From Tepidiforma sp. (GTDB lineage Bacteria; Chloroflexota; Dehalococcoidia; Tepidiformales; Tepidiformaceae), in assembly GCF_026003995.1 (NCBI RefSeq), contig NZ_BPIG01000001.1, positions 62,001 through 126,000 of the forward strand: a DNA stretch of 64,000 nt, in the 5' to 3' direction. Positions 1-64,000 of the stretch are shown here, piece after piece. A model generated the notes under the pieces. The model had not been told where the DNA came from and made no database searches. It saw only the letters and a list, made by a program, of their open reading frames with translations. Position 1 is the first letter of the stretch. Each line of letters opens with the position of its first letter. The translations under genes and the position numbers were made by a program.

Positions 1-208
1 ACGCCACCGTCTCCGGGTACGCGAACGCCACCAGGCAGCGGCTGCACTGCGCCTCGATGAGCACATCCGCCCGGCACCGGACCAGCACACCCCGCGGCAC
101 CCGCACCAGCTCCACGCTCCCCCGGTGGACCGGCTCCTCCGGCTCGATGACGTGGCGCCGGCTCGCGCCGACCTCCGATTTCAGCAGCCCCGCAACGTTG
201 AAGCGCAT
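1..208 (-). CDS. DUF177/YceD family protein, N-terminal part (cut by window edge)
   Basis: This gene is absent from the ORF track because it runs off the left edge; I read it from the reverse complement. It encodes MRFNVAGLLKSEVGASR and continues to a CSRCL motif about 58 residues in, the hallmark of the DUF177/YceD family (23S rRNA accumulation protein). The ATG is preceded directly by GGAGG, an unusually short spacing. In most bacteria this gene sits just upstream of rpmF (ribosomal protein L32), which would lie to the left, outside the window. The family role in large-subunit rRNA biogenesis is established knowledge; the identity here is inferred from 69 visible residues. Confidence 0.75.
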   Translation of the reverse strand, partial: MRFNVAGLLKSEVGASRRHVIEPEEPVHRGSVELVRVPRGVLVRCRADVLIEAQCSRCLVAFAYPETVA

Positions 209-426
209 CCCTCCGCCCCCTCCTGTGGTCCTTCCTCTCATTGAACCCCATTTCGCAGCGCCCCGGTAGGTTCGCCACCGCGGCGGCGGATGCCGCACGC
301 CATAACTCCCTGACTTTCGTGATGATTCGGCCAAAATGCCGCCCCGCCCGTTGAGCGGCGCCAGCGGCCACCCTAGGCTGTTGCCCCGGGGCTTTGCCGT
401 TACGGTTAGCCTGCCCCGGATGGCCC

Positions 427-1125
427 ATGTCGCTCATCACCGACGTCCGCACGCTCCAGGAAATCGACGACGAGGCCGCCTCCCTCGAATCCGCCCTCGC
501 CGAGGTCGAAGCCCGCCTCGCCCGCTCCGAGGCGCTGGAAGCCGCCGAAGCCGCCTTCGCCGCCGCCGATACCGCCTTCCAGGAGGTCCGCCGCGCCCAG
601 CGCGACCTCGAAGCGTCCGTCGCCGCCCTTACCGCGAAAATCGTCCCCGAAGAGACCCGCCTCTACGACGGCTCCGTCCGCAACCCGAAGGAGCTCACCG
701 CCATCCAGCACGAGGTCGAGCACCTCAAGAGCCAGCGCAGCGGCCTCGAAGACCGGCTCCTCGAGGTGATGGAGGCGTTCGAGGCCGCGTCCGCGGCCCG
801 CGCTGCCGCCGAGGCCGACCTCGCCGCCGCCCGCCGCGCCCGCGCCGCAGACGTCGAAGCGCTCGAGACGAAGCGCGCCGACCTCGCGGCTCGCCTCGCC
901 GATGCCCGCGCCCGCCGCGACGCCCAGGCGGCGCGCATCCCGCCGTCCGCCCTCCGCCTCTACGACGATATCCGCCGCCGCCGCGGCCATGCCGTCGCCC
1001 GCATCCAGGGCTCCAGCTGCACCGGCTGCCGCGTCGCCATCCCCGAAAGCATCCGCCGAAAGACCTTCGACCCGGAAGCGCTCGCCCAGTGCCCCAACTG
1101 CGAACGCATCCTCTACGTCGGGTAG
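427..1125 (+). CDS. Coiled-coil C4-type zinc-ribbon protein (DUF164 / zf-RING_7 family)
   Basis: The 232-residue product has a long, Ala/Glu/Arg-rich helical region (about residues 5-180) that reads as a coiled coil, then a C-terminal zinc ribbon with C198, C201, C222 and C225 (CTGC and CPNC). This is the DUF164/zf-RING_7 architecture, seen in FlgZ-like and CdsZ-like proteins, whose partners are usually other proteins or RNA; the role here is unknown. I chose the ATG at 427 rather than the track's 394 because the family begins close to the coiled coil and the extra 11 residues look non-conserved. It lies 6 bp upstream of the recombinase-like gene, so the two are probably cotranscribed. Confidence 0.8.
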   Translation: MSLITDVRTLQEIDDEAASLESALAEVEARLARSEALEAAEAAFAAADTAFQEVRRAQRDLEASVAALTAKIVPEETRLYDGSVRNPKELTAIQHEVEHLKSQRSGLEDRLLEVMEAFEAASAARAAAEADLAAARRARAADVEALETKRADLAARLADARARRDAQAARIPPSALRLYDDIRRRRGHAVARIQGSSCTGCRVAIPESIRRKTFDPEALAQCPNCERILYVG

Positions 1126-1131
1126 GCGCCC

Positions 1132-2541
1132 GTGCAGGCCATCGGCTACTTCTCTGCCTCCGCCCGCCGCAACGGTCAGAAGCGCAGCATCGGCGAGCAG
1201 AACCGCGCCTTCCTCGATTTCTGCCAGCGCTCCGGGTACGAGGTCGCCGCAACCTTCGCCGACCCTGATGAGGCGTCATCCGCCGGCTTCGACCAGCTCC
1301 TCGAGTTCCTCCAGCGGCCCGGCCGGACGTTCACCGTCGTCGTCATCGATGCCCTCTCCGCCCTCGGGCCGGACCTCGGCGCGGCCGCCCTCCGCCTCCT
1401 CGAACTCGAGCACGGCGGCGCGACCGTCCTCCTCGCCCACAACGGCAGCGAAGCCTTCAAGGCGCTCGTCGATACCTGGGCCGAGCGCGGCGAAGGCACA
1501 CCGATCTCCGAACGCGTCCGCTCCGCCATGCGCCGCAAAGCCGTCCGCGGCGAAGTCCTCGGCCGGCCGCCCTACGGCTATCGCGTCGGCCCCCGCCGCC
1601 GCCTCGAGCTCGTCCCCGAAGAGGCCGTCGTCGTCCGCTACATCTTCCGCCTCTACCTCGGTGAGAACCTCGGCATCCGGAAGATCGCCGGCCGCCTCAA
1701 CGAAGAGAACATCCCCACCCGCCGCGGCGGCCGCTGGAGCATGGTCACCGTCCGCGACATCCTCCGGAACCGGGCCTACCTCGGCCACTACTCCCGCTTC
1801 GGCACCACCGTCACTGGCAGCCACCCCGCCCTCGTCTCGCCCGAGGACTTCCGCCGCGTGCAGGACCGCCTCCAGTCCCGCCACGCCCCGGCCCGCCAGC
1901 GGAGCGTCACGCCCTTCCTGCTCTCCGGCCTCGTCTACTGCGCCCGCTGCGGCAACAAGATGATCGGCGTCAGCCGGCGCCAGTCCTGGCTCACGCGCTC
2001 CGGCGAATCCCGCTCCGCCACCTACCGCTACTACCAGTGCGAATCCCGCACCAACCAGTCCGCCTGCGGCTACAACACGCGCCGCGCCGCCGACCTCGAA
2101 GCCCGCGTCCGCGAAGAGCTCGCCAGCGACCAGCACCCCGGCCCCCGCGTCCGCATGGCCGGCAACGTCGATTCCTACGCCCTCGAACTCCTTTCCCAGG
2201 TCGACCGCATCGAATCGCGCATCAAGCGGAACCGCCGCCAGGTCGAAGAGCTGGTCGCCGACGCCGCCCACGGCCACATCTCCATCGAGCGCCTCAAGGC
2301 GCTCGGCGCAGAGCTCGCCGACGAGCACCGCCAGCTCCAGGCCGAACTCGCCGCCGCCCGCGACCGCATCCGCGCCCACGAAACCGAAGCCGAGCGCCGC
2401 CGCCACCTCGAACAGCAGCGCGAGCGCCTCCTCCGCGAATGGGACGACCTCCCCTTCGACGACCTCCAGTCGGCCCTCCGCGACGTCGTCGACCGCATCG
2501 ACGTCGATGGCGACGAGGTCCGCGTCTACCGCCGCGCCTGA
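1132..2541 (+). CDS. Serine-recombinase-like protein with degenerate catalytic site
   Basis: The 469 residues follow the large serine recombinase order: resolvase-like N-domain (1-125), recombinase domain (about 140-255), zinc ribbon (C270, C273, C303, C312) and a coiled coil (about 345-450). The position equivalent to the nucleophile is kept (S10 in YFSAS). However, the resolvase signature YARVS reads YFSAS, and LDRLGRD reads LSALGPD (residues 75-81), so the arginines corresponding to gamma-delta R8, R68 and R71 are gone, and the ER pair near R125 reads EG. DNA binding may persist, but strand exchange as known for the family looks unlikely. The gene follows the zinc-ribbon protein by 6 bp. 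No att-like repeats or cargo flank it. Confidence 0.8.
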   Translation: MQAIGYFSASARRNGQKRSIGEQNRAFLDFCQRSGYEVAATFADPDEASSAGFDQLLEFLQRPGRTFTVVVIDALSALGPDLGAAALRLLELEHGGATVLLAHNGSEAFKALVDTWAERGEGTPISERVRSAMRRKAVRGEVLGRPPYGYRVGPRRRLELVPEEAVVVRYIFRLYLGENLGIRKIAGRLNEENIPTRRGGRWSMVTVRDILRNRAYLGHYSRFGTTVTGSHPALVSPEDFRRVQDRLQSRHAPARQRSVTPFLLSGLVYCARCGNKMIGVSRRQSWLTRSGESRSATYRYYQCESRTNQSACGYNTRRAADLEARVREELASDQHPGPRVRMAGNVDSYALELLSQVDRIESRIKRNRRQVEELVADAAHGHISIERLKALGAELADEHRQLQAELAAARDRIRAHETEAERRRHLEQQRERLLREWDDLPFDDLQSALRDVVDRIDVDGDEVRVYRRA

Positions 2542-2592
2542 GGCCCGCCCCGCGCGTTCCCCCGCCCCCTGCCCCCGTGCATACTGGAGGAA

Positions 2593-3465
2593 ATGTCCGA
2601 CAACCTCTTCACCATGCTCTCGGCCTACCGGCCGGGCTCCAAAGCCAGCCCCTTCGAAAACTACTGCACGAGCGCCCTCGCCTACTTCCTCCGCTCAGGC
2701 CACCGCATGCTCAACGCCCTCTTCGCCGGCGCGGCCGGCGTCGGCAGCGAGCCCCTCGCGCTCGTCGAAGTCCAGCCCCGCCTCGCCGATGCCGGCATCG
2801 CCGACCTCCTCCTCACCTATGAAGGCGGCCGCCGCGTCCTCGTCGAAGTCCAGGTCGAGCCCGGCGCCGATGAGTCGCAGCTTCCCGGGATGGAGGCCGT
2901 CGCCCGCCAGTGGTCCGAGCCCCCGGCGTTCGTGATGCTCGGCCTCCCGCGCGAAGACGTCCCCGCGCCGTGGACCCCCGTCACCTGGTACGAAGTCGTC
3001 GAAGCCCTCGAAGGCGACCCGGACCCGGTCGCGTCCCAGTTCCGCCAGTTCGTCCTCGAGGACATCCTCGGCCTCGGCGAAGTCCCGCTCGATGAGGCCC
3101 TCACGACGAACCGACTCCACGCGCTCATCGGCGCCGCCTTGCGCATGCGGTTCGGCCCGGGCGTGCGCTACGTCGCCAGCGCCTCCCGGCCCGTCGGCGG
3201 CCACTACCGCTACTTCGGCACCACCTTCGCGCCCGAAGGCGGCGAAATGACCTGCTGGGTCGGCCTCGTGAACGAAACCGTCCCCCTCGGCGAGCACTAC
3301 CACCTCATGCTCGCCAGCAAAGACCGTCCCGTCCTCTTCCCCGTCCAGCAGCCCCGCGCCACCGGCGACTGGAAATGGCCGTACTGGACCGGGATGGGGC
3401 GGGTCGTCCGCCCCATCACCGGCGTCCAGGTCGAAGGCCTGCTCGAGCGCCTTGCCGCGCCCTGA
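2593..3465 (+). CDS. Uncharacterised PD-(D/E)XK nuclease-like protein
   Basis: I do not recognise this 290-residue protein by name. Its N-terminal half resembles the PD-(D/E)XK fold: an acidic helix motif FENYCTSALAYFL (E22), then D71 ahead of a strand and E85-V-Q87 in LVEVQVE, which would be the D...ExK/ExQ core. The C-terminal half (about 150-290) is a beta-rich domain with a WVGLVNE stretch. A metal-dependent nuclease or a defence-related restriction-like role is possible but unproven. The ATG has GGAGGAA just upstream; CATACT 7 nt before the ATG could also act as a -10 for a leaderless transcript. It is convergent with the acyl-CoA dehydrogenase gene, 13 bp away. Confidence 0.6.
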   Translation: MSDNLFTMLSAYRPGSKASPFENYCTSALAYFLRSGHRMLNALFAGAAGVGSEPLALVEVQPRLADAGIADLLLTYEGGRRVLVEVQVEPGADESQLPGMEAVARQWSEPPAFVMLGLPREDVPAPWTPVTWYEVVEALEGDPDPVASQFRQFVLEDILGLGEVPLDEALTTNRLHALIGAALRMRFGPGVRYVASASRPVGGHYRYFGTTFAPEGGEMTCWVGLVNETVPLGEHYHLMLASKDRPVLFPVQQPRATGDWKWPYWTGMGRVVRPITGVQVEGLLERLAAP

Positions 3466-3478
3466 GCCGGCGCGCCCC

Positions 3479-4711
3479 TCAGAGCAGGTCGCCGCCGCAC
3501 GCCGCGGCCGTCGTCCCGTGCTCCTTGTAGGCCTTGATGACGTTCCGGCCGGTCGTCCAGCGGTGCACCTCGTCCGGGCCGTCCACCAGCCGCTGCGAGC
3601 GGATCGACGTGTACCACCGCGCCAGCGGCGTATCGAGGCTGTAGCCGAGCGCCCCGTGCAGCTGGATCGCCGTGTCCACCACCTTGTGCACCATGTTCGC
3701 GAGGAAGACCTTCGCGATGCCGTTCTCCTGCCGGATGTCGAGGCCCTTCTCCGCCTTCCACGCGATGTGGAGGAGCATCAGCCGCGCGATGTACAGCTCG
3801 GTCGCGCAATCAGCCAGCATCCACTGGACGCCCTGCCGGTCCGCCAGCAGCCGCCCGAAGGTTTCCCGCTCGCACACCCGCGCCGTGGCCATGTCCAGCG
3901 CGCGCTGCGCCATCGCGACGTTATGCATGCCGTGCCGCAGCCGGCCGTAGGCGAGCCGGTGCTGGCCCATGTTGAAGCCGTTCCCCTGCCCGCCGAGCAG
4001 GTTCTCGTGCGGCACCACGAGGTTCTCGATCTTCACCTCCGCGTGCCCGCCCCCGAGGATGTGCGTCAGCGGCCCTTCGATCGCCATCGTCGGGATGTCG
4101 CGGATGATCCGGTAACCCGGGTTCGGCAGCTCCACGATGAACGTGCTGAACTGCTGGTGGCGCGGCGCGTCCGGGTCCGTCTTCGCCATCACCACTGCGA
4201 TATCCGCCACGCTCGCCGCGCTCGAAAACCACTTCTCGCCGTTCAGGATCCAGTTGTCGCCGTCGCGCACCGCCGAGGTCTTCATCCCGGTCGCATCGGC
4301 GCCGGCCGCCCGCTCGGTCATCGAGTAGCACACGCGCTTCTCGCCGTTCAGCAGCGGCTTCAGGAACTTCTCCTTCTGGTAGTCCGTCCCGTGCGTCAGG
4401 ATGGTCAGCATCGTCGCGTCGTCGGGGCCCTGCGTGTTGAGGGCCAGCGCGCCGAGGTAGCTCTCGCCCAGCTCCATCTGCACGAGCGCGTTCGCCAGCG
4501 GCCCGAGGCCCATCCCGCCCCATTCCTTCGGGATGAACGGGCACCAGAGCCCCTGCGAGCGCGCCTTCTGGCGCAGCTCCGCCAGCACGTCCTTGTACGG
4601 CTCGCCCTCGAGCAGCCGCTTCTCCGCGGGGATGCACTCCGCGTGCACGAACTCCCGCACCTTCTGGCGGATCGCCTTCGCCTCCGCCGGGATCTCGAAA
4701 TCTACGGCCAT
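3479..4711 (-). CDS. Acyl-CoA dehydrogenase (ACAD10/11-like)
   Basis: The 410-residue flavoprotein would oxidise an acyl-CoA to the 2-enoyl-CoA, passing electrons to electron-transfer flavoprotein. Family features are in order: an N-terminal helical domain, the FAD/substrate loop CYSMTERAAGADATG (around residue 150), WFSSAASVADIAVVMAK in the middle sheet, and the C-terminal four-helix bundle with QLHGALGYS and RLVDGPDEVH. These resemble the ACAD10/11 branch. The track's 704-residue ORF runs through into the next gene; MAVDFEIPAEAKAIRQ at 4711 is the conserved start, with GGGAGA upstream. It lies 104 bp downstream of the SDR gene on the same strand, suggesting a fatty-acid or branched-acid degradation operon. 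Confidence 0.88.
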   Translation of the reverse strand: MAVDFEIPAEAKAIRQKVREFVHAECIPAEKRLLEGEPYKDVLAELRQKARSQGLWCPFIPKEWGGMGLGPLANALVQMELGESYLGALALNTQGPDDATMLTILTHGTDYQKEKFLKPLLNGEKRVCYSMTERAAGADATGMKTSAVRDGDNWILNGEKWFSSAASVADIAVVMAKTDPDAPRHQQFSTFIVELPNPGYRIIRDIPTMAIEGPLTHILGGGHAEVKIENLVVPHENLLGGQGNGFNMGQHRLAYGRLRHGMHNVAMAQRALDMATARVCERETFGRLLADRQGVQWMLADCATELYIARLMLLHIAWKAEKGLDIRQENGIAKVFLANMVHKVVDTAIQLHGALGYSLDTPLARWYTSIRSQRLVDGPDEVHRWTTGRNVIKAYKEHGTTAAACGGDLL

Positions 4712-4815
4712 CGGTCTGCTGTCTCCCTTCGCATCGAACTGCGGATTGCCGGGAAGCGCAGGCGCGGCCCGGCGAAGCCCGCCCATCATAAGCGCTGGCG
4801 CGCCGCCCCGCCGGC

Positions 4816-5580
4816 CTAGATCCCGCTCCCGCCCGAGACCACCAGCAGCGACCCCGTCGTGTAGCTCGAGGCTTCCGAAGCGAGGTAGAGCGCCGCCCCG
4901 ACGATTTCGTGCGGCTCGCCGCCGCGGCCCAGCGGAATCGACGTCCGCGCCCGCTCTTTGAACGCCTCCATGTCCCACGCCTTCGAAATGTCCGTCAGGA
5001 ACGGCCCCGGCACGATGCAGTTCACCCGCACCTTCGGCGCGAACGCCCGCGCGAACCCGACGGTCATCGCGTTCAGCCCCGCCTTCGCCGCCGCATACGG
5101 GATGATGTCCGCCGTCGGGTGCAGCGACCCCGTGCTCGAGACCATGATGATCGATCCGCCCTCGCCCTCCGCCATCCGCGTCCCCACCAGCGCCGTCAGC
5201 CGGAACGGCCCCTTCAGGTTCACGTCCAGCACCTTGTCGTAGAGCGCCTCCGTCACGTTCGCCACGCGGTCGTAGATGGGCGACATCCCGGCGTTGTTCA
5301 CCAGCACGTCGACCCGCCCGAACTCTGCGTACGCCCGCTCCGCCAGCGCTTCGACCTGCCCCCATTCGCCCACATGACAGGCGACCGGCAGCGCCCGCCG
5401 GCCCGTCTCCCGCACGACCTCCGCAGCCAGCGCCTCGCACGACTCCAGTTTCCGGCTCGCGATGATCACGTCCGCACCGGCGTGCGCGAAGGCGAGCACC
5501 ATCTCCCGCCCGAGGCCCCGGCTCCCGCCCGTCACCAGCGCCACCTTGCCCTCGAGGCTGAACAGCTTCCCGATATCCAT
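4816..5580 (-). CDS. SDR family NAD(P)-dependent oxidoreductase
   Basis: This 254-residue classical short-chain dehydrogenase has the cofactor motif TGGSRGLG (residues 17-24), the NNAG structural motif, and the catalytic triad Ser (SSTGS), Tyr and Lys (YAAAKAG). Product and substrate are not deducible; 3-oxoacyl or gluconate-type reduction is typical of close relatives. The start MDIGKLFSLEGKVAL at 5580 was chosen because it matches the family N-terminus and has a GGAGT ribosome-binding site; the track's 28-residue extension is not family-like. It is the first gene of a probable two-gene unit with the acyl-CoA dehydrogenase, divergent from the carboxyltransferase gene across 162 bp. Confidence 0.88.
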   Translation of the reverse strand: MDIGKLFSLEGKVALVTGGSRGLGREMVLAFAHAGADVIIASRKLESCEALAAEVVRETGRRALPVACHVGEWGQVEALAERAYAEFGRVDVLVNNAGMSPIYDRVANVTEALYDKVLDVNLKGPFRLTALVGTRMAEGEGGSIIMVSSTGSLHPTADIIPYAAAKAGLNAMTVGFARAFAPKVRVNCIVPGPFLTDISKAWDMEAFKERARTSIPLGRGGEPHEIVGAALYLASEASSYTTGSLLVVSGGSGI

Positions 5581-5742
5581 GACCCGGCTCCACTCCTGTT
5601 TCGAAAGATTGCCGCGCAAGCCTACCGGATCTCCTTTCCGACGGCCGGGCCGCCGGCCGGGCAATCGCGCCTAGCCCGCCCTCCCATTACCCTGAAAGCG
5701 CACCGGGCTCACGCCTCGAAACCTCTCCCGCGGAACGCACAC

Positions 5743-7236
5743 ATGGCCAAAGTCGGCATCATGGAAACGGCCATCCGCGATGGCCACCAGTCGCTCCTCG
5801 CGACCCGCATGCGCACCGAGGACATGATCCCCGTCCTCGAGCTCATGGACTCCATCGGCTACCACTCCATCGAATGCTGGGGCGGCGCCACCTTCGATAC
5901 CTGCCTCCGCTTCCTCAAAGAAGACCCGTGGGAGCGCCTCCGCGAAATCAAGAAGCGCCTCAAGCACACCCCCACCCAGATGCTCCTCCGCGGCCAGAAC
6001 GCCGTCGGCTACCGCCACTACGCCGATGACGTCATCTACGAGTTCTGCGACCGCGCCGTCCAGAACGGCATGGACATCTTCCGCATCTTCGACGCCCTCA
6101 ACGACACCCGGAACCTCGAGACCGCCTTCCGCGCCGTCAAGAAGGCCGGCGGCCACGTGCAGGGCGCCATCTGCTACACCACCTCCCCCGTCCACACTGT
6201 GGACTCCTTCGCGAAGCTCGCCGACGAGATGATCGCGATGGGCGCCGACTCCATCGCCATCAAAGACATGGCCGGCCTGCTCAGCCCGATGATGGCGAAG
6301 CAGATCGTCGAGCGCATCCGCCAGAAGCACCCCACCATCCTCATCCAGATGCACTGCCACGATACCGGCGGCTTCTCCGAGATGGCCTACCTCATGGGTG
6401 TGCAGGCCGGCGCCAACGTCATCGACTGCGCCATCTCGCCCCTCGCCGGCGGCACCAGCCAGCCCGCCACCGAAACCCTCGTCGCCTCGCTCGCCGAGTT
6501 CCCCGAGTACGCCACCGGGCTCGACATGGAGAAGCTCCGCCAGCTCGCCGACTACTTCCGCGGCGTCCGGCGGAAATACTGGAAGTTCGAATCCGGCCTC
6601 CTGGGCATCGACGCCGGCGTCATCTCCCACCAGGTCCCGGGCGGCATGATCTCCAACCTCGTCGGCCAGCTCCGCGAGCAGGGCGCCGAGCACAAGCTGC
6701 CCGAAGTGCTCGAAGAAAACGCCCGCGTCCGCGCCGACCTCGGCTATCCGCCCCTCGTCACCCCCAGCTCCCAGATCGTCGGCACGCAGGCGGTCCTCAA
6801 CGTCCTCACCGGCAAGCGCTACGCCACTGTCACCCGCGAGACCCGCAACCTGGCCAAGGGCATGTACGGCCGCACCACCGTTCCGATCGCGCCCGACATC
6901 CTGAAGCAGCTCCTCGGCGACGAGCAGCCGATCGACCACCGCCCGGCCGACGACCTCGAGCCCGAGATGGAGAAGGCGAAGGCCGAAATCGCCGACCTCG
7001 CGGAGAACATCGACGACGTCCTCAGCTACGTGATGTTCCCCCAGGTCGCCCGCGAGTTCTTCCAGTGGCGGCGCGAAGGCGGCGGGCCCGAGCGTGAACT
7101 CGTCGCCGCCGTCGTCGGCGCCATGACCATCTCCGAAAAGAAGCAGCAGGCCGCCGCAGCACCCGCGCCGGCCGCTGCCCACAACGGCGACACCAGCAAC
7201 TGGCGCTCCTTCGGGCGCCTCCGCCAGATGCGCTAG
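5743..7236 (+). CDS. Biotin-dependent carboxyltransferase (pyruvate carboxylase subunit B / oxaloacetate decarboxylase alpha-like)
   Basis: The 497-residue protein carries the HMGL-like TIM barrel and the conserved carboxylase domain (PYC_OADA). Visible are ETAIRDGHQS near residue 8 (usually RDAHQS), the catalytic IKDMAG with K174 expected to be carbamylated, and the metal ligands H204-C-H206. It transfers CO2 between carboxybiotin and pyruvate/oxaloacetate. An Ala/Pro-rich C-terminal tail replaces a fused biotin domain; the biotin carrier is the next gene, 11 bp on. No biotin carboxylase (PycA) or sodium-pump OadB is nearby, so pyruvate carboxylase, oxaloacetate decarboxylase and transcarboxylase 5S roles cannot be separated from context. 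The start has no clear Shine-Dalgarno. Confidence 0.85.
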   Translation: MAKVGIMETAIRDGHQSLLATRMRTEDMIPVLELMDSIGYHSIECWGGATFDTCLRFLKEDPWERLREIKKRLKHTPTQMLLRGQNAVGYRHYADDVIYEFCDRAVQNGMDIFRIFDALNDTRNLETAFRAVKKAGGHVQGAICYTTSPVHTVDSFAKLADEMIAMGADSIAIKDMAGLLSPMMAKQIVERIRQKHPTILIQMHCHDTGGFSEMAYLMGVQAGANVIDCAISPLAGGTSQPATETLVASLAEFPEYATGLDMEKLRQLADYFRGVRRKYWKFESGLLGIDAGVISHQVPGGMISNLVGQLREQGAEHKLPEVLEENARVRADLGYPPLVTPSSQIVGTQAVLNVLTGKRYATVTRETRNLAKGMYGRTTVPIAPDILKQLLGDEQPIDHRPADDLEPEMEKAKAEIADLAENIDDVLSYVMFPQVAREFFQWRREGGGPERELVAAVVGAMTISEKKQQAAAAPAPAAAHNGDTSNWRSFGRLRQMR

Positions 7237-7247
7237 GAGGAACCGCC

Positions 7248-7766
7248 ATGGCCAAGGTCACCATCGGAGGCCGCACCTACGAGGTCGAAGTCCGCGGCGA
7301 TCGCGTCATCGTCGACGGCCACGAATACCCCGTCACCGTTCGCGAAGAGACCGGCTACGTCACCGTCACCGCCGGCGGCGTCCCCTACCGCGTCCAGCTC
7401 CCGCCCCCGGACCAGCGCCAGAGCGGCATGGAAGTCCAGGTCGATTACCGCCCCTTCAAGCTCGAATGGGAAGGCCGCCTCGGCGGCGGGCCCGCTCCGC
7501 GCGAGCGCGCTGCAGCCTCCCCGGCTGCCGGCGGCGGTCCGAAGGCCGCCGTCAAAGGCGCCGTCACCGCCCAGATCAGCGGCAAGGTCGTGCGCATCAA
7601 CGTCAAAGCCGGCCAGGCCGTCGCGAAGGGCGACGTCCTCCTCATCCTCGAAGCGATGAAGATGGAGAACGAAATCAAGGCCCCCGCCGACGGCACCGTC
7701 AAAGACGTCCCCGTCAGCGAAGGCCAGCGCGTCTCGGAAGGCGACGTCCTCGCCGTCATCGAATAA
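7248..7766 (+). CDS. Biotin carboxyl carrier protein (acetyl-CoA carboxylase biotin-like domain)
   Basis: The 172-residue protein ends in a biotinyl domain with EAMKMEN; K138 is the expected biotinylation site. The N-terminal half (about 1-75) is a beta-rich domain with GGRTYEVEV and VPYRVQLPP, joined by an Ala/Pro-rich linker. This layout is typical of stand-alone carriers for two-subunit pyruvate carboxylases and transcarboxylases. TAGGAGGAA overlaps the end of the upstream carboxyltransferase gene and gives a strong ribosome-binding site, so the two are translated from one mRNA. A perfect 14-bp hairpin shortly after the stop probably ends the operon. Confidence 0.9.
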   Translation: MAKVTIGGRTYEVEVRGDRVIVDGHEYPVTVREETGYVTVTAGGVPYRVQLPPPDQRQSGMEVQVDYRPFKLEWEGRLGGGPAPRERAAASPAAGGGPKAAVKGAVTAQISGKVVRINVKAGQAVAKGDVLLILEAMKMENEIKAPADGTVKDVPVSEGQRVSEGDVLAVIE

Positions 7767-7788
7767 AACGGTCACTCTCAGCACCGCT

Positions 7789-7828
7789 CGACGGGAGGGG
7801 CCGCGCGTCCGCGTGGCCCCTCCCGTCG
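7789..7828 (+). terminator. GC-rich hairpin ending the carboxyltransferase operon
   Basis: A perfect 14-bp inverted repeat, CGACGGGAGGGGCC and its complement, encloses a 12-nt loop, 23 nt after the biotin carrier stop codon. No T-run follows. It sits just upstream of the tRNA-Lys promoter, where insulation between the units makes sense. Confidence 0.7.
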
Positions 7829-7836
7829 TCCCCGGC

Positions 7837-7842
7837 GATAAT
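7837..7842 (+). promoter_or_regulatory. -10 element of tRNA-Lys
   Basis: GATAAT lies 6 nt upstream of the first base of the mature tRNA, so transcription would begin almost at the tRNA 5' end. No convincing -35 is seen; the spacer runs into the upstream terminator stem. Confidence 0.5.
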
Positions 7843-7848
7843 GACTCC

Positions 7849-7920
7849 GGGCCCGTAGCTCAGCGGTAGAGCAGTGGACTTTTAATCCATTGGTCGAGAG
7901 TTCGAATCTCTCCGGGCCTA
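7849..7920 (+). tRNA. tRNA-Lys (anticodon TTT)
   Basis: The 72-nt gene folds as a standard cloverleaf: acceptor stem GGGCCCG with CGGGCCT (a G-T pair at the end), D-arm AGCTCAGCGGTAGAGC, anticodon loop CTTTTAA with TTT, and T-arm with GTTCGAATC. The discriminator base is A. CCA is not encoded, since the following bases are CGA. Confidence 0.95.
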
Positions 7921-7938
7921 CGATGCGCTCCCGGCGCG

Positions 7939-9609
7939 TCAGCCGGCCGGCGCGGAAGGGTCGAGCGGCCCCGCGAAGTCCCGGAGCAGCCGCTCCAGCA
8001 CCGCCTCGTCGACGCTCCCGGCCTCGGCCGCGCCGCGCTTCGAATAATCGAGCTGCTCCAGCACCGCCAGTTTCTGCTCCAGCACGCCCCAGACGACATC
8101 GTCCAGCGTCCCCGGCGCGGTGACGTAGTACACGTTCACCATCCGCTGCTGACCGATGCGGTACGCCCGGTCTTCGGCCTGCAGGTGGTTCGCCGGCACC
8201 CAGTCGAGGTCGTTGAAGAACACCTGCGTCGCCGCCGTGAGCGTGATGCCCGTCCCGGCCGCGAGGATGTTCCCCACGAACACCTTCACCGCCGGGTCCG
8301 ACTGGAACCGGTCGACCGCCTCCTGCCGCGCCGCCTGCGCCGTGTCGCCCGTCAGCCGCACGGCCGCATCCCCGAAATGGCGCTCCAGCGCATCGGCCAC
8401 CGCGTTGAAGCCGGTGAACACGATCGCCTTCTCGCCGCTCGCCACCGCATCCTCGACGAGCGCAGCCGTCAGCTTCGCCTTGTCCTTCGCGATGGCGTGC
8501 CGCAGCTTCGAGAACACCGGCAGCAGCTCGTTCCAGCGCACCCGGCCGCTGTTCGCCGCCGCCTGCTGCCGGGCCAGCGCGACGATCTCGTCGACCGTCG
8601 CCTGGTAGCGCGCCGGGTCCAGCTCCACCGGCACCGTCGTCCGCAGCTTCGGCGGCAGGTCGAGCACGTCCTCCTTCTTGCGCGCGAGGATCGTCCCCTC
8701 CGTCCGCGCCTTCAGCTCGTCCAGGTTCGAAGCGCCGCTGAAGTCCCAGCCGTACCCGTCCTTGAACCCGTCGCAGTACCGCTTGCCGAACTCGACGTAA
8801 TCATCGCCCAGCGGGTGCCCGACCGCCCGCAGCAGGTTGAACAGCTCGATCGGCCGGTTCATCACCGGCGTCCCGGTCAGCAGGTAGCGGTCCTCCACGT
8901 GGTCCAGCACGGCGAGCGCCGCCTTCGACCGCGCCGCCTCCGGGTTCTTGATGTAGTGCGCCTCATCGAGGATGACGCCGGCCCACCGGTGCTTCACCAG
9001 CTGCGGCTTCTTCCGCGCGAGGATGTCGTAGTTCACGATCGTCCACCGCGCGGGCACCACGTCGTCCGGCCCGTTGATGATGCGCACCTCCGCGCCGGGG
9101 TACACCCGCTCGATCTCCCGCCGCCAGTTCAGCTTCAGCGAAGCAGGGCAGACGACCAGCAGCTCGCCCTCCGGCCGCCGCTCCGCGAGGGCGATGATCG
9201 CCTGCCGCGTCTTCCCGAGGCCCATGTCGTCGGCCAGGATCGCCCCGCGCGAGGCCGCGAGGAACCGCACCCCCTCCCGCTGGTGCGGGAACAGCCCCGG
9301 GTAGCGCGAGGCCACGTCCTCCGCATCGACCACCCGCAGCGCGTGCAGCCCGGCCGCCTTCGCGAGATCGCCGGCATCCGCGCCCGCCGCGTCGAGCGCC
9401 CGGAACGCCTCCGCCGCATGCGCCAGCGGCACCGTCCACTGCCGCGTCTTCCAGTCGTACCGCTTCACCGGCAGGCTCCGCATCGCCTCGACCAGCGCCT
9501 GCACCTTCGGGATCTCGATGACCACGTTGTTGCCGCGCACCGCGGCATGGATCTTGACGCGCTCCGCCGCCTCGCCGGGCTGCGGCGCCGCATCGGCCGG
9601 TTCGACCAT
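7939..9609 (-). CDS. SNF2-family DNA-dependent ATPase/helicase (SMARCAL1-like, compact)
   Basis: The 556-residue protein carries both RecA-like lobes of a SWI/SNF2 translocase: Walker A DDMGLGKT (residues 127-134), DEAHYIKN (215-222), and C-terminal motifs ending in AYRIGQ. The N-terminal 95 residues, with VKRYDWKTRQWTVPL, resemble the HARP-like substrate-recognition part of SMARCAL1-type annealing helicases. The likely role is fork remodelling or DNA repair. The start at MVEPADAAPQ was chosen over the track's 35-residue extension because GAGGAGG lies just upstream. The stop is close to tRNA-Lys; upstream lie an inverted repeat and tRNA-Arg on the other strand. Confidence 0.87.
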   Translation of the reverse strand: MVEPADAAPQPGEAAERVKIHAAVRGNNVVIEIPKVQALVEAMRSLPVKRYDWKTRQWTVPLAHAAEAFRALDAAGADAGDLAKAAGLHALRVVDAEDVASRYPGLFPHQREGVRFLAASRGAILADDMGLGKTRQAIIALAERRPEGELLVVCPASLKLNWRREIERVYPGAEVRIINGPDDVVPARWTIVNYDILARKKPQLVKHRWAGVILDEAHYIKNPEAARSKAALAVLDHVEDRYLLTGTPVMNRPIELFNLLRAVGHPLGDDYVEFGKRYCDGFKDGYGWDFSGASNLDELKARTEGTILARKKEDVLDLPPKLRTTVPVELDPARYQATVDEIVALARQQAAANSGRVRWNELLPVFSKLRHAIAKDKAKLTAALVEDAVASGEKAIVFTGFNAVADALERHFGDAAVRLTGDTAQAARQEAVDRFQSDPAVKVFVGNILAAGTGITLTAATQVFFNDLDWVPANHLQAEDRAYRIGQQRMVNVYYVTAPGTLDDVVWGVLEQKLAVLEQLDYSKRGAAEAGSVDEAVLERLLRDFAGPLDPSAPAG

Positions 9610-9674
9610 GGGCAAACCTCCTCGTGCTCGACTTCGCGCGCCCTGCCAGCGCGCCGGCCGATCATGCGTCAGCG

Positions 9675-9695
9675 CCGCGACACCCGATGTCGCGG
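9675..9695. repeat. 8-bp inverted repeat upstream of the SNF2 gene
   Basis: CCGCGACA, a 5-nt spacer, then TGTCGCGG form a perfect inverted repeat 66 bp upstream of the SNF2 start and 59 bp upstream of tRNA-Arg. It could be an operator for the divergent promoters or a small RNA hairpin; no partner regulator is evident. Confidence 0.5.
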
Positions 9696-9714
9696 TGCGC
9701 GCCCGTTCCCGCAA

Positions 9715-9720
9715 TTGACA
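9715..9720 (+). promoter_or_regulatory. -35-like TTGACA upstream of tRNA-Arg
   Basis: A consensus TTGACA lies 33 bp before the tRNA-Arg 5' end, the right distance for a -35 element. The -10 region at normal spacing (TCCCAC or neighbours) is poor, so the call is tentative. Confidence 0.35.
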
Positions 9721-9753
9721 CCCGCGTGCGAAACTGGTCCCACAGCGGTTCGC

Positions 9754-9828
9754 GCCCCCGTAGCTCAGCGGATAGAGCAGTGGTTTCCTAAACCATGTGC
9801 GCAGGTTCGATTCCTGCCGGGGGTACCA
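9754..9828 (+). tRNA. tRNA-Arg (anticodon CCT)
   Basis: The cloverleaf has acceptor GCCCCCG/CGGGGGT, D-arm AGCTCAGCGGATAGAGC, anticodon loop TTCCTAA with CCT, and T-arm GGTTCGATTCC. The discriminator A is followed by an encoded CCA, unlike the nearby tRNA-Lys. The CCT anticodon reads the AGG codon, which is scarce in the genes of this window. Confidence 0.95.
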
Positions 9829-9886
9829 CTACCTCTCCTTCTGCCGGCCGCGCTACCATCCGCACCACCCGCCCGGAGGTGCTGCG

Positions 9887-10660
9887 GTGTCCTACCAGTA
9901 CATCCTCGTCGACCGCGAAGGCCCCTACGTCACCATCACGATGAACCGGCCCGAGCGCCGCAACGCGCTCTCTCTCGGCCACCTGCGCGAACTCCGCGAC
10001 GCCTTCCGCGACGTCGGGGACTCCGACGCCCTCGGCGTCATCCTCGCCGGCAACGGCCCCGTCTTCTCTGCCGGCCACGACTTCTCCGAGATGGCCGGCG
10101 CCGGCCTCAAAGAGATGCGCGAACTCCTCTGGACCTGCACCGACCTGATGGAGACGATGCAGCGCATCCCGCAGGTCGTCATCGCCCGCGTCCACGGCCT
10201 CGCCACCGCCGCCGGCTGCCAGCTCGTCGCCACCTGCGACCTCGCCGTCGCCTCCGAAGACGCGGCCTTCGCCACGCCCGGCGGCAAGGGCGGCTGGTTC
10301 TGCCACACCCCGCTCGTGGCGGTCAGCCGCAGCATCGCCCGCAAACACGCCCTCGAACTCGCGCTCACCGGCGACACGATCGACGCGCAGACCGCCCTCC
10401 AGTGGGGCCTCGTCAACCGCGTCGTCCCCGCCGAGCTGCTCGAATCCGCCACGCTCGATTTGCTCCAGCGCGCCACCCGCGGCTCAGCGTTTTCGAAGGG
10501 GGTCGGCAAGCTCGGCTTTTACACCCAGGTGGAGATGAGCCAGCACGACGCCTACGCCTACGCCGTCGAACTCATGGCCGCGGCCTCCCAGTCCGAAGAC
10601 GCGCAGGAGGGCATGCGCTCCTTCCTCGAAAAGCGCCCGCCCTCCTGGCGCAACGGCTGA
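9887..10660 (+). CDS. Enoyl-CoA hydratase/isomerase family protein (ECHDC3-like)
   Basis: The 257-residue crotonase-fold protein has the oxyanion-hole segment FSAGHDFSEM and the second-loop segment GLATAAGCQLVATCDLAVAS, followed by FATPGGKGGWFCHTP. These closely follow the ECHDC3 branch, where the canonical hydratase glutamates are not kept, so hydratase activity is uncertain. A GTG start at 9887 with GGAGG upstream was chosen over the longer ORF that begins inside tRNA-Arg. TACCAT at 9853 is a plausible -10. It may belong to acyl-CoA metabolism together with other crotonases and dehydrogenases in this window, but it stands alone between a tRNA and the respiratory island. Confidence 0.85.
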   Translation: MSYQYILVDREGPYVTITMNRPERRNALSLGHLRELRDAFRDVGDSDALGVILAGNGPVFSAGHDFSEMAGAGLKEMRELLWTCTDLMETMQRIPQVVIARVHGLATAAGCQLVATCDLAVASEDAAFATPGGKGGWFCHTPLVAVSRSIARKHALELALTGDTIDAQTALQWGLVNRVVPAELLESATLDLLQRATRGSAFSKGVGKLGFYTQVEMSQHDAYAYAVELMAAASQSEDAQEGMRSFLEKRPPSWRNG

Positions 10661-10676
10661 CCGCCCGGTAGCGCCT

Positions 10677-10690
10677 GTGACCTAAGTCAA
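10677..10690. promoter_or_regulatory. Crp/Fnr-type binding site upstream of the DUF2249 gene
   Basis: GTGAC-CTAA-GTCAA is a near-perfect palindrome of the Crp/Fnr kind. Its centre lies about 42 nt before the GTG start at 10726. If that transcript is leaderless (CACGATT lies at the -10 position), the site sits at the classic class II activation distance. A matching site precedes the narG/nxrA-like gene. Confidence 0.65.
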
Positions 10691-10725
10691 ATCTTCCGCT
10701 CGCCGGGAAGGGCACGATTGGGGCC

Positions 10726-10950
10726 GTGATGCAGCTCGTCATCGATAACCGCGGCCTCGAACCGCCCCAGCCGATGGTTCGCATCCTCCAGGCGCTCGCG
10801 GCCCTGCGCGAGGGCGACGAACTCGTCGCGCTCATGGACCGCGAGCCGCGCCTGCTCTACCGCGAACTCGAACGGCGCGGGTTCGCCTGGGAGTTCAGCG
10901 AAGCGGACGACGGCCCGCGCGTCCGCATCTGGCGGGGGCCTTCGGCGTGA
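10726..10950 (+). CDS. DUF2249 domain protein
   Basis: The 74-residue protein is a complete DUF2249 domain: it opens with LVIDNRGLEPPQPM and contains LREGDELVALMDREP and LYRELERRGF, the standard motifs of this small alpha/beta fold related to TusA-like proteins. DUF2249 genes commonly occur with denitrification and anaerobic-respiration genes; the biochemical role is not established. Starts GTG (10726) and ATG (10729) are adjacent. Its stop overlaps the start of the next membrane-protein gene (GTGA), so they form one operon, apparently under the upstream Crp/Fnr site. Confidence 0.85.
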   Translation: MMQLVIDNRGLEPPQPMVRILQALAALREGDELVALMDREPRLLYRELERRGFAWEFSEADDGPRVRIWRGPSA

Positions 10951-12272
10951 ACGGCATCGACCCTGGCGCCGTCCCGCCCGCCCGCGCGGTGGCGCCCTTC
11001 CTCGTGACGGCGCCTCTCGGCCTCGCTGTCGCCGGTATCGCCCTCCTCGGCGCTGGCCCCGGCACGCTCGATGGCCCCTCGACGCCCGCCTTCCTCGCCG
11101 CCGTCCACGGCGCAGTGCTCGGCTGGCTCACTCTCTCCATCATGGGCGCGACGCTGCAGCTCGTGCCATCGGTCCTGGGCGGCCGCGCCATCAGCGCCCG
11201 CGCGGCGCTCACCGCGTTCGTTCTCCACTCGGCTGGCGTCACGCTCATGGTGGCCGCCTTCGCCGGCTGGCGGCTGCCGCTGCTCGCGTCCGGCGCATCA
11301 CTCGCCTCCGCCGGCGTTGCGGTCTACCTCCTCACGGCCGCCCGCCCGCTGCTCACAGCTCGCGCGCGTGGCCCTGAGGTTCTCAGCCTCCGGCTCGCCC
11401 ACCTCCTCCTTGGCGCCGCCGTCGCTGCCGGGCTGACGCTGGCCCTGGCCCTCCGGTTCGGCTGGTTTGGCGTTACGCCGGGCCTCGTCGCCGCCCACGC
11501 CCACCTCGGCATCGTCGGCTGGCTCGCTATCGCCATCACTGGCGTCACGTACCGCCTCCTGCCGATGTTCGGCATCGTCCGCGGCACCGAACCCCGCTTC
11601 GCGAACGTTCTCCCCTGGGCGCTTGCCGCTGCCGCTGGCGCCGCATTCGTCGTCCTGGCGGTCGATCCTCCGCCCGCGGCACGGCTCGTCCTCGAAGGTG
11701 CGCTCGCTGGCCTCGGCCTGCTCTGGCTGAGCGACGCGCTTCGGCTCTACCATTCCCGACTCCGCCGGCGTTCCGACCTCTACAGCCGCGCCACGTTGCT
11801 GTCGTTCGCCTTCCTCGCAGCCGCCCTTCTCCTCGCACCCGCCGCAGCCGTCCTCCCGGCCGACGCCCGGCCCGTCGCCGGCCCCGCGCTCCAGGCTGCC
11901 TGCGGCTTCCTCCTCCTTCCCGGCTGGGCCGGCGCCACGCTCGTCGCGAACAGCTACAAAATCGTCCCCTTCATCGCCTGGTATCACCGCTACAGTGCCG
12001 TCGCCGGCACCCGCTGGACGCCCGGGACTGGCGACCTCTACTCCTCCCGCCTCGCCCACGCTGTCCTCGTCCTCGTGGCGGCCGCGACGGCGCTCGCCGC
12101 TGTCGCGGCCCTCGCCTCGAGCCTCCCGCTGCTCCGCCTCGCGGGAGCTGCCTTCGCCGCTGCCGGGGTCATCGCCTGCGCCACGCTCGCCGGCACGTTC
12201 ATTACCCGTCCGGAGCAGCGAAGCGCCGTGCCGTCACCGCCCGGAATGCCTGCCCCTGCGATCCGCCGCTAG
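10947..12272 (+). CDS. Heme-copper-oxidase-subunit-I-like integral membrane protein
   Basis: This 441-residue polytopic protein has about 12 hydrophobic segments. Histidines sit in motifs reminiscent of heme-copper oxidase or NO-reductase subunit I: HGAVLGWLTLSIMGATLQLVP and HAHLGIVGWLAIAITGVTYRLLPMF. The full set of oxidase ligands is not apparent, so a heme- or metal-binding relative is a safer call than an active oxidase. The GTG start overlaps the DUF2249 stop by 4 nt. Related proteins occur in denitrification gene clusters, and a role in handling nitrogen oxides is inferred from that and from the Crp/Fnr site upstream. It is convergent with the regulator gene, 6 bp away. Confidence 0.6.
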   Translation: MNGIDPGAVPPARAVAPFLVTAPLGLAVAGIALLGAGPGTLDGPSTPAFLAAVHGAVLGWLTLSIMGATLQLVPSVLGGRAISARAALTAFVLHSAGVTLMVAAFAGWRLPLLASGASLASAGVAVYLLTAARPLLTARARGPEVLSLRLAHLLLGAAVAAGLTLALALRFGWFGVTPGLVAAHAHLGIVGWLAIAITGVTYRLLPMFGIVRGTEPRFANVLPWALAAAAGAAFVVLAVDPPPAARLVLEGALAGLGLLWLSDALRLYHSRLRRRSDLYSRATLLSFAFLAAALLLAPAAAVLPADARPVAGPALQAACGFLLLPGWAGATLVANSYKIVPFIAWYHRYSAVAGTRWTPGTGDLYSSRLAHAVLVLVAAATALAAVAALASSLPLLRLAGAAFAAAGVIACATLAGTFITRPEQRSAVPSPPGMPAPAIRR

Positions 12273-12278
12273 CCGCCG

Positions 12279-12974
12279 TCACAGGTAGCGCCGCAGGCCC
12301 TCGAGGTCGCGAACCACGTACCGGTGGCGCTCGACGGCGATGACCCCTTCGTCTTCGAGCGCCCTTAGCGACCGTGCGACCACCTCCCGGACGCTCCCGA
12401 CGAGCGACGCCAGGTCCTGCCCGCTCAGCCGCCGCGCGATGACGACGCCCTCCGCCGTGAGCTGCCCCGTCTCCCGCGCTTCGGTGTACAGGTAGCGCGC
12501 CAGCCGCTGCTGCACCGTCTGCAGCGAGAGCTGCTCGACGAGTTCGTTGAACGCCCGCAGCCGCACCGCGAGGTGCCGCAGAAGCGCCCGCGCAACCGCC
12601 GGGTAGCGCTCGACCAGCACCTGCGCCACAGCCGCCGGCACGAGCACCACCACCGCTTCCTCCAGCGCCTCCACGCTCGCTGCATTCGGCCCGCCGTCGA
12701 AGACCGGCACCTCACCGAACGTCTCCCCGGGGCCGACGATCCTCAGCGTCTGCTCCCGCCCGTCGGGCGCCGTCCGGAAAAGCCGGAGCGTGCCCCGGCG
12801 GACGAGGTAGAAGCCAGCGCAAGGCTCACCTTCCGTCATCAGCCGGCCGCGCGGGGCGAGCCGCTGACACCGCAGGAGCGGAGCCACCGTCGCCGCCTCC
12901 GCCTCCGTCAGCGAGGCGAAATGGGGGATCGCCAGCACGTCCCGGGGCTCGACCTGCACGCGCACATTTTCCAC
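12279..12974 (-). CDS. Crp/Fnr family transcription regulator
   Basis: The 231-residue protein has an N-terminal cyclic-nucleotide-binding-like beta-roll (FYLVRRGTLRLF, GETFGEVPVFDG), a dimerisation helix and a C-terminal HTH_Crp with SGQDLASLVGSVREVVARSL. There is no N-terminal cysteine cluster, so it is not an Fe-S FNR; heme or another ligand is possible, as in DNR or NnrR. The GTG at 12974 (VENVRVQVEPRD) fits the family; the track's ATG at 13070 would add 32 unfamiliar residues. It is divergent from the molybdoenzyme operon, with the palindrome at 13088 between them. The likely targets are that operon and the DUF2249 unit, because both carry the same palindrome. Confidence 0.88.
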   Translation of the reverse strand: MENVRVQVEPRDVLAIPHFASLTEAEAATVAPLLRCQRLAPRGRLMTEGEPCAGFYLVRRGTLRLFRTAPDGREQTLRIVGPGETFGEVPVFDGGPNAASVEALEEAVVVLVPAAVAQVLVERYPAVARALLRHLAVRLRAFNELVEQLSLQTVQQRLARYLYTEARETGQLTAEGVVIARRLSGQDLASLVGSVREVVARSLRALEDEGVIAVERHRYVVRDLEGLRRYL

Positions 12975-13087
12975 CAACCGGAGTCCGGCCGCCGGACGGC
13001 TGTTGCTGCATCTATGGCTGTCATTTGCTTCCCCGATAGGTGCACGAAATCCGGTTCGTTGTGCCCTCAACCGCCTCGCCCCCGCCC

Positions 13088-13101
13088 GTGACGATTGTCA
13101 C
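13088..13101. promoter_or_regulatory. Crp/Fnr-type palindrome upstream of the narG/nxrA-like gene
   Basis: GTGAC-GATT-GTCAC is a perfect 5+5 palindrome. It lies 67 bp before the GTG start of the large subunit and 113 bp from the regulator start. A weak -10 (CAGGCT at 13125) would place the site near -42, matching class II activation. It could also give autoregulation of the regulator. Confidence 0.7.
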
Positions 13102-13168
13102 AGCCCGCGGCCTACCCCCGGGTGCAGGCTGAGGGCATCCGAACCATCCGCCCCGCAGGGAGGCGCCC

Positions 13169-16100
13169 GTGGACCGACGCCAGTTCTTCAAACTCACCAC
13201 CGGCCTCGCCGCCGCCGGAACTGCCGCCTACGCCGGCCACCGCTTCGCGTTTCTCCAGGCCGCGCCCGGCGTCGCCAACCCGCTCCAGTACTACCCCAAT
13301 CGCGGCTGGGAGCGGCTCTACCGCGACCAGTACGCCTACGACAGCTCCTTCACCTTCGTCTGCGCGCCGAACTGCACCCACAACTGCCGCCTGCGCGCCT
13401 TCGTCCGCAACGGCGTCGTCATCCGCACCGAACAGAACTACGACTGCCAGGACGTGGGCGACCCCTCCGGCAACTTCGCCACCGCCGCCTGGAACCCCCG
13501 CGGGTGCAACAAGGGCGCCACGCTCACCCGCCGCATCTACGGCCCCTACCGGCTGCGCAACCCCATGATTCGCAAAGGCTGGAAAGAGTGGGCCGATGCC
13601 GGCTTCCCCGCCCTCACCCCCGAGGCCCGCACCAAATACCGCTTCGACGCTCGCGGCCGCGACACCTTCGTTAACGTCTCCTGGGACGAGGCGTTCCGCT
13701 ACGCCGCCCGCGGCCTCGAAGCCGTCGCCCGCCGCTACTCCGGCGACGAAGGCAAGCGCATCCTCCTCGAGGAAGGCTACCAGCCCGAGATGGTTGAAGA
13801 GATGGGCGGCGCCGGCACCCGCACCTTCAAGATGCGCGGCGGCATGGGCCTCCTCGGCGTCCTCGGCAAATACGGCATGTACCGCATGTCCAACATGATG
13901 GCCCTCCTCGACGTCCACGTCCGCGGCGTTGCGCCCGAACAGGCTCGCGGCGGCCGCAATTGGTCCAACTACACCTGGCACGGCGACCAGGCCCCGGGCA
14001 CCCCCTTCGTCACCGGCCTCCAGAACGCCGACTGCGACTTCAACGATATGCGCAACGCCCGCCTCCACGTCGGCGTGGGAAAAAACCTCGTCGAAAACAA
14101 GATGGCTGACGCCCATTTCTTCATCGAACTCATGGAGCGCGGCGGCAAGATCGTCACCGTCACCCCCGAATACTCACCCCCAGCCACCAAGGCCGACTAC
14201 TGGATCCCCTGCCGCCCCGGTCTCGGTGATACCGCCATCTTCCTCGCCATCACCCGCATCCTCATGGAGCGGAACCTCTACGATGCCGACTTCGTCAAGC
14301 GCTTTACCGACCTGCCACTCCTCATCCGCACCGACACCCTCAAGCGGCTCGACCCGCGCGATGTCTTCCCCGGCTACCAGCCGGCTCTCGACCCCAACGG
14401 CCCCAGCTTCAAAATCCAGGGCCTCACGAAGGAGCAGTACGCGAAGCTTCACGACTACGTCGTCTACGACGCAAAGTCCCGCTCACTCCAGCCGCTGACC
14501 CGCGACGACGTCGGCGACCGCCTCGCCTCCAAAGGCATCGACCCCCAGCTCGACTACCGCGGCACGGTCCGCACGCTCGACGGCCGCGACGTGGAGGTGC
14601 TGACGCTCTGGGAGGCGTACAAACTCCACCTCCGCGACTACGACCTCGCTACCGCCGCCGAGATCTCTGGCGCCCCCGCTGAGCTCATCGAGCGCCTCGC
14701 CCTCGATATCGCCACCATCAAGCCGGTCGCCATCCACATCGGCGAAGGCATCAACCACTGGTTCCACGCCACGCTCCACAACCGCGCCGTCCACCTGCCG
14801 CTCATGCTCACCGGCAACGTCGGCAAGCCCGGCGCCGGCGTCTTCTCCTGGGCTGGCAACTACAAAGCTGCCCTCTTCCAGGGAACGCCGGAGAGCGGCC
14901 CCGGCTTCAAAGGCTGGATCGCCGAAGACCCGTTCGAGCCGAACCTCGACCCTGCCGCCCGCGGCAAAGACATCCACGCCCACGCCTACACGAAGGACGA
15001 AGAACCCGCCTTCTGGGACCACGGCGACCGCGCCCTCATCGTCGAGACCCCGAAATACGGCCGGAAAGTCTTCACCGGCAAAACCCACATGCCTACCCCG
15101 ACGAAGGTCATCTGGACGACCAACGTCAACCTCATCAATAACGCCAAATGGCTCTACATGGTCCTCTTCAACGTCCTGCCGAAGATCGACATGATCATCA
15201 CGCAGGACATCGAGATGACCCTGTCCTGCGAATACTCCGACTTCGTCCTTCCCGCCAACTCCTGGCTCGAAATGCAGCAGGTCGAGGTCACCGCCTCCTG
15301 CCAGAACCCGTTCCTCCAGATCTGGAAGGGCGGCATCCAGCCGATCTTCGATACGAAAGACGACATCGCCATCATGGCCGGCGTCGCGAAAGCCCTCGCC
15401 GACCTCACCGGCGACCGCCGGTTCGCCGATTACTGGAAGTTCGCCCTCGAAGGCCGCTCGGACATCTACCTCCAGCGCCTCCTCGATTCCTCCGGCACCA
15501 CCAGCGGCTACACGGTGCAGGACATCCTGTCCGGCAAGTACGGCGAGCCCGGCTCGGCGCTCATGCTCTTCCGCTCCTACCCCCGCGTCCCTTACTACGA
15601 ACAGGTGCACGACAGCGTCCCCTTCCACACCGATACGGGCCGGATGAACGCCTACTGCGACATCCCTGAGGCCATCGAATACGGCGAGAACTTCATCGTC
15701 CACCGCGAAGGCCCGGAGGCGACGCCCTACCTGCCGAATGTCATCGTCTCCTCCAATCCGCTCATCCGCCCGGAGGACTACGGCATCCCGCCCGATGACC
15801 TCGACCCGGAGCGCCGCACCATCCGCAACATCAAGCTCCCCTGGAGCCAGGTCAAACAGACGAAGAACCCGCTCTGGGAGCAGGGCTTCCGCTTCTACTT
15901 CCTTACGCCCAAGACTCGCCACACCGTCCACTCCTCCTGGTCGGTCACCGACTGGATGAACCTCTACGCCACCGACTTCACCGACCCCTACCGCACCGAT
16001 AAGCGCATGGCCAGCGTCGGCGACCAGCAGCTCCACATGAACCCCGACGACGCCCGTGAACTCGGCCTCGAAGAAGGCGACTACGTCTGGGTCGATGCCA

Positions 16101-16615
16101 ACCCCGCCGACCGGCCGTTCTTCGGCTGGACTGCCGACGACCCGCGCTACAAAGTCGCCCGCCTCATGCTCCGCGTGAAAATCAACCCCGCCTACCCGCG
16201 CGGCGTCACGATGACCAAGCACGGCGGCTTCGGCGCTACCGAGAAGACCGTTCTTGCCCACGAGACCCGTGCCGACGGCCGTGCCGTCTCCGCCGATACC
16301 GGCTACCAGTCCAACTTCCGCTACGGCTCCCACCAGAGCGTCACCCGCGACTGGTCCATGCCCATGCACATGACCGACACGCTCTTCCACAAGGCCAAAG
16401 TCGCCCAGGCGTTCATCTTCGGCGGTGAAGCCGACAACCACGCCGTCAACACCGTCCCCAAGGAAACCCTCGTCCGCATCACCAAAGCCGAAGACGGCGG
16501 CCTCAACGGCCAGGGCAAGTGGGCCGCCGGGCAGGACGGTCTCACCCCTGCCCGCCCGTCCCCGCTCATGGACCGCTACCTCGCCGGCAAACTCGTCACC
16601 GTCCGGAGGGCCTGA
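13169..16615 (+). CDS. Tat-exported molybdopterin oxidoreductase alpha subunit, NxrA / periplasmic NarG-like
   Basis: The 1148-residue product belongs to the type II DMSO reductase family. It begins DRRQFFKLTTGLAAAG, a twin-arginine signal, so the enzyme should act outside the cytoplasmic membrane, unlike classical NarG. The FS0 cluster ligands are C65, C69, C73 and C113; the first is Cys where E. coli NarG has His. The probable molybdenum ligand is D273 in YTWHGDQAPG. Length and motifs fit the Nitrospira/anammox NxrA and archaeal-type pNarG branch. It would reduce nitrate to nitrite or oxidise nitrite to nitrate; sequence alone does not fix the direction. The GTG start has GGGAGG upstream, and a Crp/Fnr palindrome lies in the promoter. 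Confidence 0.87.
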   Translation: MDRRQFFKLTTGLAAAGTAAYAGHRFAFLQAAPGVANPLQYYPNRGWERLYRDQYAYDSSFTFVCAPNCTHNCRLRAFVRNGVVIRTEQNYDCQDVGDPSGNFATAAWNPRGCNKGATLTRRIYGPYRLRNPMIRKGWKEWADAGFPALTPEARTKYRFDARGRDTFVNVSWDEAFRYAARGLEAVARRYSGDEGKRILLEEGYQPEMVEEMGGAGTRTFKMRGGMGLLGVLGKYGMYRMSNMMALLDVHVRGVAPEQARGGRNWSNYTWHGDQAPGTPFVTGLQNADCDFNDMRNARLHVGVGKNLVENKMADAHFFIELMERGGKIVTVTPEYSPPATKADYWIPCRPGLGDTAIFLAITRILMERNLYDADFVKRFTDLPLLIRTDTLKRLDPRDVFPGYQPALDPNGPSFKIQGLTKEQYAKLHDYVVYDAKSRSLQPLTRDDVGDRLASKGIDPQLDYRGTVRTLDGRDVEVLTLWEAYKLHLRDYDLATAAEISGAPAELIERLALDIATIKPVAIHIGEGINHWFHATLHNRAVHLPLMLTGNVGKPGAGVFSWAGNYKAALFQGTPESGPGFKGWIAEDPFEPNLDPAARGKDIHAHAYTKDEEPAFWDHGDRALIVETPKYGRKVFTGKTHMPTPTKVIWTTNVNLINNAKWLYMVLFNVLPKIDMIITQDIEMTLSCEYSDFVLPANSWLEMQQVEVTASCQNPFLQIWKGGIQPIFDTKDDIAIMAGVAKALADLTGDRRFADYWKFALEGRSDIYLQRLLDSSGTTSGYTVQDILSGKYGEPGSALMLFRSYPRVPYYEQVHDSVPFHTDTGRMNAYCDIPEAIEYGENFIVHREGPEATPYLPNVIVSSNPLIRPEDYGIPPDDLDPERRTIRNIKLPWSQVKQTKNPLWEQGFRFYFLTPKTRHTVHSSWSVTDWMNLYATDFTDPYRTDKRMASVGDQQLHMNPDDARELGLEEGDYVWVDANPADRPFFGWTADDPRYKVARLMLRVKINPAYPRGVTMTKHGGFGATEKTVLAHETRADGRAVSADTGYQSNFRYGSHQSVTRDWSMPMHMTDTLFHKAKVAQAFIFGGEADNHAVNTVPKETLVRITKAEDGGLNGQGKWAAGQDGLTPARPSPLMDRYLAGKLVTVRRA

Positions 16616-16618
16616 CCC

Positions 16619-16885
16619 GTGGCCGAAAAAGACGTCGAACTCGATGACCCGTACGCCTTCGTCGCGCAGCGCTTCCCTGTTCCCGAAGGCGTCGACCAGG
16701 ACGCGCTGATGGCCCGCTGCATCGTCGAGGAGTACGCCCTCATGGCGATGCCGCCCGAAAAAGCGCTCCGCATGTTCGCCTCGCCCTACTTCTCGGGTAC
16801 GCACGCCATCTACCGCCGCCGCGGAGAAGCCTTCGTCCGCGACATCATCCGCACCGTCTACGGCGCTGCCGCCGGGGAGGTTTAG
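16619..16885 (+). CDS. Small unknown protein between alpha and beta subunit genes
   Basis: An 88-residue soluble, acidic-then-basic protein that I do not recognise. It has no cysteines except one in ARCIVEEYAL, no signal peptide and no membrane segment. A conserved-looking patch is FASPYFSGTHAIYRRRGEAF. Coding is supported by the tight placement (3 bp after the alpha stop, 2 bp before the beta ATG), a GGAGGG ribosome-binding site, and codon usage like its neighbours. A cytoplasmic assembly or maturation factor for the molybdoenzyme is a reasonable inference from position. Confidence 0.75.
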   Translation: MAEKDVELDDPYAFVAQRFPVPEGVDQDALMARCIVEEYALMAMPPEKALRMFASPYFSGTHAIYRRRGEAFVRDIIRTVYGAAAGEV

Positions 16886-16887
16886 CC

Positions 16888-18123
16888 ATGCCGCGCGTGT
16901 ACAACTGGCAGATCGGCCGCCAGATGGACTACCGGTTCGAAACCGGCACCCAGAAGCGCCAGTTCGCCGCCGTCTTCAACATCAACCGCTGCATCGCCTG
17001 CCAGACCTGCACTATGGCCTGCAAGTCCACCTGGACTTTCTCGCCCGGCCAGGAGCTCATGTGGTGGAACAACGTCGAAACCAAACCGTTCGGCGGCTAT
17101 CCCCATCACTGGGACACGAAGCTCCTCGCGCTCCAGGAAGCGGCCGACCCGGGCGGCCAGGTCTGGGACGCCAAGGCCCCGAACCGCGCCGCACCCTACG
17201 GCACCTTCGCCGGCAAGACCATCTTCGAAACCGCCGACGGCGTCGAGAAGCAGGCCACCGGCTACCTCCCGGCCGAGGACGAGTGGAAGTCCCCCAACCT
17301 CTTCGAAGACACCGCCACTCGCTTCTCGCCCTCCGGCGTCTCGCTCCCCGAGCATTCAGGCTGGTTCTTCTACCTCCAGCGCATCTGTAATCACTGCACC
17401 TTCCCCGCCTGCGTCGCTGCCTGCCCCCGCAACGCCGCCTACAAGCGGGAGGAAGACGGCATCGTCCTCATTGACCAGGAGCGCTGCCGCGGCTACCGCA
17501 AATGCGTCGAAGCCTGCCCCTACAAGAAGGCCATGTACCGGCCCACCACCCGCACCTCGGAGAAGTGCATCGGCTGCTACCCCCGTGTCGAGGGCACCGA
17601 CCCGCTCACCGAGGGCATCCCGATGGAAACCCGCTGCATGACCGCCTGCATCGGCAAGATCCGCCTCCAGGGCCTCGTCAACGTCGAGCCTGATGGCCAG
17701 TGGACCGAAGACCGCCAGAACCCGCTCTACTACCTCGTCCACGTCGAAAAAGTCGCCCTTCCCCTCTATCCACAGTTCGGCACCCAGCCCAACGTCTACT
17801 ACATCCCGCCCCGCTGGGTCCCGCGCGACTACCTCCGCCAGATGTTCGGCCCGGGCGTCGATGCCGCCATCGCCCGCTACACGAACCCTTCTCGCGAGCT
17901 GCTCGCCGTGCTCCAGCTCTTCCGCGCCACTCAGAAAATCATCTTCTCCTACCGCATCGAGCCGGGGCCGAAGGCTGCGGAATTCACCATCGACGGCCAG
18001 AAGCGGGAAATCTACAACGACACCGTCCTCGGCTTCGACAGCAAGGGAAACGAAATCGTTCGCATCACCGTCAACGAACCGTTCTACGAGCGGCCCGAGC
18101 GGTTCGCGATGAACACCATCTAG
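16888..18123 (+). CDS. Iron-sulfur beta subunit, NxrB / NarH-like
   Basis: The 411-residue protein starts PRVYNWQIGRQMDYRFE and contains FNINRCIACQTCTMACKSTW and MWWNNVETKPFGGYP, segments I recognise from the Nitrospira/anammox NxrB branch rather than E. coli NarH. Cluster ligands are visible: C35, C38, C41, C45; then C167, C170, C175, C179; and CRGYRKC, where Tyr replaces the second cysteine as Trp does in NarH, predicting a [3Fe-4S] cluster. It would pass electrons between the molybdenum subunit and the heme-b gamma subunit. It has no signal of its own and should be co-exported with alpha through Tat. GGGGAGG precedes the ATG. Confidence 0.9.
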   Translation: MPRVYNWQIGRQMDYRFETGTQKRQFAAVFNINRCIACQTCTMACKSTWTFSPGQELMWWNNVETKPFGGYPHHWDTKLLALQEAADPGGQVWDAKAPNRAAPYGTFAGKTIFETADGVEKQATGYLPAEDEWKSPNLFEDTATRFSPSGVSLPEHSGWFFYLQRICNHCTFPACVAACPRNAAYKREEDGIVLIDQERCRGYRKCVEACPYKKAMYRPTTRTSEKCIGCYPRVEGTDPLTEGIPMETRCMTACIGKIRLQGLVNVEPDGQWTEDRQNPLYYLVHVEKVALPLYPQFGTQPNVYYIPPRWVPRDYLRQMFGPGVDAAIARYTNPSRELLAVLQLFRATQKIIFSYRIEPGPKAAEFTIDGQKREIYNDTVLGFDSKGNEIVRITVNEPFYERPERFAMNTI

Positions 18124-18135
18124 CGGGGTCGCATC

Positions 18136-18888
18136 ATGCCAGTCCTCAAACCCGCTCCCGTCGAACAGCTCGCCGCTGACGCCGCCCTCGCCGAACTCCT
18201 CGCGCTCATCTTCGGCCCCGCTTCGCACGAATCGCTCCAGCGCGCCCGGGAGCTGTGCGCTGCGCTCGCCGCGCCCGACGCCGCCGGGCTCGACCTCGCC
18301 CGCCTCGCGGCGCTCTTCGATATCCTCGACCCGGAACGCTGGGACGCCCAGCGTGTCGCCGTCTTCTCGGTCGGCACCTCCGCCGATTGTCCGGCGTTCG
18401 AAACAGCCTACTTCGCCGCGGAAGCCCACCGCCAGCCCCACCGCATGGCCGACCTAACCGGCCTCTACCGTGCCTTCGGCGTCATACCGGTGCCAGGTGC
18501 CGGCCGCCCCGACGACCTGGCCGTCGAACTCGAATTTCTCGCGTTCATGCTCCGGAAGGAGGCCTGGGCCCGTGAGCACGGCGGCGCGCCGCGCGTCGCG
18601 CAGGTCCAGCGCGGCCTCCGCATCTTCCTTGCCGAGCACCTCGGCCGCTGGGCGCCTGCCTTCGCCGCCCGTGTCCGCGAACGCGGACCGGCGACCATCT
18701 TCACGCCTGCGGCGGCGCTGCTCCAGTCCCTCCTCGCCGCCCAGGCGGCCCGTCTCGGCGTCCGCGACATCGCCCCCGCGCCCGGCTTGGATCCTGCCGC
18801 GTGGGAGACACCCCGCAGCCACGGCCCTGAATTCGGCGTCTCATCCTTCATCTCGGCCGACGCCATCCCCGAGGAGGGTTCGCCATGA
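18136..18888 (+). CDS. TorD/DmsD/NarJ-type molybdoenzyme chaperone
   Basis: The 250-residue all-helical protein shows the TorD-family pattern: CPAFETAYF, then HRMADLTGLYRAFGV, then PDDLAVELEFLAFMLRKEAWA. Such chaperones bind the alpha subunit and its Tat signal until the cofactor and Fe-S clusters are inserted, and act in the cytoplasm. Its place directly after the beta gene (12 bp) and before the gamma gene (ATGA overlap) fits dedication to this enzyme. The C-terminal 50 residues (SHGPEFGVSSFISADAIP) look like a flexible tail. Specificity for the neighbouring alpha subunit is inferred from context. Confidence 0.87.
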   Translation: MPVLKPAPVEQLAADAALAELLALIFGPASHESLQRARELCAALAAPDAAGLDLARLAALFDILDPERWDAQRVAVFSVGTSADCPAFETAYFAAEAHRQPHRMADLTGLYRAFGVIPVPGAGRPDDLAVELEFLAFMLRKEAWAREHGGAPRVAQVQRGLRIFLAEHLGRWAPAFAARVRERGPATIFTPAAALLQSLLAAQAARLGVRDIAPAPGLDPAAWETPRSHGPEFGVSSFISADAIPEEGSP

Positions 18889-19850
18889 CCCGGTTCTTCC
18901 GCTCCCGCAAGCTCCTCGCCGCATGCGCCGTGCTGCTCACGGCTGGCGTGCTCCAGTTCACCGGGGTCAACCCGGCCGCCTCCCAGGCCGTCCTCCTCGT
19001 CGCCTACGAATCTCCGCGCGACCCCGGCCTGGACCCGGCGTCGCCGGCGTGGGATGCCATCCGCGCTGTTGAGATCCCCCTCACGGCCCAGCGCGGTAGC
19101 TACGCCGCCGGCGGCGGCTCCGTCGCTACTGTCAGGCTCAAGGCCCTCCACTACGGCGGCCGCCTTTACGTCCGCGCCGAGTGGACCGACCGCACCGAGA
19201 ACGCCAGCGCCCTTCGCGTCGAAGACTTCACCGATGCCGCGGCGCTGGAGTTTCCCTCCCGTACCGCCGCCGTCGTCCCTTCCGTCTGCATGGGCCAGCC
19301 CGATGCGGGTGTCAACATCTGGTACTGGCGCGCCGACGTCGATGCCGGCAGCGTCGACCTCGCCGCTGCCTACCCCAACATGCACGTCGACGGCTACCCG
19401 TTCGAGGACGATACGTTCCTGACGGCGCGCGGCGCGGGCAACCCGGTCGCGGCCGACAACCCGGTCCAGACCCTCACCTCCCGGCTGTTCGGCTACCTCA
19501 CCACCTCGCCCGTGCAGGATGCCGCCGGCAAAGGCATGCGGACCGATACGGGCTGGGCCGTCGTCTTCGCCCGCCCCTTCCGGAGTCCCGGCCCCGACCA
19601 CGCCGACTTCGCCCCCGGTGCGCGGACCGACCTCGCGGTCGCCGTCTGGGACGGTGCCAACCAGGAACGCGACGGCATGAAGTCCGTCTCTCAGTTCATC
19701 ACGCTCCAGGTCGCTGCCGCGGGCCTGCCCGGCGAGGGCGGCATCGACGGCCGCTTCGTGGCCATCGCCGCGATTCTGCTCGTCGGGCTCTCGGGCATCG
19801 GCATCGGCCTCGCTCTCTACGGCGCCGCCGAACGGAGCCGCCAGCCATGA
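18885..19850 (+). CDS. Type II DMSO reductase family gamma subunit (heme b, EbdC/DdhC/NxrC-like)
   Basis: The 321-residue protein has an N-terminal secretion signal (LLAACAVLLTAGVLQFTG), a beta-sandwich heme-binding domain, and one C-terminal membrane helix (about 285-308). Motifs typical of the ethylbenzene dehydrogenase gamma family are present: LYVRAEWTDRTEN, VCMGQPDAGVNIWYWRAD and WDGANQERDGMKSVSQF. A Met and a Lys in these segments normally bind heme b. It would link the Tat-exported alpha-beta pair to the electron-transport chain on the outer face of the membrane; the C-terminal anchor explains the absence of a NarI gene. It overlaps both neighbours (ATGA). Confidence 0.82.
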   Translation: MTRFFRSRKLLAACAVLLTAGVLQFTGVNPAASQAVLLVAYESPRDPGLDPASPAWDAIRAVEIPLTAQRGSYAAGGGSVATVRLKALHYGGRLYVRAEWTDRTENASALRVEDFTDAAALEFPSRTAAVVPSVCMGQPDAGVNIWYWRADVDAGSVDLAAAYPNMHVDGYPFEDDTFLTARGAGNPVAADNPVQTLTSRLFGYLTTSPVQDAAGKGMRTDTGWAVVFARPFRSPGPDHADFAPGARTDLAVAVWDGANQERDGMKSVSQFITLQVAAAGLPGEGGIDGRFVAIAAILLVGLSGIGIGLALYGAAERSRQP

Positions 19851-20821
19851 CCGCCGCGACTCCCACCCGCCCGTTCCTCGCTGCAGCCGTCCCGTGGCTT
19901 GCGCTCGCCGTACTCATCGAACTCCTGTTGCTCCGCACCGGTACGCGCCTGGCCATCCACGTCCCCGCTGGCCGCGCCCTCGAAACGCCCTATCTCGCCC
20001 TGGCCGCGCTGGGCCGATTCGCGTTCTTCGTCGCCCTCGTCCTCGCGGTGCTCATCGCCGCGGCTGCCGTGGTGGACCTCTGGGTCCGCGGCGATGCGCC
20101 GGCGCGCGTCGCAGCGGTCTGCCTCGGCGGGTTTGCCGCGGCCGCCGGGCTGCTGCTGCTCCTCCCCGGGGCGAGTCCGATGGTGGCCGCCGCCGCCGCC
20201 ATCGCCGCCATCGCCCTGGCCGCGGCGGTGGTCCCCCGCGGCGGGCTGGTCCCCGCGGTCCCGTTCTCGCTCCTCGGGTTCTCGCTCATCGCATCGGCCG
20301 CCTACGCGGCCACCCAGGCCTCACCCGCGCTTCCTTCCGGCGCCGCCGTGCCGTTGCTCGACGCCGCCGAGGCGGCGGGGCTCGCGGCCGGCGCCGCGCT
20401 CCCGCTCGCGCTCTGTCGCCGGCCAGGGTTCGCCGCCGCGGGCTTCGGCGCGGCAGCCGCCCTCGGCGCCCTCACGGTCTTCGCAGCTCCCGCTGCCAGC
20501 GGGCGCATCATCCTGCTCTGGAACGGCGGCGTCACCGGCGCGCTCCCGCCGGTGCTTTACGCCGCGGCCGCTGCCGGCTTCGCCGCTGCCGCGTGGCAAG
20601 CGTGGCGCCGCGGCGAGCGAATGCTCCTGGCTGCGTTCGCGCTGCTCTTCGCCGGCGGCCTCGGCTTCCACAACACCTACCAGTCGCTGCTGCTCCTCGA
20701 TGCCGCAGCGGTCGGCGCGCTCTTCATCGCTCGTCCAGTGCCCGCCGCTGCGCCGCAGCCCTCGCCGGCGGCGCTGACCGCCCCCGCCGCTCGCCCCCAC
20801 GGCCCGCCGGGCCTAGCATGA
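19847..20821 (+). CDS. Polytopic membrane protein of the molybdoenzyme operon, function unknown
   Basis: A 324-residue, extremely Ala/Leu-rich protein with about 9-10 predicted membrane helices. Residues that stand out are His/Trp near the end of helices (GGLGFHNTYQSLLLLDA, WNGGVTGALPP). I recognise no family. The ATG overlaps the gamma-subunit stop (ATGA), so it is surely cotranscribed; the track's longer ORF in this frame reads through the gamma gene and is not real. It could be the membrane electron carrier, an anchor, or a transporter for nitrate/nitrite, but no motif distinguishes these. Confidence 0.75.
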   Translation: MTAATPTRPFLAAAVPWLALAVLIELLLLRTGTRLAIHVPAGRALETPYLALAALGRFAFFVALVLAVLIAAAAVVDLWVRGDAPARVAAVCLGGFAAAAGLLLLLPGASPMVAAAAAIAAIALAAAVVPRGGLVPAVPFSLLGFSLIASAAYAATQASPALPSGAAVPLLDAAEAAGLAAGAALPLALCRRPGFAAAGFGAAAALGALTVFAAPAASGRIILLWNGGVTGALPPVLYAAAAAGFAAAAWQAWRRGERMLLAAFALLFAGGLGFHNTYQSLLLLDAAAVGALFIARPVPAAAPQPSPAALTAPAARPHGPPGLA

Positions 20822-20831
20822 CCCTTATCCC

Positions 20832-21479
20832 GTGCGCGTCCTCATCCTCGTCCTCGGATTCGTCGCGCTCATCGCCGGGGCGGCCTGCACCGCCTCCGGC
20901 GTCGCCTCGCTCCGCACCCTCGATGAGGACGACTACATGCTCAGCGGCCCCGCCCGGCTCACCACCTCGACCTTCGGCTTCGTCGGTGCCACGAAAGAGA
21001 TTGCCGGCCGCGACTCCGGCCTCCGCGAAGGCGCGGTGACCGTCCGCATCCGGGCTATCGAAGGCGAGAACCTTTTCCTCGGCATCGCGCCCCGCGAGGC
21101 CGCAGACGCCTACCTCGGCGCCGCCCGCCGCGAACTCCTCGACGAGGTCCGCTACGACCCGCTCGAAGTCCGGCGCACGGGTGCGGGCGCCGGCGACCTT
21201 CCCGGCCCGCCCGGCCCCGCGGTCGCCTGGGCGGCGAGCGCCGCAGGCGATGCCCCGCTCGAACTCACCTGGCAGGCCGAGAACGGTGACTTCGTCTTCG
21301 TCATCCTCCGCGAGGACGGCAGCGCCGGCGTCGACGCCGTAGTCGAATTCGGCACGAAGTTCCGCTACCAGCGCGGCTTCGCCACGGCCGGCATCGCGTT
21401 CGGCATCCTCTTCGTCGTGGTCGGGCTCCTGCTCGCCTTCGCGGCACTCCGCCGAAGGGGCGCTTCGCCGCGGGGTTAG
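20832..21479 (+). CDS. Membrane-anchored protein with two terminal helices, function unknown
   Basis: The 215-residue protein has one membrane helix at each end (about 3-25 and 183-206) and a soluble loop of about 155 residues between them, predicted to face outside. No catalytic motif is seen; the loop contains VTVRIRAIEGENLFLGIAP and LELTWQAENGDFVFVILRED, suggesting a beta-sandwich. The arrangement recalls uncharacterised membrane proteins in actinobacteria and Chloroflexota. It starts with GTG 10 bp after the preceding gene and ends overlapping the tyrS stop region by 4 bp on the other strand. It may or may not belong functionally to the molybdoenzyme operon. Confidence 0.75.
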   Translation: MRVLILVLGFVALIAGAACTASGVASLRTLDEDDYMLSGPARLTTSTFGFVGATKEIAGRDSGLREGAVTVRIRAIEGENLFLGIAPREAADAYLGAARRELLDEVRYDPLEVRRTGAGAGDLPGPPGPAVAWAASAAGDAPLELTWQAENGDFVFVILREDGSAGVDAVVEFGTKFRYQRGFATAGIAFGILFVVVGLLLAFAALRRRGASPRG

Positions 21480-22684
21480 ACGAGCCGGATCCAGCGCCGC
21501 TTGCCGACCTGCACCACCATCCCGGCCCGGGCCGGCGTCGTCGGCTCCATCACCAGCCCGTCGACGGTCACCGCCTTCTGCTCGAACAGCCGCCGCGCCT
21601 CCCGCTTCGACGGCGCCGCGCCGGCCGCGAGCACCACGTCGATCAGCAGCTCGCCCTCCCGGACGGCGTACTCCGGCGCGTCGTCCGGCACCTCTTTCCG
21701 CTGCACCGTCCGCTCGAAGTGCTCCTGCGCGCGCTCCGCGGCCTCAGCGCCCCAGAACTCCGCCACGATGGTCCGCGCCAGCAGCTTCTTCGTCTCCATC
21801 GGGCTTCGCTCGCCGGAGCGCATCGCCGCCATGATGCGCTGCACCTCCGCCGGGTGCAGGTTCGTCCCCAGCGTGAAGAACTGCTCGATCACCTCATCCG
21901 GGATCGACATCACCTTGCCGAACTGCACCTCCGGCGGGTCGTCGACACCGACGTGGTTCCCCTTCGACTTCGACATCCGCTCCTTGCCGTCGAGCCCGAC
22001 GAGGATCGGCAGCGTGACCGGCACGTGCGGCCGCTGCCCGGCATCTTCCTGGATCTTCCGCCCGGCCATCAGGTTGAACAGCTGCTCCGTCCCGCCGACC
22101 TGCACGTCGCATTCGAGCGCGTAAGCGTCGTACCCCTGCATCAGCGCATACAGGAATTCGTGCAGGTAGACCGGGTCGCCCGCCTCCCACCGCAGCCGGA
22201 AGTTCTCCCGCCGCAGCATCTCGGCCGCGGTGAACTTCGACATCAGCTGGATGATGTCCGGCAGCATCAGCTTGCCCAGCCACTCCGAGTTGTGCCGGAC
22301 TTCCATCGTCGCCGGGTCGAGGATGCGCGAGGCCTGCTCCACGTACGTCGCCTCGTTCGCCCGGATCTGCTCCGGCGTCAGCATCGGCCGCAGCTTGTTC
22401 TTGTCGCTCGGGTCGCCCACCAGCGCCGTGTAGTCGCCGATGAGGAAGATGCAGTGGTGGCCGAACTGCTGGAACTGCCGCAGCTTGCGCAGCGGTACGC
22501 AGTGGCCGAGCGTCAGCGAACTCGCCGTCGGGTCGACCCCGAGGTAGACGCGCAGCGGCCGGTCCTCCTCCAGCCGCTCGCGCAGCTCCCGCTCCATCTG
22601 CCGCTTCAGCAGCGGGTCGCCATAGTCGACGCCGCTCATGAGCACTTCGAGCTGTTCGTCGACTGGCGCCATCGTCCTCGTCAT
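21476..22684 (-). CDS. tyrS: Tyrosyl-tRNA synthetase
   Basis: This 402-residue class I synthetase charges tRNA-Tyr. The adenylate-binding motifs are present as LTLGHC (HIGH) and RMSKSKGNH (KMSKS), with the tyrosine-pocket segment LMQGYDAYALECDVQVGGTEQ. A C-terminal S4 RNA-binding domain (about 340-402, APSKREARRLFEQKAVTVDG) completes the protein. The sequence is of the TyrZ-like branch, as judged from TLGHCVPLRKL. An alternative start lies at MAPVDEQL (22672). It lies 33 bp downstream of ribF on the same strand and is probably cotranscribed with it. The stop overlaps the 3' end of the membrane-protein gene on the other strand. Confidence 0.95.
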   Translation of the reverse strand: MTRTMAPVDEQLEVLMSGVDYGDPLLKRQMERELRERLEEDRPLRVYLGVDPTASSLTLGHCVPLRKLRQFQQFGHHCIFLIGDYTALVGDPSDKNKLRPMLTPEQIRANEATYVEQASRILDPATMEVRHNSEWLGKLMLPDIIQLMSKFTAAEMLRRENFRLRWEAGDPVYLHEFLYALMQGYDAYALECDVQVGGTEQLFNLMAGRKIQEDAGQRPHVPVTLPILVGLDGKERMSKSKGNHVGVDDPPEVQFGKVMSIPDEVIEQFFTLGTNLHPAEVQRIMAAMRSGERSPMETKKLLARTIVAEFWGAEAAERAQEHFERTVQRKEVPDDAPEYAVREGELLIDVVLAAGAAPSKREARRLFEQKAVTVDGLVMEPTTPARAGMVVQVGKRRWIRLV

Positions 22685-22717
22685 ACCGTTCGCATCCCGG
22701 GGCAGCGTAAGAGTCTC

Positions 22718-23656
22718 TCAGGCGCCGCCGAGCAGCCGCCGCGCCTCGCGAACATCTTCCGCGATCTGGGCCTTGAGGGCATCGGCCGAATCGAACTTCA
22801 CCTCGCCGCGGATGCGCGCCACCACCTCGAGGTCCATCCGCTCGCCATAGATGTCGCCTTCGAAATCCAGCAGGTGCGTCTCGATCGAGACGTGCCCGGC
22901 GTCGAACGTCGGCCGCCGCCCGATGTTCGTCGCGCCCATCAGCCGATGCCCGGCCACGCTCGCCCGCGTCGCATACACGCCCAGCGCCGGAAGCGCCCGG
23001 TCCGCCGCGACCGAGATGTTCGCCGTCGGGAAGCCGATCGTGCGCCCGCGTTCGAACCCGCGGACCACCGGCCCCGAAAGCCGGTACGGCCGGCCGAGCA
23101 GCGCCGTCACCCGCGCCATGTCGCCGGCCGCGAGCGCCGCCCGCACCGCGGTCGAGCTGTACCGCTCGTGGTCGTGCATCAGCGGCTCCACCTGCACCAC
23201 CTCGAACCCGAGCTCGGCCCCCAGCCGGCGCATCCGCTCGACCGTGTCCTTCGGCGCGCCGCGGCCGAAGGCGGCATCCGGCCCGAGCACCATCAGCCGC
23301 ATCCGGAGCAGCTCGAAGAAGGCCGCCGCCAGCTCCTCGGCCGTCACCTCCGAGACCTCGCCCGTGAAGGTGAGCGGAATGACCCAGTCCGCACCCGCCG
23401 CCCGGATCAGCTCCATCCGGTCCTCCAGCGAGGTCAGGTAGCTCGGCGGGATTTCGGGCCGCAGTACCGTGACCGGGTGCGGGTGGAGCGTGACCACCCC
23501 GGGCGAGAGCGCCCGACGGCGGGCTTCGTCGCGCAGCCGGCCGAGCAGCCACTGGTGGCCGCGGTGCACGCCGTCGAGCACCCCGATCGTCAGCGCCGTC
23601 TCCGGGCCCGGCGCGCCGGCCGCCAGCTGCGCCCGCGTGAACGAAGGAATCGCCAT
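22718..23656 (-). CDS. ribF: Bifunctional riboflavin kinase / FAD synthetase
   Basis: The 312-residue protein makes FMN from riboflavin and FAD from FMN. The N-terminal nucleotidyltransferase domain carries GVLDGVHRGHQ (residues about 25-35), matching the GxFDGVHxGHQ motif with Leu for Phe. The C-terminal kinase domain carries GRTIGFPTANI and METHLLDF-type segments (IETHLLDFEGDIYG). The start MAIPSFTRAQL at 23656 is preceded by TAGGAT 8 nt upstream, suggesting a leaderless transcript; the track's longer ORF is artefactual. tyrS follows, and the PaaI thioesterase diverges upstream. Confidence 0.93.
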   Translation of the reverse strand: MAIPSFTRAQLAAGAPGPETALTIGVLDGVHRGHQWLLGRLRDEARRRALSPGVVTLHPHPVTVLRPEIPPSYLTSLEDRMELIRAAGADWVIPLTFTGEVSEVTAEELAAAFFELLRMRLMVLGPDAAFGRGAPKDTVERMRRLGAELGFEVVQVEPLMHDHERYSSTAVRAALAAGDMARVTALLGRPYRLSGPVVRGFERGRTIGFPTANISVAADRALPALGVYATRASVAGHRLMGATNIGRRPTFDAGHVSIETHLLDFEGDIYGERMDLEVVARIRGEVKFDSADALKAQIAEDVREARRLLGGA

Positions 23657-23664
23657 CTCCGCCC

Positions 23665-23670
23665 ATCCTA
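23665..23670 (-). promoter_or_regulatory. -10 element of ribF-tyrS
   Basis: TAGGAT on the minus strand lies 8 nt before the ribF ATG. That spacing leaves essentially no 5' leader, in line with the other -10/start pairs in this window. Confidence 0.5.
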
Positions 23671-23797
23671 CTCCCGCGCGGCCTTCCCGGGCAGGCGGTG
23701 GCACCGCGCCGCCGTGCGCCGGTGGCCCTCCCGCGCCCCGGCCGCCCCGGGGCACACTGTGCCCTGCCAGTTCGAATCCCCTCCGCGAGGTTTGCCC

Positions 23798-24208
23798 GTG
23801 TCCAGCGATCAGCTCGGCGCCCTCCAGGCCCGCATCCAGCCGTTCTTCCCCGGCCTCCTCGGCATCCGCCTCACGAGCGCCGAACCGGACCGCGTCACGG
23901 CCGAGCTCACCGTTCGCGACGAGCTCTGCACCGTGCCCGGCATCCTCCACGGCGGCGCCATCATGGCCTTCGCCGATACCCTCGGCGCCGTCGGCACCGT
24001 GCTGAACCTGCCCGAAGGCGCCGGCACCACCACCATCGAATCGAAGACCAACTTCTTCGCCCCCGGCGTCGCCGGGACGACCATCACCGCCGAGTGCATC
24101 CCGCTCCACCGGGGCCGCCGCACCCAGACCTGGCAGACGTCCATCCGCAACCCGGAGGGCCGGCTCATCGCCGTCGTCACCCAGACGCAGATGGTCCTCG
24201 CGCCCTAG
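23798..24208 (+). CDS. PaaI-family hotdog thioesterase
   Basis: The 136-residue single hotdog domain has the motif HGGAIMAFADTLGAVG (about residues 51-66), with the expected acidic residue D60, and the strand TTIESKTNFFAPG. It should hydrolyse acyl- or aryl-CoA esters as a tetramer in the cytoplasm; PaaI itself removes dead-end phenylacetyl-CoA derivatives. The GTG start at 23798 has the leader GAGGTTTGCCC, shared with two other genes in the window. The track's 829-residue ORF in this frame is antisense read-through of tyrS and ribF. It is convergent with dnaE2, 24 bp away. Confidence 0.9.
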   Translation: MSSDQLGALQARIQPFFPGLLGIRLTSAEPDRVTAELTVRDELCTVPGILHGGAIMAFADTLGAVGTVLNLPEGAGTTTIESKTNFFAPGVAGTTITAECIPLHRGRRTQTWQTSIRNPEGRLIAVVTQTQMVLAP

Positions 24209-24232
24209 CCTCGCCCGGCCGGTTCGGTGCTC

Positions 24233-27200
24233 CTAGCCGAAATCGTGCGATTCCGGCCGCTCGAGGAAGCCCGGCAGCGGGCACCGGCGGAACGACTCCG
24301 CCACGATGTTCGGGAAGCCGCTCTGCTCGTTGTCGACCCGCCCCCGGACGATGACGAACGGCTCCATCCGCACCAGCTCGGCCTGCCGCTCCTGCAGCCC
24401 CCGGTGCACGACGACGTTCGCCAGCCCGAACTCGTCCTCGAGCAGCATGAACATCACCCCGCTCGCCGTCACCGGCCGCTGCCGGGTGACGACCATCCCG
24501 GCCAGCTCCACCGTCATCCCCTGCGGCAGCCGGTTCGGGTTCCGCACGCCGCCGAGGTGCCGGCTCGTGATCAGCCCCTCGTGGAGCAGCGGCCGGACGA
24601 GCGCCATCGGGTGGCGGCCCGGGCTCAGCCCCAGCCGTTCGAAGTCCCACGCCAGCTCCTCCCACGGGTCCAGCGGCGGCAGCGCCGCCATATCCTGTTC
24701 CGTCGGCAGCGCGAGCGCCAGCTGCCGCGCCGGCGGCGGACCGGCCGGCCGGGCGGGCGGCTGCGGCATCCGCGCTTCCGTCAGCAGTCCCAGCTGCCAG
24801 AGCAGCTCCCGCCGCGTCAGCCCGAAGCAATCTAGCGCTCCCGCCCGGATGAGCATCTCCGCCTGCTCCCGCGTCATCGCCGTCCGCACGAGCAGGTCCC
24901 GCAGCGACCGGTACGGCCCATTCGCCGCCCGCTCGGCCGCGATCCGCTCCGGCAGCGGCCGGTAGCCCGGCAGGTGCCGGTGCTGCCGCCGGTCCTGCCA
25001 GCCGCCGCCGATGCCGTTCACCTGCTGCAGCCCCAGCCGGATGTTTCCCTCCTCCGGCCAGGCCCCCGCCCGCGACCGGTTCACGCACGGCGGCAGCACC
25101 CGGATGCCGTGCCGCTCCGCATCCTGCACCAGCACCTCGACCGGGTAGAAGCCCATCGGCTGCGCATCGAAGAGCGCGCAGTAGTACTCCGCCGGGTAGT
25201 GGAACCGGAGCCACGTCGATTCGTAGGCCAGCAGCGCGAACGCCACCGCGTGGCTCTTCGGGAAGCCGAAGGCTGCGAACGCCGCCATCTTCTCGAACGC
25301 CACGCGCGCTGCATCCCGGCTCACCCCCATCCGGTCGGCCCCCGCGAGGAACTCCTCCTCCAGCGCCCGCATCGCCTCCGATGAGCGTTTCCGGCTCATC
25401 GCCCGCCGCAGCCGGTCGGCCTGCCCCGGCGTGAAGCCCGCCACCGCGCACGCGATCTGCAGCACCTGGTCCTGGTAGAGCACGTGGCCCAGCGTCTCCC
25501 CGAGGCAGTGCTCCAGCAGCGGCGCCAGCTCCGGGTGCCCGTAGTCCACCTCGATCGCTTCGCCCCGCGCCAGCCGCTCCCGGTACTCCATGTAGGGCCG
25601 GAACGCCCCCGCCATGATCGGCCCCGGCCGGATGATCGCGACCTGCACGGCGAGGTCGTCCAGGTTCCGCGGCTGCGTCCTCGGCAGCGTCTGCACCTGC
25701 GCCCGGCTCTCGATCTGGAACACGCCCATCGTGTCCCCTTCCCGGATCGCGGCGTAGATTTCCGGGCTGTCGTGCGGAATCCGCCTCAGGTCCACCCGCA
25801 CGCCCCGCTCCTCCTCGATGATGTCGAGGCAGGCGTTCACCGCCGAGAGCATCCCCAGCGCGAGGAAGTCGATCTTCACGAACCGCGCGTCGTCGATGGA
25901 ATCCTTGTCCCACTGGCAGACGTACCGGCCGTCCATCCGCGCCGGCTCCACCGGCACCACCGAGGAGATCGGCTCCGCCGAGACCACCACGCCGCCGACG
26001 TGCTGGCCGATGTGCCGCGGGAATCCCGAAATCTGCCCCGCCAGCTCCACCAGGTCCCGCCAGATCGGTGCGTCGACCAGCTCCCGCAGCTCCGGCACCT
26101 TCCGCATCTGCTCCGCGAGCCCCTTCGCATCGGCGAACGGCCCCGCCAGCCGGTTCAGCTTCGCCAGCACCGGGCCCGGCAGCCCCAGCGCCTTCCCCAC
26201 ATCGAGCACCGCGCTCCGGAACCGGTAGGTCGGAAAGGCCGCCACCAGCGCCGCGTGCTCCGGCCCGTACCGGTCGTAAATCCGCTGCAGCAGCTCATCC
26301 CGGATGTCCCGCGGGAAGTCGAGGTCGATATCCGGCAGCGAATGCAGCTCGTCGTTCAGGAACCGCTCGAGGTACAGGTTGTTCCGCACCGGGTCGATGT
26401 GCGAGAGGCCGATGAGGTAGCACACGATCGAACTCACCGAAGAGCCCCGCCCGCGCGCCACCGGCCGCTCGTCCGGCGCCAACCGCGGGTCGCGCCCCTG
26501 CAGCTCCACCGCCACCTCGTTCACGAGCTGCAGGATGTCCCAGTAGACGAGGAAGAAGCCGGCCAGCCCGTGCCGGGCGATGAGCGCCAGCTCGCGCTCC
26601 AGCCGCTGCCGCGCCTCCTCCCGGTGCGGGTCGCCCGGCGGGTACTTCCGCCGGAACGCCCGCTCGCACACCCCCCGCAGGAAGCTGTCCAGCGTCGCGC
26701 CCTCCGGCACCGGGTAGTCCGGCAGCCGGTAGGGCAGGTCCCGCGTGAGGTCGAACGCGCACCGCTCCGCGATCGCGACGGTGTTCGCGACGGCATCCGG
26801 CCGCCAGGCGAACCGCCGCCCCATCTCCGCCGGCGGCTTCAGCAGGAACTCCGAATTCGGCCGCCGCACCGCGTGCGATGTATCCAGCGTCAGCCGGTGC
26901 CGGATCGCCACCAGCACGTCGTGCAGCCGGTGCCGCGTCCGCACGTGGTAGTGCACGTCGTTCGTCGCCGCGACGGGCACCCCGCATGCGTCCGCCGCCC
27001 GGGCCAGCGCCGCGTTCCGCCGCCGGTCGCCGTAGACGTCGTGGTCCTGCAGCTCGACGTAATACCGGTCGCCGAAGACGTCGCGGTAGCGGCCGGCGAG
27101 GGCTTTCGCCCCCCGCTCGTCGCCGGCGGCGGCCAACCGCGCCAGCGCCGAATCCCGGCAGCCGGAGAGCACCATCAGCCCCTGCCCCCCGGCGAAGAGC

Positions 27201-27547
27201 CACGGCTCCTCCACCTGCGGCGCGTCCTTCCCGTACGTCCGGTAGCCGCGGCTCAGCAGCCGGCAGAGGTTCCGGTAGCCCTCCGCGTCGGCCGCCAGCA
27301 CCGTCAGGTGCGAGGTCTCCCCCGTGCCTTCCGCCCGGATCGTCAGCTCGCAGCCGGTAATCGGCTTCAGCCCCCGCTGGCGCGCCGCCTGCGCGAACTC
27401 CATCGCCCCGTACAGGTTGTCGTGGTCGGTCAGCGCCAGCGCGGAATAGCCGAGCGCGAGCGCCCGGTCGATCAGCTCGTCCGTCGTGCTCGCGCCCTCC
27501 CGCAGCGACCAGCACGAGTGCGCGTGGAGTTCAGCGTACGCCGCCAC
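24233..27547 (-). CDS. dnaE2: Error-prone DNA polymerase III alpha subunit (DnaE2/ImuC)
   Basis: About 1104 residues, with the N-terminal PHP domain (AELHAHSCWSLREGAS, LTDHDNLYG), the C-family polymerase core with the catalytic aspartates in LPDIDLDFP (about residue 408), and a C-terminal OB fold (VELAGMVVTRQRP). DnaE2 performs SOS mutagenesis at lesions, usually with ImuA/ImuB, which are not adjacent here. A palindromic GAAC-N4-GTTC SOS box overlaps a TATACT -10. With that -10, transcription would begin at or beside the GTG at 27547; the track's GTG at 27553 would lie only 1 nt past the -10, so I prefer 27547. The mRNA appears leaderless. Confidence 0.92.
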   Translation of the reverse strand: MAAYAELHAHSCWSLREGASTTDELIDRALALGYSALALTDHDNLYGAMEFAQAARQRGLKPITGCELTIRAEGTGETSHLTVLAADAEGYRNLCRLLSRGYRTYGKDAPQVEEPWLFAGGQGLMVLSGCRDSALARLAAAGDERGAKALAGRYRDVFGDRYYVELQDHDVYGDRRRNAALARAADACGVPVAATNDVHYHVRTRHRLHDVLVAIRHRLTLDTSHAVRRPNSEFLLKPPAEMGRRFAWRPDAVANTVAIAERCAFDLTRDLPYRLPDYPVPEGATLDSFLRGVCERAFRRKYPPGDPHREEARQRLERELALIARHGLAGFFLVYWDILQLVNEVAVELQGRDPRLAPDERPVARGRGSSVSSIVCYLIGLSHIDPVRNNLYLERFLNDELHSLPDIDLDFPRDIRDELLQRIYDRYGPEHAALVAAFPTYRFRSAVLDVGKALGLPGPVLAKLNRLAGPFADAKGLAEQMRKVPELRELVDAPIWRDLVELAGQISGFPRHIGQHVGGVVVSAEPISSVVPVEPARMDGRYVCQWDKDSIDDARFVKIDFLALGMLSAVNACLDIIEEERGVRVDLRRIPHDSPEIYAAIREGDTMGVFQIESRAQVQTLPRTQPRNLDDLAVQVAIIRPGPIMAGAFRPYMEYRERLARGEAIEVDYGHPELAPLLEHCLGETLGHVLYQDQVLQIACAVAGFTPGQADRLRRAMSRKRSSEAMRALEEEFLAGADRMGVSRDAARVAFEKMAAFAAFGFPKSHAVAFALLAYESTWLRFHYPAEYYCALFDAQPMGFYPVEVLVQDAERHGIRVLPPCVNRSRAGAWPEEGNIRLGLQQVNGIGGGWQDRRQHRHLPGYRPLPERIAAERAANGPYRSLRDLLVRTAMTREQAEMLIRAGALDCFGLTRRELLWQLGLLTEARMPQPPARPAGPPPARQLALALPTEQDMAALPPLDPWEELAWDFERLGLSPGRHPMALVRPLLHEGLITSRHLGGVRNPNRLPQGMTVELAGMVVTRQRPVTASGVMFMLLEDEFGLANVVVHRGLQERQAELVRMEPFVIVRGRVDNEQSGFPNIVAESFRRCPLPGFLERPESHDFG

Positions 27548-27557
27548 GCGCACCAGT

Positions 27558-27575
27558 ATAGAACATGCGTTCTAT
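27558..27575 (-). promoter_or_regulatory. LexA/SOS box overlapping the dnaE2 -10
   Basis: ATAGAAC-ATGC-GTTCTAT is a perfect 7+7 palindrome around the Gram-positive-type SOS core GAAC-N4-GTTC. The -10 TATACT (27555-27560 on the minus strand) overlaps its edge, so LexA binding would block RNA polymerase directly. Confidence 0.82.
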
Positions 27576-27601
27576 GTCCGCAGCCGCGGGCGCGCGCCCT
27601 C

Positions 27602-28204
27602 TCAGTCCGTCGCTGTCGGCCCCGGGTTTGGCACCTGCTCGCTGAGCTGGTGGTTCCCAAAGGTCAGGAACACCATCGTGCCGCCCGGGATGAACACCGT
27701 CTGCGACGGCGGCGTCGTCGGGACCCAGCCCGCCTGGAGCACCTCCGCGACCGTATAGGTGCCCACCGGCAGCGGGAAGCAAACTCCGCCCGTCGACGTC
27801 GTCACGACCGTCGTCACCAGCGATTGCCCCTGCGATATCGTGAAGGACCACCCCGGCAGCAGCGGCTCCTTCGTATCGAGGATGCCGTCCTGGTCGAGGT
27901 CCGAGAATTTCTGGATGCAGAGATTCCCGTTCGTCGGGGTCGGGACCGGCGTGAACGTCGGGGTCGGGGTCGGCGCCGATGGCGGCGTCGCAGTCGGCGT
28001 CGCCGCCGCCGGCGGCGTTGCGGCGGTTGCCGCGGCCCGGGGCGACCCCGCGGCGGCGCTGCCTGCCCCAGGCACCGTCTCCCCGGCTTCCGCGTCCGCA
28101 GGGGAGGCGCCCGGAACGCCTTCGTCTTGCGCCGTACACCCGGCCAGGAGCCAGGCCGCCAGCAAAACGGCCGCCAGTCGAGGATGGACGATCGAACGAC
28201 GCAT
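27602..28204 (-). CDS. Secreted lipoprotein with SdrD-B/Cna-B-like domain
   Basis: The 200-residue protein opens with a lipoprotein signal ending LLAGC, then a low-complexity Ala/Pro/Thr linker (about 30-85), then a single beta-sandwich domain with CIQKFSDLDQDGILDTKEP. Its DxDxDG loop suggests calcium binding, as in SdrD B-type or prealbumin-like repeats. It should be tethered at the outer face of the membrane, probably as an adhesion or cell-surface component; no ligand is known. The same C-terminal domain ends the next gene upstream, so the two are paralogous in part. GGAG lies 8 nt before the ATG. Confidence 0.8.
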   Translation of the reverse strand: MRRSIVHPRLAAVLLAAWLLAGCTAQDEGVPGASPADAEAGETVPGAGSAAAGSPRAAATAATPPAAATPTATPPSAPTPTPTFTPVPTPTNGNLCIQKFSDLDQDGILDTKEPLLPGWSFTISQGQSLVTTVVTTSTGGVCFPLPVGTYTVAEVLQAGWVPTTPPSQTVFIPGGTMVFLTFGNHQLSEQVPNPGPTATD

Positions 28205-28232
28205 CGCGTGCTCCTTTCGCTGGAAGACTCTT

Positions 28233-28259
28233 GCGGGGGGCCTGAAGGCGGCCCCCCGC
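28233..28259 (-). terminator. GC hairpin between the two surface-protein genes
   Basis: GCGGGGGGCC, a 7-nt loop and GGCCCCCCGC form a perfect 10-bp stem, 13 bp beyond the LamG gene stop and 28 bp before the lipoprotein start. No U-run follows, but the stem is very stable. It may end the first gene or lower read-through into the second. Confidence 0.65.
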
Positions 28260-28272
28260 GCCCGCATGCCCG

Positions 28273-29763
28273 CTACGGCCGGAAGTTGCCGAACGTCAGC
28301 GTCACCGTCGAGCCGGCCGGCACCGTCGCCGTCTGCGGGTTCGGCGTCGAAGGCACCCAGTTCGGCTGCAGCACCTCGGTCACCGTGTACGTCCCGCTCG
28401 GCAGGGTGATGCACACCCCGGGCACCCCCGCAGTGCCCGTCGTCACGGTCCCGACGACCGTCGACCCCTGCGTGATGGTGAACTGCCAGCCCCCGAGGTT
28501 CGGCTCGTTCGGGTCCTGGACCCCGTTCTGGTTGAGGTCGAAGAACTTCTGGATGCAGAGCGTCCCGTTCGCCGGCGTCGGGGTCGGCGTGGGCGTCGGC
28601 GTGAAAGTCGGGGTCGGCGTGGGCGTCTTGGTCGGCGTCGGCGTGAAGGTGGGCGTCGGCGTGGGTGTCTTGGTCGGCGTCGGGGTGAAGGTCGGGGTGG
28701 GCGTGGGCGTCTTGGTCGGCGTCGGCGTGAACGTCGGCGTCGGGGTCGGCGTCCCCTTCGGCGGCACGACCGTGAACTGCGGGTTGATCGGCGTCGCGCT
28801 CAGCGTCGGCGTCCCCTTCGGCGGCACGACCGTGATTTGCGGGTTGATGACCGTCGCGCTCATCGTGGGCGTCCCCTTCGGCGGCACGATCGTGACTTGC
28901 GGGTTGATGACCGTCGCGCTCATCGTGGGCGTCCCCTTCGGCGGCACCACCGTCACCGGCACCTGCACCGGCTTGCACTTGCCGTCCGAACCCGCCCCGT
29001 AGATCGCCTGCACCTCGCTCGCCGTCAGCGCCCGCTTGTATACCGACAGCTCGTCGATCTGGAACGACGCCCCTGCCGGGAGGCCGACTGCGGCCGCTGC
29101 CGCGGTATCGAGGTTCCCGTTGAACCAGGTCGTCGCCGGGGCGGTGGCCGTCTGCTGGCCGTCGACGTACCAGCGGACGGTGTTCGCCGGCCCACGGTCC
29201 ACCGTCACCGCGATGTGCCTCCAGCCCGTCCCCGTCGACCACGCCGGGCCGCTGCTCGGGGGCGCCATGACGTTCGCACCGCTTTTCCGCAGCGAAACGA
29301 CCCCGTTGGCGAAGATGATCTGGTAGCCGTTGTTCCCGCTGTCCAGCTTCGACAGGATGTTGCTGATCGTGGAGAGCTGGTCCCAGCGTGAAATCCAGAA
29401 CTCGAACGAGAAGCTTCCCGTCCCGAAGAGCAGGTCCGCCTGCGAGGGCGTCGTGCCGACCGTCGAGGTGCCCAGCGTCTGCGCGGTGTTGCCGAGGTCC
29501 CACGCGCCGCCCACCTTGCCCGTCATCGGCGTCACCGTCCCGGTGAAGACGAGGTCGTTCGGGTGCCCGGCGATGTCATGGGCCACGTTCCCGCTCGTCT
29601 CGTCGAACGTCCACCACGCGACGAGGTCCGGCGGCGGCTGCACGCAGTTCACGGATGGCCCCCCGCCGCCGAACGGCCAGCAGGCGGAGGAACCAACGGC
29701 GAACGTCCCCGCAGCGGCGGCGAGCCCGGCGCGCGCGAGTGCAGTGCGAATGCGGCGAAACAT
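28273..29763 (-). CDS. Secreted LamG-domain protein with repeat stalk and SdrD-B-like end
   Basis: The 496-residue protein has a signal peptide ending at or near SSAC (possible lipobox), a concanavalin/LamG fold (about 45-265; LVAWWTFDETSGN, GWRHIAVTVDRGP, IDELSVYKRALTASEV), and four copies of a 20-residue unit VPPKGTPTMSATVINPQ. A TPTPTFTPTPTK stalk and a C-terminal domain CIQKFFDLNQNGVQDPNEP, homologous to the neighbouring lipoprotein, complete it. This is a surface or matrix protein; LamG suggests carbohydrate or protein binding. Ligand and anchoring are not established. GGGAGGACC gives a good ribosome-binding site. Confidence 0.85.
   Translation of the reverse strand: MFRRIRTALARAGLAAAAGTFAVGSSACWPFGGGGPSVNCVQPPPDLVAWWTFDETSGNVAHDIAGHPNDLVFTGTVTPMTGKVGGAWDLGNTAQTLGTSTVGTTPSQADLLFGTGSFSFEFWISRWDQLSTISNILSKLDSGNNGYQIIFANGVVSLRKSGANVMAPPSSGPAWSTGTGWRHIAVTVDRGPANTVRWYVDGQQTATAPATTWFNGNLDTAAAAAVGLPAGASFQIDELSVYKRALTASEVQAIYGAGSDGKCKPVQVPVTVVPPKGTPTMSATVINPQVTIVPPKGTPTMSATVINPQITVVPPKGTPTLSATPINPQFTVVPPKGTPTPTPTFTPTPTKTPTPTPTFTPTPTKTPTPTPTFTPTPTKTPTPTPTFTPTPTPTPTPANGTLCIQKFFDLNQNGVQDPNEPNLGGWQFTITQGSTVVGTVTTGTAGVPGVCITLPSGTYTVTEVLQPNWVPSTPNPQTATVPAGSTVTLTFGNFRP
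28582..28757 (-). repeat. 42-nt tandem repeats coding the PT-rich stalk
   Basis: About four copies of a 14-codon unit (KTPTPTPTFTPTPT) follow one another within the LamG gene, with DNA copies differing by scattered synonymous changes. Repeat number is likely to vary between strains by slippage or recombination. Confidence 0.8.
28741..28952 (-). repeat. 60-nt tandem repeats (20-residue VPPKGTPT units)
   Basis: Three full copies plus part of a fourth, with an exact 60-nt period. Each plus-strand copy contains GTCCCCTTCGGCGGCAC, and the copies differ at only a few bases. They code the VPPKGTPTMSATVINPQ units between the LamG domain and the PT stalk; the near-identity suggests recent expansion. 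Confidence 0.9.
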
Positions 29764-29898
29764 GGAGGTCCTCCCGGCGAACGTGGCGCAGTGCGCCCTG
29801 CCCGCATGACCGCAACGCCGGCCGGCATCTTACACACGCCGCCCCCGCCCGCGGGCATTCCGTTGTCGCCGGGCAAACGAATCGCCGCCGAACGGACG

Positions 29899-30801
29899 TC
29901 AGGGGCTGCCGGGCCCGCTCCCCTCGGCTTCCCGCCCGTCCTCCGCGCGGCCGCCGGCCTCCGCCGCCCCCGCGCCGGGCCGCCGGAACTGGGCGTAGTC
30001 CGCCCCGATGAGCGACGACAGCCCGGAGGCTGCCGGCGCCTCGCCCGGGGGCGCGGCCCGCGCCGCCGCGAACGGACTCCGCTCCCGCGCCAGCGTCCGC
30101 TCGAGCACCTCCTTCCGCCCGCCCGTCACCAGCCGGCCGTCGGCCAGCTCTTCCACTCGCCCCGCCATCTCCATCACCAGCCGGTCGTGCGTGCAGGCGA
30201 TGATGGTGATGCCCTCCACCCGCGCCAGGTCCCGCAGCAGGCCGAAGACCGCCGTCGCCGTCGCGGAGTCCAGCTCGCCCGTCGGCTCATCTGCGAGGAT
30301 GAGCCGCGGCCGCGCCGCCAGCGCCCGCGCAATCGCCACCCGCTGCTGTTCGCCGCCGGAAAGCTCGTACGGCCGGTGCTCGGCCCGCTTCCCGAGGCCC
30401 ACGAACGCCAGCGCCTCGTCGACCCGCCTCTGCCGCTCCCGGTGCCCGAGCCCCGCAATCCGCAGCGGCAGCTCCACGTTCTCCCGCGCCGAGAGGAGCG
30501 GCAGCAGCCCGAACGACTGGAAGATGAACCCCAGCGTGTGCCGCCGCAGCCGGTCCAGCTCCCGGTCGCTCATCTGGTCCACACGCGCCCCGTCGATGAG
30601 CACCTCGCCGCCCGTCGGCCGGTCGAGCCCCGCGATGAGGTTCAGCAGCGTCGTCTTGCCCGAACCGGAGCGGCCGACGAGCGCGAGGAACTCCCCCGGG
30701 CGCACGCTCAGCGAGACGTCGCGCACGGCCCAGACGTCCTCGCCGCCTGCCCGGAACTTCCGCGACACCGACCGGAGTTCGACGGCTGCCCCCTCGCTCA
30801 C
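29899..30801 (-). CDS. ABC transporter ATP-binding protein (MacB/LolD type)
   Basis: The 300-residue ATPase has Walker A GRSGSGKTTLLN, signature LSGGEQQRVAIARALAA and Walker B LILADEPTGELDS, all typical of the LolD/MacB/FtsE group that powers FtsX-type permeases. A C-terminal tail of about 75 residues, rich in Ala/Gly/Glu, follows the domain. The GTG start overlaps the stop of the preceding ATPase gene (GTGA). It is the last gene of the minus-strand operon permease-ATPase-ATPase; the two ATPases may form a heterodimer under the large permease, or one may serve the divergent permease. Confidence 0.92.
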   Translation of the reverse strand: MSEGAAVELRSVSRKFRAGGEDVWAVRDVSLSVRPGEFLALVGRSGSGKTTLLNLIAGLDRPTGGEVLIDGARVDQMSDRELDRLRRHTLGFIFQSFGLLPLLSARENVELPLRIAGLGHRERQRRVDEALAFVGLGKRAEHRPYELSGGEQQRVAIARALAARPRLILADEPTGELDSATATAVFGLLRDLARVEGITIIACTHDRLVMEMAGRVEELADGRLVTGGRKEVLERTLARERSPFAAARAAPPGEAPAASGLSSLIGADYAQFRRPGAGAAEAGGRAEDGREAEGSGPGSP

Positions 30802-31736
30802 CACTGCGCTCCTTTCGCCCGCACCCGCCGGCTCCCGTCCGGCAGCACCTCGATGCGGCCCTCGCCGAGCAGCACCCGGGCCCGCTCGCGGATGTCCAGC
30901 GCCTCGAGGTACTCCCGCGGGATCTGCAGCCGGCCGGCCGCGTCCACCAGCACGTACTCCTCGTGCGCGACCTTCGCCTCCGTCCCTTCGAACCGCACCC
31001 GCCGGTAGATCTCGGTGCTCGTCCGGCCGTCCCGGATCGCCACCACCCGGTCGACGCGCGCCGCGATGTCCGGGTCGTGCGTCACGATGACGATCGTCGT
31101 CCCCAGCTCCTTGTTCAGCGTCCGGAACACCTCGTACACCGTGTCCGCGCCGACGGAATCCAGCTCGCCGGTCGGCTCGTCGGCGAGCAGCAGCGGCGGC
31201 TCGTTCGCCAGCGCCACCGCGATCGACACCCGCTGCTGTTCGCCGCCGGAGAGCATCTCCGGCCGGTGGTGCAGCCGGTGGCCGAGCAGCACCAGCTCCA
31301 GCAGCCGCTGCGCCCGCGCCCGGGCCTCCCCCGGCGCCACGCCGTCCAGCACCATGGGCACCTCGACGTTCTGCAGCGCCGTCAGGTACGGCACGAGGTT
31401 CCGGCCCGTCTGCTGCCAAACGAACCCCACCTGCCGCCGCCGGTAGCGCACCATCTCCTTCGTCGACATCGTCAGCAGGTCCTGCCCGCCGACGAAGCAC
31501 CGCCCTGCCGACGGCGTATCGAGCCCCGCGAGGATGTTCAGCAGCGTCGACTTCCCCGAGCCCGAAGCGCCCACGATCGCCATGAACTCGCCCCGGCGCA
31601 CCTTCAGGTCCAGCCCCCGCAGCGCCACGACCTCGAGGTTCGAGGTCTTGTAAATCTTGAACAGGTCTTCGCAGCGGATGTGCAGCTCGTCGTCGCCGGC
31701 TGCGCCGTCGAGGGTCGGCTTCGGCTCTGCCTGCAT
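30798..31736 (-). CDS. ABC transporter ATP-binding protein with AbrB-like C-terminal domain
   Basis: The 312-residue protein has a LolD/MacB-type ATPase domain (Walker A GASGSGKSTLLN; LSGGEQQRVSIAVALA; LLLADEPTGELDS). After it comes an extra 60-residue domain, YVLVDAAGRLQIPREYLEAL followed by ERARVLL, which reads like a swapped-hairpin AbrB/SpoVT fold. That fold normally binds DNA; in a transporter it may be a dimerisation or regulatory element. The ATG abuts the permease stop (31737), so expression is coupled. The fusion is unusual among ABC ATPases and is discussed as a finding. Confidence 0.88.
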   Translation of the reverse strand: MQAEPKPTLDGAAGDDELHIRCEDLFKIYKTSNLEVVALRGLDLKVRRGEFMAIVGASGSGKSTLLNILAGLDTPSAGRCFVGGQDLLTMSTKEMVRYRRRQVGFVWQQTGRNLVPYLTALQNVEVPMVLDGVAPGEARARAQRLLELVLLGHRLHHRPEMLSGGEQQRVSIAVALANEPPLLLADEPTGELDSVGADTVYEVFRTLNKELGTTIVIVTHDPDIAARVDRVVAIRDGRTSTEIYRRVRFEGTEAKVAHEEYVLVDAAGRLQIPREYLEALDIRERARVLLGEGRIEVLPDGSRRVRAKGAQW

Positions 31737-34700
31737 CTAGATCTCCCCAATCCGCAGTGCGCGGTGCACCGCCAGCCGCGTATACACCGCCGCCAGCGCG
31801 GCGATGGTCGCCGCGAACACCGCGGCCAGCAGCAGATACACCGTCAGCACCGCCGGCCAGCTCACCTGCGAAACCAGCGGCGGGATCGGCTCGCTGCCCG
31901 ATTCGGTCACGCCAAGATACCCGATCATCAGCCGTCCCAGCGGAAAGCCGAGGAACGTTCCCACTGCGACACCGGCCACGATGACGAACGCCTGCTCGAA
32001 GCTCACCAGCCCGAGCACCTGCCGGCTCGAATACCCCATCGTCCGCAGGATGGCGAACTCCAGCGCCCGCGACTGCGCCGCCATCGTCGCGTACACCGCG
32101 AACCCCAGCCCGGTGAGGATGAGCACCGCCCCGAACGAGAGGAACAGGATGCCCTCCCAGCTCGCCGCCACGAGCGGGTCGGCCTCCTGCCCCGCCCGGA
32201 TCGCCCGGCGGTCGAAGATGCCCTCCGCCTGCACGCCCCGCGCGAGCAGCGCCTCCCGGCTCATCGCCGCCGGGTCAGCCGCGCTCATCCACGCCTCGTT
32301 CGCCGTCACCGCATCGGCGAGCCCCGGCACGGCGGCCCCGAGCACCTGCAGCGCCCGCAAGTCCGCGACCAGCAGGTAGGTGCTCCCGCGCGGGTCGTGC
32401 CCCGGGAAGTAGGCGAAGCTCCCCGCCACCCGCGCACGCACGTACTGCCGGTTCACGTACATGGTCAGCTCGTCGCCGCGCTCCAGCCCCGCCGTCGCGA
32501 GGAACCGCTCCTCCGCCAGCACGGGGAGCGCCTCGGCCGGCCGGGCCGTCCGGAAGCCGAACAGCGGCCCCTGCCCGGCCGCCCGGGTGAAGGCGATGCG
32601 CGCCGCGTTCCCCCCGTCCCGCCCGGCGCCCGGCGCGAACGACACCGCCCCCGGGTCGGCGAGCGCCTGCCCCGTGATCAGCTCGTACCGGTCGAAGCCG
32701 TCGAACGGCTCGATCACCGTCCATTCGCCGGCACCGCCGTCCCACTGCCCGCTGCTGCTCACCGCCACATTGTCGACCAGCACGATCGCTCGCTCGGCCA
32801 CCTGCGGGGCCGACCCCGCGGTGCGCACGTAGACGGCGTCGAGCTCCTTCGGCGTCGCCGGGCTGTACCGCGCGCCCTGCCCGAACCGCGCCTGCGACGG
32901 CTGCGCCAGGTCGGCCGCGAAAAACCGCCACTCGTTCGAGACCTCCTGCTCGACCGGGAAGAGGGTGTAGTCCCAGGCGAGCCCGTTCGGGTCCCGCAGC
33001 CGCAGCCCGAGCCGCGCCTGGTTCGGGCCGTACGGGAAGCGCGCCCAGAGGCCGATCCAGCGCGCCCCCGCCGGCACCTCCGCGCCGCGCGCTCCGCCGG
33101 AGAGGTCGGCCTCGAGCCGTCCGAGCAGCTCGCCGAGATCCGCGCCGGCGAAATCGTCCCGCCAGAACGCCACCCGCTCGAACTCGCCGGGCACGACGCC
33201 GAGCACCTCGATGCTGACGCCCTGGAACGCCGAGATGTTGTACGAGCCGGTCTGCCGGCTCGCCGGCGACACCACCTCCGCGCCCGTAGCCGCCCGGATG
33301 CGCTCCGTGAAAACGTCGTCCGGCACCGCCGCCGGGTTCCGCACGTCGGTGAGCCGCGACGGCGCACCCGCCTCGTACGCCGCCCGGTCGTCGTAGCCCC
33401 GCTCGAGCGTCGCCCGGTAGCCCGCCGCGAACATCCCGACGGCCGTCGCGAGCAGCAGGAGCAGGATGAGCCGGTTGTACTGGAGCGGCGCGCGCGTCAT
33501 CCGCGTCAGCCCCAGCGCGACCGTCGCGCTCTCCCACCGCCGGCCGGCCCGGGCGATGAGCCCCAGCACGAGCGGGAACAGCCGCAGGAACACCAGCGCC
33601 ACCATCACCATGAAGAGCGTCGGCGAGAGCAGCAGCAGCGGGTCGGCCGAGAGTCCGCCGAACAGCCGCTCCGTCACCAGCGAGCCCCGCTCCCGCAGCT
33701 GATAGAACAGGAACGCCCCCACGCCGACGAGGCCGAGGTCGAGGTAGTACCGCAGGAAGAGCGGCTGCGCCTGCGGCCGCGCGAGGCTGTGCTTGTAGTC
33801 GATGGTGCTCGACCGCGAGGCGCGCCAGGCCGGCACCAGCATCGCCGCGAAGGCGAGCAGGGCGCCCCCGCCCGCCGCGAGGAACGCCATCCGCGAAATC
33901 GGCACGTCCAGCGCGGCGTCGCCGCTCAGCGGCGCGAACGGCGGCGTGTAGCCCAGCAGGCTGATCGCCCCGGCCGCCACGAACGGCCCCGCCAGCGCCC
34001 CCGCCCCGCAGATCAGCAGGCCTTCGATGGCGTACACCGCCACCACCTGCGCCGGGCTCCCCCCGCGCGACCGCAGCAGCGCGATCTCGCCGTGCTGCCG
34101 CTCCACCAGCATCGACGAGACCATCGCGAGGTAGTACAGCGCGATCCCGACGATCTGGAGCATCAGCGCGAACAGCGGCAGCCGCGTGAAGAACAGCTTC
34201 GTCTGGTAGCTCGCGATCACCTCCGCGAGGCGCGTCTCGACCACCACGTTCGGCACCGATTCCCGCAGCGCCACCGTGAGCGCCCGCGTGTTCGCCTCCA
34301 CCTGCCGCGCGTTCCGCGCATCGATCGCGCCGATGTCGACGAACGCGTACGTCTCCAGCGTGCTGTCCATGTCCGGCAGGTAGGCCGCCACGGTCCCCCG
34401 CACTGCCGCTTCGTCGACCCAGAGCGGGTAGGTCGGCCACGAAGTCTCGAGCGCGAACCGGTCCCGCCGGCCGAACCAGTACGGCTCGTCGAGGTCCCGC
34501 GGCGCGATGATGCCGGTGACGACGACCCGCACCGGCGCCGCGTCCTCCCGCCAGAACGGGTGGAGGTCGAACGCATCGCCGACCCGGATGCCGATTCGGT
34601 CCGCTGCTTCCTTCCCGATGGCCGCCTCGACGACGGGCGCCGCGCCGTCCCCCGCCGGCTGCGGCAACGCCGGCCACCGCCCTTCGACGAGCTCGATGTG

Positions 34701-35111
34701 GTCCGCCAGCCGGTCTGCGAACTGGAAATGCCCCCGCGGCCGGTCCGCGTCGGCGGGCACCGGCGCGCCCGGCGCAGCGACATAAAACGTCGCCGTCCGC
34801 CCGAACCGCACCGTCTCGCCGATGACGCCGCCGAGGTAGCGTTCGAGCGCGCCGTCGACCGTTTCCCGCCGCTGCCGGTAGTCGTCCAGCGCCGGCCGGC
34901 CGGAGATGACGACCCGCACGTTCCGCTCCGCCGGCTCGGCATTCCGCAGGGCGAACCGCAGGCCGAGGTCGCGCACCGCGTCCGAATAGAGCACCACCGA
35001 GGCCATCAGCGCCGCCGCCATGGCGACGCCGACCGCCACCGTCGCGAGCAGCCGCCGGTTGGCGAGGCTCCGCCGGACCACCATCGAGAGGACCACGAGC
35101 GCCGTTCGCAT
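31737..35111 (-). CDS. Giant FtsX/MacB-type ABC permease
   Basis: The 1124-residue permease has an N-terminal helix (about 18-40), a large extracytoplasmic MacB-like domain, then a first FtsX bundle (around 305-460), a second large external region and a second FtsX bundle at the C-terminus (LEFAILRTMGYSSRQVLGLV). Motifs EIALLRSRGGSPAQVV and LEFAILRTMG are the coupling segments that meet the ATPase. It probably performs mechanotransmission or exports lipoproteins, peptides or lipids rather than importing. The start MRTALVVLSMVV at 35111 was chosen over the track's longer frame, which runs into the divergent gene. It is followed directly by two ATPase genes. Confidence 0.88.
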   Translation of the reverse strand: MRTALVVLSMVVRRSLANRRLLATVAVGVAMAAALMASVVLYSDAVRDLGLRFALRNAEPAERNVRVVISGRPALDDYRQRRETVDGALERYLGGVIGETVRFGRTATFYVAAPGAPVPADADRPRGHFQFADRLADHIELVEGRWPALPQPAGDGAAPVVEAAIGKEAADRIGIRVGDAFDLHPFWREDAAPVRVVVTGIIAPRDLDEPYWFGRRDRFALETSWPTYPLWVDEAAVRGTVAAYLPDMDSTLETYAFVDIGAIDARNARQVEANTRALTVALRESVPNVVVETRLAEVIASYQTKLFFTRLPLFALMLQIVGIALYYLAMVSSMLVERQHGEIALLRSRGGSPAQVVAVYAIEGLLICGAGALAGPFVAAGAISLLGYTPPFAPLSGDAALDVPISRMAFLAAGGGALLAFAAMLVPAWRASRSSTIDYKHSLARPQAQPLFLRYYLDLGLVGVGAFLFYQLRERGSLVTERLFGGLSADPLLLLSPTLFMVMVALVFLRLFPLVLGLIARAGRRWESATVALGLTRMTRAPLQYNRLILLLLLATAVGMFAAGYRATLERGYDDRAAYEAGAPSRLTDVRNPAAVPDDVFTERIRAATGAEVVSPASRQTGSYNISAFQGVSIEVLGVVPGEFERVAFWRDDFAGADLGELLGRLEADLSGGARGAEVPAGARWIGLWARFPYGPNQARLGLRLRDPNGLAWDYTLFPVEQEVSNEWRFFAADLAQPSQARFGQGARYSPATPKELDAVYVRTAGSAPQVAERAIVLVDNVAVSSSGQWDGGAGEWTVIEPFDGFDRYELITGQALADPGAVSFAPGAGRDGGNAARIAFTRAAGQGPLFGFRTARPAEALPVLAEERFLATAGLERGDELTMYVNRQYVRARVAGSFAYFPGHDPRGSTYLLVADLRALQVLGAAVPGLADAVTANEAWMSAADPAAMSREALLARGVQAEGIFDRRAIRAGQEADPLVAASWEGILFLSFGAVLILTGLGFAVYATMAAQSRALEFAILRTMGYSSRQVLGLVSFEQAFVIVAGVAVGTFLGFPLGRLMIGYLGVTESGSEPIPPLVSQVSWPAVLTVYLLLAAVFAATIAALAAVYTRLAVHRALRIGEI

Positions 35112-35184
35112 TTCCCGCGCGAAACCTACCCGAGTCGCGGCCGCCCGGCAAAGCGGCCCCCGCGCCGGCCCGGCCGCCCTCGTG

Positions 35185-35190
35185 TACAGT
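35185..35190 (+). promoter_or_regulatory. -10 element of the divergent permease gene
   Basis: TACAGT lies 8 nt before the ATG at 35199, with no Shine-Dalgarno between, so the transcript is probably leaderless. Confidence 0.5.
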
Positions 35191-35198
35191 TGCGCCCG

Positions 35199-38100
35199 AT
35201 GCGGAGCGCACTCGCCACGTGGCGCCTCTTCGCACGCCGCAGCGAACGGAACTGGCGGCTGCTCGCCGTCCTCGGCCTCGGCATGCTCATCGCCGCCGCC
35301 CTGCTCGCCGCCGCCCCGATCTACGCCCGCACCATGGCCGACCTCGGCCTCACCTTCACCGTCCGCGACCGCCTCGGCGAAGCCCCGGGCAACCGCGTCA
35401 GCTTCACGTCCGTCCCTCTCGGCACGCCGGAAGGCCAGTCGCTCCGCGATGCCGTCGAGCGCCGCATCGCCGAGCGCATCGGCTGGTTCGCGCAGGGTGA
35501 ATCGCGCGTGCTCGTCGGGCCCCGCTTCTTCCTCGCTCCGCCCGGCGAACCGGCGCCCCTGCTCGCGCCGATCGGCCAGCTCCAGTCGGTCACCGGCTAC
35601 GAATCGGCGGTCACCGTCCTCGAAGGCGAGCTCCCCCGGCCCGCCGCGCCCGGCCAGCCGATCGAGGTCGCCGTCTCGCGCGATGCCGCCCGGGCCGCCC
35701 GCCTCGCCGTCGGCCAGCAGCTCGCCCTCGTCGAAGACTTCGATACCTGCGCCCGCGAAATCCCGCGCGAGGACCGCCCGCCCCCGCCGCCCTGCACGCC
35801 GGCTGCCGGCGTGACCTTTAGCCTCTCCGCCGTCGTCACCGCCATCGTCGAACCGCTGCGCGCCGACGACCCGTTCTGGGTGCTCCCTGCCGACCGGTTC
35901 TTCGCACCCTACCGGCTCCTGCCCGAAAACGGCCCGGTCGTCCCCATGTTCGCCCCGGAGGAGACGCTCCTCGGCGCCTTCGCCAGCCAGTTCCCCGCCT
36001 ACGGCGCGGGCACCGCATGGCACACCTTCGCCCGCCCCGAAGCGCTCTCCCGCGAGACCTTCGAGCGCGCCCGCGCCGACCTCTCCGCGCTCTACTACGA
36101 CCTAGAGCCGCTCGGCGGCGCCAGCTTCAGCCCGCTCGGCAACGTCCTCCGCGATTACGGCCGCGCGCAGCAGTACCAGCAGGCGCCGCTCACCATCCTC
36201 CTGCTCGAAATCGCGGCCGTCGCCGTCTTCTACGTCATCCTCGTCTCCATCGTCCTCACCGAGCGCCTCTCCGACGAGGTCGCGCTCCTCCGCAGCCGGG
36301 GCGCGACCGTCGCGCAGGTGGGCGTCATCACCCTTGCGGAGGGCCTCATCCTCGGCGCGCCGATCATCCTCGTCGCCCCGCTCGTTGCGGCCGCCGGGAC
36401 GGCCCTCCTCGGCCTCACGCCGACCTTCGAGCCGGTGAACGGCGGCGCGCTCCTGCCCGTCTCGCTCCCCCCGGAGGCCTTCCTCTACGCGGCCGCCGGC
36501 GTCGCCGTCTCCATCGCCGCGCTGCTCGTCCCCGCGCTGCTCGCCGCCCGCTCCTCGGCCGTTGCCCGCCGCCGCGAGCAGGCGCGGCCCGGGAAGCCGC
36601 TCTTCCAGCGCTACTACCTCGATCTCGTCCTCGCCGGCTTCGCAGCCCTCCTCCTTTGGGAGCTGCGGGAACGCGGGACGGTTTTCCGCCCCTCGCCCAC
36701 CGGCGGCGTCACCTCCGACCCGCTGCTGCTGCTCTCGCCGGCCATCCTCGCCGCCGCGGCGGCTGCACTCCTCCTCCGCGTTTACCCCATCGCGACCCGC
36801 CTCCTCGCGCGGCTCTTCGCCCGGGAAGCGCCGCCGCCGGTCCAGCTCGGCCTCTGGCAGGTCTCCCGCAGCCCCGGCCACTCTGCCCGGCTCGCGCTCC
36901 TCCTCGCCCTCGCGCTCGCGGTTGGCACCTTCGCCGCCAGCTACGCGACCACCGCTTCGGCGACCTTCGAGGAGCGCGCCCGCTTCCAGGCTGGCGCCGG
37001 CATCCGGGCCGTCACGACCGGCACCGCCGACCTCGGCCTCGATGGGGCAGCCGCCGACGCAGCCCTCCGCGAACGGACCGGCGTGCCCCTCGCCTCCGCC
37101 GTCCTCCGCCTGCCGGCCGCCCCGGCCGCCGCCGGCGCCACCGGCCGCACCTTCCAGGCCCTCGGGCTGAACCCGGACGACGCGCCGTTCCTCCTCTGGT
37201 GGCGCGACGACTTCGCGGAGCGCCCTCTGCGCGACCTCATGGCCGACCTCGGCGCGCCAGGGCCGCTCCGCGGCATCGAACTCCCCCGCGGCACGACCTC
37301 GCTCAATATCGACGTCCGCGCGTCATCGACCCCGAACCAGATGACGCTCTGGGCCCGCGTCCGCGACGCGACCGGCTACCACCAGCTCATCGAGTTCGGC
37401 ACCATCGAACCCGGCGAATGGCGGACGATGACGGCCCCCATCTCGCGCGTCTTCGAAGGTCAGCTCCCCGAGCCGCTCACCCTCGCCGCGCTCGTCATCA
37501 CCGAGCCTGCGAACCGCTTCAACACGCTCGAACTCACGATCCTCGTGGACAACCTGGCCGCGTCGACCTCAGCCGGCGTCACGACGGTTCTCGACGACTT
37601 CGAACGCCCGGACCCCGGCTGGACGCCGCTCCCGTCGCGGCTCAACCTCCCGGACGGATTCGACCTCACCCGCGACGGAGCCGTCTCCGGCCAGGCGGGC
37701 CGCATCCGCCGCGCCCCGGGCCAGAGCACCGAACTCTGGGGCCTCGTGCGCGAGCAATCCGCCGTGCCCCTCCCCGTCGTCGCGACCCGCTCCTTCCTCG
37801 CCGCCACCGGCCTCTCCGTGGGCGCCGCCGGCACGATCAGCGTCGCCGCCGTGCCTGTTCCCATCCGGGTCGTCGGCGAAGCCGCCGCCTTCCCCACGCT
37901 GCCCGCCGCCTCCGGCCCCGGGGTCGTCTTCAACCGCGACCAGCTCCTCTCGTGGCTCGGCCTCGCCGGCTCGTCGAATCAGCCCGTCCTGAACGAAGCG
38001 TGGCTCGAACCGCCGCCCGGGGCCGACATCCCGGCCATCGAGCAGGTGCTCCGCAACGACCCGTTCAACTTCGGCCTGGTCACCGACCGCTCCCGCGAAC

Positions 38101-38555
38101 TCGCCCGCCTCGAGCGGAACCCGCTCATCTCCGCGGGCGGCGCCGGCATCCTTTACCTCGCCTTCGGCGCTGTCCTGCTGCTCGTCACTGCGGCGCTCCT
38201 CGTCTCGCTCTGGCTCGTCGTCCAGCGCCGCCGGACCGAGTTCGCCGTGCTTCGCTCGCTCGGTCTCTCTCGCGGCGGCGTCGCCCGCGTCCTCGCCGTC
38301 GAATACGCCTTCGTCGCCGTCGTCGGCGTCGCGGCCGGGACGTGGCTGGGCCGCGGCATCGCCGGGCGCATGCTCTCCTTCCTCGATGTCGACGAAGCCG
38401 GCCGGCTCGCCGAACCCTCCTACCTGCTGCGGACCGACTGGCTGCTGGTCGGTGCCAGCCTCGGGGCGGTCGCGCTCGTCTTCGCCGGCTCGCTGCTCTT
38501 CGCCGCCCGCCTCATCGCCCGCACCTCCGACGCGCAGGCGCTCCGGACCGAATAG
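35199..38555 (+). CDS. Giant FtsX/MacB-type ABC permease (paralogue, divergent)
   Basis: The 1118-residue permease has the same plan as its divergent neighbour: an N-terminal helix (about 22-42), an external domain, an FtsX bundle with EVALLRSRGATVAQVGV, a second external domain, and a C-terminal bundle with TEFAVLRSLGLSRGGVARVL. The YYLDL segment before the middle helices is shared by both (LFQRYYLDLVLAG versus LFLRYYLDLGLVG). No ATPase gene follows on its strand, so it presumably uses the two ATPases of the divergent operon. The track's 2530-residue ORF in this frame starts far upstream in antisense sequence; the ATG at 35199 is preceded by TACAGT. Confidence 0.88.
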   Translation: MRSALATWRLFARRSERNWRLLAVLGLGMLIAAALLAAAPIYARTMADLGLTFTVRDRLGEAPGNRVSFTSVPLGTPEGQSLRDAVERRIAERIGWFAQGESRVLVGPRFFLAPPGEPAPLLAPIGQLQSVTGYESAVTVLEGELPRPAAPGQPIEVAVSRDAARAARLAVGQQLALVEDFDTCAREIPREDRPPPPPCTPAAGVTFSLSAVVTAIVEPLRADDPFWVLPADRFFAPYRLLPENGPVVPMFAPEETLLGAFASQFPAYGAGTAWHTFARPEALSRETFERARADLSALYYDLEPLGGASFSPLGNVLRDYGRAQQYQQAPLTILLLEIAAVAVFYVILVSIVLTERLSDEVALLRSRGATVAQVGVITLAEGLILGAPIILVAPLVAAAGTALLGLTPTFEPVNGGALLPVSLPPEAFLYAAAGVAVSIAALLVPALLAARSSAVARRREQARPGKPLFQRYYLDLVLAGFAALLLWELRERGTVFRPSPTGGVTSDPLLLLSPAILAAAAAALLLRVYPIATRLLARLFAREAPPPVQLGLWQVSRSPGHSARLALLLALALAVGTFAASYATTASATFEERARFQAGAGIRAVTTGTADLGLDGAAADAALRERTGVPLASAVLRLPAAPAAAGATGRTFQALGLNPDDAPFLLWWRDDFAERPLRDLMADLGAPGPLRGIELPRGTTSLNIDVRASSTPNQMTLWARVRDATGYHQLIEFGTIEPGEWRTMTAPISRVFEGQLPEPLTLAALVITEPANRFNTLELTILVDNLAASTSAGVTTVLDDFERPDPGWTPLPSRLNLPDGFDLTRDGAVSGQAGRIRRAPGQSTELWGLVREQSAVPLPVVATRSFLAATGLSVGAAGTISVAAVPVPIRVVGEAAAFPTLPAASGPGVVFNRDQLLSWLGLAGSSNQPVLNEAWLEPPPGADIPAIEQVLRNDPFNFGLVTDRSRELARLERNPLISAGGAGILYLAFGAVLLLVTAALLVSLWLVVQRRRTEFAVLRSLGLSRGGVARVLAVEYAFVAVVGVAAGTWLGRGIAGRMLSFLDVDEAGRLAEPSYLLRTDWLLVGASLGAVALVFAGSLLFAARLIARTSDAQALRTE

Positions 38556-38561
38556 CGGCCG

Positions 38562-39242
38562 TCACTCGCCGGGCAGCACCAGCAGCCCCGCCGCCGGGTC
38601 TGGCTGCCCCGCCGCATCCAGCAGGACACCGACGCGGTCGCCCGGCCCGATCGCCTCGCTCGTCCGCTCCCGCGCGGCGAAGAGCGGCGCACCCTCCGCG
38701 AACCAGACCGCCGCCTCTCCCGCTGCCGTCGCGAGCACCATCCGCCCCGCCTCGACTCGCTCGACGCGGCCGGTGACGAGCGGCAGCGCCGCCGCCTCGC
38801 CGAGCGCTTCGTGCCCCGCGAACGGCCCCGCGGTCGCGCCGCCGGTGCCGCCCTCGCCGACGACGATGGCGCGGATGGTCGCGTTCCGGACTTCGTTCGG
38901 CACGCCGATGACCGCCGCCTGCATCCCGGGCCGGATGTCCCCGGGCGCGGCGGGCTCGAGCACCCACACCCGCGTCCCCGGCGGCAGCGCCAGCTCGCTC
39001 GCGCCCGTGCCGCCCGAGACGGCGAGCCGGCCGGCCTCGGCGCGCTCGACCGTGAAGGCCGCGTAGCCGGCCCCGGCCGGCATCGCCATCGGCCCCGGCT
39101 CCGGCGGCGCGCCGCCCCCGCCCGTCTGCCGGGCCGCGATGATGACCGCGACGAGGCAGGCGACCACCCCGGCGGCCGCCGCAACCGGGAGGATGAGCTG
39201 CCGGGCCGTCCACGGGCGCTGCGCCAGCGCGGGCTGCTCCAT
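38562..39242 (-). CDS. Membrane-anchored DUF5666-like beta-domain protein
   Basis: The 226-residue protein has one N-terminal membrane helix (about 17-38), a Gly/Pro linker, and two similar beta-barrel-like segments (AGYAAFTVERAEAGRLAV..., and LPLVTGRVERVEAGRMVL...) resembling tandem DUF5666-type domains. It may be the extracytoplasmic accessory of the ABC system whose permease gene it converges on (6 bp gap), in the way HlyD-type adaptors accompany MacB, but it has no coiled-coil hairpin. TAGCAT 9 nt upstream of the ATG suggests a leaderless or near-leaderless transcript. Confidence 0.7.
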   Translation of the reverse strand: MEQPALAQRPWTARQLILPVAAAAGVVACLVAVIIAARQTGGGGAPPEPGPMAMPAGAGYAAFTVERAEAGRLAVSGGTGASELALPPGTRVWVLEPAAPGDIRPGMQAAVIGVPNEVRNATIRAIVVGEGGTGGATAGPFAGHEALGEAAALPLVTGRVERVEAGRMVLATAAGEAAVWFAEGAPLFAARERTSEAIGPGDRVGVLLDAAGQPDPAAGLLVLPGE

Positions 39243-39272
39243 CAGCCGGGGATGCTAGCCGACTGCGCGGCC

Positions 39273-39779
39273 CTACGCCTCGTCGATCGTGACGCGCGTG
39301 ATCGCCACCGGCTCGAGCGGCCGGTCCTGCGCCCCCGTCGGCGCCGTCGCGATGGCGTCCAGCACGTCCTCGCCGGAGGTCAGCTGCCCGAAAATCGTGT
39401 AGTTCGGCGGCAGCGGGTAGTCCGCGTGCATGATGAAGAACTGGCTGCCGTTCGTGTTCGGGCCGGCGTTCGCCATCGCCATCGTGCCCCTCAGGTACGG
39501 CCGGGTGACGGGCTCATCTTCGAACCGGTAGCCCGGCCCGCCCCGCCCCGTGCCCGTCGGGTCGCCGCCCTGGATGACGAACCCCCGGATGACCCGGTGG
39601 AAAATCACCCCGTCGTAGAAGCCCTCCCGCGCCAGGAAGACGAAGTTGTTCACCGTCTTCGGCGCCTCGGCCGGGAAGAACTCCACCGTCATCGTGCCGG
39701 CCGTCGTCTCGATCGTCGCCCGGTACTGCTTCGCCGGGTCGATCGCCATCGCCGGCGGGTTCGCATACTGTTTCGCCAT
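39273..39779 (-). CDS. Peptidyl-prolyl cis-trans isomerase, cyclophilin type
   Basis: The 168-residue cyclophilin has the conserved core [23 protein letters not shown], with the catalytic Arg in FHRV, then [11 protein letters not shown] and a C-terminal beta strand. It accelerates proline isomerisation during protein folding. There is no signal peptide, so it should act in the cytoplasm. GGAGG lies 8 nt before the ATG. It stands alone between the DUF5666-like gene (same strand, 30 bp) and the divergent chemoreceptor gene. Confidence 0.95.
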
Positions 39780-39961
39780 CGCCGCACCTCCTCGGGTTGA
39801 TCCCAGCCTACCCCCGGCCCGTCTTACCTGCTCGAAACGGCGCCGCTCCCCTACGGCAGAACCCTGAACTTAGCGGCCGCTCAGGCGATTCCCCGATACC
39901 GCTGCTGGCTGGCCGGCCGAACGATCCCCGTAGCAACCAGTCACAGGTTCGGAGCCGCCTC

Positions 39962-41848
39962 ATGCCCGGAGTTTCGTTCGCCGCGCGCGACCGCCTCGTC
40001 CTCGGCGTCATCGCCGCCCATGTCCCGGTCGTCATCGCCGTCGCCGTCATCGTCGGCGAGCTTTCGCTCGTCACCGCCGCCCTCGGCAGCCTCGTCATCG
40101 CCGGCGGCGCGTGGGCCGCCTATGCCCTCGCCGCGGGCCAGCGCGCCTTCCGCGTCGTCGCCGCCGCCGCCCTGATGGCGATGTCCGGCATGCTCATCGC
40201 CGCATCCGGCGGCGAAATCGCCGTCCACTTCCACGTCTTCGTCGTCCTCAGCTTCCTCGTCATCTACTACGACGCGCTCCCGATCCTCGTCGCCGCCGGC
40301 GTCATCGCGGTCCACCATCTCGCCGGCAACTACATCTTCCCGAACTACGTCTTCGATTCCGGCGCCTCTCTCCAGACGGTCATCGAGCACGCCGCCTTCG
40401 TCGTCCTCCAGACGGCCGTCACCGTCTACGTCGCGGAGCGCGTGCGCCGCTCCACCGCGGCCGTCAGCGCCGCCGCCGACCGCCTCGCCGCGCAGCAGCT
40501 GCCGGCGATGCAGGAGGCCTTCGAAGCAGCAGCCCGCGGCGACCTCACTCGCTCGCTCACGTTCGAGGTTTCGCCCGTCAGCGCCTCCGGCTCCGACGAG
40601 ATCGGCGCGATGGCCGGGGCCTTCAACCGCCTCCAGGAGCAGCTCTCTGCCATCGCCCGCTCGGCCAGCCAGATGAACGCCAGCCTCGCCGGCCTCGTGA
40701 AGGACGTGAGCGCCAACGCCCGCCGCGTCCTCGATACCGCCGCGAACGTCGAGAACTCGGCCGCCGACGTCGCCAGCGCCGCCAGCCAGATTGCGCAGGC
40801 CTCCGCCGACATCGGCGACCTCACCGCTCGCCTCGCCGACATCGCGGCTGCCGCCGAGGCAAACCTCGGCCGCGCCACCGGCGAAGCCGACCACGTCGCC
40901 GGTGCGACCCGCCAGACCGCCCTCACCGCCCGCGAAGCACGCGACGAGATCGCCGCCATCCATCAGCGGCTCGAAGAGGTCGCTGCCCTCGCCCGCGACG
41001 TCAACGACGCCACCCGGGGGAGCAGCGACGCCGCCCGCCAGGGCCAGGACGCCGTCCGCCTCGCCGTCACCTCCATGGAGGCGATCGCCGGCGCCGTCGA
41101 GCGCGCCGCCGCCACCGTCAACGAACTCGGCGCCTACGGCGAGCAGATCGGCAACATCGTCACGGTCATCGACGAAATCGCCGCACAAACCAACCTCCTC
41201 GCCCTCAACGCCGCTATCGAAGCCGCCCGCGCCGGCGAGCAGGGCCGCGGCTTCGCCGTCGTCGCCGAAAACGTCCGCCAGCTCGCCGAGCGCTCCAGCG
41301 CCAGCACCCGCGAAATCGCCGACCTCATCGCCCGCATCCAGGAACGCACCACGGAGGCCGTCTCCGCCATGCAGACCGGCGTCGCCGACGTCCAGCAGGG
41401 CCGCGAAGTGACCGCCCGCGTCGATGCTTCGCTCGGCGAAATCATCGCGAACATCGCCCGCACCGGCGACCGCGTCCACGCCATCGTCGAGCAGATCGGC
41501 GCGCTCGCCAGCTCTGCCAGCACCGTCGTCGAAGCCGCCGGCTCGCTCGTCGAATCCGCGACTGGCGCCGGGGCCGGTGCTGAGGATATCGCCGCCGCCT
41601 CGAAATCCGTGCTCGCCTCCGTCGAACAGGTCGCCCAGAGCTCCTCGGAGACCGCCGCGACCGTCCAGGAACTGAACGCTTCCACGACGACCCTCGGCGA
41701 CCGCGCAGCCTCGCTCGACCGCGAGTCGGCCGCCCTCCGCGAGCTCGCCGAAGCCCTCGCGAAGAGCGTCGGCGCCTTCCGCGTCGGCAGCGATGCCGCC
41801 GCCCGCCCGGCCCCCCTCCCGCAGGCGTTCGACCGCCGTGCGGCCTGA
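39962..41848 (+). CDS. Methyl-accepting chemotaxis protein with six-helix membrane sensor
   Basis: The 628-residue receptor has an N-terminal membrane module of six hydrophobic segments (residues about 10-165) containing [20 protein letters not shown] and [13 protein letters not shown]; the paired histidines could bind heme or metal. A HAMP-like stretch follows, then a long signalling domain with the hairpin tip [21 protein letters not shown] and flanking heptads. No CheW, CheA or other chemotaxis gene is adjacent, so it is an orphan receptor. The start at 39962 ([15 protein letters not shown]) is preferred over the track's 55-residue extension. A 182-bp leader precedes it; I saw no riboswitch in it. 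Confidence 0.88.
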
Positions 41849-41981
41849 GCCGGGGAGCCTCGCCCAGCGCGCCCTGCTGGCGGCCATCGTCCTCGCGATG
41901 ATGGCCGCCAGCCTCGCTGCGACCTTCGAATCCGCGGCAGCGCGGGCCGCCGCCGGCGTCTACCGCTTCTTCTGCGGCTGA
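41838..41981 (+). CDS. Small single-helix membrane protein (tentative)
   Basis: A 47-residue reading frame from a GTG inside the chemoreceptor 3' end: one hydrophobic helix ([23 protein letters not shown]) followed by a short tail GVYRFFCG. The frame continues 130 bp past the receptor stop with codon use like its neighbours, which is why I list it. No family is recognised, and it could be spurious. Confidence 0.35.
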
Positions 41982-41994
41982 AGTTTGGCCGCGC

Positions 41995-42588
41995 TCAGAC
42001 GCGCTGCTCCCGCACGCCCTGCGGGATGAGCGAATCGCTCACGCTCGCCAGCCACTCGCGCACCCACGGCTCCTCCGCCCTGCGGGGCAGCGCACGCAGG
42101 ATGTCGCGCGTATGCGTCGGTTCGTGGATCGCCACGCCCCAGAGCAGCCCGCCGAACCGCACCCGCGACGGCGGGATGTTCAGCACCTTCCGGTCACCGC
42201 CGTACAGGATCTCCTGGTCGAGATGCGCGTCGGTGAACTCCGCCACCGCCCGCAGCAGCCGCTCCCGATGGAGCGCCGCCTCCTCCAGCAGCTCCTCGAT
42301 CGACCGGTCCCGGCGCGACCGAACCGCGGCCTCGTTCCAGTCGTCGATGTCGAACGGGTTCGGGATCGGCGTATCCGGCAGCGGTGCCTGCTGGCCGACC
42401 ATCGCCGCCCACCGCGGCACGATCAGACCGTCGATCGTGCACAGGTGGGCGATGTAATCCTTGACCGTCCAGTGGCTTCCCGGCACGACCGCGCCCAGCT
42501 CCTCCGCAGTCAATGACCGGCACAGGTGTGCGAACTGCCGCCGGTGCCGCTCGAATTCGTCGATGACCAGCTGCACCCGGATGTTCAT
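41995..42588 (-). CDS. DinB-like four-helix metalloprotein
   Basis: The 197-residue protein fits the DinB/DUF1572-like family. It has an N-terminal helix (MNIRVQLVIDEFERHRRQFA), the motif SHWTVKDYIAHLCTID with the first metal histidine, and a C-terminal GGLLWGVAIHEPTHTRDIL with two further histidines. Such proteins bind a divalent metal and are often thiol S-transferases or of unknown function. The start at 42588 has GGAGGTTTGCCC directly upstream, the same leader as the SNF2 and PaaI genes; the track's 27-residue extension is dropped. It is divergent from the amidohydrolase gene. Confidence 0.82.
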   Translation of the reverse strand: MNIRVQLVIDEFERHRRQFAHLCRSLTAEELGAVVPGSHWTVKDYIAHLCTIDGLIVPRWAAMVGQQAPLPDTPIPNPFDIDDWNEAAVRSRRDRSIEELLEEAALHRERLLRAVAEFTDAHLDQEILYGGDRKVLNIPPSRVRFGGLLWGVAIHEPTHTRDILRALPRRAEEPWVREWLASVSDSLIPQGVREQRV

Positions 42589-42677
42589 GGGCAAACCTCC
42601 ACGCCGCCGCACTCTACCGGCCGCACCTCCCCCGCGCCAGTTCGCGAACGGCCGCCCGCCGTGGAACAATTGCCGCC

Positions 42678-43922
42678 GTGACCCAGCGCCCCGTGCTCTT
42701 CCGCAACGCTTCGGTGTTCGATGACGGCGCCCGCACCTTCCGCGCCGGGCTCGATGTCCTCTGCCGTGACGGCCGCATCGAACGCATCGCCCCCGCCGGC
42801 TCCGCCGGGGACGTCCCCCCGGACACCCGTGTGGTGGACGCCGGCGGCGCCTTCCTCATCCCTGGCCTCATCGATTGCCACGTCCACCTCACCTCCGCCG
42901 GCGACCCGGACGAACTCGGCGCCATGCGCGCCGAACCCCTCCCCGTCCGCGCGTGGAAGGCGGCCCGCAACGCCGCCGCCACCGTCCGCGCCGGCGTCAC
43001 CACCGTCCGCGACCTCGGCGCCGCTGACCACCTGAACATCCACCTCGCCCGGGCCGTCGAATCCGGCCTGCTCGAAGGCCCGCGCATCCTCGCCGCCGGC
43101 TACGGGGTGACGATGACCGGCGGCCACGGCCACGGCTTCATCGCCGTCGAAGCCGACGGCCCCGACGAAGTCCGCAAGCGCGTCCGCGAGCAGCTCCGCG
43201 CCGGCGCCGCAGCCATCAAGCTCTTCGCCAGCGGCGGCGTGATGACCCCCGGCGTCGACCCGCGCTCGCCCAGCTTTACGCTCGAAGAGCTCCGCGCCGG
43301 CGTCGAAGAGGCGCACAAGGCCTTCCGCGTCGTCGGCGCCCACGCGCAGGCCACCGAAGGCATCAAGAACGCCATCCTCGCGGGCGTCGATTCCGTCGAG
43401 CACGGCGTCTGGCTCGATGAGGAAGCTATCGACATGATGGCCGCCCGCGGGACGTACCTCGTCGCGACCCTGACGGCCCCGTGGCAGATCGCCCACATGG
43501 GCGCCGAGGCCGGCGTCCCGCAGTACATGGTCGAAAAAGGCTGGCAGGTGCTCGAATCGCACGAAGCGAGCTTCCGCGCCGCCATCCGGGCCGGCGTCCG
43601 CATCGCGATGGGCACCGACCAGGGCACGCCCTTCAACCGGCCCGGCGACAACGCCCAGGAGCCCGCCCGCATGGTCCGCCTCGGGCTTTCGCCTGCCGCG
43701 GCGCTCCTCGCCTCGACTGCCTGGGCGGCCGACCTTCTCCGCCTCGCCGACCGCATCGGCCGCATCCGCGAAGGCCTCGATGCCGACCTCGTCCTGCTCG
43801 CCCGCGACCCGCTCGCCGGCATCGCCGCGCTCGCCGACCCGTCAGCGATCCGCGTAGTGCTCGCCCGCGGCAAGATGGTGGTCGAGCGAATCCCCGAAGC
43901 GCACCAACCGGAGGCCTCATGA
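42678..43922 (+). CDS. Amidohydrolase family protein (imidazolonepropionase/prolidase-like)
   Basis: The 414-residue metal-dependent hydrolase has the N-terminal composite domain, the HxH metal motif LIDCHVHLTSAG (residues about 68-79), TMTGGHGHGF, the lysine region AAIKLFASGGVM, further metal histidines (GAHAQA, VEHGVW) and the Asp in AMGTDQGTP. Close relatives act as Xaa-Pro dipeptidases, aryldialkylphosphatases or organophosphate-type hydrolases, so the substrate is open. The GTG start has AACAAT 7 nt upstream and no Shine-Dalgarno, suggesting a leaderless mRNA. It overlaps the next gene by ATGA, starting a string that runs to mutY. Confidence 0.87.
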   Translation: MTQRPVLFRNASVFDDGARTFRAGLDVLCRDGRIERIAPAGSAGDVPPDTRVVDAGGAFLIPGLIDCHVHLTSAGDPDELGAMRAEPLPVRAWKAARNAAATVRAGVTTVRDLGAADHLNIHLARAVESGLLEGPRILAAGYGVTMTGGHGHGFIAVEADGPDEVRKRVREQLRAGAAAIKLFASGGVMTPGVDPRSPSFTLEELRAGVEEAHKAFRVVGAHAQATEGIKNAILAGVDSVEHGVWLDEEAIDMMAARGTYLVATLTAPWQIAHMGAEAGVPQYMVEKGWQVLESHEASFRAAIRAGVRIAMGTDQGTPFNRPGDNAQEPARMVRLGLSPAAALLASTAWAADLLRLADRIGRIREGLDADLVLLARDPLAGIAALADPSAIRVVLARGKMVVERIPEAHQPEAS

Positions 43923-44686
43923 GCCAGCTCCAGAAGATCATCGCCCGCATCCAGCGCCGGGAGGGCCCGGCCATCGGCTTCGGCCGCGTCCCCCGCGAAC
44001 AGCCCCGCGCGATGGCGCTCCTCGCGACGGTCCGCGATGCCGCCGCCGCCCGCGCCGCCCTCGATGCCGGCGCCGATGCGGTCCTCTTCCTCGCGGGCAG
44101 CGCGGCCCTCGCGGCCGACCAGCTCCGCGGCGTCGCCGGCCCGAAGGTCGCCGCCGGCGTCTCGCTCCCGGTCCTCTCCGTCGCCGACGCCGAGAAGCTC
44201 CGCGAGGCCGGCTGCGACTTCGTCGTCAGCCCCCTCGAAACGACCGACTCGGCCGCCGTCGACGTCGAAAAGATGGGCCACCTCGTCGTCGCCAGCGAAT
44301 CCATCGAAGACAACACCCTCCGCGCGCTCGGCCCGCTCGGCCTCGACGGCCTCTTCGTCCAGCGCGCCCACGGCCCGATGAAGCTCTCCGAGCAGCTGGG
44401 CCTCGTCCGGCTGGCCTCCTTTTCGAACACCGGCCTCGTCGTGACCGTCGACCTCGCCTCCTCCGCCGCCGACCTCCGCGTGCTCCGCGATTCCGGCGCC
44501 GTCGCCATCGTGGCGCCCGAAGGCGCTTCAGCCGCCGACATCGCCAGCCTCAACGAGCGCCTCCGCGCCGTCCCCGCGCCCCGCAAGGCGCGCTCCGATT
44601 CGAACCAGGTGGCCCTCGTCCCCTCGCTCATCGGCGGCCATGACCACGATGAAGAGGACGACGACGGGGACGGCGAGGAGGACTGA
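43919..44686 (+). CDS. Uncharacterised alpha/beta-barrel-like protein with acidic tail
   Basis: I do not recognise this 255-residue protein. Its alternating beta/alpha pattern (AMALLATVRDAAAARAALDAGADAVLFLAG; CDFVVSPLE; HLVVASESI; LVVTVDLASSAADLRVLRDSGAVAIVAPEG) suggests a TIM barrel of the phosphate-binding kind. No catalytic motif is clear. The C-terminal tail GGHDHDEEDDDGDGEED is strikingly acidic with two histidines and may bind metal. It is translationally coupled to the amidohydrolase (ATGA overlap) and followed after 1 bp by a crotonase gene, so a shared degradation pathway is plausible. Confidence 0.72.
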   Translation: MSQLQKIIARIQRREGPAIGFGRVPREQPRAMALLATVRDAAAARAALDAGADAVLFLAGSAALAADQLRGVAGPKVAAGVSLPVLSVADAEKLREAGCDFVVSPLETTDSAAVDVEKMGHLVVASESIEDNTLRALGPLGLDGLFVQRAHGPMKLSEQLGLVRLASFSNTGLVVTVDLASSAADLRVLRDSGAVAIVAPEGASAADIASLNERLRAVPAPRKARSDSNQVALVPSLIGGHDHDEEDDDGDGEED

Positions 44687-44687
44687 G

Positions 44688-45491
44688 ATGCCGCAGGTCG
44701 CCGTCGAACGCTCCGGCAGCGTCGCCGTCCTGACCATCACCAACCCGCCCCGCGGGTACATGGACGCCGCGACCGTCGCCGAACTCGACGCCGCAACCGC
44801 GGAGCTCGAACGCGACGACGCCGTCCGCGCGGTCGTCATCACCGGCGGCGTACCCGGCGTCTTCATCCGCCACTACTCGGTCCACGAACTCGAAGCGCTC
44901 GCCCGCCAGCTCCGCGAGCGCGGCGTCGCCGTCGACCCCGCCCGGCCGCTGCCGCCGCGCGACATCGACCGCGTCTTCGGCCGCCTCGAGGAGATGCCGA
45001 AGCCGGTCATCGCCGCCATCAACGGCTTCGCCATGGGCGGCGGCTTCGAGCTCGCGCTCTGCTGCGACCTGCGCGTCGCCGAGGAAGGCCCCTACGAGCT
45101 CGGCCTGCCGGAAGTCCGCCTCGGCATCCTCCCCGGCGCGGGCGGCACCCAGAAGCTCCCCGCGCTCGTCGGCGCCGCCCGCGCGCTGGAGATGACGCTC
45201 CGCGGCCGCACCGTCTCGCCCGCCGAAGCCCGCAGCCTCGGCCTCGTCCACGAACTCGTCCCGGCCGGCCGCGCCCGCGACCGCGCGCACGAACTCGCCG
45301 CCGAGCTCGCGTCGCTCCCGCCCCGCGCCGTCGGCCATATCAAGCGGCTCGTCCGCGCCTCGGCATCGATGAGCCGCGCCGAGGGCCTCGCCCTCGAACG
45401 CACCCTCTTCCTCGACCTCCTCCTCTCCGACGAGGCCCTCGAACGCATGTCGCGCATGAACGCCGATGACCGCGACATCCGCGACGCCTGA
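44688..45491 (+). CDS. Enoyl-CoA hydratase/isomerase family protein
   Basis: The 267-residue crotonase has the second oxyanion-loop motif GFAMGGGFELALCCDLRVAEE and LPEVRLGILPGAGGTQKLPALVG, where the catalytic Glu of LPEV is kept. The first oxyanion motif is unusual: VFIRHYSVHEL stands in place of the common FSAGADL. It would hydrate or isomerise an enoyl-CoA. The start MPQVAVERSGSVAVL at 44688 was chosen over the track's 16-residue extension. It sits between the unknown barrel protein and mutY and overlaps the mutY reading frame by 26 bp. Confidence 0.87.
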   Translation: MPQVAVERSGSVAVLTITNPPRGYMDAATVAELDAATAELERDDAVRAVVITGGVPGVFIRHYSVHELEALARQLRERGVAVDPARPLPPRDIDRVFGRLEEMPKPVIAAINGFAMGGGFELALCCDLRVAEEGPYELGLPEVRLGILPGAGGTQKLPALVGAARALEMTLRGRTVSPAEARSLGLVHELVPAGRARDRAHELAAELASLPPRAVGHIKRLVRASASMSRAEGLALERTLFLDLLLSDEALERMSRMNADDRDIRDA

Positions 45492-46368
45492 AGCGGAACC
45501 TGCGGCCATCCGCAGCGCGCTCGCTGGCTGGTACGCCGCCCGCGGCCGCCACACGCTCCCCTGGCGCCGCACCCGCGACCCCTACGCCGTCCTCGTCTCC
45601 GAAATCATGCTCCAGCAGACGCAGGTCGAGCGGGTGCTCCCGTACTATGCTGCCTGGCTCGAACGCTGGCCGAGCTTCGCCGCGCTCGCCGCTGCCGCGC
45701 CAGCCGACGTGATCACCGCGTGGCGCGGCCTCGGCTACAACCGCCGGGCACTCGCCCTCCACGCCGCCGCCGGCCGGGTCGTCGAGGTCCACGGCGGCGA
45801 ATTCCCGTGGGAGCCGTCCGCGCTCCGCGCCCTCCCCGGCGTCGGCCCGTACACCGCCGCCGCCCTCCGCTGCTTCGTCCGCGATGAACCTGTCCCCGTG
45901 CTCGATACCAACATCGCCCGGGTCGTGGCCCGTCTCGCGGCCGGCATCGCGCTCCCCCGAGACCTTTCCCCGAAGCAGATCGAAGCTGCTGCGGCCGCGC
46001 TGCTCCCGGACGCCGGCGCGCGCGACCACAACCTCGCCCTCATGGACCTCGGCGCGCTCGTCTGCACGGCGCGAAACCCCGCCTGCGGCGCATGCCCGCT
46101 CGCCGCCGGCTGCCGCTGGCGGCGCGACGGCCAGCCGCCGCCCCGGGCTGCGGCGAAACGCCTGGCGCCCCGGTTCGAGCAGACGGCACGCTACGCCCGC
46201 GGCCGCATCATCGACCGCCTCCGCTCCGGCCCTGCCGCCGAGGACGAACTCCGCGCCATGCTCCCGGCGGGCCACCGGCCGCGCCTCGCCGGCTACCTCG
46301 CCGCGCTGGAGCGGGACGGGCTCGCCGTGCCGATCGGCAGCGGCGCGTGGGCGCTCCCGCCCGGCTGA
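45466..46368 (+). CDS. mutY: Adenine DNA glycosylase (MutY), without the C-terminal NUDIX-like domain
   Basis: The 300-residue base-excision repair enzyme removes A mispaired with 8-oxoG. Visible are SEIMLQQTQVERV with the catalytic Glu, the helix-hairpin-helix LPGVGPYTAAALRC, the catalytic Asp in VLDTNIARV, and the [4Fe-4S] motif C-x6-C-x2-C-x5-C (CTARNPACGACPLAAGC). The protein stops about 70 residues after the cluster with a small winged-helix-like end (DELRAMLPAGHRP), whereas E. coli MutY continues into a MutT-like 8-oxoG recognition domain. The start is uncertain, because the ATG at 45466 lies inside the crotonase gene. Confidence 0.9.
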   Translation: MTATSATPEAEPAAIRSALAGWYAARGRHTLPWRRTRDPYAVLVSEIMLQQTQVERVLPYYAAWLERWPSFAALAAAAPADVITAWRGLGYNRRALALHAAAGRVVEVHGGEFPWEPSALRALPGVGPYTAAALRCFVRDEPVPVLDTNIARVVARLAAGIALPRDLSPKQIEAAAAALLPDAGARDHNLALMDLGALVCTARNPACGACPLAAGCRWRRDGQPPPRAAAKRLAPRFEQTARYARGRIIDRLRSGPAAEDELRAMLPAGHRPRLAGYLAALERDGLAVPIGSGAWALPPG

Positions 46369-46374
46369 GCCGGC

Positions 46375-47673
<1,299 letters not shown>

Positions 47674-48582
47674 CTAGTCGTGCAGGGTTACGAAGGCTCC
47701 ATCATACTTCCGGCCCCGGATAGCGGCACGGAGCCGCCGCATCGTCGAGCCGAGGCCGGAGGGGTCGCGCCGCGTCGCGCTCGCCTCCACCAGCTGGCAC
47801 GCCTCCCGGTAGCCGAGCCGCGCGTACGCCGCCACCGCCGGCGTGTTCCGGGGGTCGACCGTCAGCACCACATAGTCGCAGCAGTCGAGCAGCGCCTCCG
47901 TCACCGCGCTCGTCGCGCTCGTCGCGAGCCCCCGGCCCCGGTACGCCGGGTGGGTGAACACGTTGCCCACGACCGCCACGCCCTCCTGCCGCGAGACGAC
48001 GTGCGTGCCCGCAATCGCCACCAGCCGCCCTTCCAGCACGACGCCCCGGTAGACACCGCTGTCGATGTGCTCCGGGATGTAGTAGCTCGGCCCGTTCTCG
48101 CTCCCGTAGAGCGCGTTGATTTTCCGGATGTCGACGCCGGTCAGATGAACCGTTTCGAAGACCTGCGCCGGCCGGAAGGTATCGCGCGTCACCACCATCC
48201 GGGTCATCGGCTGCTGCGTGGCCAGCCGGTACACGCGCTTCAGCACCTCCACGTGCTGCGGCTGGCAGGTCGCGTACGTCTGCGCCGTCCCCGGGTGGAT
48301 CGACAGCACCGCATGGATCGCGTCCGGGTCGCCCATCACGAAGGTGGCGTCGCCGAGCCCGCCCCGGCTGTGCAGCACGAGCCCGACGCCCGTCGTCCCC
48401 CGCGCGAGGAACCAGCGCGTCCGCGCGAACAGCTCCGGCTCCAGCTGGCCGAGGGCGTAGGCGGTATACTCGACCCGCGCCCGGAGCAGCGGCCGGATTT
48501 CGTCCGGGTCGCGCAGCTGCCGGACGACGTAATCGAGCCGCCGCGCCGGGATGCCGCCGAGCCGCAGCTCCCGCTCTGCCAT
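47674..48582 (-). CDS. GNAT family N-acetyltransferase
   Basis: The 302-residue protein has a C-terminal GNAT fold with the acetyl-CoA motif VFTHPAYRGRGLATSATSAVTEALL (around residues 210-235) and VDPRNTPAVAAYARLGY. The N-terminal half (RARVEYTAYALGQLEPELFARTRW) matches a subgroup of two-domain acetyltransferases with an N-terminal regulatory half. The acceptor is unknown. Its ATG overlaps the stop of the PfkB gene (TGATG), so it belongs to the salvage operon by transcription. A direct role in methionine or purine recycling is not obvious. Confidence 0.85.
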   Translation of the reverse strand: MAERELRLGGIPARRLDYVVRQLRDPDEIRPLLRARVEYTAYALGQLEPELFARTRWFLARGTTGVGLVLHSRGGLGDATFVMGDPDAIHAVLSIHPGTAQTYATCQPQHVEVLKRVYRLATQQPMTRMVVTRDTFRPAQVFETVHLTGVDIRKINALYGSENGPSYYIPEHIDSGVYRGVVLEGRLVAIAGTHVVSRQEGVAVVGNVFTHPAYRGRGLATSATSAVTEALLDCCDYVVLTVDPRNTPAVAAYARLGYREACQLVEASATRRDPSGLGSTMRRLRAAIRGRKYDGAFVTLHD

Positions 48583-49496
48583 CAGTCGCCGACCTCGAAG
48601 TGCGTCAGCGCGCGGAATTGCCGGTAGCGCTGCTCCACCTCGTCCCGCTCGAGTGTCAGCAGCCGCGACGGCCCGAACCCTTCCACGCAGAAGGAGGCGA
48701 CCGTCGACCCGTAGATGATCGCCCTGCGGATCTCCCGCTGGTCGATGACCGGCACCGCATCGAGGTAGCCCATGAAGCCGCCGGCGAAGGCGTCGCCCGC
48801 CCCCGTCGGGTCCACCACCTCCTCGAGCGGGTAGCCCGGCGCGACGAAGTAATCCTCGCCGCTGATGTAGGCCGCGCCGTATTCGCCGAGCTTGATGACC
48901 ACCGCCTTCGTGCCCCCGTCGAGCAGCTTCCGGCCGGCCCGCGCGATGCTGGGCACCCCGGCGAGCTCCCGCGCTTCGCTTTCGTTGATAGACACGACAT
49001 CGGCCGCCCGGATGGCGTTCATCAGCTCATCCCGCGCGCCGTCGATGAAGAACTTGATGGTGTCCACCATCTTCGTCCGCGCACCCGGCACCATCGCCAT
49101 CAGCCGCTGCTGGAGCACCGGGTCGCCCGCTGCGGCGAACAGCCCGCTCGAATCCTCCCAGCCGGGCGGCAGCTTCGGCTCCCACGCTGCGTTCACCCCG
49201 AGCACCGTATAGAGCGTGTCGCGGCTGTTCATGTCGTAGTGGTAGCGGCCGCCCCAGCGGCTCGTTTCGCCGCCGGGCACCACTTCGAGCCCGGCGAGGT
49301 CGATGCCCGGCCGCTCCAGCGCCCGCCGCATTTCGTCCGGGAAGTCCTCGCCGACGGCGGCCAGCAGCCGCACCTCCGTGAAGAGCGAGGCCGCCAGCGC
49401 CGCGCACGTCGCCGACCCGCCGAGCGAGCCCTCGCGCCGCTCGAACGGCGTCTCGATTTCGTCGATCGCCACCCACCCGGCGATGAGCAGGCTCAC
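48582..49496 (-). CDS. PfkB-family carbohydrate/nucleoside kinase
   Basis: The 304-residue ribokinase-fold enzyme has the N-terminal GGSATCAALAAS motif and the C-terminal anion-hole and catalytic base in VDPTGAGDAFAGGFMGYL. The segment GGETSRWGGRYHYDMNSRDTLYTVLG places it in a PfkB branch often found near ahcY and mtnP. Substrate is inferred only: adenosine released by AhcY, or a ribose derivative from MTA breakdown, would both fit the neighbourhood. GTG start at 49496 (VSLLIAGWVAID) overlaps the mtnP stop by GTGA; the track's 38-residue extension is not family-like. Confidence 0.87.
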   Translation of the reverse strand: MSLLIAGWVAIDEIETPFERREGSLGGSATCAALAASLFTEVRLLAAVGEDFPDEMRRALERPGIDLAGLEVVPGGETSRWGGRYHYDMNSRDTLYTVLGVNAAWEPKLPPGWEDSSGLFAAAGDPVLQQRLMAMVPGARTKMVDTIKFFIDGARDELMNAIRAADVVSINESEARELAGVPSIARAGRKLLDGGTKAVVIKLGEYGAAYISGEDYFVAPGYPLEEVVDPTGAGDAFAGGFMGYLDAVPVIDQREIRRAIIYGSTVASFCVEGFGPSRLLTLERDEVEQRYRQFRALTHFEVGD

Positions 49497-50368
49497 GTCG
49501 CCGCCTCCAGCCAGCGACGGAGGATCGGCCCCAGCCGCTCCCGCACCTCCGCGGGGACGGCCGAACGGGGCGCCACGATCGCGGCGTCGAGCGCCGTCGC
49601 GCAGGCGCACCCCTCGCGCGGGGGCAGCGCGCCCGTCAGCAGCCGAACGGCCTGCTGGCTCACCGCAACGTTCCGGCGGAGGGTGTCGAACACGGTCGCG
49701 GCGTCCACCGCCGCTTCGGTCTCATGCCAGCAATCGTAATCCGTCACGCAGGCCAGCGTCGCGTAGCAGAGCTCCGCCTCCCGCGCGAGCTTCGCCTCCG
49801 GCAGCGCGGTCATCCCGATGAGGTCGGCCCCCCAAGCCCGGTGCAGCTCGCTCTCCGCCCGGGTCGAAAACGCCGGCCCCTGCATCACGACGTACGTCCC
49901 GCCGTCGTGCACCGTGGCGCCCGCGCCCCGCGCCGCCGCCAGCGCCGCGGCCCGCATCCGCGGGCAGAACGGTTCGCCGAAGCTGATGTGGCCGACCAGG
50001 CCGTCGCCGAAGAACGTCGAGGGCCGGCCCCACGTCCGGTCGATGAGCTGCGACGGCACGACGAGGTGTCCCGGCGCGTACACCTCCCGCAGGCTGCCGA
50101 CCGCCGAGACGGAGAGAACGCGCTCGACGCCGAGCTGCTTCAGCGCCCAGAAGTTCGCGCGCTGCGGCAGTTCGGAAGGCAGCAGCGTGTGGTGCCGCCC
50201 GTGCCGCGCGAGGAACGCCACGCGCCGCCCGCCGAGCGTCCCGACCCGGATGCGGTCGCTCGGCGGCCCGAAGGGTGTGGTGATTTCGACCTCCTCGACG
50301 TCCTCCAGCCCCGGCATCTCGTAGAAGCCGGAACCGCCGATCACCGCCAGCGGGATCCGTTCGCTCAT
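49493..50368 (-). CDS. mtnP: S-methyl-5'-thioadenosine phosphorylase
   Basis: The 291-residue enzyme splits methylthioadenosine with phosphate into adenine and methylthioribose-1-phosphate. Markers are AVIGGSGFYEMPGL, FLARHGRHHTLLPSELPQRANFWALK, GTYVVMQGPAFSTRAES and the base-site motif LIGMTALPEAKLAREAELCYATLACVTDYDCW, where the Asp pair favours adenine-type substrates. It overlaps the mtnA stop (ATGA) upstream and the PfkB start downstream, so the three are translationally coupled. Products feed MtnA (next step) and Apt (adenine recovery) in the same operon. Confidence 0.94.
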   Translation of the reverse strand: MSERIPLAVIGGSGFYEMPGLEDVEEVEITTPFGPPSDRIRVGTLGGRRVAFLARHGRHHTLLPSELPQRANFWALKQLGVERVLSVSAVGSLREVYAPGHLVVPSQLIDRTWGRPSTFFGDGLVGHISFGEPFCPRMRAAALAAARGAGATVHDGGTYVVMQGPAFSTRAESELHRAWGADLIGMTALPEAKLAREAELCYATLACVTDYDCWHETEAAVDAATVFDTLRRNVAVSQQAVRLLTGALPPREGCACATALDAAIVAPRSAVPAEVRERLGPILRRWLEAAT

Positions 50369-51405
50369 CGCCGCGCAGCCTCCCGTTCGTCGTGCTCGAG
50401 CAGGGCCGCGAGCGCCGCCCGGTAGGGCGGCCGCGCGGTGCCCCGCTCCGTGATGATGCCTGCGATGAGGTCGGCCGGCGTCACGTCGAAGGCCGGGTTC
50501 CACGCCTCGATGCCGGCCGGCGCCCAGCGCACGCCGCCGAAGCCGCCGACCTCATCGGCGGCGCGAACCTCGATCGGGATCTCCTCCCCCGAGGCGCAGG
50601 CAGGGTCGAAGGTGCTCGTCGGCGCCGCGATGTAGAACGGAACGCCGGCCCGCGCTGCCGCCAGCGCCAGCCCGAGCGTGCCGACCTTGTTCGCCGTGTC
50701 GCCGTTCGCCGCGATGCGGTCCGCCCCGGTGATGACCGCCGCCACCTTCCCCGAGACGACGAGCGCTGCCGCTGCCGTATCCGGCAGCAGGACGACCGGG
50801 ATGCCGGACCGCTGCAGCTCCCACGCCGTCAGCCGCGCCCCCTGCAGCAGCGGCCGCGTCTCCGTGACGTAACACCGTGCGAGCCGCCCTGCGGCGTGCG
50901 CCGCCCGCACCACCCCCAGCGCCGTCCCGGCGCCGCCCGTGGCGAGCGTGCCCGTGTTGCAGTGGGTCAGCACGTCGCCTGGGGGCAGTGCGTCGCGGCC
51001 GTGCGCAGCGAGCGCCGCGTCCTCGGCCTGCCGCCGCCGGAGGTAGGCCGCACAGAAGGCCCACGCCGCCGTCGCGCGCTCCCGTTCGGGCACGGCGAGC
51101 GCAGCATCCCGGCAGGCGGCGGCCCCCGTCGCCAGCTCGACGGCCGTCGGCCGCACCCGCCCGACCCGCTCCGCTGCCGCCCGGAGCGCGGCCTCGGAGG
51201 AGTCTGCCTCTGCCGCGATGGCCACGCCCGCCGCACCGCACAGCCCCAGCAGCGGCGCGCCGCGCACCCGCAGCGAACGGATCGCCTCCTCCAGCACGTC
51301 GAGGCCGCGTATCTCCAGCCAGCGCTCTTCGTGCGGCAGCCGCGACTGGTCGAGCACCCGCAGCGCCGGCCGTTCGAACCGAATCACGTCGAAGGGCGGC
51401 TCCAC
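50365..51405 (-). CDS. mtnA: S-methyl-5-thioribose-1-phosphate isomerase
   Basis: The 346-residue enzyme converts methylthioribose-1-phosphate to methylthioribulose-1-phosphate in methionine salvage. It has LPHEERWLEIRG, the active-site Cys in THCNTGTLATGGAGTALGVV, VTETRPLLQGARLTAWEL, and the catalytic Asp segment VITGADRIAANGDTANKVGT. The GTG at 51405 (VEPPFDVIRFERPALRVL) was chosen over a 69-residue track extension that reads through apt. It lies 1 bp after the apt stop. No mtnB, mtnC or mtnD gene follows, so the later steps, or an alternative MTA shunt, must be encoded elsewhere. Confidence 0.94.
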   Translation of the reverse strand: MEPPFDVIRFERPALRVLDQSRLPHEERWLEIRGLDVLEEAIRSLRVRGAPLLGLCGAAGVAIAAEADSSEAALRAAAERVGRVRPTAVELATGAAACRDAALAVPERERATAAWAFCAAYLRRRQAEDAALAAHGRDALPPGDVLTHCNTGTLATGGAGTALGVVRAAHAAGRLARCYVTETRPLLQGARLTAWELQRSGIPVVLLPDTAAAALVVSGKVAAVITGADRIAANGDTANKVGTLGLALAAARAGVPFYIAAPTSTFDPACASGEEIPIEVRAADEVGGFGGVRWAPAGIEAWNPAFDVTPADLIAGIITERGTARPPYRAALAALLEHDEREAARR

Positions 51406-51406
51406 G

Positions 51407-51928
51407 CTACGCCTCCGCGAACCGGATGAGCGCATCGACGCGGTACGCAGCCAGCCGCTCCCGCCCGCCGAGGCCCTCGAGTTCGATGAGGAACCCCATC
51501 CCGGCGACCCTCGCCCCCAGCAGCTCGACGAGCTTCGCCGCCGCGAGCGCCGTCCCGCCGGTCGCGAGCACGTCGTCGACGATGAACGCCGCCGTGCCCG
51601 GCGCGAGCGCATCCTGGTGGATGTCCAGCCGCGACTCCCCGTATTCGAGCGCGTACTCCACTGTGAGGCGCGCGGCCGGCAGCTTCCCCTCCTTCCGGAT
51701 GGGCACGAACGGCAGCCCCAGCCGGTCGGCGATGGGCGCGCCGAAGAGGAACCCCCGGCTTTCGATGCCGACGACCGCCCCCGGCGCCGCCGCCTGCGCC
51801 CGCTCCGTCAGCCCGTCGAGCGCCGCGCGGAAGGCCGCTGGCTCTCCGAGGAGCGGCGTGATGTCGCGGAACAGGATGCCCGGCCGCGGGAAATCCGGGA
51901 TGGTGCGGATGTGCCGTTCGAGCTCCAC
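51407..51928 (-). CDS. apt: Adenine phosphoribosyltransferase
   Basis: The 173-residue enzyme makes AMP from adenine and PRPP. It has IPDFPRPGILFRDITPLLG at the N-terminus, AVVGIESRGFLFGAPIA, and the PRPP loop FIVDDVLATGGTALAAAKLV. It is the first gene of the salvage operon and recovers the adenine released by MtnP. The GTG start is 6 nt downstream of TACAAT with no Shine-Dalgarno, one of the clearest leaderless starts in the window. Confidence 0.96.
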   Translation of the reverse strand: MELERHIRTIPDFPRPGILFRDITPLLGEPAAFRAALDGLTERAQAAAPGAVVGIESRGFLFGAPIADRLGLPFVPIRKEGKLPAARLTVEYALEYGESRLDIHQDALAPGTAAFIVDDVLATGGTALAAAKLVELLGARVAGMGFLIELEGLGGRERLAAYRVDALIRFAEA

Positions 51929-51934
51929 GCCGGG

Positions 51935-51940
51935 ATTGTA
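51935..51940 (-). promoter_or_regulatory. -10 element of the apt-mtnA-mtnP salvage operon
   Basis: TACAAT (minus strand) lies 6 nt before the apt GTG. The spacing implies that transcription starts at the first base of the start codon. Confidence 0.6.
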
Positions 51941-52069
51941 CGCCAGCCCCGCCAGGCGGCACCCGGGCGGGCCCCGAGGGGCCCCGTTCCGAGGCCTTTA
52001 CCTCCAGGCGCTGCCTGTCCGGCACCTTCACCGGTCCCGGCGCCATGCTCGGAGTGAAGGAGCTCACCC

Positions 52070-52417
52070 ATGGCTGCACCAAACCGCCGCTTCGCCAACG
52101 AACGCCACCCCTTCCTGAAAGTCGCCGCCGCGGTCGTCGCCCTCGCGACGTTCGCGTCGATCTGGACCGCCTTCTCCTCCGCCTACGCCTCGGACAGCGC
52201 GGCGAACGCCGACCCCGAATCCTTCGTCGCGGTCAGCGCCGTGGACAGCACCGCCCAGCCGCCGGTCACGGCAAACGAGACCCCCGCCGCCGGGTCCGCG
52301 ACGCCGTCGGCTGTTTCGAGCGCCGGCTCTGCCCCGCCGCCGACGGTCGCGCCGTCTACCGGCGGCCAGCGCGGCAGCTCGATCGCCCCCGTCCAGCGGA
52401 GGTCGCGCGGCTCATGA
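52070..52417 (+). CDS. Secreted/anchored Ser-Pro-rich small protein (copy 1)
   Basis: The 115-residue protein has a basic N-terminus, one hydrophobic segment (about 17-40, FLKVAAAVVALATFASIWTAF) and a low-complexity Ser/Ala/Pro/Thr region to the end. No fold or catalytic motif is visible. It is probably exported and either anchored by the first helix or released. GGAG lies upstream of the ATG. It overlaps the following ferric-reductase-like gene (ATGA). A similar but shorter protein precedes the second copy of that gene, so the pair was duplicated. A redox or heme partner role is inferred from position only. Confidence 0.7.
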   Translation: MAAPNRRFANERHPFLKVAAAVVALATFASIWTAFSSAYASDSAANADPESFVAVSAVDSTAQPPVTANETPAAGSATPSAVSSAGSAPPPTVAPSTGGQRGSSIAPVQRRSRGS

Positions 52418-53052
52418 CCTCCTGGCGCCTCGGGCTGCTCTCCGGTCTCACCGCCGTCGCTGCCATCCTCCTGGTGCGCGCCTCCGGAGTCAGCGCGGCG
52501 GCCAACACCTGGCATGCCCTCCGGGCGGCCGGGTTCGTTTCCTACCTGCTGTTCTGGGTCTCGTGCCTCTCCGGCATGGCTTTCTACCTCCGCATCGCGG
52601 TTCCGCGCGTGCGCGCCTCGGTCGTGTTCGAACTGCACCGCGTCACCGGTGTGCTCGCCGCCGCGTTCCTCGCCTCCCACCTCGTGGGCGTCCTCGTCGA
52701 CCCGTGGATTGATTTCCGCGTCATCGACATCCTCGCCGGGGCGACCGCCTCCTACCGGCCGTTCGCGCTCTTCCTCGGCGCCGTCGGCGCATGGGCCCTC
52801 GCCATCGTCGTGGGCACCACGGCCGTCAGCGGGCGGTTCCGCTACGCGACCTGGCTCAACCTCCACCGGCTCGCGTTTCCCGGGTACGTCGTCGCGCTCT
52901 TCCACGGCCTGCTCGCGGGCAGCGATTCGGCGAACCCCCTCGTCCTCGCGATGTACGGGCTGACGGCCGGTGCGGTGGCCGGGCTCGGCGTGCTCCGCCT
53001 CGCCGGGCGCGAACGCCCGGTGCCGGCGGCCGTTTCGCTGCCCGGCCGCTGA
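52414..53052 (+). CDS. Ferric-reductase-like transmembrane heme protein (copy 1)
   Basis: The 212-residue protein has six hydrophobic segments and the histidine pattern of the ferric reductase-like / YedZ (MsrQ) membrane domain. VFELHRVTG and FLASHLVGVLVDP give two His 14 residues apart in neighbouring turns. LNLHRLAFPGYVVALFHGLLAGSDS gives a second pair 13 apart, which could hold two b hemes across the membrane. No FAD or NAD domain follows, so electrons must come from another partner. It overlaps the preceding small protein (ATGA) and is about 330 bp upstream of its paralogue. Confidence 0.8.
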   Translation: MTSWRLGLLSGLTAVAAILLVRASGVSAAANTWHALRAAGFVSYLLFWVSCLSGMAFYLRIAVPRVRASVVFELHRVTGVLAAAFLASHLVGVLVDPWIDFRVIDILAGATASYRPFALFLGAVGAWALAIVVGTTAVSGRFRYATWLNLHRLAFPGYVVALFHGLLAGSDSANPLVLAMYGLTAGAVAGLGVLRLAGRERPVPAAVSLPGR

Positions 53053-53116
53053 CCGGCGGGCGGCCGGGCCCGGCCATCTTCGCCCTTCGGCCCCCGCCGT
53101 GCGCAGCCGGCCCGGC

Positions 53117-53122
53117 TATCAT
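53117..53122 (+). promoter_or_regulatory. -10 element of the second anchored-peptide/heme-protein pair
   Basis: TATCAT lies 6 nt before the GTG at 53129, so this pair can be transcribed separately from the first, again without a leader. Confidence 0.5.
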
Positions 53123-53128
53123 GCGCGC

Positions 53129-53380
53129 GTGCCGCACCGCCGAACGAACCCGTTCGCCCGCGAACGCCAGCACTGGCTGACGCTCCTCCTTTCCGCCGCG
53201 GCCGCCGCCGCGTTCGGCGTGGGCTGGGTGCTCTACGGCCGCGAATCCGCCACCGACACCGCGCCGCCGCTCCCGCCGCCGGCAGCCTCCCCGACCCCCG
53301 CAGCGCCGGCGCCGACGGCTGCCGGCGAACCGCCCGCCGCCCCTACCGCAACCCCCACCCGCAGCTCGAGGTCCAGCTGA
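53129..53380 (+). CDS. Anchored Pro/Ala-rich small protein (copy 2)
   Basis: The 83-residue product starts VPHRRTNPFARERQHWLTLLL: a basic, Arg-rich N-terminus, one membrane helix (about 16-36) and a Pro/Ala/Thr tail ending RSSRSS. It parallels the 115-residue protein upstream (FANERHPFLK versus FARERQHWLT before the helix). The GTG start is not marked by the ORF track, which gives a longer frame from 52970. It is coupled to the next gene by a TGATG overlap. Confidence 0.65.
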   Translation: MPHRRTNPFARERQHWLTLLLSAAAAAAFGVGWVLYGRESATDTAPPLPPPAASPTPAAPAPTAAGEPPAAPTATPTRSSRSS

Positions 53381-54030
53381 TGAGCCGCATCGCCGCCATT
53401 CTGGTGGCCGTCGTCGCCTCGGCGGCCGTCATCCTCGCCCGCCAGCAGGGCTGGGGCGGTGAAACGACCGCCTGGTCTGCGGCGCGCGCCTCGGCGTGGG
53501 TCGCCCTCGCCCTCCTCTGGGCCGCCGTCTTCACCGGCATCGGCGTCTCCCTCAAGTACCATCCCGGCATCTCCGGCCAGGTGCCCACCCTCGAACTCCA
53601 CCGCGTCACCGGCTCGCTCGCCCTCTCGTTCACGGTCGTCCACGCCGTTGCGCTCGTCGCCGACCCCTACATCCGGTTCGCGCCGTGGGATGCGGCGGTG
53701 CCCTTCGTGGCGCCCTACCGGCCGCTCGCGACCGGCCTCGGGGTCATCGCTGCCTGGCTCGTCTCGGCCGTCGTACTCTCCACCTGGGGCGCTGGTTGGC
53801 TGCCCCGCCGCGCCTGGCACCTCATCCACCGCGCCAGCTACGCCGCCCTCGCCCTCGGGCTCGTCCACGGCATCGCGGCCGGCACCGATACCGAACACTG
53901 GCCTACCCACGTCGCCTACACCGCCATCGCTGCCTCGGTGCTCGGCGCCGCCTTCCTCCGCTTCCTCGCCCGCGACTGGGTGGCCGCGCACCGCGCGGGC
54001 CGCCGGTCCGCGCCGGGAACCCCGGGATGA
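53380..54030 (+). CDS. Ferric-reductase-like transmembrane heme protein (copy 2)
   Basis: The 216-residue protein has six hydrophobic segments and the same histidine layout as copy 1: PTLELHRVTGSLALSFTVVHAVALVADP and HLIHRASYAALALGLVHGIAAGTDTEH. The shared motifs ELHRVTG and HG-A-GTDS/T show common ancestry by tandem duplication, although the rest has diverged strongly. Two heme b groups are expected; partners are unknown. It is followed by an overlapping 67-residue membrane protein gene. Confidence 0.8.
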   Translation: MSRIAAILVAVVASAAVILARQQGWGGETTAWSAARASAWVALALLWAAVFTGIGVSLKYHPGISGQVPTLELHRVTGSLALSFTVVHAVALVADPYIRFAPWDAAVPFVAPYRPLATGLGVIAAWLVSAVVLSTWGAGWLPRRAWHLIHRASYAALALGLVHGIAAGTDTEHWPTHVAYTAIAASVLGAAFLRFLARDWVAAHRAGRRSAPGTPG

Positions 54031-54230
54031 GCCCGGAAGAAGCGCTCTTCTACCTCGGAGCGGCGGCCTTCTTCCTCCCGCCCCTCGCTGTGCTGCTCCT
54101 CGCCGCCCGCGCGACCCGCCGCACCCCGTGGTTCGCAGCGTTTGCGCTCTTCGGCTGGGCAGGCATGGCCATCGGCCTCGCCCTCATCTTCGCCACCGCC
54201 GATCGCCCGCGCGGGCAGCCGCCCTCCTAG
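54027..54230 (+). CDS. Small two-helix membrane protein
   Basis: A 67-residue protein with two hydrophobic helices (LFYLGAAAFFLPPLAVLLLAA and WFAAFALFGWAGMAIGLALIF) and a short charged turn between them (RATRRTPW). Its ATG overlaps the stop of the heme-protein gene (ATGA), which supports real translation. Its stop overlaps the end of the oligopeptidase gene on the other strand by 4 bp. No family is recognised; a small subunit of the neighbouring heme protein is plausible. Confidence 0.65.
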   Translation: MSPEEALFYLGAAAFFLPPLAVLLLAARATRRTPWFAAFALFGWAGMAIGLALIFATADRPRGQPPS

Positions 54231-56206
54231 CCCGTCAGCCCCAGCCCGCGCAGGAAGGCGTCGCTGTTCGGCTCCCGGCCGAGGAAGTCGCGCACCAGCT
54301 GATTGCCGTCCACCGAACCGCCCCGCTCGAGGATCGTCGCCCGGTAGCGCCGGCCGACCTCCGCGCTCAGCGGCCCTGCCGCTTCGAACAGCGTGTACAT
54401 GTCGTCGCCGAACACGTGCGACCAGAGGTAGCCGTAATAGCCTGCGTCGTAGCCGAACAGGTGCCCGAAGCCCGACTGGAAGTGCGTCCCCGGCGTGTAC
54501 GGGAACCCGGTGATCGGGTGCAGCTCCTCGACCAGCTTCGTCGAATCGCCATCGAACCCCGGCGAGTGATACCGCAAATCGAGCGTCGCGAAGAACAGCT
54601 GCCGCAGCGTCATGATGCCGCTGTTCAGGTTCTTCGCCGCCACCATCGCGTCGACCAGCCGCCGCGGGATCGGCTCGCCGGTCTGCCAGTGCCGTGCGAA
54701 CGAGGCGAGCACCTCCGGCTCCCAGCACCAGTGCTCGAGCATCTGGCTCGGCGCTTCGACGAAGTCCCGCTCCGTTTGCGTGCCGCTGAACCGCGCCCGC
54801 TCCGCCCGGGTCAGCGTCTGGTGCATGATGTGCCCGAACTCGTGGAAGAAGGTCACGACCTCGCCGTGCCGCAGCAGCGAGGGCTGGCTGGCCGAAGGCT
54901 TCGTGAAGTTCGCCACGATGGCGCTCACCGGCTTCTGGTAGCCGCCGTCCGGCAGCCGCCGTCCCCGCCGGAGGGTGAACGCCGCCGCGTGGCCGTACTT
55001 GTTCGGCCGCGGGAAGAGGTCCATGTAGAAGCGCGCAAACGGCGGGCCGCCGCCCGCTTCGCTGATGTCGAACGCCCGCACCTCCGGGTGCCAGCGCGGC
55101 GCCTCGGTGTTCTCCGTGAAGCGCACGCCCAGCACCTGCTGGTAGACGCTGAACAGCCCTGCGATCACGGCATCGAGCGGGAAGTACTGGGCCACCTCGA
55201 ACTCATCGACCGCGTACTCCGCTTTCAGCTGTTCGTTGTGCCAGTAGCGCCAGTCCCAGATGTCGACCCGGTCCGAGCCCGTCCGCGCCTGCGCGAACGC
55301 CCGCATCGCCGCGAAGTCGCGCTCCGCTTTCACCGCCACCTTCGCCCGCAGGTCGGCGAGGAACTCCTCGACCGCCTGCCGCGTGCCGGCCATCCGCGTC
55401 TCGGTCCGGTAGTCGGCCCACGAGGCGTACCCGAGCAGCTCCGCCGCCTCCTGCCGCAGCCGCAGCGCGCGCTCCAGCAGCTCTACGTTCTGAGGGCCGC
55501 CCTTCCGCTGGTCCTTTTCGAACAGCTGCCGCCGCAGCTCGCCGTCCGGGCAGTTCGCCATGAACGGCTGGATCTCCGGGTAGTCGAGCGAGACCCGGTA
55601 ATACGTCACCCCGTCCCGCTCCACGGTGCGCAGCCGCTCGACCCACGCCTCCGGCAGCCCGGCCAGCTGCTCCCGCGTCACCTCGATGCCGTCGTCGTAG
55701 TCGTCGATGTTGTTCCGGAACTGGATGCCGATGGCGACCAGCTCGTCCATCAGCGCCCGCAGCCGGTCCCGCTGCTCCTTCGGCAGCTCGAAGCCGTTCC
55801 GCCGGTAGTCCCGCAGTTCGAACGCGAGGTAGCGCGCGTCCTCGCCCGTCAGCCCCTTCGCCTCGTCGCTCGCCGCGAACTGCCGCACCGCCTCGTACAG
55901 GTCCTCCCGGAACGACAGCTCCACGAGGTACTTGTCGAGCCGCTCGTCCCACTCCCGCGCCGCCGCCCGGAGCCCGTCATCTGCCGAGACGTAGGCGAGG
56001 AAGGCGTACGCTCCGGAGGCGATGGCCACCGGCTCGAGCGCCTCCTCCAGCGCCAGCATCGTGTTCGCATACGTCCGGACGCCCGGCGCGAGCGAGACGA
56101 TCTCCGCCACGCCGGCCTCGCAGGCATCGATGGCGCGCTGGCAGGCGTCGCCCAGCTCGCCGGGCGTCAGCGTCTCCCACGGCACGAGGTCGAGGTCGCT
56201 CCCCAT
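54227..56206 (-). CDS. M3 family oligoendopeptidase/oligopeptidase
   Basis: The 659-residue zinc metallopeptidase has the M3 motif FFHEFGHIMHQTLT (HEFGH near residue 454) and the downstream Glu in VEAPSQMLEHWCWE, with a long helical N-terminal half that forms the channel of thimet-type peptidases. It cleaves short peptides in the cytoplasm. GGAGG precedes the ATG, and 10 bp separate it from the TPP-enzyme gene upstream on the same strand. It converges with the 67-residue membrane-protein gene, overlapping by 4 bp. Confidence 0.92.
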   Translation of the reverse strand: MGSDLDLVPWETLTPGELGDACQRAIDACEAGVAEIVSLAPGVRTYANTMLALEEALEPVAIASGAYAFLAYVSADDGLRAAAREWDERLDKYLVELSFREDLYEAVRQFAASDEAKGLTGEDARYLAFELRDYRRNGFELPKEQRDRLRALMDELVAIGIQFRNNIDDYDDGIEVTREQLAGLPEAWVERLRTVERDGVTYYRVSLDYPEIQPFMANCPDGELRRQLFEKDQRKGGPQNVELLERALRLRQEAAELLGYASWADYRTETRMAGTRQAVEEFLADLRAKVAVKAERDFAAMRAFAQARTGSDRVDIWDWRYWHNEQLKAEYAVDEFEVAQYFPLDAVIAGLFSVYQQVLGVRFTENTEAPRWHPEVRAFDISEAGGGPPFARFYMDLFPRPNKYGHAAAFTLRRGRRLPDGGYQKPVSAIVANFTKPSASQPSLLRHGEVVTFFHEFGHIMHQTLTRAERARFSGTQTERDFVEAPSQMLEHWCWEPEVLASFARHWQTGEPIPRRLVDAMVAAKNLNSGIMTLRQLFFATLDLRYHSPGFDGDSTKLVEELHPITGFPYTPGTHFQSGFGHLFGYDAGYYGYLWSHVFGDDMYTLFEAAGPLSAEVGRRYRATILERGGSVDGNQLVRDFLGREPNSDAFLRGLGLTG

Positions 56207-56216
56207 CCGGGCCTCC

Positions 56217-57872
56217 CTACCGCGTCAGCCACGCGAACTGCTGCGGCTTCCGCTGGCTCCGCGCGCTGATCATGATGTTGACGATCGCCGGCTTGTCGCA
56301 GGCGAGGGCGGCTTCCAGCGCCGGCCGCAGTTCGGCCGGTTCGGTCACGAAGAAGCCCTTCCCGCCGTAAATCTCCGCCATCTTCTCGTAGCGTGCGTTC
56401 GGGGTGTAGGCGCTCGGCGGCACCCGGGTCGGATCCAGTTCGTCCGGCCCGCCGCCGATGCCGTTGTTGTTGATGATGATGAAGACGATGTTGTTCAGGC
56501 CGTAGCGCGCCGCCGTCTCCACCTCCATCCCGCTGAAGCCGAAGGCCGAATCCCCCTCGATGCAGAACACCCGCTTGTCCGGGTGCACGGCCGCGGCCGC
56601 GATCGCCTGCCCCACGCCGACGCCCATCGTGCCGAACGACCCCGCGTCCAGCCGGTGCCGCGCGAAGAAGTTCGGCATCAGCGTCCGGCCGATGTCCATC
56701 GTGCTCGCGCCTTCGTTCACGATGATGGCGTCCCGCGGGATGTACTCCCGCACGTCGCGGTAAACCCGGTAGTAGCTCATCGGCACCGATTCATCGGCCA
56801 TCATCTCCGCCACGGTCGCCGCGTTCTCTTCGATCTTCTTCCGCAGCCCGGTCCACCACGTCGTCTCCGCCGGGTACTGCCACGGCGCCTTCGCCAGCGC
56901 CTCGTTCAGCTGCGCCGTAATCGCCTTCGCATCGCCGACGAGCGCCACCTCCGTCGGCACGTTGTTCCCGATCTCTTCCGGCGCGATGTCGACCTGGATG
57001 ACGCGCACGTTCGGGTCGAACCGCGGCGGCTGCCCGAAGTGCAGGATCCAGTTCAGCCGCGCCCCCAGCAGCAGGACGAGGTCCGCATTCTGCAGCGCGT
57101 ACGACCGCGCCGGCGAAATCGCCAGCGGGTGGTCGTCCGGCACGACGCCCTTCCCCATCGGCGTCGGCAGGAACGGCAGCTGCGTCGCGTCGATGAATTT
57201 CCGCACCTCGTCCTCAGCGCGGGCGTACGCCGCGCCCTTCCCGACGATGACGAGCGGCCGCTCCGCCGACTTCAGCGCCTCCAGCGCGCGTTCGATGTTC
57301 TCCCACGGCGCCAGCGACCGCGGCGGCTCGGGGCAGCGCGGCGGAAAGTGCACCTCGCTTTCGTCCACCGTCCCGGTGATGATGTCGCCCGGCAGGTCGA
57401 GGTACGCCGCCCCCGGCCGGCCGTAGATGGTCGCCCGCACCGCCTGCTCGACGAAGAAGGGGATCCGCTTCGTGCTGTCAGGCCGGGCGGCATACTTCGC
57501 GTACGGCCGCGCCGTCTCGATCTGCGGCGCCTCCTGGAAGGCGCCCTGCCCGTTCTGGTACGAATCGTTCGCGCCGCCGATCAGGATCATCGGCCAGCAG
57601 TTCGCCCACGCGTTCGCCATCCCGGCGATGCCGTGCACCATCCCCGGCCCCGAGACGGCGAGACAGACGCCCGGCCGGCCGGTCAGATAGCCGATCGCCG
57701 CCGCCGCGTAGCTCGCCGCCTGCTCGTTCCGGAAGCCGAAGAACTTGATGCCCTCCCGCTGGGCGTGGACGGCGATCGGCACCACCGGGATGCCGACCAC
57801 CCCGAACATGTACTCCACGCCCTGCTGCTTCAGGGCCTTCGCGACGATCTGCGCACCGGTCAACTCTGCCAC
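56217..57872 (-). CDS. Thiamine-diphosphate enzyme: oxalyl-CoA decarboxylase / 2-hydroxyacyl-CoA lyase
   Basis: The 551-residue enzyme matches the oxalyl-CoA decarboxylase/HACL1 branch: GIPVVPIAVHAQREGIKFF, FRNEQAASYAAAAIGYLTGRPG with the activating Glu, and CLAVSGPGMVHGIAGMANA. The C-terminal ThDP motif is CIEGDSAFGFSGMEVE...NNNGIGGG. It splits oxalyl-CoA to formyl-CoA and CO2, or cleaves 2-hydroxyacyl-CoA to formyl-CoA and an aldehyde; no frc (formyl-CoA transferase) gene is adjacent to decide. The GTG start has GGAGGAG upstream. The track's 1196-residue ORF adds antisense sequence. Confidence 0.9.
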   Translation of the reverse strand: MAELTGAQIVAKALKQQGVEYMFGVVGIPVVPIAVHAQREGIKFFGFRNEQAASYAAAAIGYLTGRPGVCLAVSGPGMVHGIAGMANAWANCWPMILIGGANDSYQNGQGAFQEAPQIETARPYAKYAARPDSTKRIPFFVEQAVRATIYGRPGAAYLDLPGDIITGTVDESEVHFPPRCPEPPRSLAPWENIERALEALKSAERPLVIVGKGAAYARAEDEVRKFIDATQLPFLPTPMGKGVVPDDHPLAISPARSYALQNADLVLLLGARLNWILHFGQPPRFDPNVRVIQVDIAPEEIGNNVPTEVALVGDAKAITAQLNEALAKAPWQYPAETTWWTGLRKKIEENAATVAEMMADESVPMSYYRVYRDVREYIPRDAIIVNEGASTMDIGRTLMPNFFARHRLDAGSFGTMGVGVGQAIAAAAVHPDKRVFCIEGDSAFGFSGMEVETAARYGLNNIVFIIINNNGIGGGPDELDPTRVPPSAYTPNARYEKMAEIYGGKGFFVTEPAELRPALEAALACDKPAIVNIMISARSQRKPQQFAWLTR

Positions 57873-57962
57873 GGGAACTCCTCCCCAATCCTCGAAACTC
57901 CGTTGTGCCGGCAACTCTACGGGAAGCCGCTCCCACCGTACACGCCGGCGCCGCCCCCGGTG

Positions 57963-57968
57963 TAGCCT
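57963..57968 (+). promoter_or_regulatory. -10 element of tlyA-nadK-recN
   Basis: TAGCCT lies 6 nt before the tlyA ATG with no Shine-Dalgarno, another leaderless arrangement. Confidence 0.45.
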
Positions 57969-57974
57969 CGTTCC

Positions 57975-58712
57975 ATGGCCCGCGTCCGCGCCGACCTCCT
58001 CCTCGTCCAGCGGGGCCTCGCTGAATCCCGCGAGCAGGCCCGCCAGCTCATCATGGCCGGGCAGGTTCGCTCCGGCACGCGGACCCTCGTCAAGCCCGCC
58101 GAGCCGCTGGACCCGGCCGCGCCGCTCGAAGTCCTCGAACCCCTCCGCTACGTCAGCCGCGGCGGCCTCAAGCTCGAAGCCGCCCTCCGCGACTTCGGCA
58201 TCGACCCTGCCGGGCTCGTCTGCCTCGACCTCGGCGCTTCGACCGGCGGTTTCACGGATTGCCTCCTCCAGCACGGCGCGGCCCGCGTCATCGCCGTCGA
58301 TGTCGGCCGCGGCCAGCTCCACCATCGCCTCCGCGGCGACCCCCGCGTCGAACTCCTCGAAGGCGTCAACGCCCGCAGCCTGCCGCCGCTGCCGCCCGTC
58401 GATCTCGTCGTCGCCGACCTCTCTTTCATCTCGCTCGAGAAGGTGCTTCCCGCCGCTGCCGCCCGCGTCCCGCCGCGCACCCCCGTCATCGCCCTGCTGA
58501 AGCCGCAGTTCGAAGCCGGTCCGGCCGAGGTGCCGGCGGGCGGCGTCATCCGCGACCCGGCCGTCCTCGAACGGGTCCGCGCCCGCTTTCTCGCGTGGGC
58601 CGCTGCTCACGGCTGGGAAACCTGTGGCATCATTCCCTCGCCCATCCGCGGGGGCGACGGCAACACCGAGTACCTCGTCTGCCTGCGCACCCCGCCCGCC
58701 GGAGACGCCTGA
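57975..58712 (+). CDS. tlyA: TlyA family rRNA 2'-O-methyltransferase / hemolysin-like
   Basis: The 245-residue protein has an N-terminal S4 RNA-binding domain (RADLLLVQRGLAESREQARQLIMAGQV) and an FtsJ-type SAM domain with YVSRGGLKLEAAL, LDLGASTGGFTDCLLQHGA, VDVGRGQL and DLVVADLSFISLEKVLPA. TlyA methylates 16S and/or 23S rRNA at cytidines and affects capreomycin sensitivity in mycobacteria. It is the first gene of the tlyA-nadK-recN run that is conserved in many bacteria. Its stop abuts the nadK ATG. Confidence 0.93.
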   Translation: MARVRADLLLVQRGLAESREQARQLIMAGQVRSGTRTLVKPAEPLDPAAPLEVLEPLRYVSRGGLKLEAALRDFGIDPAGLVCLDLGASTGGFTDCLLQHGAARVIAVDVGRGQLHHRLRGDPRVELLEGVNARSLPPLPPVDLVVADLSFISLEKVLPAAAARVPPRTPVIALLKPQFEAGPAEVPAGGVIRDPAVLERVRARFLAWAAAHGWETCGIIPSPIRGGDGNTEYLVCLRTPPAGDA

Positions 58713-59567
58713 ATGCTGCGCCGCGCCGTCATCTTCCATGCCCCCCGGAGCGAAGGCGCCCTCGCCTTCGGCCGGCAGGTCGCGCAGGAGTTCGGCCGGC
58801 GCGGCATCGCCGCCGCCGTCCACGACGCATGGGGCGAACCGCCCGCTGCCGACCTCGCCGCGGCCGACCTCATCGTTTGCGTCGGCGGCGACGGCACCGT
58901 CCTCCGCACCGCGCGCATCACCATCCCCCACGGCACGCCCATCCTCGGCGTCAACATGGGCCGTCTCGGCTTCCTCACCGATATGAGCCCGCGCGACTTC
59001 TTCACCTGCATCGAGCGCATCGTCGCCGCCGACTGGCGCATCGAAGAGCGCATCATGGTCCACGGCGAAGTCATGGCCGACGGCGCGCCCATCCACGCCT
59101 TCGACGGCCTCAACGACATCGTCGTCTCGCGCAAATCCCCCGGCCGGCCCGTCTACGTCGACGTCCACATCGACGGCGCGCGCCTCGCCATCTTCCGCTG
59201 CGACGGCATCATCGTCGCCACGCCCACCGGCAGCACCGGCTACTCCCTCAGCGCGGGCGGCCCGATCCTCGCCCCCACCGAGCACCACCTCGTCCTCACG
59301 CCGGTCTCCGCCCACCTCGCGCTCGGCCGCTCGCTCGTCCTGCAGCCCGAATCCGTCATCGAGATGGCCGTCACCAGCGAGCAGGGCGCGATCGTCAGCA
59401 TCGACGGGCAGGTCGATGACCCCGTCGCCGCCGGCGTCCGCATCGTCGTCCGCCAGAGCGACCACATCACCCGCTTCGTCCGCTTCCGCGAACCGTCGAG
59501 CTTCTACGCCGAGCTCGCCGAGAAGCTCGAAATGCAGCTCTCCAGCACCATGAACCCCAGTGCTTGA
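58713..59567 (+). CDS. nadK: NAD kinase
   Basis: The 284-residue enzyme phosphorylates NAD to NADP. Visible motifs are the GGDGT signature in IVCVGGDGTVLRTAR (about residues 52-66), GVNMGRLGFLTD, and the substrate loop ATPTGSTGYSLSAGGPIL. The ATG directly follows the tlyA TGA with no gap, and the recN start overlaps its end by 8 bp, so translation is coupled throughout the run. The residues after about 270 (AEKLEMQLSSTMNPSA) form a short tail. Confidence 0.95.
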   Translation: MLRRAVIFHAPRSEGALAFGRQVAQEFGRRGIAAAVHDAWGEPPAADLAAADLIVCVGGDGTVLRTARITIPHGTPILGVNMGRLGFLTDMSPRDFFTCIERIVAADWRIEERIMVHGEVMADGAPIHAFDGLNDIVVSRKSPGRPVYVDVHIDGARLAIFRCDGIIVATPTGSTGYSLSAGGPILAPTEHHLVLTPVSAHLALGRSLVLQPESVIEMAVTSEQGAIVSIDGQVDDPVAAGVRIVVRQSDHITRFVRFREPSSFYAELAEKLEMQLSSTMNPSA

Positions 59568-61254
59568 ACGGCTCGACATCACCTCCTTCGCCGTCGCCCG
59601 GGATGTCGCCCTCGACCTCCGCCCCGGCCTCACCGTCTTCACCGGCGAGACCGGCGCCGGGAAATCGCTCATCGTCGACGCCATCGCCTTCGTCTTCGGC
59701 GCCCGCATGGGCCGCGACGTCGTCGCCGCCGGCGCCGAACGCGCCACCGTCCGCGCCCGCCTCGCCCGGGGCGGCCGCACCGTGACCGTCGAGCGCACGC
59801 TGACCATCGCCGGCCGCTCCTCCTACCGCATCGACGGCGAGCCCGCCCGCCTCGAAGACGTCCGCGCCCTCGCCGAGGGCTTCCTCGACATCCACGGCCA
59901 GTCCGAGCAGCTCGCCATCCTCCGGCCTGCCGTCCAGCTCGCCGCGCTCGATGAGTTCGCCGGCCTGCAGGACAAGCGCGCCGCCGTCGCCGCCCTCGTC
60001 CGCGAGCTGCGCGACGTCCGCCGCCGCCTCCACGCGCTCCGCACCGACGCCCGCGAGCGCGAGCGGCTCGTCGAGCGCCTCGGCTACGAAGTCGCCGAGA
60101 TCGACGAAGCGGCCCTTGCCCCCGGCGAAGACGAGGCCCTCCGGGCCGAGCAGGCGCGGCTCGGCAACGCCGCCCGCCTGCGCGAAGAAGCCGAGCGCGC
60201 CCTCGCCGCCCTCGACGACCCGGCGGCCGGCGAGGCCCTTGCGGCCGTCCGCGCCATCACCGCCCGCGACCCCTCCGCCGCCGACCTCGCGGATGCCGCC
60301 GGCATCTACGAAACCGCCGCCGCCGACCTCCGCCGCGCCCTCCGCGCCTACCGCGACGCGCTCGACGAAGACCCCGAGCGCCTCGCCTTCGTCACCGAGC
60401 GGCTCGACCGCATCGCCCGCCTCCTCCGCAAGTACGGCGACACCATCGAGGCCGTCCTCGCCTACCGCGATGAGGCCGCCGCGCGGCTCGCCGATCTCTC
60501 CGGCGCCGAAGCCTCGGCCGGCGAACTCGAAGCTGCGGACGCCCGCCTCCTCGCCGAACTCGCTGAACGGGCCGGCGCGCTCTCCCGCGCGCGGCGCGCC
60601 GCCGCCGGCCGCCTCGCCGCCGCCATCGCCGCCGAACTCGATGAGCTGGCGATGGGCGGAGCCCGCCTCGCCGTGGCCTTCACCTGCGAGGACGACCCGG
60701 CCGGGCCCGCCGTCGCTCTCCCCGACTACGAGGTCATCGCGAGCGAGCAGGCCGCCGAACCCGCCGGCGCGCTCGAGCCCGTGCCCCGGGCATTCACCGA
60801 AACCGGCGTGGACCGCGTCGAGTTCCTCGCCTCGTTCAACCCCGGCGAGCCGCCGCGGCCGCTCTCCGCCGTCGCCAGCGGCGGCGAAACCTCCCGCTTC
60901 CTCCTCGCGCTCACCGTCGCGCTCGGCCAGGCGAGCGAAGGCCGCCTCGAAGTCCTCGACGAAGTCGATGAGGGCGTCGGCGGCCGGACCGGCGCCGTGG
61001 TCGGCCGGGCGCTCCGGCGGCTGGCCCGCCGCCACCAGGTGCTCTGCATCACCCACCTGCCCCAGGTCGCCGCCTTCGCCGATGCCCACTGCGTCGTCGA
61101 GAAGCGCACCGACGGCCGCCGCACCTGGTCCGATGTGCGCGAAGTCGCCGGCGACGCCCGCCGCGCGGAGCTCGCCTCGATGCTCGGCGGCGTGACGCCC
61201 GCCAACCTGGCCGCCGCAGATGATCTGCTCGCCTCAGCCGCCGCGCCTGCCTGA
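59560..61254 (+). CDS. recN: DNA repair protein RecN
   Basis: The 564-residue SMC-like ATPase acts early in double-strand-break repair. It starts LERLDITSFAVARDVALDL with Walker A TGETGAGKSLIVDAI. A long coiled-coil region rich in Arg/Ala/Glu follows (about 150-360). The C-terminal lobe carries the signature ASGGETSRFLLAL and Walker B region LEVLDEVDEGVGGRTGAVVG; the common FDEIDxG reads LDEVDEG. The GTG start lies inside the nadK 3' end. No SOS box is near, unlike dnaE2. Confidence 0.95.
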   Translation: MLERLDITSFAVARDVALDLRPGLTVFTGETGAGKSLIVDAIAFVFGARMGRDVVAAGAERATVRARLARGGRTVTVERTLTIAGRSSYRIDGEPARLEDVRALAEGFLDIHGQSEQLAILRPAVQLAALDEFAGLQDKRAAVAALVRELRDVRRRLHALRTDARERERLVERLGYEVAEIDEAALAPGEDEALRAEQARLGNAARLREEAERALAALDDPAAGEALAAVRAITARDPSAADLADAAGIYETAAADLRRALRAYRDALDEDPERLAFVTERLDRIARLLRKYGDTIEAVLAYRDEAAARLADLSGAEASAGELEAADARLLAELAERAGALSRARRAAAGRLAAAIAAELDELAMGGARLAVAFTCEDDPAGPAVALPDYEVIASEQAAEPAGALEPVPRAFTETGVDRVEFLASFNPGEPPRPLSAVASGGETSRFLLALTVALGQASEGRLEVLDEVDEGVGGRTGAVVGRALRRLARRHQVLCITHLPQVAAFADAHCVVEKRTDGRRTWSDVREVAGDARRAELASMLGGVTPANLAAADDLLASAAAPA

Positions 61255-61434
61255 GGCGCCCTCCACCTGCCGCCGGACCGCGACGACCCGCCGCACCGCC
61301 TCGCCCAGCGCGTAGCCCGGGTCCGAACCCGCCCGCGCTACCTGCAGCGCCACGACGACCGCTTCCAGCGCCGCGACCACATCAAGGAGCACCTGCCGCC
61401 CCTCAGGTGAATCCGTCAGCCAGTCGCTCGTCAC
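61234..61434 (-). CDS. Small hypothetical protein
   Basis: A 66-residue helical protein, TSDWLTDSPEGRQVLLDVVAALEAVVVALQVARAG..., with a basic C-terminus. The GTG start is 6 nt after CAGACT, a possible leaderless -10. Its end overlaps the recN 3' end by 21 bp. No family is recognised, and real coding is likely but not certain. Confidence 0.45.
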   Translation of the reverse strand: MTSDWLTDSPEGRQVLLDVVAALEAVVVALQVARAGSDPGYALGEAVRRVVAVRRQVEGASGRRGG

Positions 61435-61509
61435 GAAGCCAGTCTGCGGCGCGGGCGCCGGACGGCACAGGGCCGGGAGCGTGACGGCCGCGTGAAGAAG
61501 CGGGGCCGC

Positions 61510-62127
61510 TCAGCTCCGTTCATCGGCCCGCAGGTGGGCCGTCGCCAGGCGGTCCGCGTACGCGTTCCACCGCGAGGCGGCGTGCCCCCGCACCCACGCA
61601 ACCTTCGCCAGCGGCCGCTGCTGCTTCAGTTCCCACGCCCGCTGCACCAGGTCGAGGTTCATCACCGGCCCGTCCTTCCGCTTCCAGCCGCGCGCTTCCC
61701 ACCCCTTCGCCCATTCGTTCAATGTCCGCACCACCAGCTGGCTGTCGGAATAGACCGTGATCGGCTCGCCCGGCGGCGCCATTTCGAGCCCGGCGATCAT
61801 CGCCGTCCACTCCATCCGGTTGTTCGTCGTCGAGGGCTCGAAGCCGTTCCGCTCCTCGACCACGGTCCCGTCGCGGACGAAGACCGCGCCCCAGCCGCCC
61901 GGCCCCGGGTTCCCCTGGCATGAGCCGTCGGTGAAGATGCCCGTCTGCGGGTCGTCGTCCCCGTTCGCGCCGCCGGGCGCCGCAGCGGCCGTGCCCGCGC
62001 CGCCCGTGCTCCGCCCGGCATCCCGGCAGCGCATGCAGCGGCGCGGCCGCCAGCCCGGGTATTTCGCCAGCGTCCCCGGCGCGATCGAAAACGTGCTCCC
62101 GCAGCGCTCGCAGGTGAACTCCGGCAC
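61510..62127 (-). CDS. rnhA: Ribonuclease HI with N-terminal zinc ribbon
   Basis: The 205-residue protein has an N-terminal four-cysteine ribbon (FTCERCGSTF and RRCMRCRD), a Gly/Ala linker (about 37-60), and a full RNase H domain: FTDGSCQGNPGPGGWG, NRMEWTAMIAGLE, VYSDSQLVVRTLNEW and WVRGHAASRWNAYADRLA, giving the D-E-D-D active site. It degrades RNA in RNA-DNA hybrids. The zinc ribbon is an addition to the standard RNase HI and may aid nucleic-acid binding. The GTG at 62127 sits 6 nt after TAGGGT; a TTG at 62133 (track start) is the alternative. Confidence 0.92.
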   Translation of the reverse strand: MPEFTCERCGSTFSIAPGTLAKYPGWRPRRCMRCRDAGRSTGGAGTAAAAPGGANGDDDPQTGIFTDGSCQGNPGPGGWGAVFVRDGTVVEERNGFEPSTTNNRMEWTAMIAGLEMAPPGEPITVYSDSQLVVRTLNEWAKGWEARGWKRKDGPVMNLDLVQRAWELKQQRPLAKVAWVRGHAASRWNAYADRLATAHLRADERS

Positions 62128-62181
62128 ACCCAAACCCTACCCGCTCCGCCCCTTCCCGGCCACGCGCCCGGCCCGCCGCGC

Positions 62182-62187
62182 TACAAT
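62182..62187 (+). promoter_or_regulatory. -10 element of the SDR gene at 62216
   Basis: TACAAT lies 28 nt before the ATG. Unlike the leaderless cases this leaves a leader of about 20 nt, which contains GGAG at 62205. Confidence 0.5.
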
Positions 62188-62215
62188 CCGGCATCTCATT
62201 CAACGGAGATGGCGA

Positions 62216-62986
62216 ATGGCGGACAGGCTCGCGGGCAAGGTGGCGATCGTCACCGGCGCCGGCTCGCAGGACGACGGTATCGGCAACGGCCGCGCCATCT
62301 CCGTCCTCTTCGCCCGCGAAGGCGCCCGCGTCCTCCTCGTCGACCGCCGCCTGCCCGTTGCCGAGCACACCGCCCGCCTCATCGCCGCCGAGGGCGGCGC
62401 GGCCGAACCGTTCGAGGCCGACGTTACCTCCGAGGCCGCCTGCCGCGCCATGGTCGAACGGGCGCTCGGCCGCTGGGGCCGCCTCGACATCCTCGTCAAC
62501 AACGTCGGCATCGGCATCGCGAAGCGCGTCACGGAGGTCACGCTCGAGGAGTGGGAGCTCCAGATGCGCGTCAACGTGACGAGCATGGTCCTCGCCAGCA
62601 AGCACGCCATCCCCGCCATGCTCGCCTCCGCCGGCGGCGGCGCGGTCCTCAACATCTCCTCCATCGCCTCGCAGAAGGGCCGCGGCCTCGCGCCCTACGC
62701 TGCCTCGAAAGGCGCGGTCGAAGCGCTCACCCGCGCCATGGCCGCCGACCACGGCCGCGAGGGCATCCGCGTCAACGCCATCGCTCCCGGGCCGGCCTAC
62801 ACCCCGATGGTCGCCGCGCGCGGCATGCCCGAAGCCGTCCGCGAAGCCCGCCGGAAGTCGACTGCCCTCGGCCTCGAAGGCACCGCGTGGGACATCGCCG
62901 CCGCCGCCGTCTACCTCTGCTCCGATGAAGCCCGCTGGGTCACCGGCGTCGTCCTCCCGGTCGATGGCGGCGTGCTCGTGAACTGA
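62216..62986 (+). CDS. SDR family oxidoreductase
   Basis: The 256-residue classical SDR has TGAGSQDDGIGNGRA (an insertion-type variant of the TGxxxGxG cofactor motif), NNVGI in place of NNAG, the catalytic Ser in ISSIASQKG, Tyr and Lys in YAASKGA, and a C-terminal GVVLPVDGGVLVN. Substrate is not deducible; glucose/ribitol or 3-oxoacyl reductase-type relatives are close. It has its own -10 (TACAAT) and a GGAG ribosome-binding site. The track's longer frame is antisense read-through of rnhA. Confidence 0.9.
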   Translation: MADRLAGKVAIVTGAGSQDDGIGNGRAISVLFAREGARVLLVDRRLPVAEHTARLIAAEGGAAEPFEADVTSEAACRAMVERALGRWGRLDILVNNVGIGIAKRVTEVTLEEWELQMRVNVTSMVLASKHAIPAMLASAGGGAVLNISSIASQKGRGLAPYAASKGAVEALTRAMAADHGREGIRVNAIAPGPAYTPMVAARGMPEAVREARRKSTALGLEGTAWDIAAAAVYLCSDEARWVTGVVLPVDGGVLVN

Positions 62987-63037
62987 CCCGCCGTCCCTCC
63001 CCTGCGCCGGCTCTGCCCGGCGGCCGAACTTTCAGAT

Positions 63038-64000
63038 GTGAAGGCCCGCGCCCTCCTCGCGTTCGCGCTGCTCGCCGTCGCCGCGCTCGGCGGCGCTGCG
63101 CCGTCCCGCGCGCAGCAGGCCCCGGCCTTCGTCTCCGCATCCGAAACCGCGTACCGGCTCGATACGCCCGCCGGGAAGGTCGCGGTGACCATCCGCGCCG
63201 AGTTCCTCAACCAGTCCCAGCAGGAGCTCCGCGAGCTGCCGCTCTACGTCCTCCCCCATGCGCTCGACCTCGCCGTCGCGAGCGGCGGCAAGCCCCTCCA
63301 GTTCACCCTCCAGCCCGGCGACGAAGCGGCCCGGCGCACCGCCGTCGCAACCGTCGCGCTCGCCGAGCCGCTGAAGCCGAACCGCCGCGTCACCCTCGAA
63401 GCCTCCTACCGTCTCGAACCCTCGGCCGGCCCGCTCATGACGCTCGAGCCCGGCCTCATCGAAGTCCCCTTCATCGGGCAGGGCCCCGGCTCGTGGGTCT
63501 TCGTCGATGTCCCGAAGAGCGGCGACAACGTCCTCGACCCCGGCTGCCTCGTCGGCAAAGACCAGCCTTCGGAGGTGAAGAGCGCTGGCCTCCAGCGCTG
63601 GGTCTGCGGCAACGTCTTCCTCATCGCGCTCTCGGCCGATGACCCGTCCGTCCTCGACCGCTGCGCCGCACTCGACGAGCGCTGCCGCCAGCGCTTCGAC
63701 CCCGGTGTCTTCTCGGCCTTCGCCCTCTCCGTCACCGACGAATCCCGCCGCGGCGTCCTCACCGAATCCGTCACGATGCCGGACGGCCGGCAGGTCGCGA
63801 TGACGCTGAAGTTCTTCCGCCGCGATGCCGACTGGGCCGCGCGGCAGTTCGCCATCGCCAGGCAGGCGTTCCCCCTCCTCGAGAGCCTCTTCGGCTTCAC
63901 GTACCCCTACACCGACGTCACGATGCGCCAGTCGTACCACATCGCGAACTACGGCATCGCTGGCGTCGCCTTCTCCGGCCTCGGGCAGGTGCTTCTCTCG
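63038..64000 (+). CDS. Secreted M1-like peptidase N-terminal part (cut by window edge)
   Basis: This frame is not in the ORF track because it runs off the right edge; I translated it and it is open for 321 codons. It starts GTG with a signal peptide (KARALLAFALLAVAALGGAAPSRAQQ). A beta-rich domain follows (VTIRAEFLNQSQQELRELPLYVLP, VTLEASYRLEPSAGPL), then a helical segment PLLESLFGFTYPYTDVTMRQSYHI. The layout resembles the start of gluzincin (M1-like) peptidases, with HExxH expected beyond the edge. Four cysteines around residues 165-225 may form disulfides. Extracytoplasmic location is supported by the signal. Confidence 0.65.
   Translation, partial: MKARALLAFALLAVAALGGAAPSRAQQAPAFVSASETAYRLDTPAGKVAVTIRAEFLNQSQQELRELPLYVLPHALDLAVASGGKPLQFTLQPGDEAARRTAVATVALAEPLKPNRRVTLEASYRLEPSAGPLMTLEPGLIEVPFIGQGPGSWVFVDVPKSGDNVLDPGCLVGKDQPSEVKSAGLQRWVCGNVFLIALSADDPSVLDRCAALDERCRQRFDPGVFSAFALSVTDESRRGVLTESVTMPDGRQVAMTLKFFRRDADWAARQFAIARQAFPLLESLFGFTYPYTDVTMRQSYHIANYGIAGVAFSGLGQVLLS

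Follow-up and report, generated by a model that had tools for sequence, protein, structure and literature searches.

A putative two-operator Crp/Fnr regulon joining an NXR-type enzyme operon and a DUF2249/heme-copper-like operon in Tepidiforma

In the window (the whole stretch of Tepidiforma sp. DNA analysed, 64,000 nucleotides), two candidate operators of one type precede a DUF2249/heme-copper oxidase-like (HCO-like) operon and the operon of an NXR-type molybdoenzyme, and the neighbouring Crp/Fnr regulator very probably activates both operons through these operators in a class II arrangement. The Crp/Fnr protein (12279-12977) would bind the TGTGAC-N4-GTCACA operators as a dimer, with one operator in the DUF2249-HCO promoter and one in the promoter of the NXR-type operon, each centred at about -41.5. 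Once bound, it would take the place of the -35 element and activate both promoters through a class II contact with RNA polymerase, so that expression of the two operons would change in parallel in response to a single respiratory cue (nitrite, nitrate, NO or the oxygen state). In this regulon model, we infer that the protein binds the operators and that it activates rather than represses, as well as the nature of the signal. The local regulon predicted by the first-pass annotation is supported by the genome-wide uniqueness of the sites, their co-occurrence with the regulator, conservation across the family, class II geometry and the co-occurrence of the gene units. Its further proposal, that the DUF2249 and HCO-like proteins are tied to the molybdoenzyme, gains support from their co-occurrence with regulator and enzyme and from the shared operator type. 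With modest confidence, we favour a wider reading as well, in which the NXR-type enzyme and the DUF2249-HCO-like pair are jointly activated by a Crp/Fnr protein that has no sensing residues of Fe-S or cAMP type, this pair serves as an NXR auxiliary (NO/nitrite handling or maturation), and the circuit is restricted to Tepidiformaceae.

Operators, regulator and gene units

The palindromes noted in the first-pass annotation, GTGACGATTGTCAC at 13088-13101 and GTGACCTAAGTCAA at 10677-10690, were both located in the window and form the cores of operators N and D, respectively (Table 1). Their pattern yields three strand-matches at two places in the window, compared with 0.09 expected and a maximum of two in 100 shuffles. 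The genome-wide motif search that had been suggested was run over 2,840,342 bases: operators D and N are the sole places in the genome that match TGTGACNNNNGTCACA with at most one mismatch, and matches with two mismatches occur at background (19 vs. 15 for the reversed control). Each operator matches TGTGA-N6-TCACA at 11 of 12 informative positions. The reading of an N4-spaced motif separate from CRP sites was set aside because GTGAC-N4-GTCAC equals GTGA-N6-TCAC; judged by sequence, the operators are CRP-type palindromes, for which TGTGA-N6-TCACA is a better notation than the original N4 form.

Table 1. Features of the locus (window positions)
Feature	Position	Strand	Remarks
Candidate operator D, TGTGACCTAAGTCAAA	10676..10691	+	upstream of DUF2249/HCO-like operon
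-10-like hexamer CACGAT	10713..10718	+	29.5 bp from operator D centre
DUF2249 (TusA-like) protein, 73 aa	10729..10950	+	PF10006 E 3.3e-19; alternative start GTG 10726
12-TM-type protein, predicted heme-copper oxidase subunit I fold	10947..12272	+	alignment, structure model
Crp/Fnr-family regulator	12279..12977 (12977 approximate)	-	PF00027 (effector domain, E 3.1e-21), PF13545 (Crp-type HTH, E 5.1e-15), PF00325; start uncertain, several TTG/GTG candidates
Candidate operator N, CGTGACGATTGTCACA	13087..13102	+	divergent crp-nxrA intergenic region
-10-like hexamer CAGGCT	13125..13130	+	30.5 bp from operator N centre
NXR-type molybdopterin alpha subunit (NxrA-like), 1148 aa	13169..16615	+	full-length match to Kuenenia NxrA 7b04
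88-aa conserved protein	16619..16885	+	between alpha and beta genes; no family match
NXR-type iron-sulfur beta subunit (NxrB-like), 411 aa	16888..18123	+	match to 7b04 NxrB
NarJ/TorD-type assembly chaperone	18136..18888	+	PF02613 E 6.8e-13; TIGR03482
Heme b gamma subunit (EB_dh)	18885..19850	+	PF09459 E 7.2e-28

As had been stated, the regulator gene lies between the two units, convergent with the DUF2249/HCO-like operon and divergent from the NXR-type operon, and its product carries the effector and DNA-binding domains of the Crp/Fnr family. Its recognition helix, GSVREVVAR, contains an R-E-x-x-x-R pattern that is kept in the family (orthologue alignment) and that is also found, by comparison, in CRP/GlxR-type proteins. 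Proteins of this type have TGTGA specificity, and the helix of the regulator appears, as expected, to fit TGTGA half-sites. In the same orthologue alignment, no 4Fe-4S ligand cysteines are conserved, which separates the protein from FNR sensu stricto, and a search for an Fe-S or heme-His sensor found no invariant Cys or His. Neither is it a CRP sensu stricto, as it lacks the cAMP-binding Arg-Ser/Thr of CRP/GlxR: the GPRTSS of GlxR aligns with GPNAAS or GPNPAT (motif GGPN[AP]A), and cAMP binding is doubtful because the cAMP-phosphate Arg is replaced.

The molybdoenzyme encoded downstream of operator N is assigned to the NXR type (within the type II DMSO reductases) rather than to NarG/NarH. Its alpha subunit scores 1660 bits against NxrA 7b04, followed by 216 bits for the type II DMSO reductase family member 4ydd and 144 bits for the best NarG, whereas the beta subunit scores 589 bits against NxrB and 174 bits in the NarH-type comparison. 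Homologues of the NXR-type enzyme occur in many phyla, and the enzyme encoded here could act as a nitrate reductase; no NirK match stood above the cut-off. The 88-aa protein has no relative in Pfam, NCBIfam or the PDB; tblastn nevertheless recovers it from various phyla, in the majority of the NXR-type operons that were inspected, and it may be an overlooked conserved NXR-associated protein. Additionally, two further proteins conserved in the genus are encoded downstream of the gamma subunit (window 19841-21476); the first is also conserved across the family, and the second gave no match in protein family searches.

Within the other operon, the 12-TM-type protein is predicted to have the subunit I fold of heme-copper oxidases/NO reductases: its structure model (pLDDT 87.8) finds cbb3 oxidase subunit I as the best PDB fold (TM 0.66, E 1e-7). 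H54, H184 and H186 are invariant among homologues and H347 is nearly so, and an assignment as an oxidase was set aside, since only three invariant histidines stand against the six canonical metal-ligand histidines, a set that this protein lacks. The DUF2249 protein consists, as DrpA does, of a single domain of about 72 aa, and it contains no histidine, so that the histidines of DrpA homologues are missing from it. In Verrucomicrobiia and Acidimicrobiia MAGs (L231:916-2305, L230:4098-5063), DUF2249 and HCO-like genes adjoin nxrA without this operator, an arrangement that supports a functional link independently of the regulator.

Conservation of sites and genes in the genus and family

Within a set of six congeneric genomes (G000-G005), the sites follow the local regulator. 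In four genomes (G000, G002, G004, G005), the genes for the regulator, the NXR-type alpha subunit and the HCO-like protein are all present, together with exactly two sites per genome; G001 (91% complete) and G003 (98% complete) have zero sites, and all three genes are absent from them. In the crp-nxrA intergenic alignment of the four carriers, 15 of the 16 positions of operator N are invariant, compared with 38 of 199 columns elsewhere.

Across the family (37 genomes, whose phylogenetic relatedness means that counts overstate independence), nxrA is present in 19 of 20 regulator carriers, and all 17 HCO carriers have both regulator and nxrA; Fisher p values for this co-occurrence range from 1e-7 to 6e-7 in these related genomes, uncorrected for phylogeny. 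In 21 genomes, the best site reaches at least 10/12 in 32 of 50 upstream regions (shuffled mean 0.49, maximum 3) and at least 11/12 in 21 of 50 (shuffled 0.035), a count whose scored region leaves out the 'Nx' sites of G016 and G020 (L099:2893, L100:4674), which overlap the predicted mobB start. In 19 genomes, the DUF2249 operator precedes the start codon by about 41-47 bp, and in four of these it is weak; weak sites (8-9/12) occupy the expected position in some genera (G006, G016, G020, G024), and some crp-upstream regions have no site. Throughout the family, each of the two sites is found again in front of the same operon, even where the enzyme operon is far from the regulator gene, and operators precede nxr operons on contigs other than that of the regulator in G020 (L100) and G021 (L102). 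In HRbin29 (G018), which has an nxr operon and lacks a close regulator orthologue, the best upstream site reaches 7/12, and outside the family neither a close regulator orthologue nor a conserved operator was found at the nxr loci examined.

Several further observations concern these loci. A second NXR-like operon, about 43% identical, has its own operator in G021, G022 and G023 (L103, L105, L107). In other genera, a MobB-FmdE-like fusion gene, recognized by eye, stands between operator and nxrA (L099, L100, L102, L061, L064, L065, L068, L071), and the MobB part of the homologue matches PF03205; in the genome of the window, the corresponding gene is unlinked (G000:C4:92221) and the operator is absent there. 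G012 (genus g8) has a larger site set, some of it intergenic, with sites judged by eye to lie near another Crp-family gene, a gene for an epoxyqueuosine-reductase-like 4Fe-4S protein and a cupredoxin-like gene; a wider regulon is not claimed from these sites, as this genome has several Crp paralogues.

The operators might instead belong to another Crp-family protein of the same genome (G000:C2:641165), or to both proteins, with the neighbouring regulator having other targets. That protein is present in the genus, and its similar helix, GTSRETVTAL, could also read TGTGA. This assignment is nevertheless unlikely: G001 and G003 keep the second Crp-family protein (28 and 27% matches) yet have no such sites, and beyond following the local regulator within the genus, the sites recur beside its orthologues. 

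Promoter geometry and the sign of regulation

In class II CRP promoters, the operator is centred at -41.5 and the -10 element extends from -12. When promoters are aligned by their operators, 15 of 18 nxr-type promoters have a -10-like YANNNT that begins 29.5-31.5 bp from the operator centre (exactly 29.5 bp in 11), and 13 of 19 DUF2249 promoters have one that begins 26.5-31.5 bp from it, compared with a YANNNT background of 0-3 per 3-bp bin away from those spacings. Both window promoters, as predicted, fit class II CRP-type geometry, with the operator centre near -41.5. The first-pass annotation had centred both palindromes near -42 of plausible starts. A spacing of about 29.5 bp between operator centre and -10 element is the class II CRP geometry, and the '-42' therefore holds as a distance to the predicted transcription start, with a -10 spacing that recurs across genera; it does not hold for the nxrA-like GTG start codon, 74.5 bp downstream of the operator N centre. 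From the centre of operator D it is about 45 bp to the start codon of DUF2249, and with class II spacing the DUF2249 transcript would begin within a few bases of this codon.

The operator overlaps the place of a -35 element, a position that is compatible with blocking, so that the regulator might repress rather than activate by occupying the -35 region. A repressor, however, would presumably not need the fixed 29.5-bp spacing to the -10-like hexamer, which is that of class II activators, and repression is accordingly rated as improbable. Coincidental palindromes in a GC-rich genome, a reading to which the background level of two-mismatch matches might lend itself, are counted as refuted, as no other site in the genome scores as well as operators D and N and chance is ruled out by cross-genus conservation and the shuffles. 

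Significance and comparison with known systems

Transcriptional control of NXR-type enzymes is little described, and a search of open-access literature yielded no account of nxr being controlled by a Crp/Fnr protein; the conserved two-operator regulon proposed here names a candidate regulator, operator and promoter geometry. Through it, the NXR-type enzyme is also linked to DUF2249 and to a degenerate heme-copper-fold protein, whose role thereby becomes testable. Additionally, the locus points to possible nitrite or nitrate processing by cultivable Tepidiforma relatives, a subject that is not discussed in the paper on the genus (PMC10284905).

The alpha and beta subunits encoded here can be aligned over their full length with NxrA and NxrB of the Kuenenia stuttgartiensis nitrite oxidoreductase (7b04); the Tepidiforma operon also holds the EB_dh gamma subunit and a chaperone. 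The class II promoters of E. coli CRP and Corynebacterium GlxR share with this locus the TGTGA-N6-TCACA palindrome, the RE-type helix and an operator centre 29.5 bp from the start of the -10 element. In contrast to these global regulators, the putative Tepidiforma regulon is local, comprises two operators, and has a regulator in which the cAMP-phosphate Arg is replaced.

The most similar circuit described so far is the dnrST-nar-drpAB nitrate respiration region of Thermus thermophilus, in which the master regulator DnrT drives drpAB beside the nar operon (PMC6282519). DrpA is a 72-aa DUF2249 protein that, together with DrpB, was proposed to sense nitrate (PMC6282519), and its histidines are conserved in some homologues (PMC11218638); this sensor role is not transferred to the DUF2249 protein of the window because the latter has no histidines. 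In both circuits, a regulator gene adjoins the operon of a nitrate enzyme, and the regulator drives, or in Tepidiforma would drive, a small DUF2249 operon beside it. The Thermus circuit differs in its NarG-type enzyme, its second regulator DnrS and its DrpB (DUF1858 and two DUF2249 domains), whereas the Tepidiforma locus combines an NXR-type enzyme with a DUF2249 protein whose partner is a predicted heme-copper-fold membrane protein.
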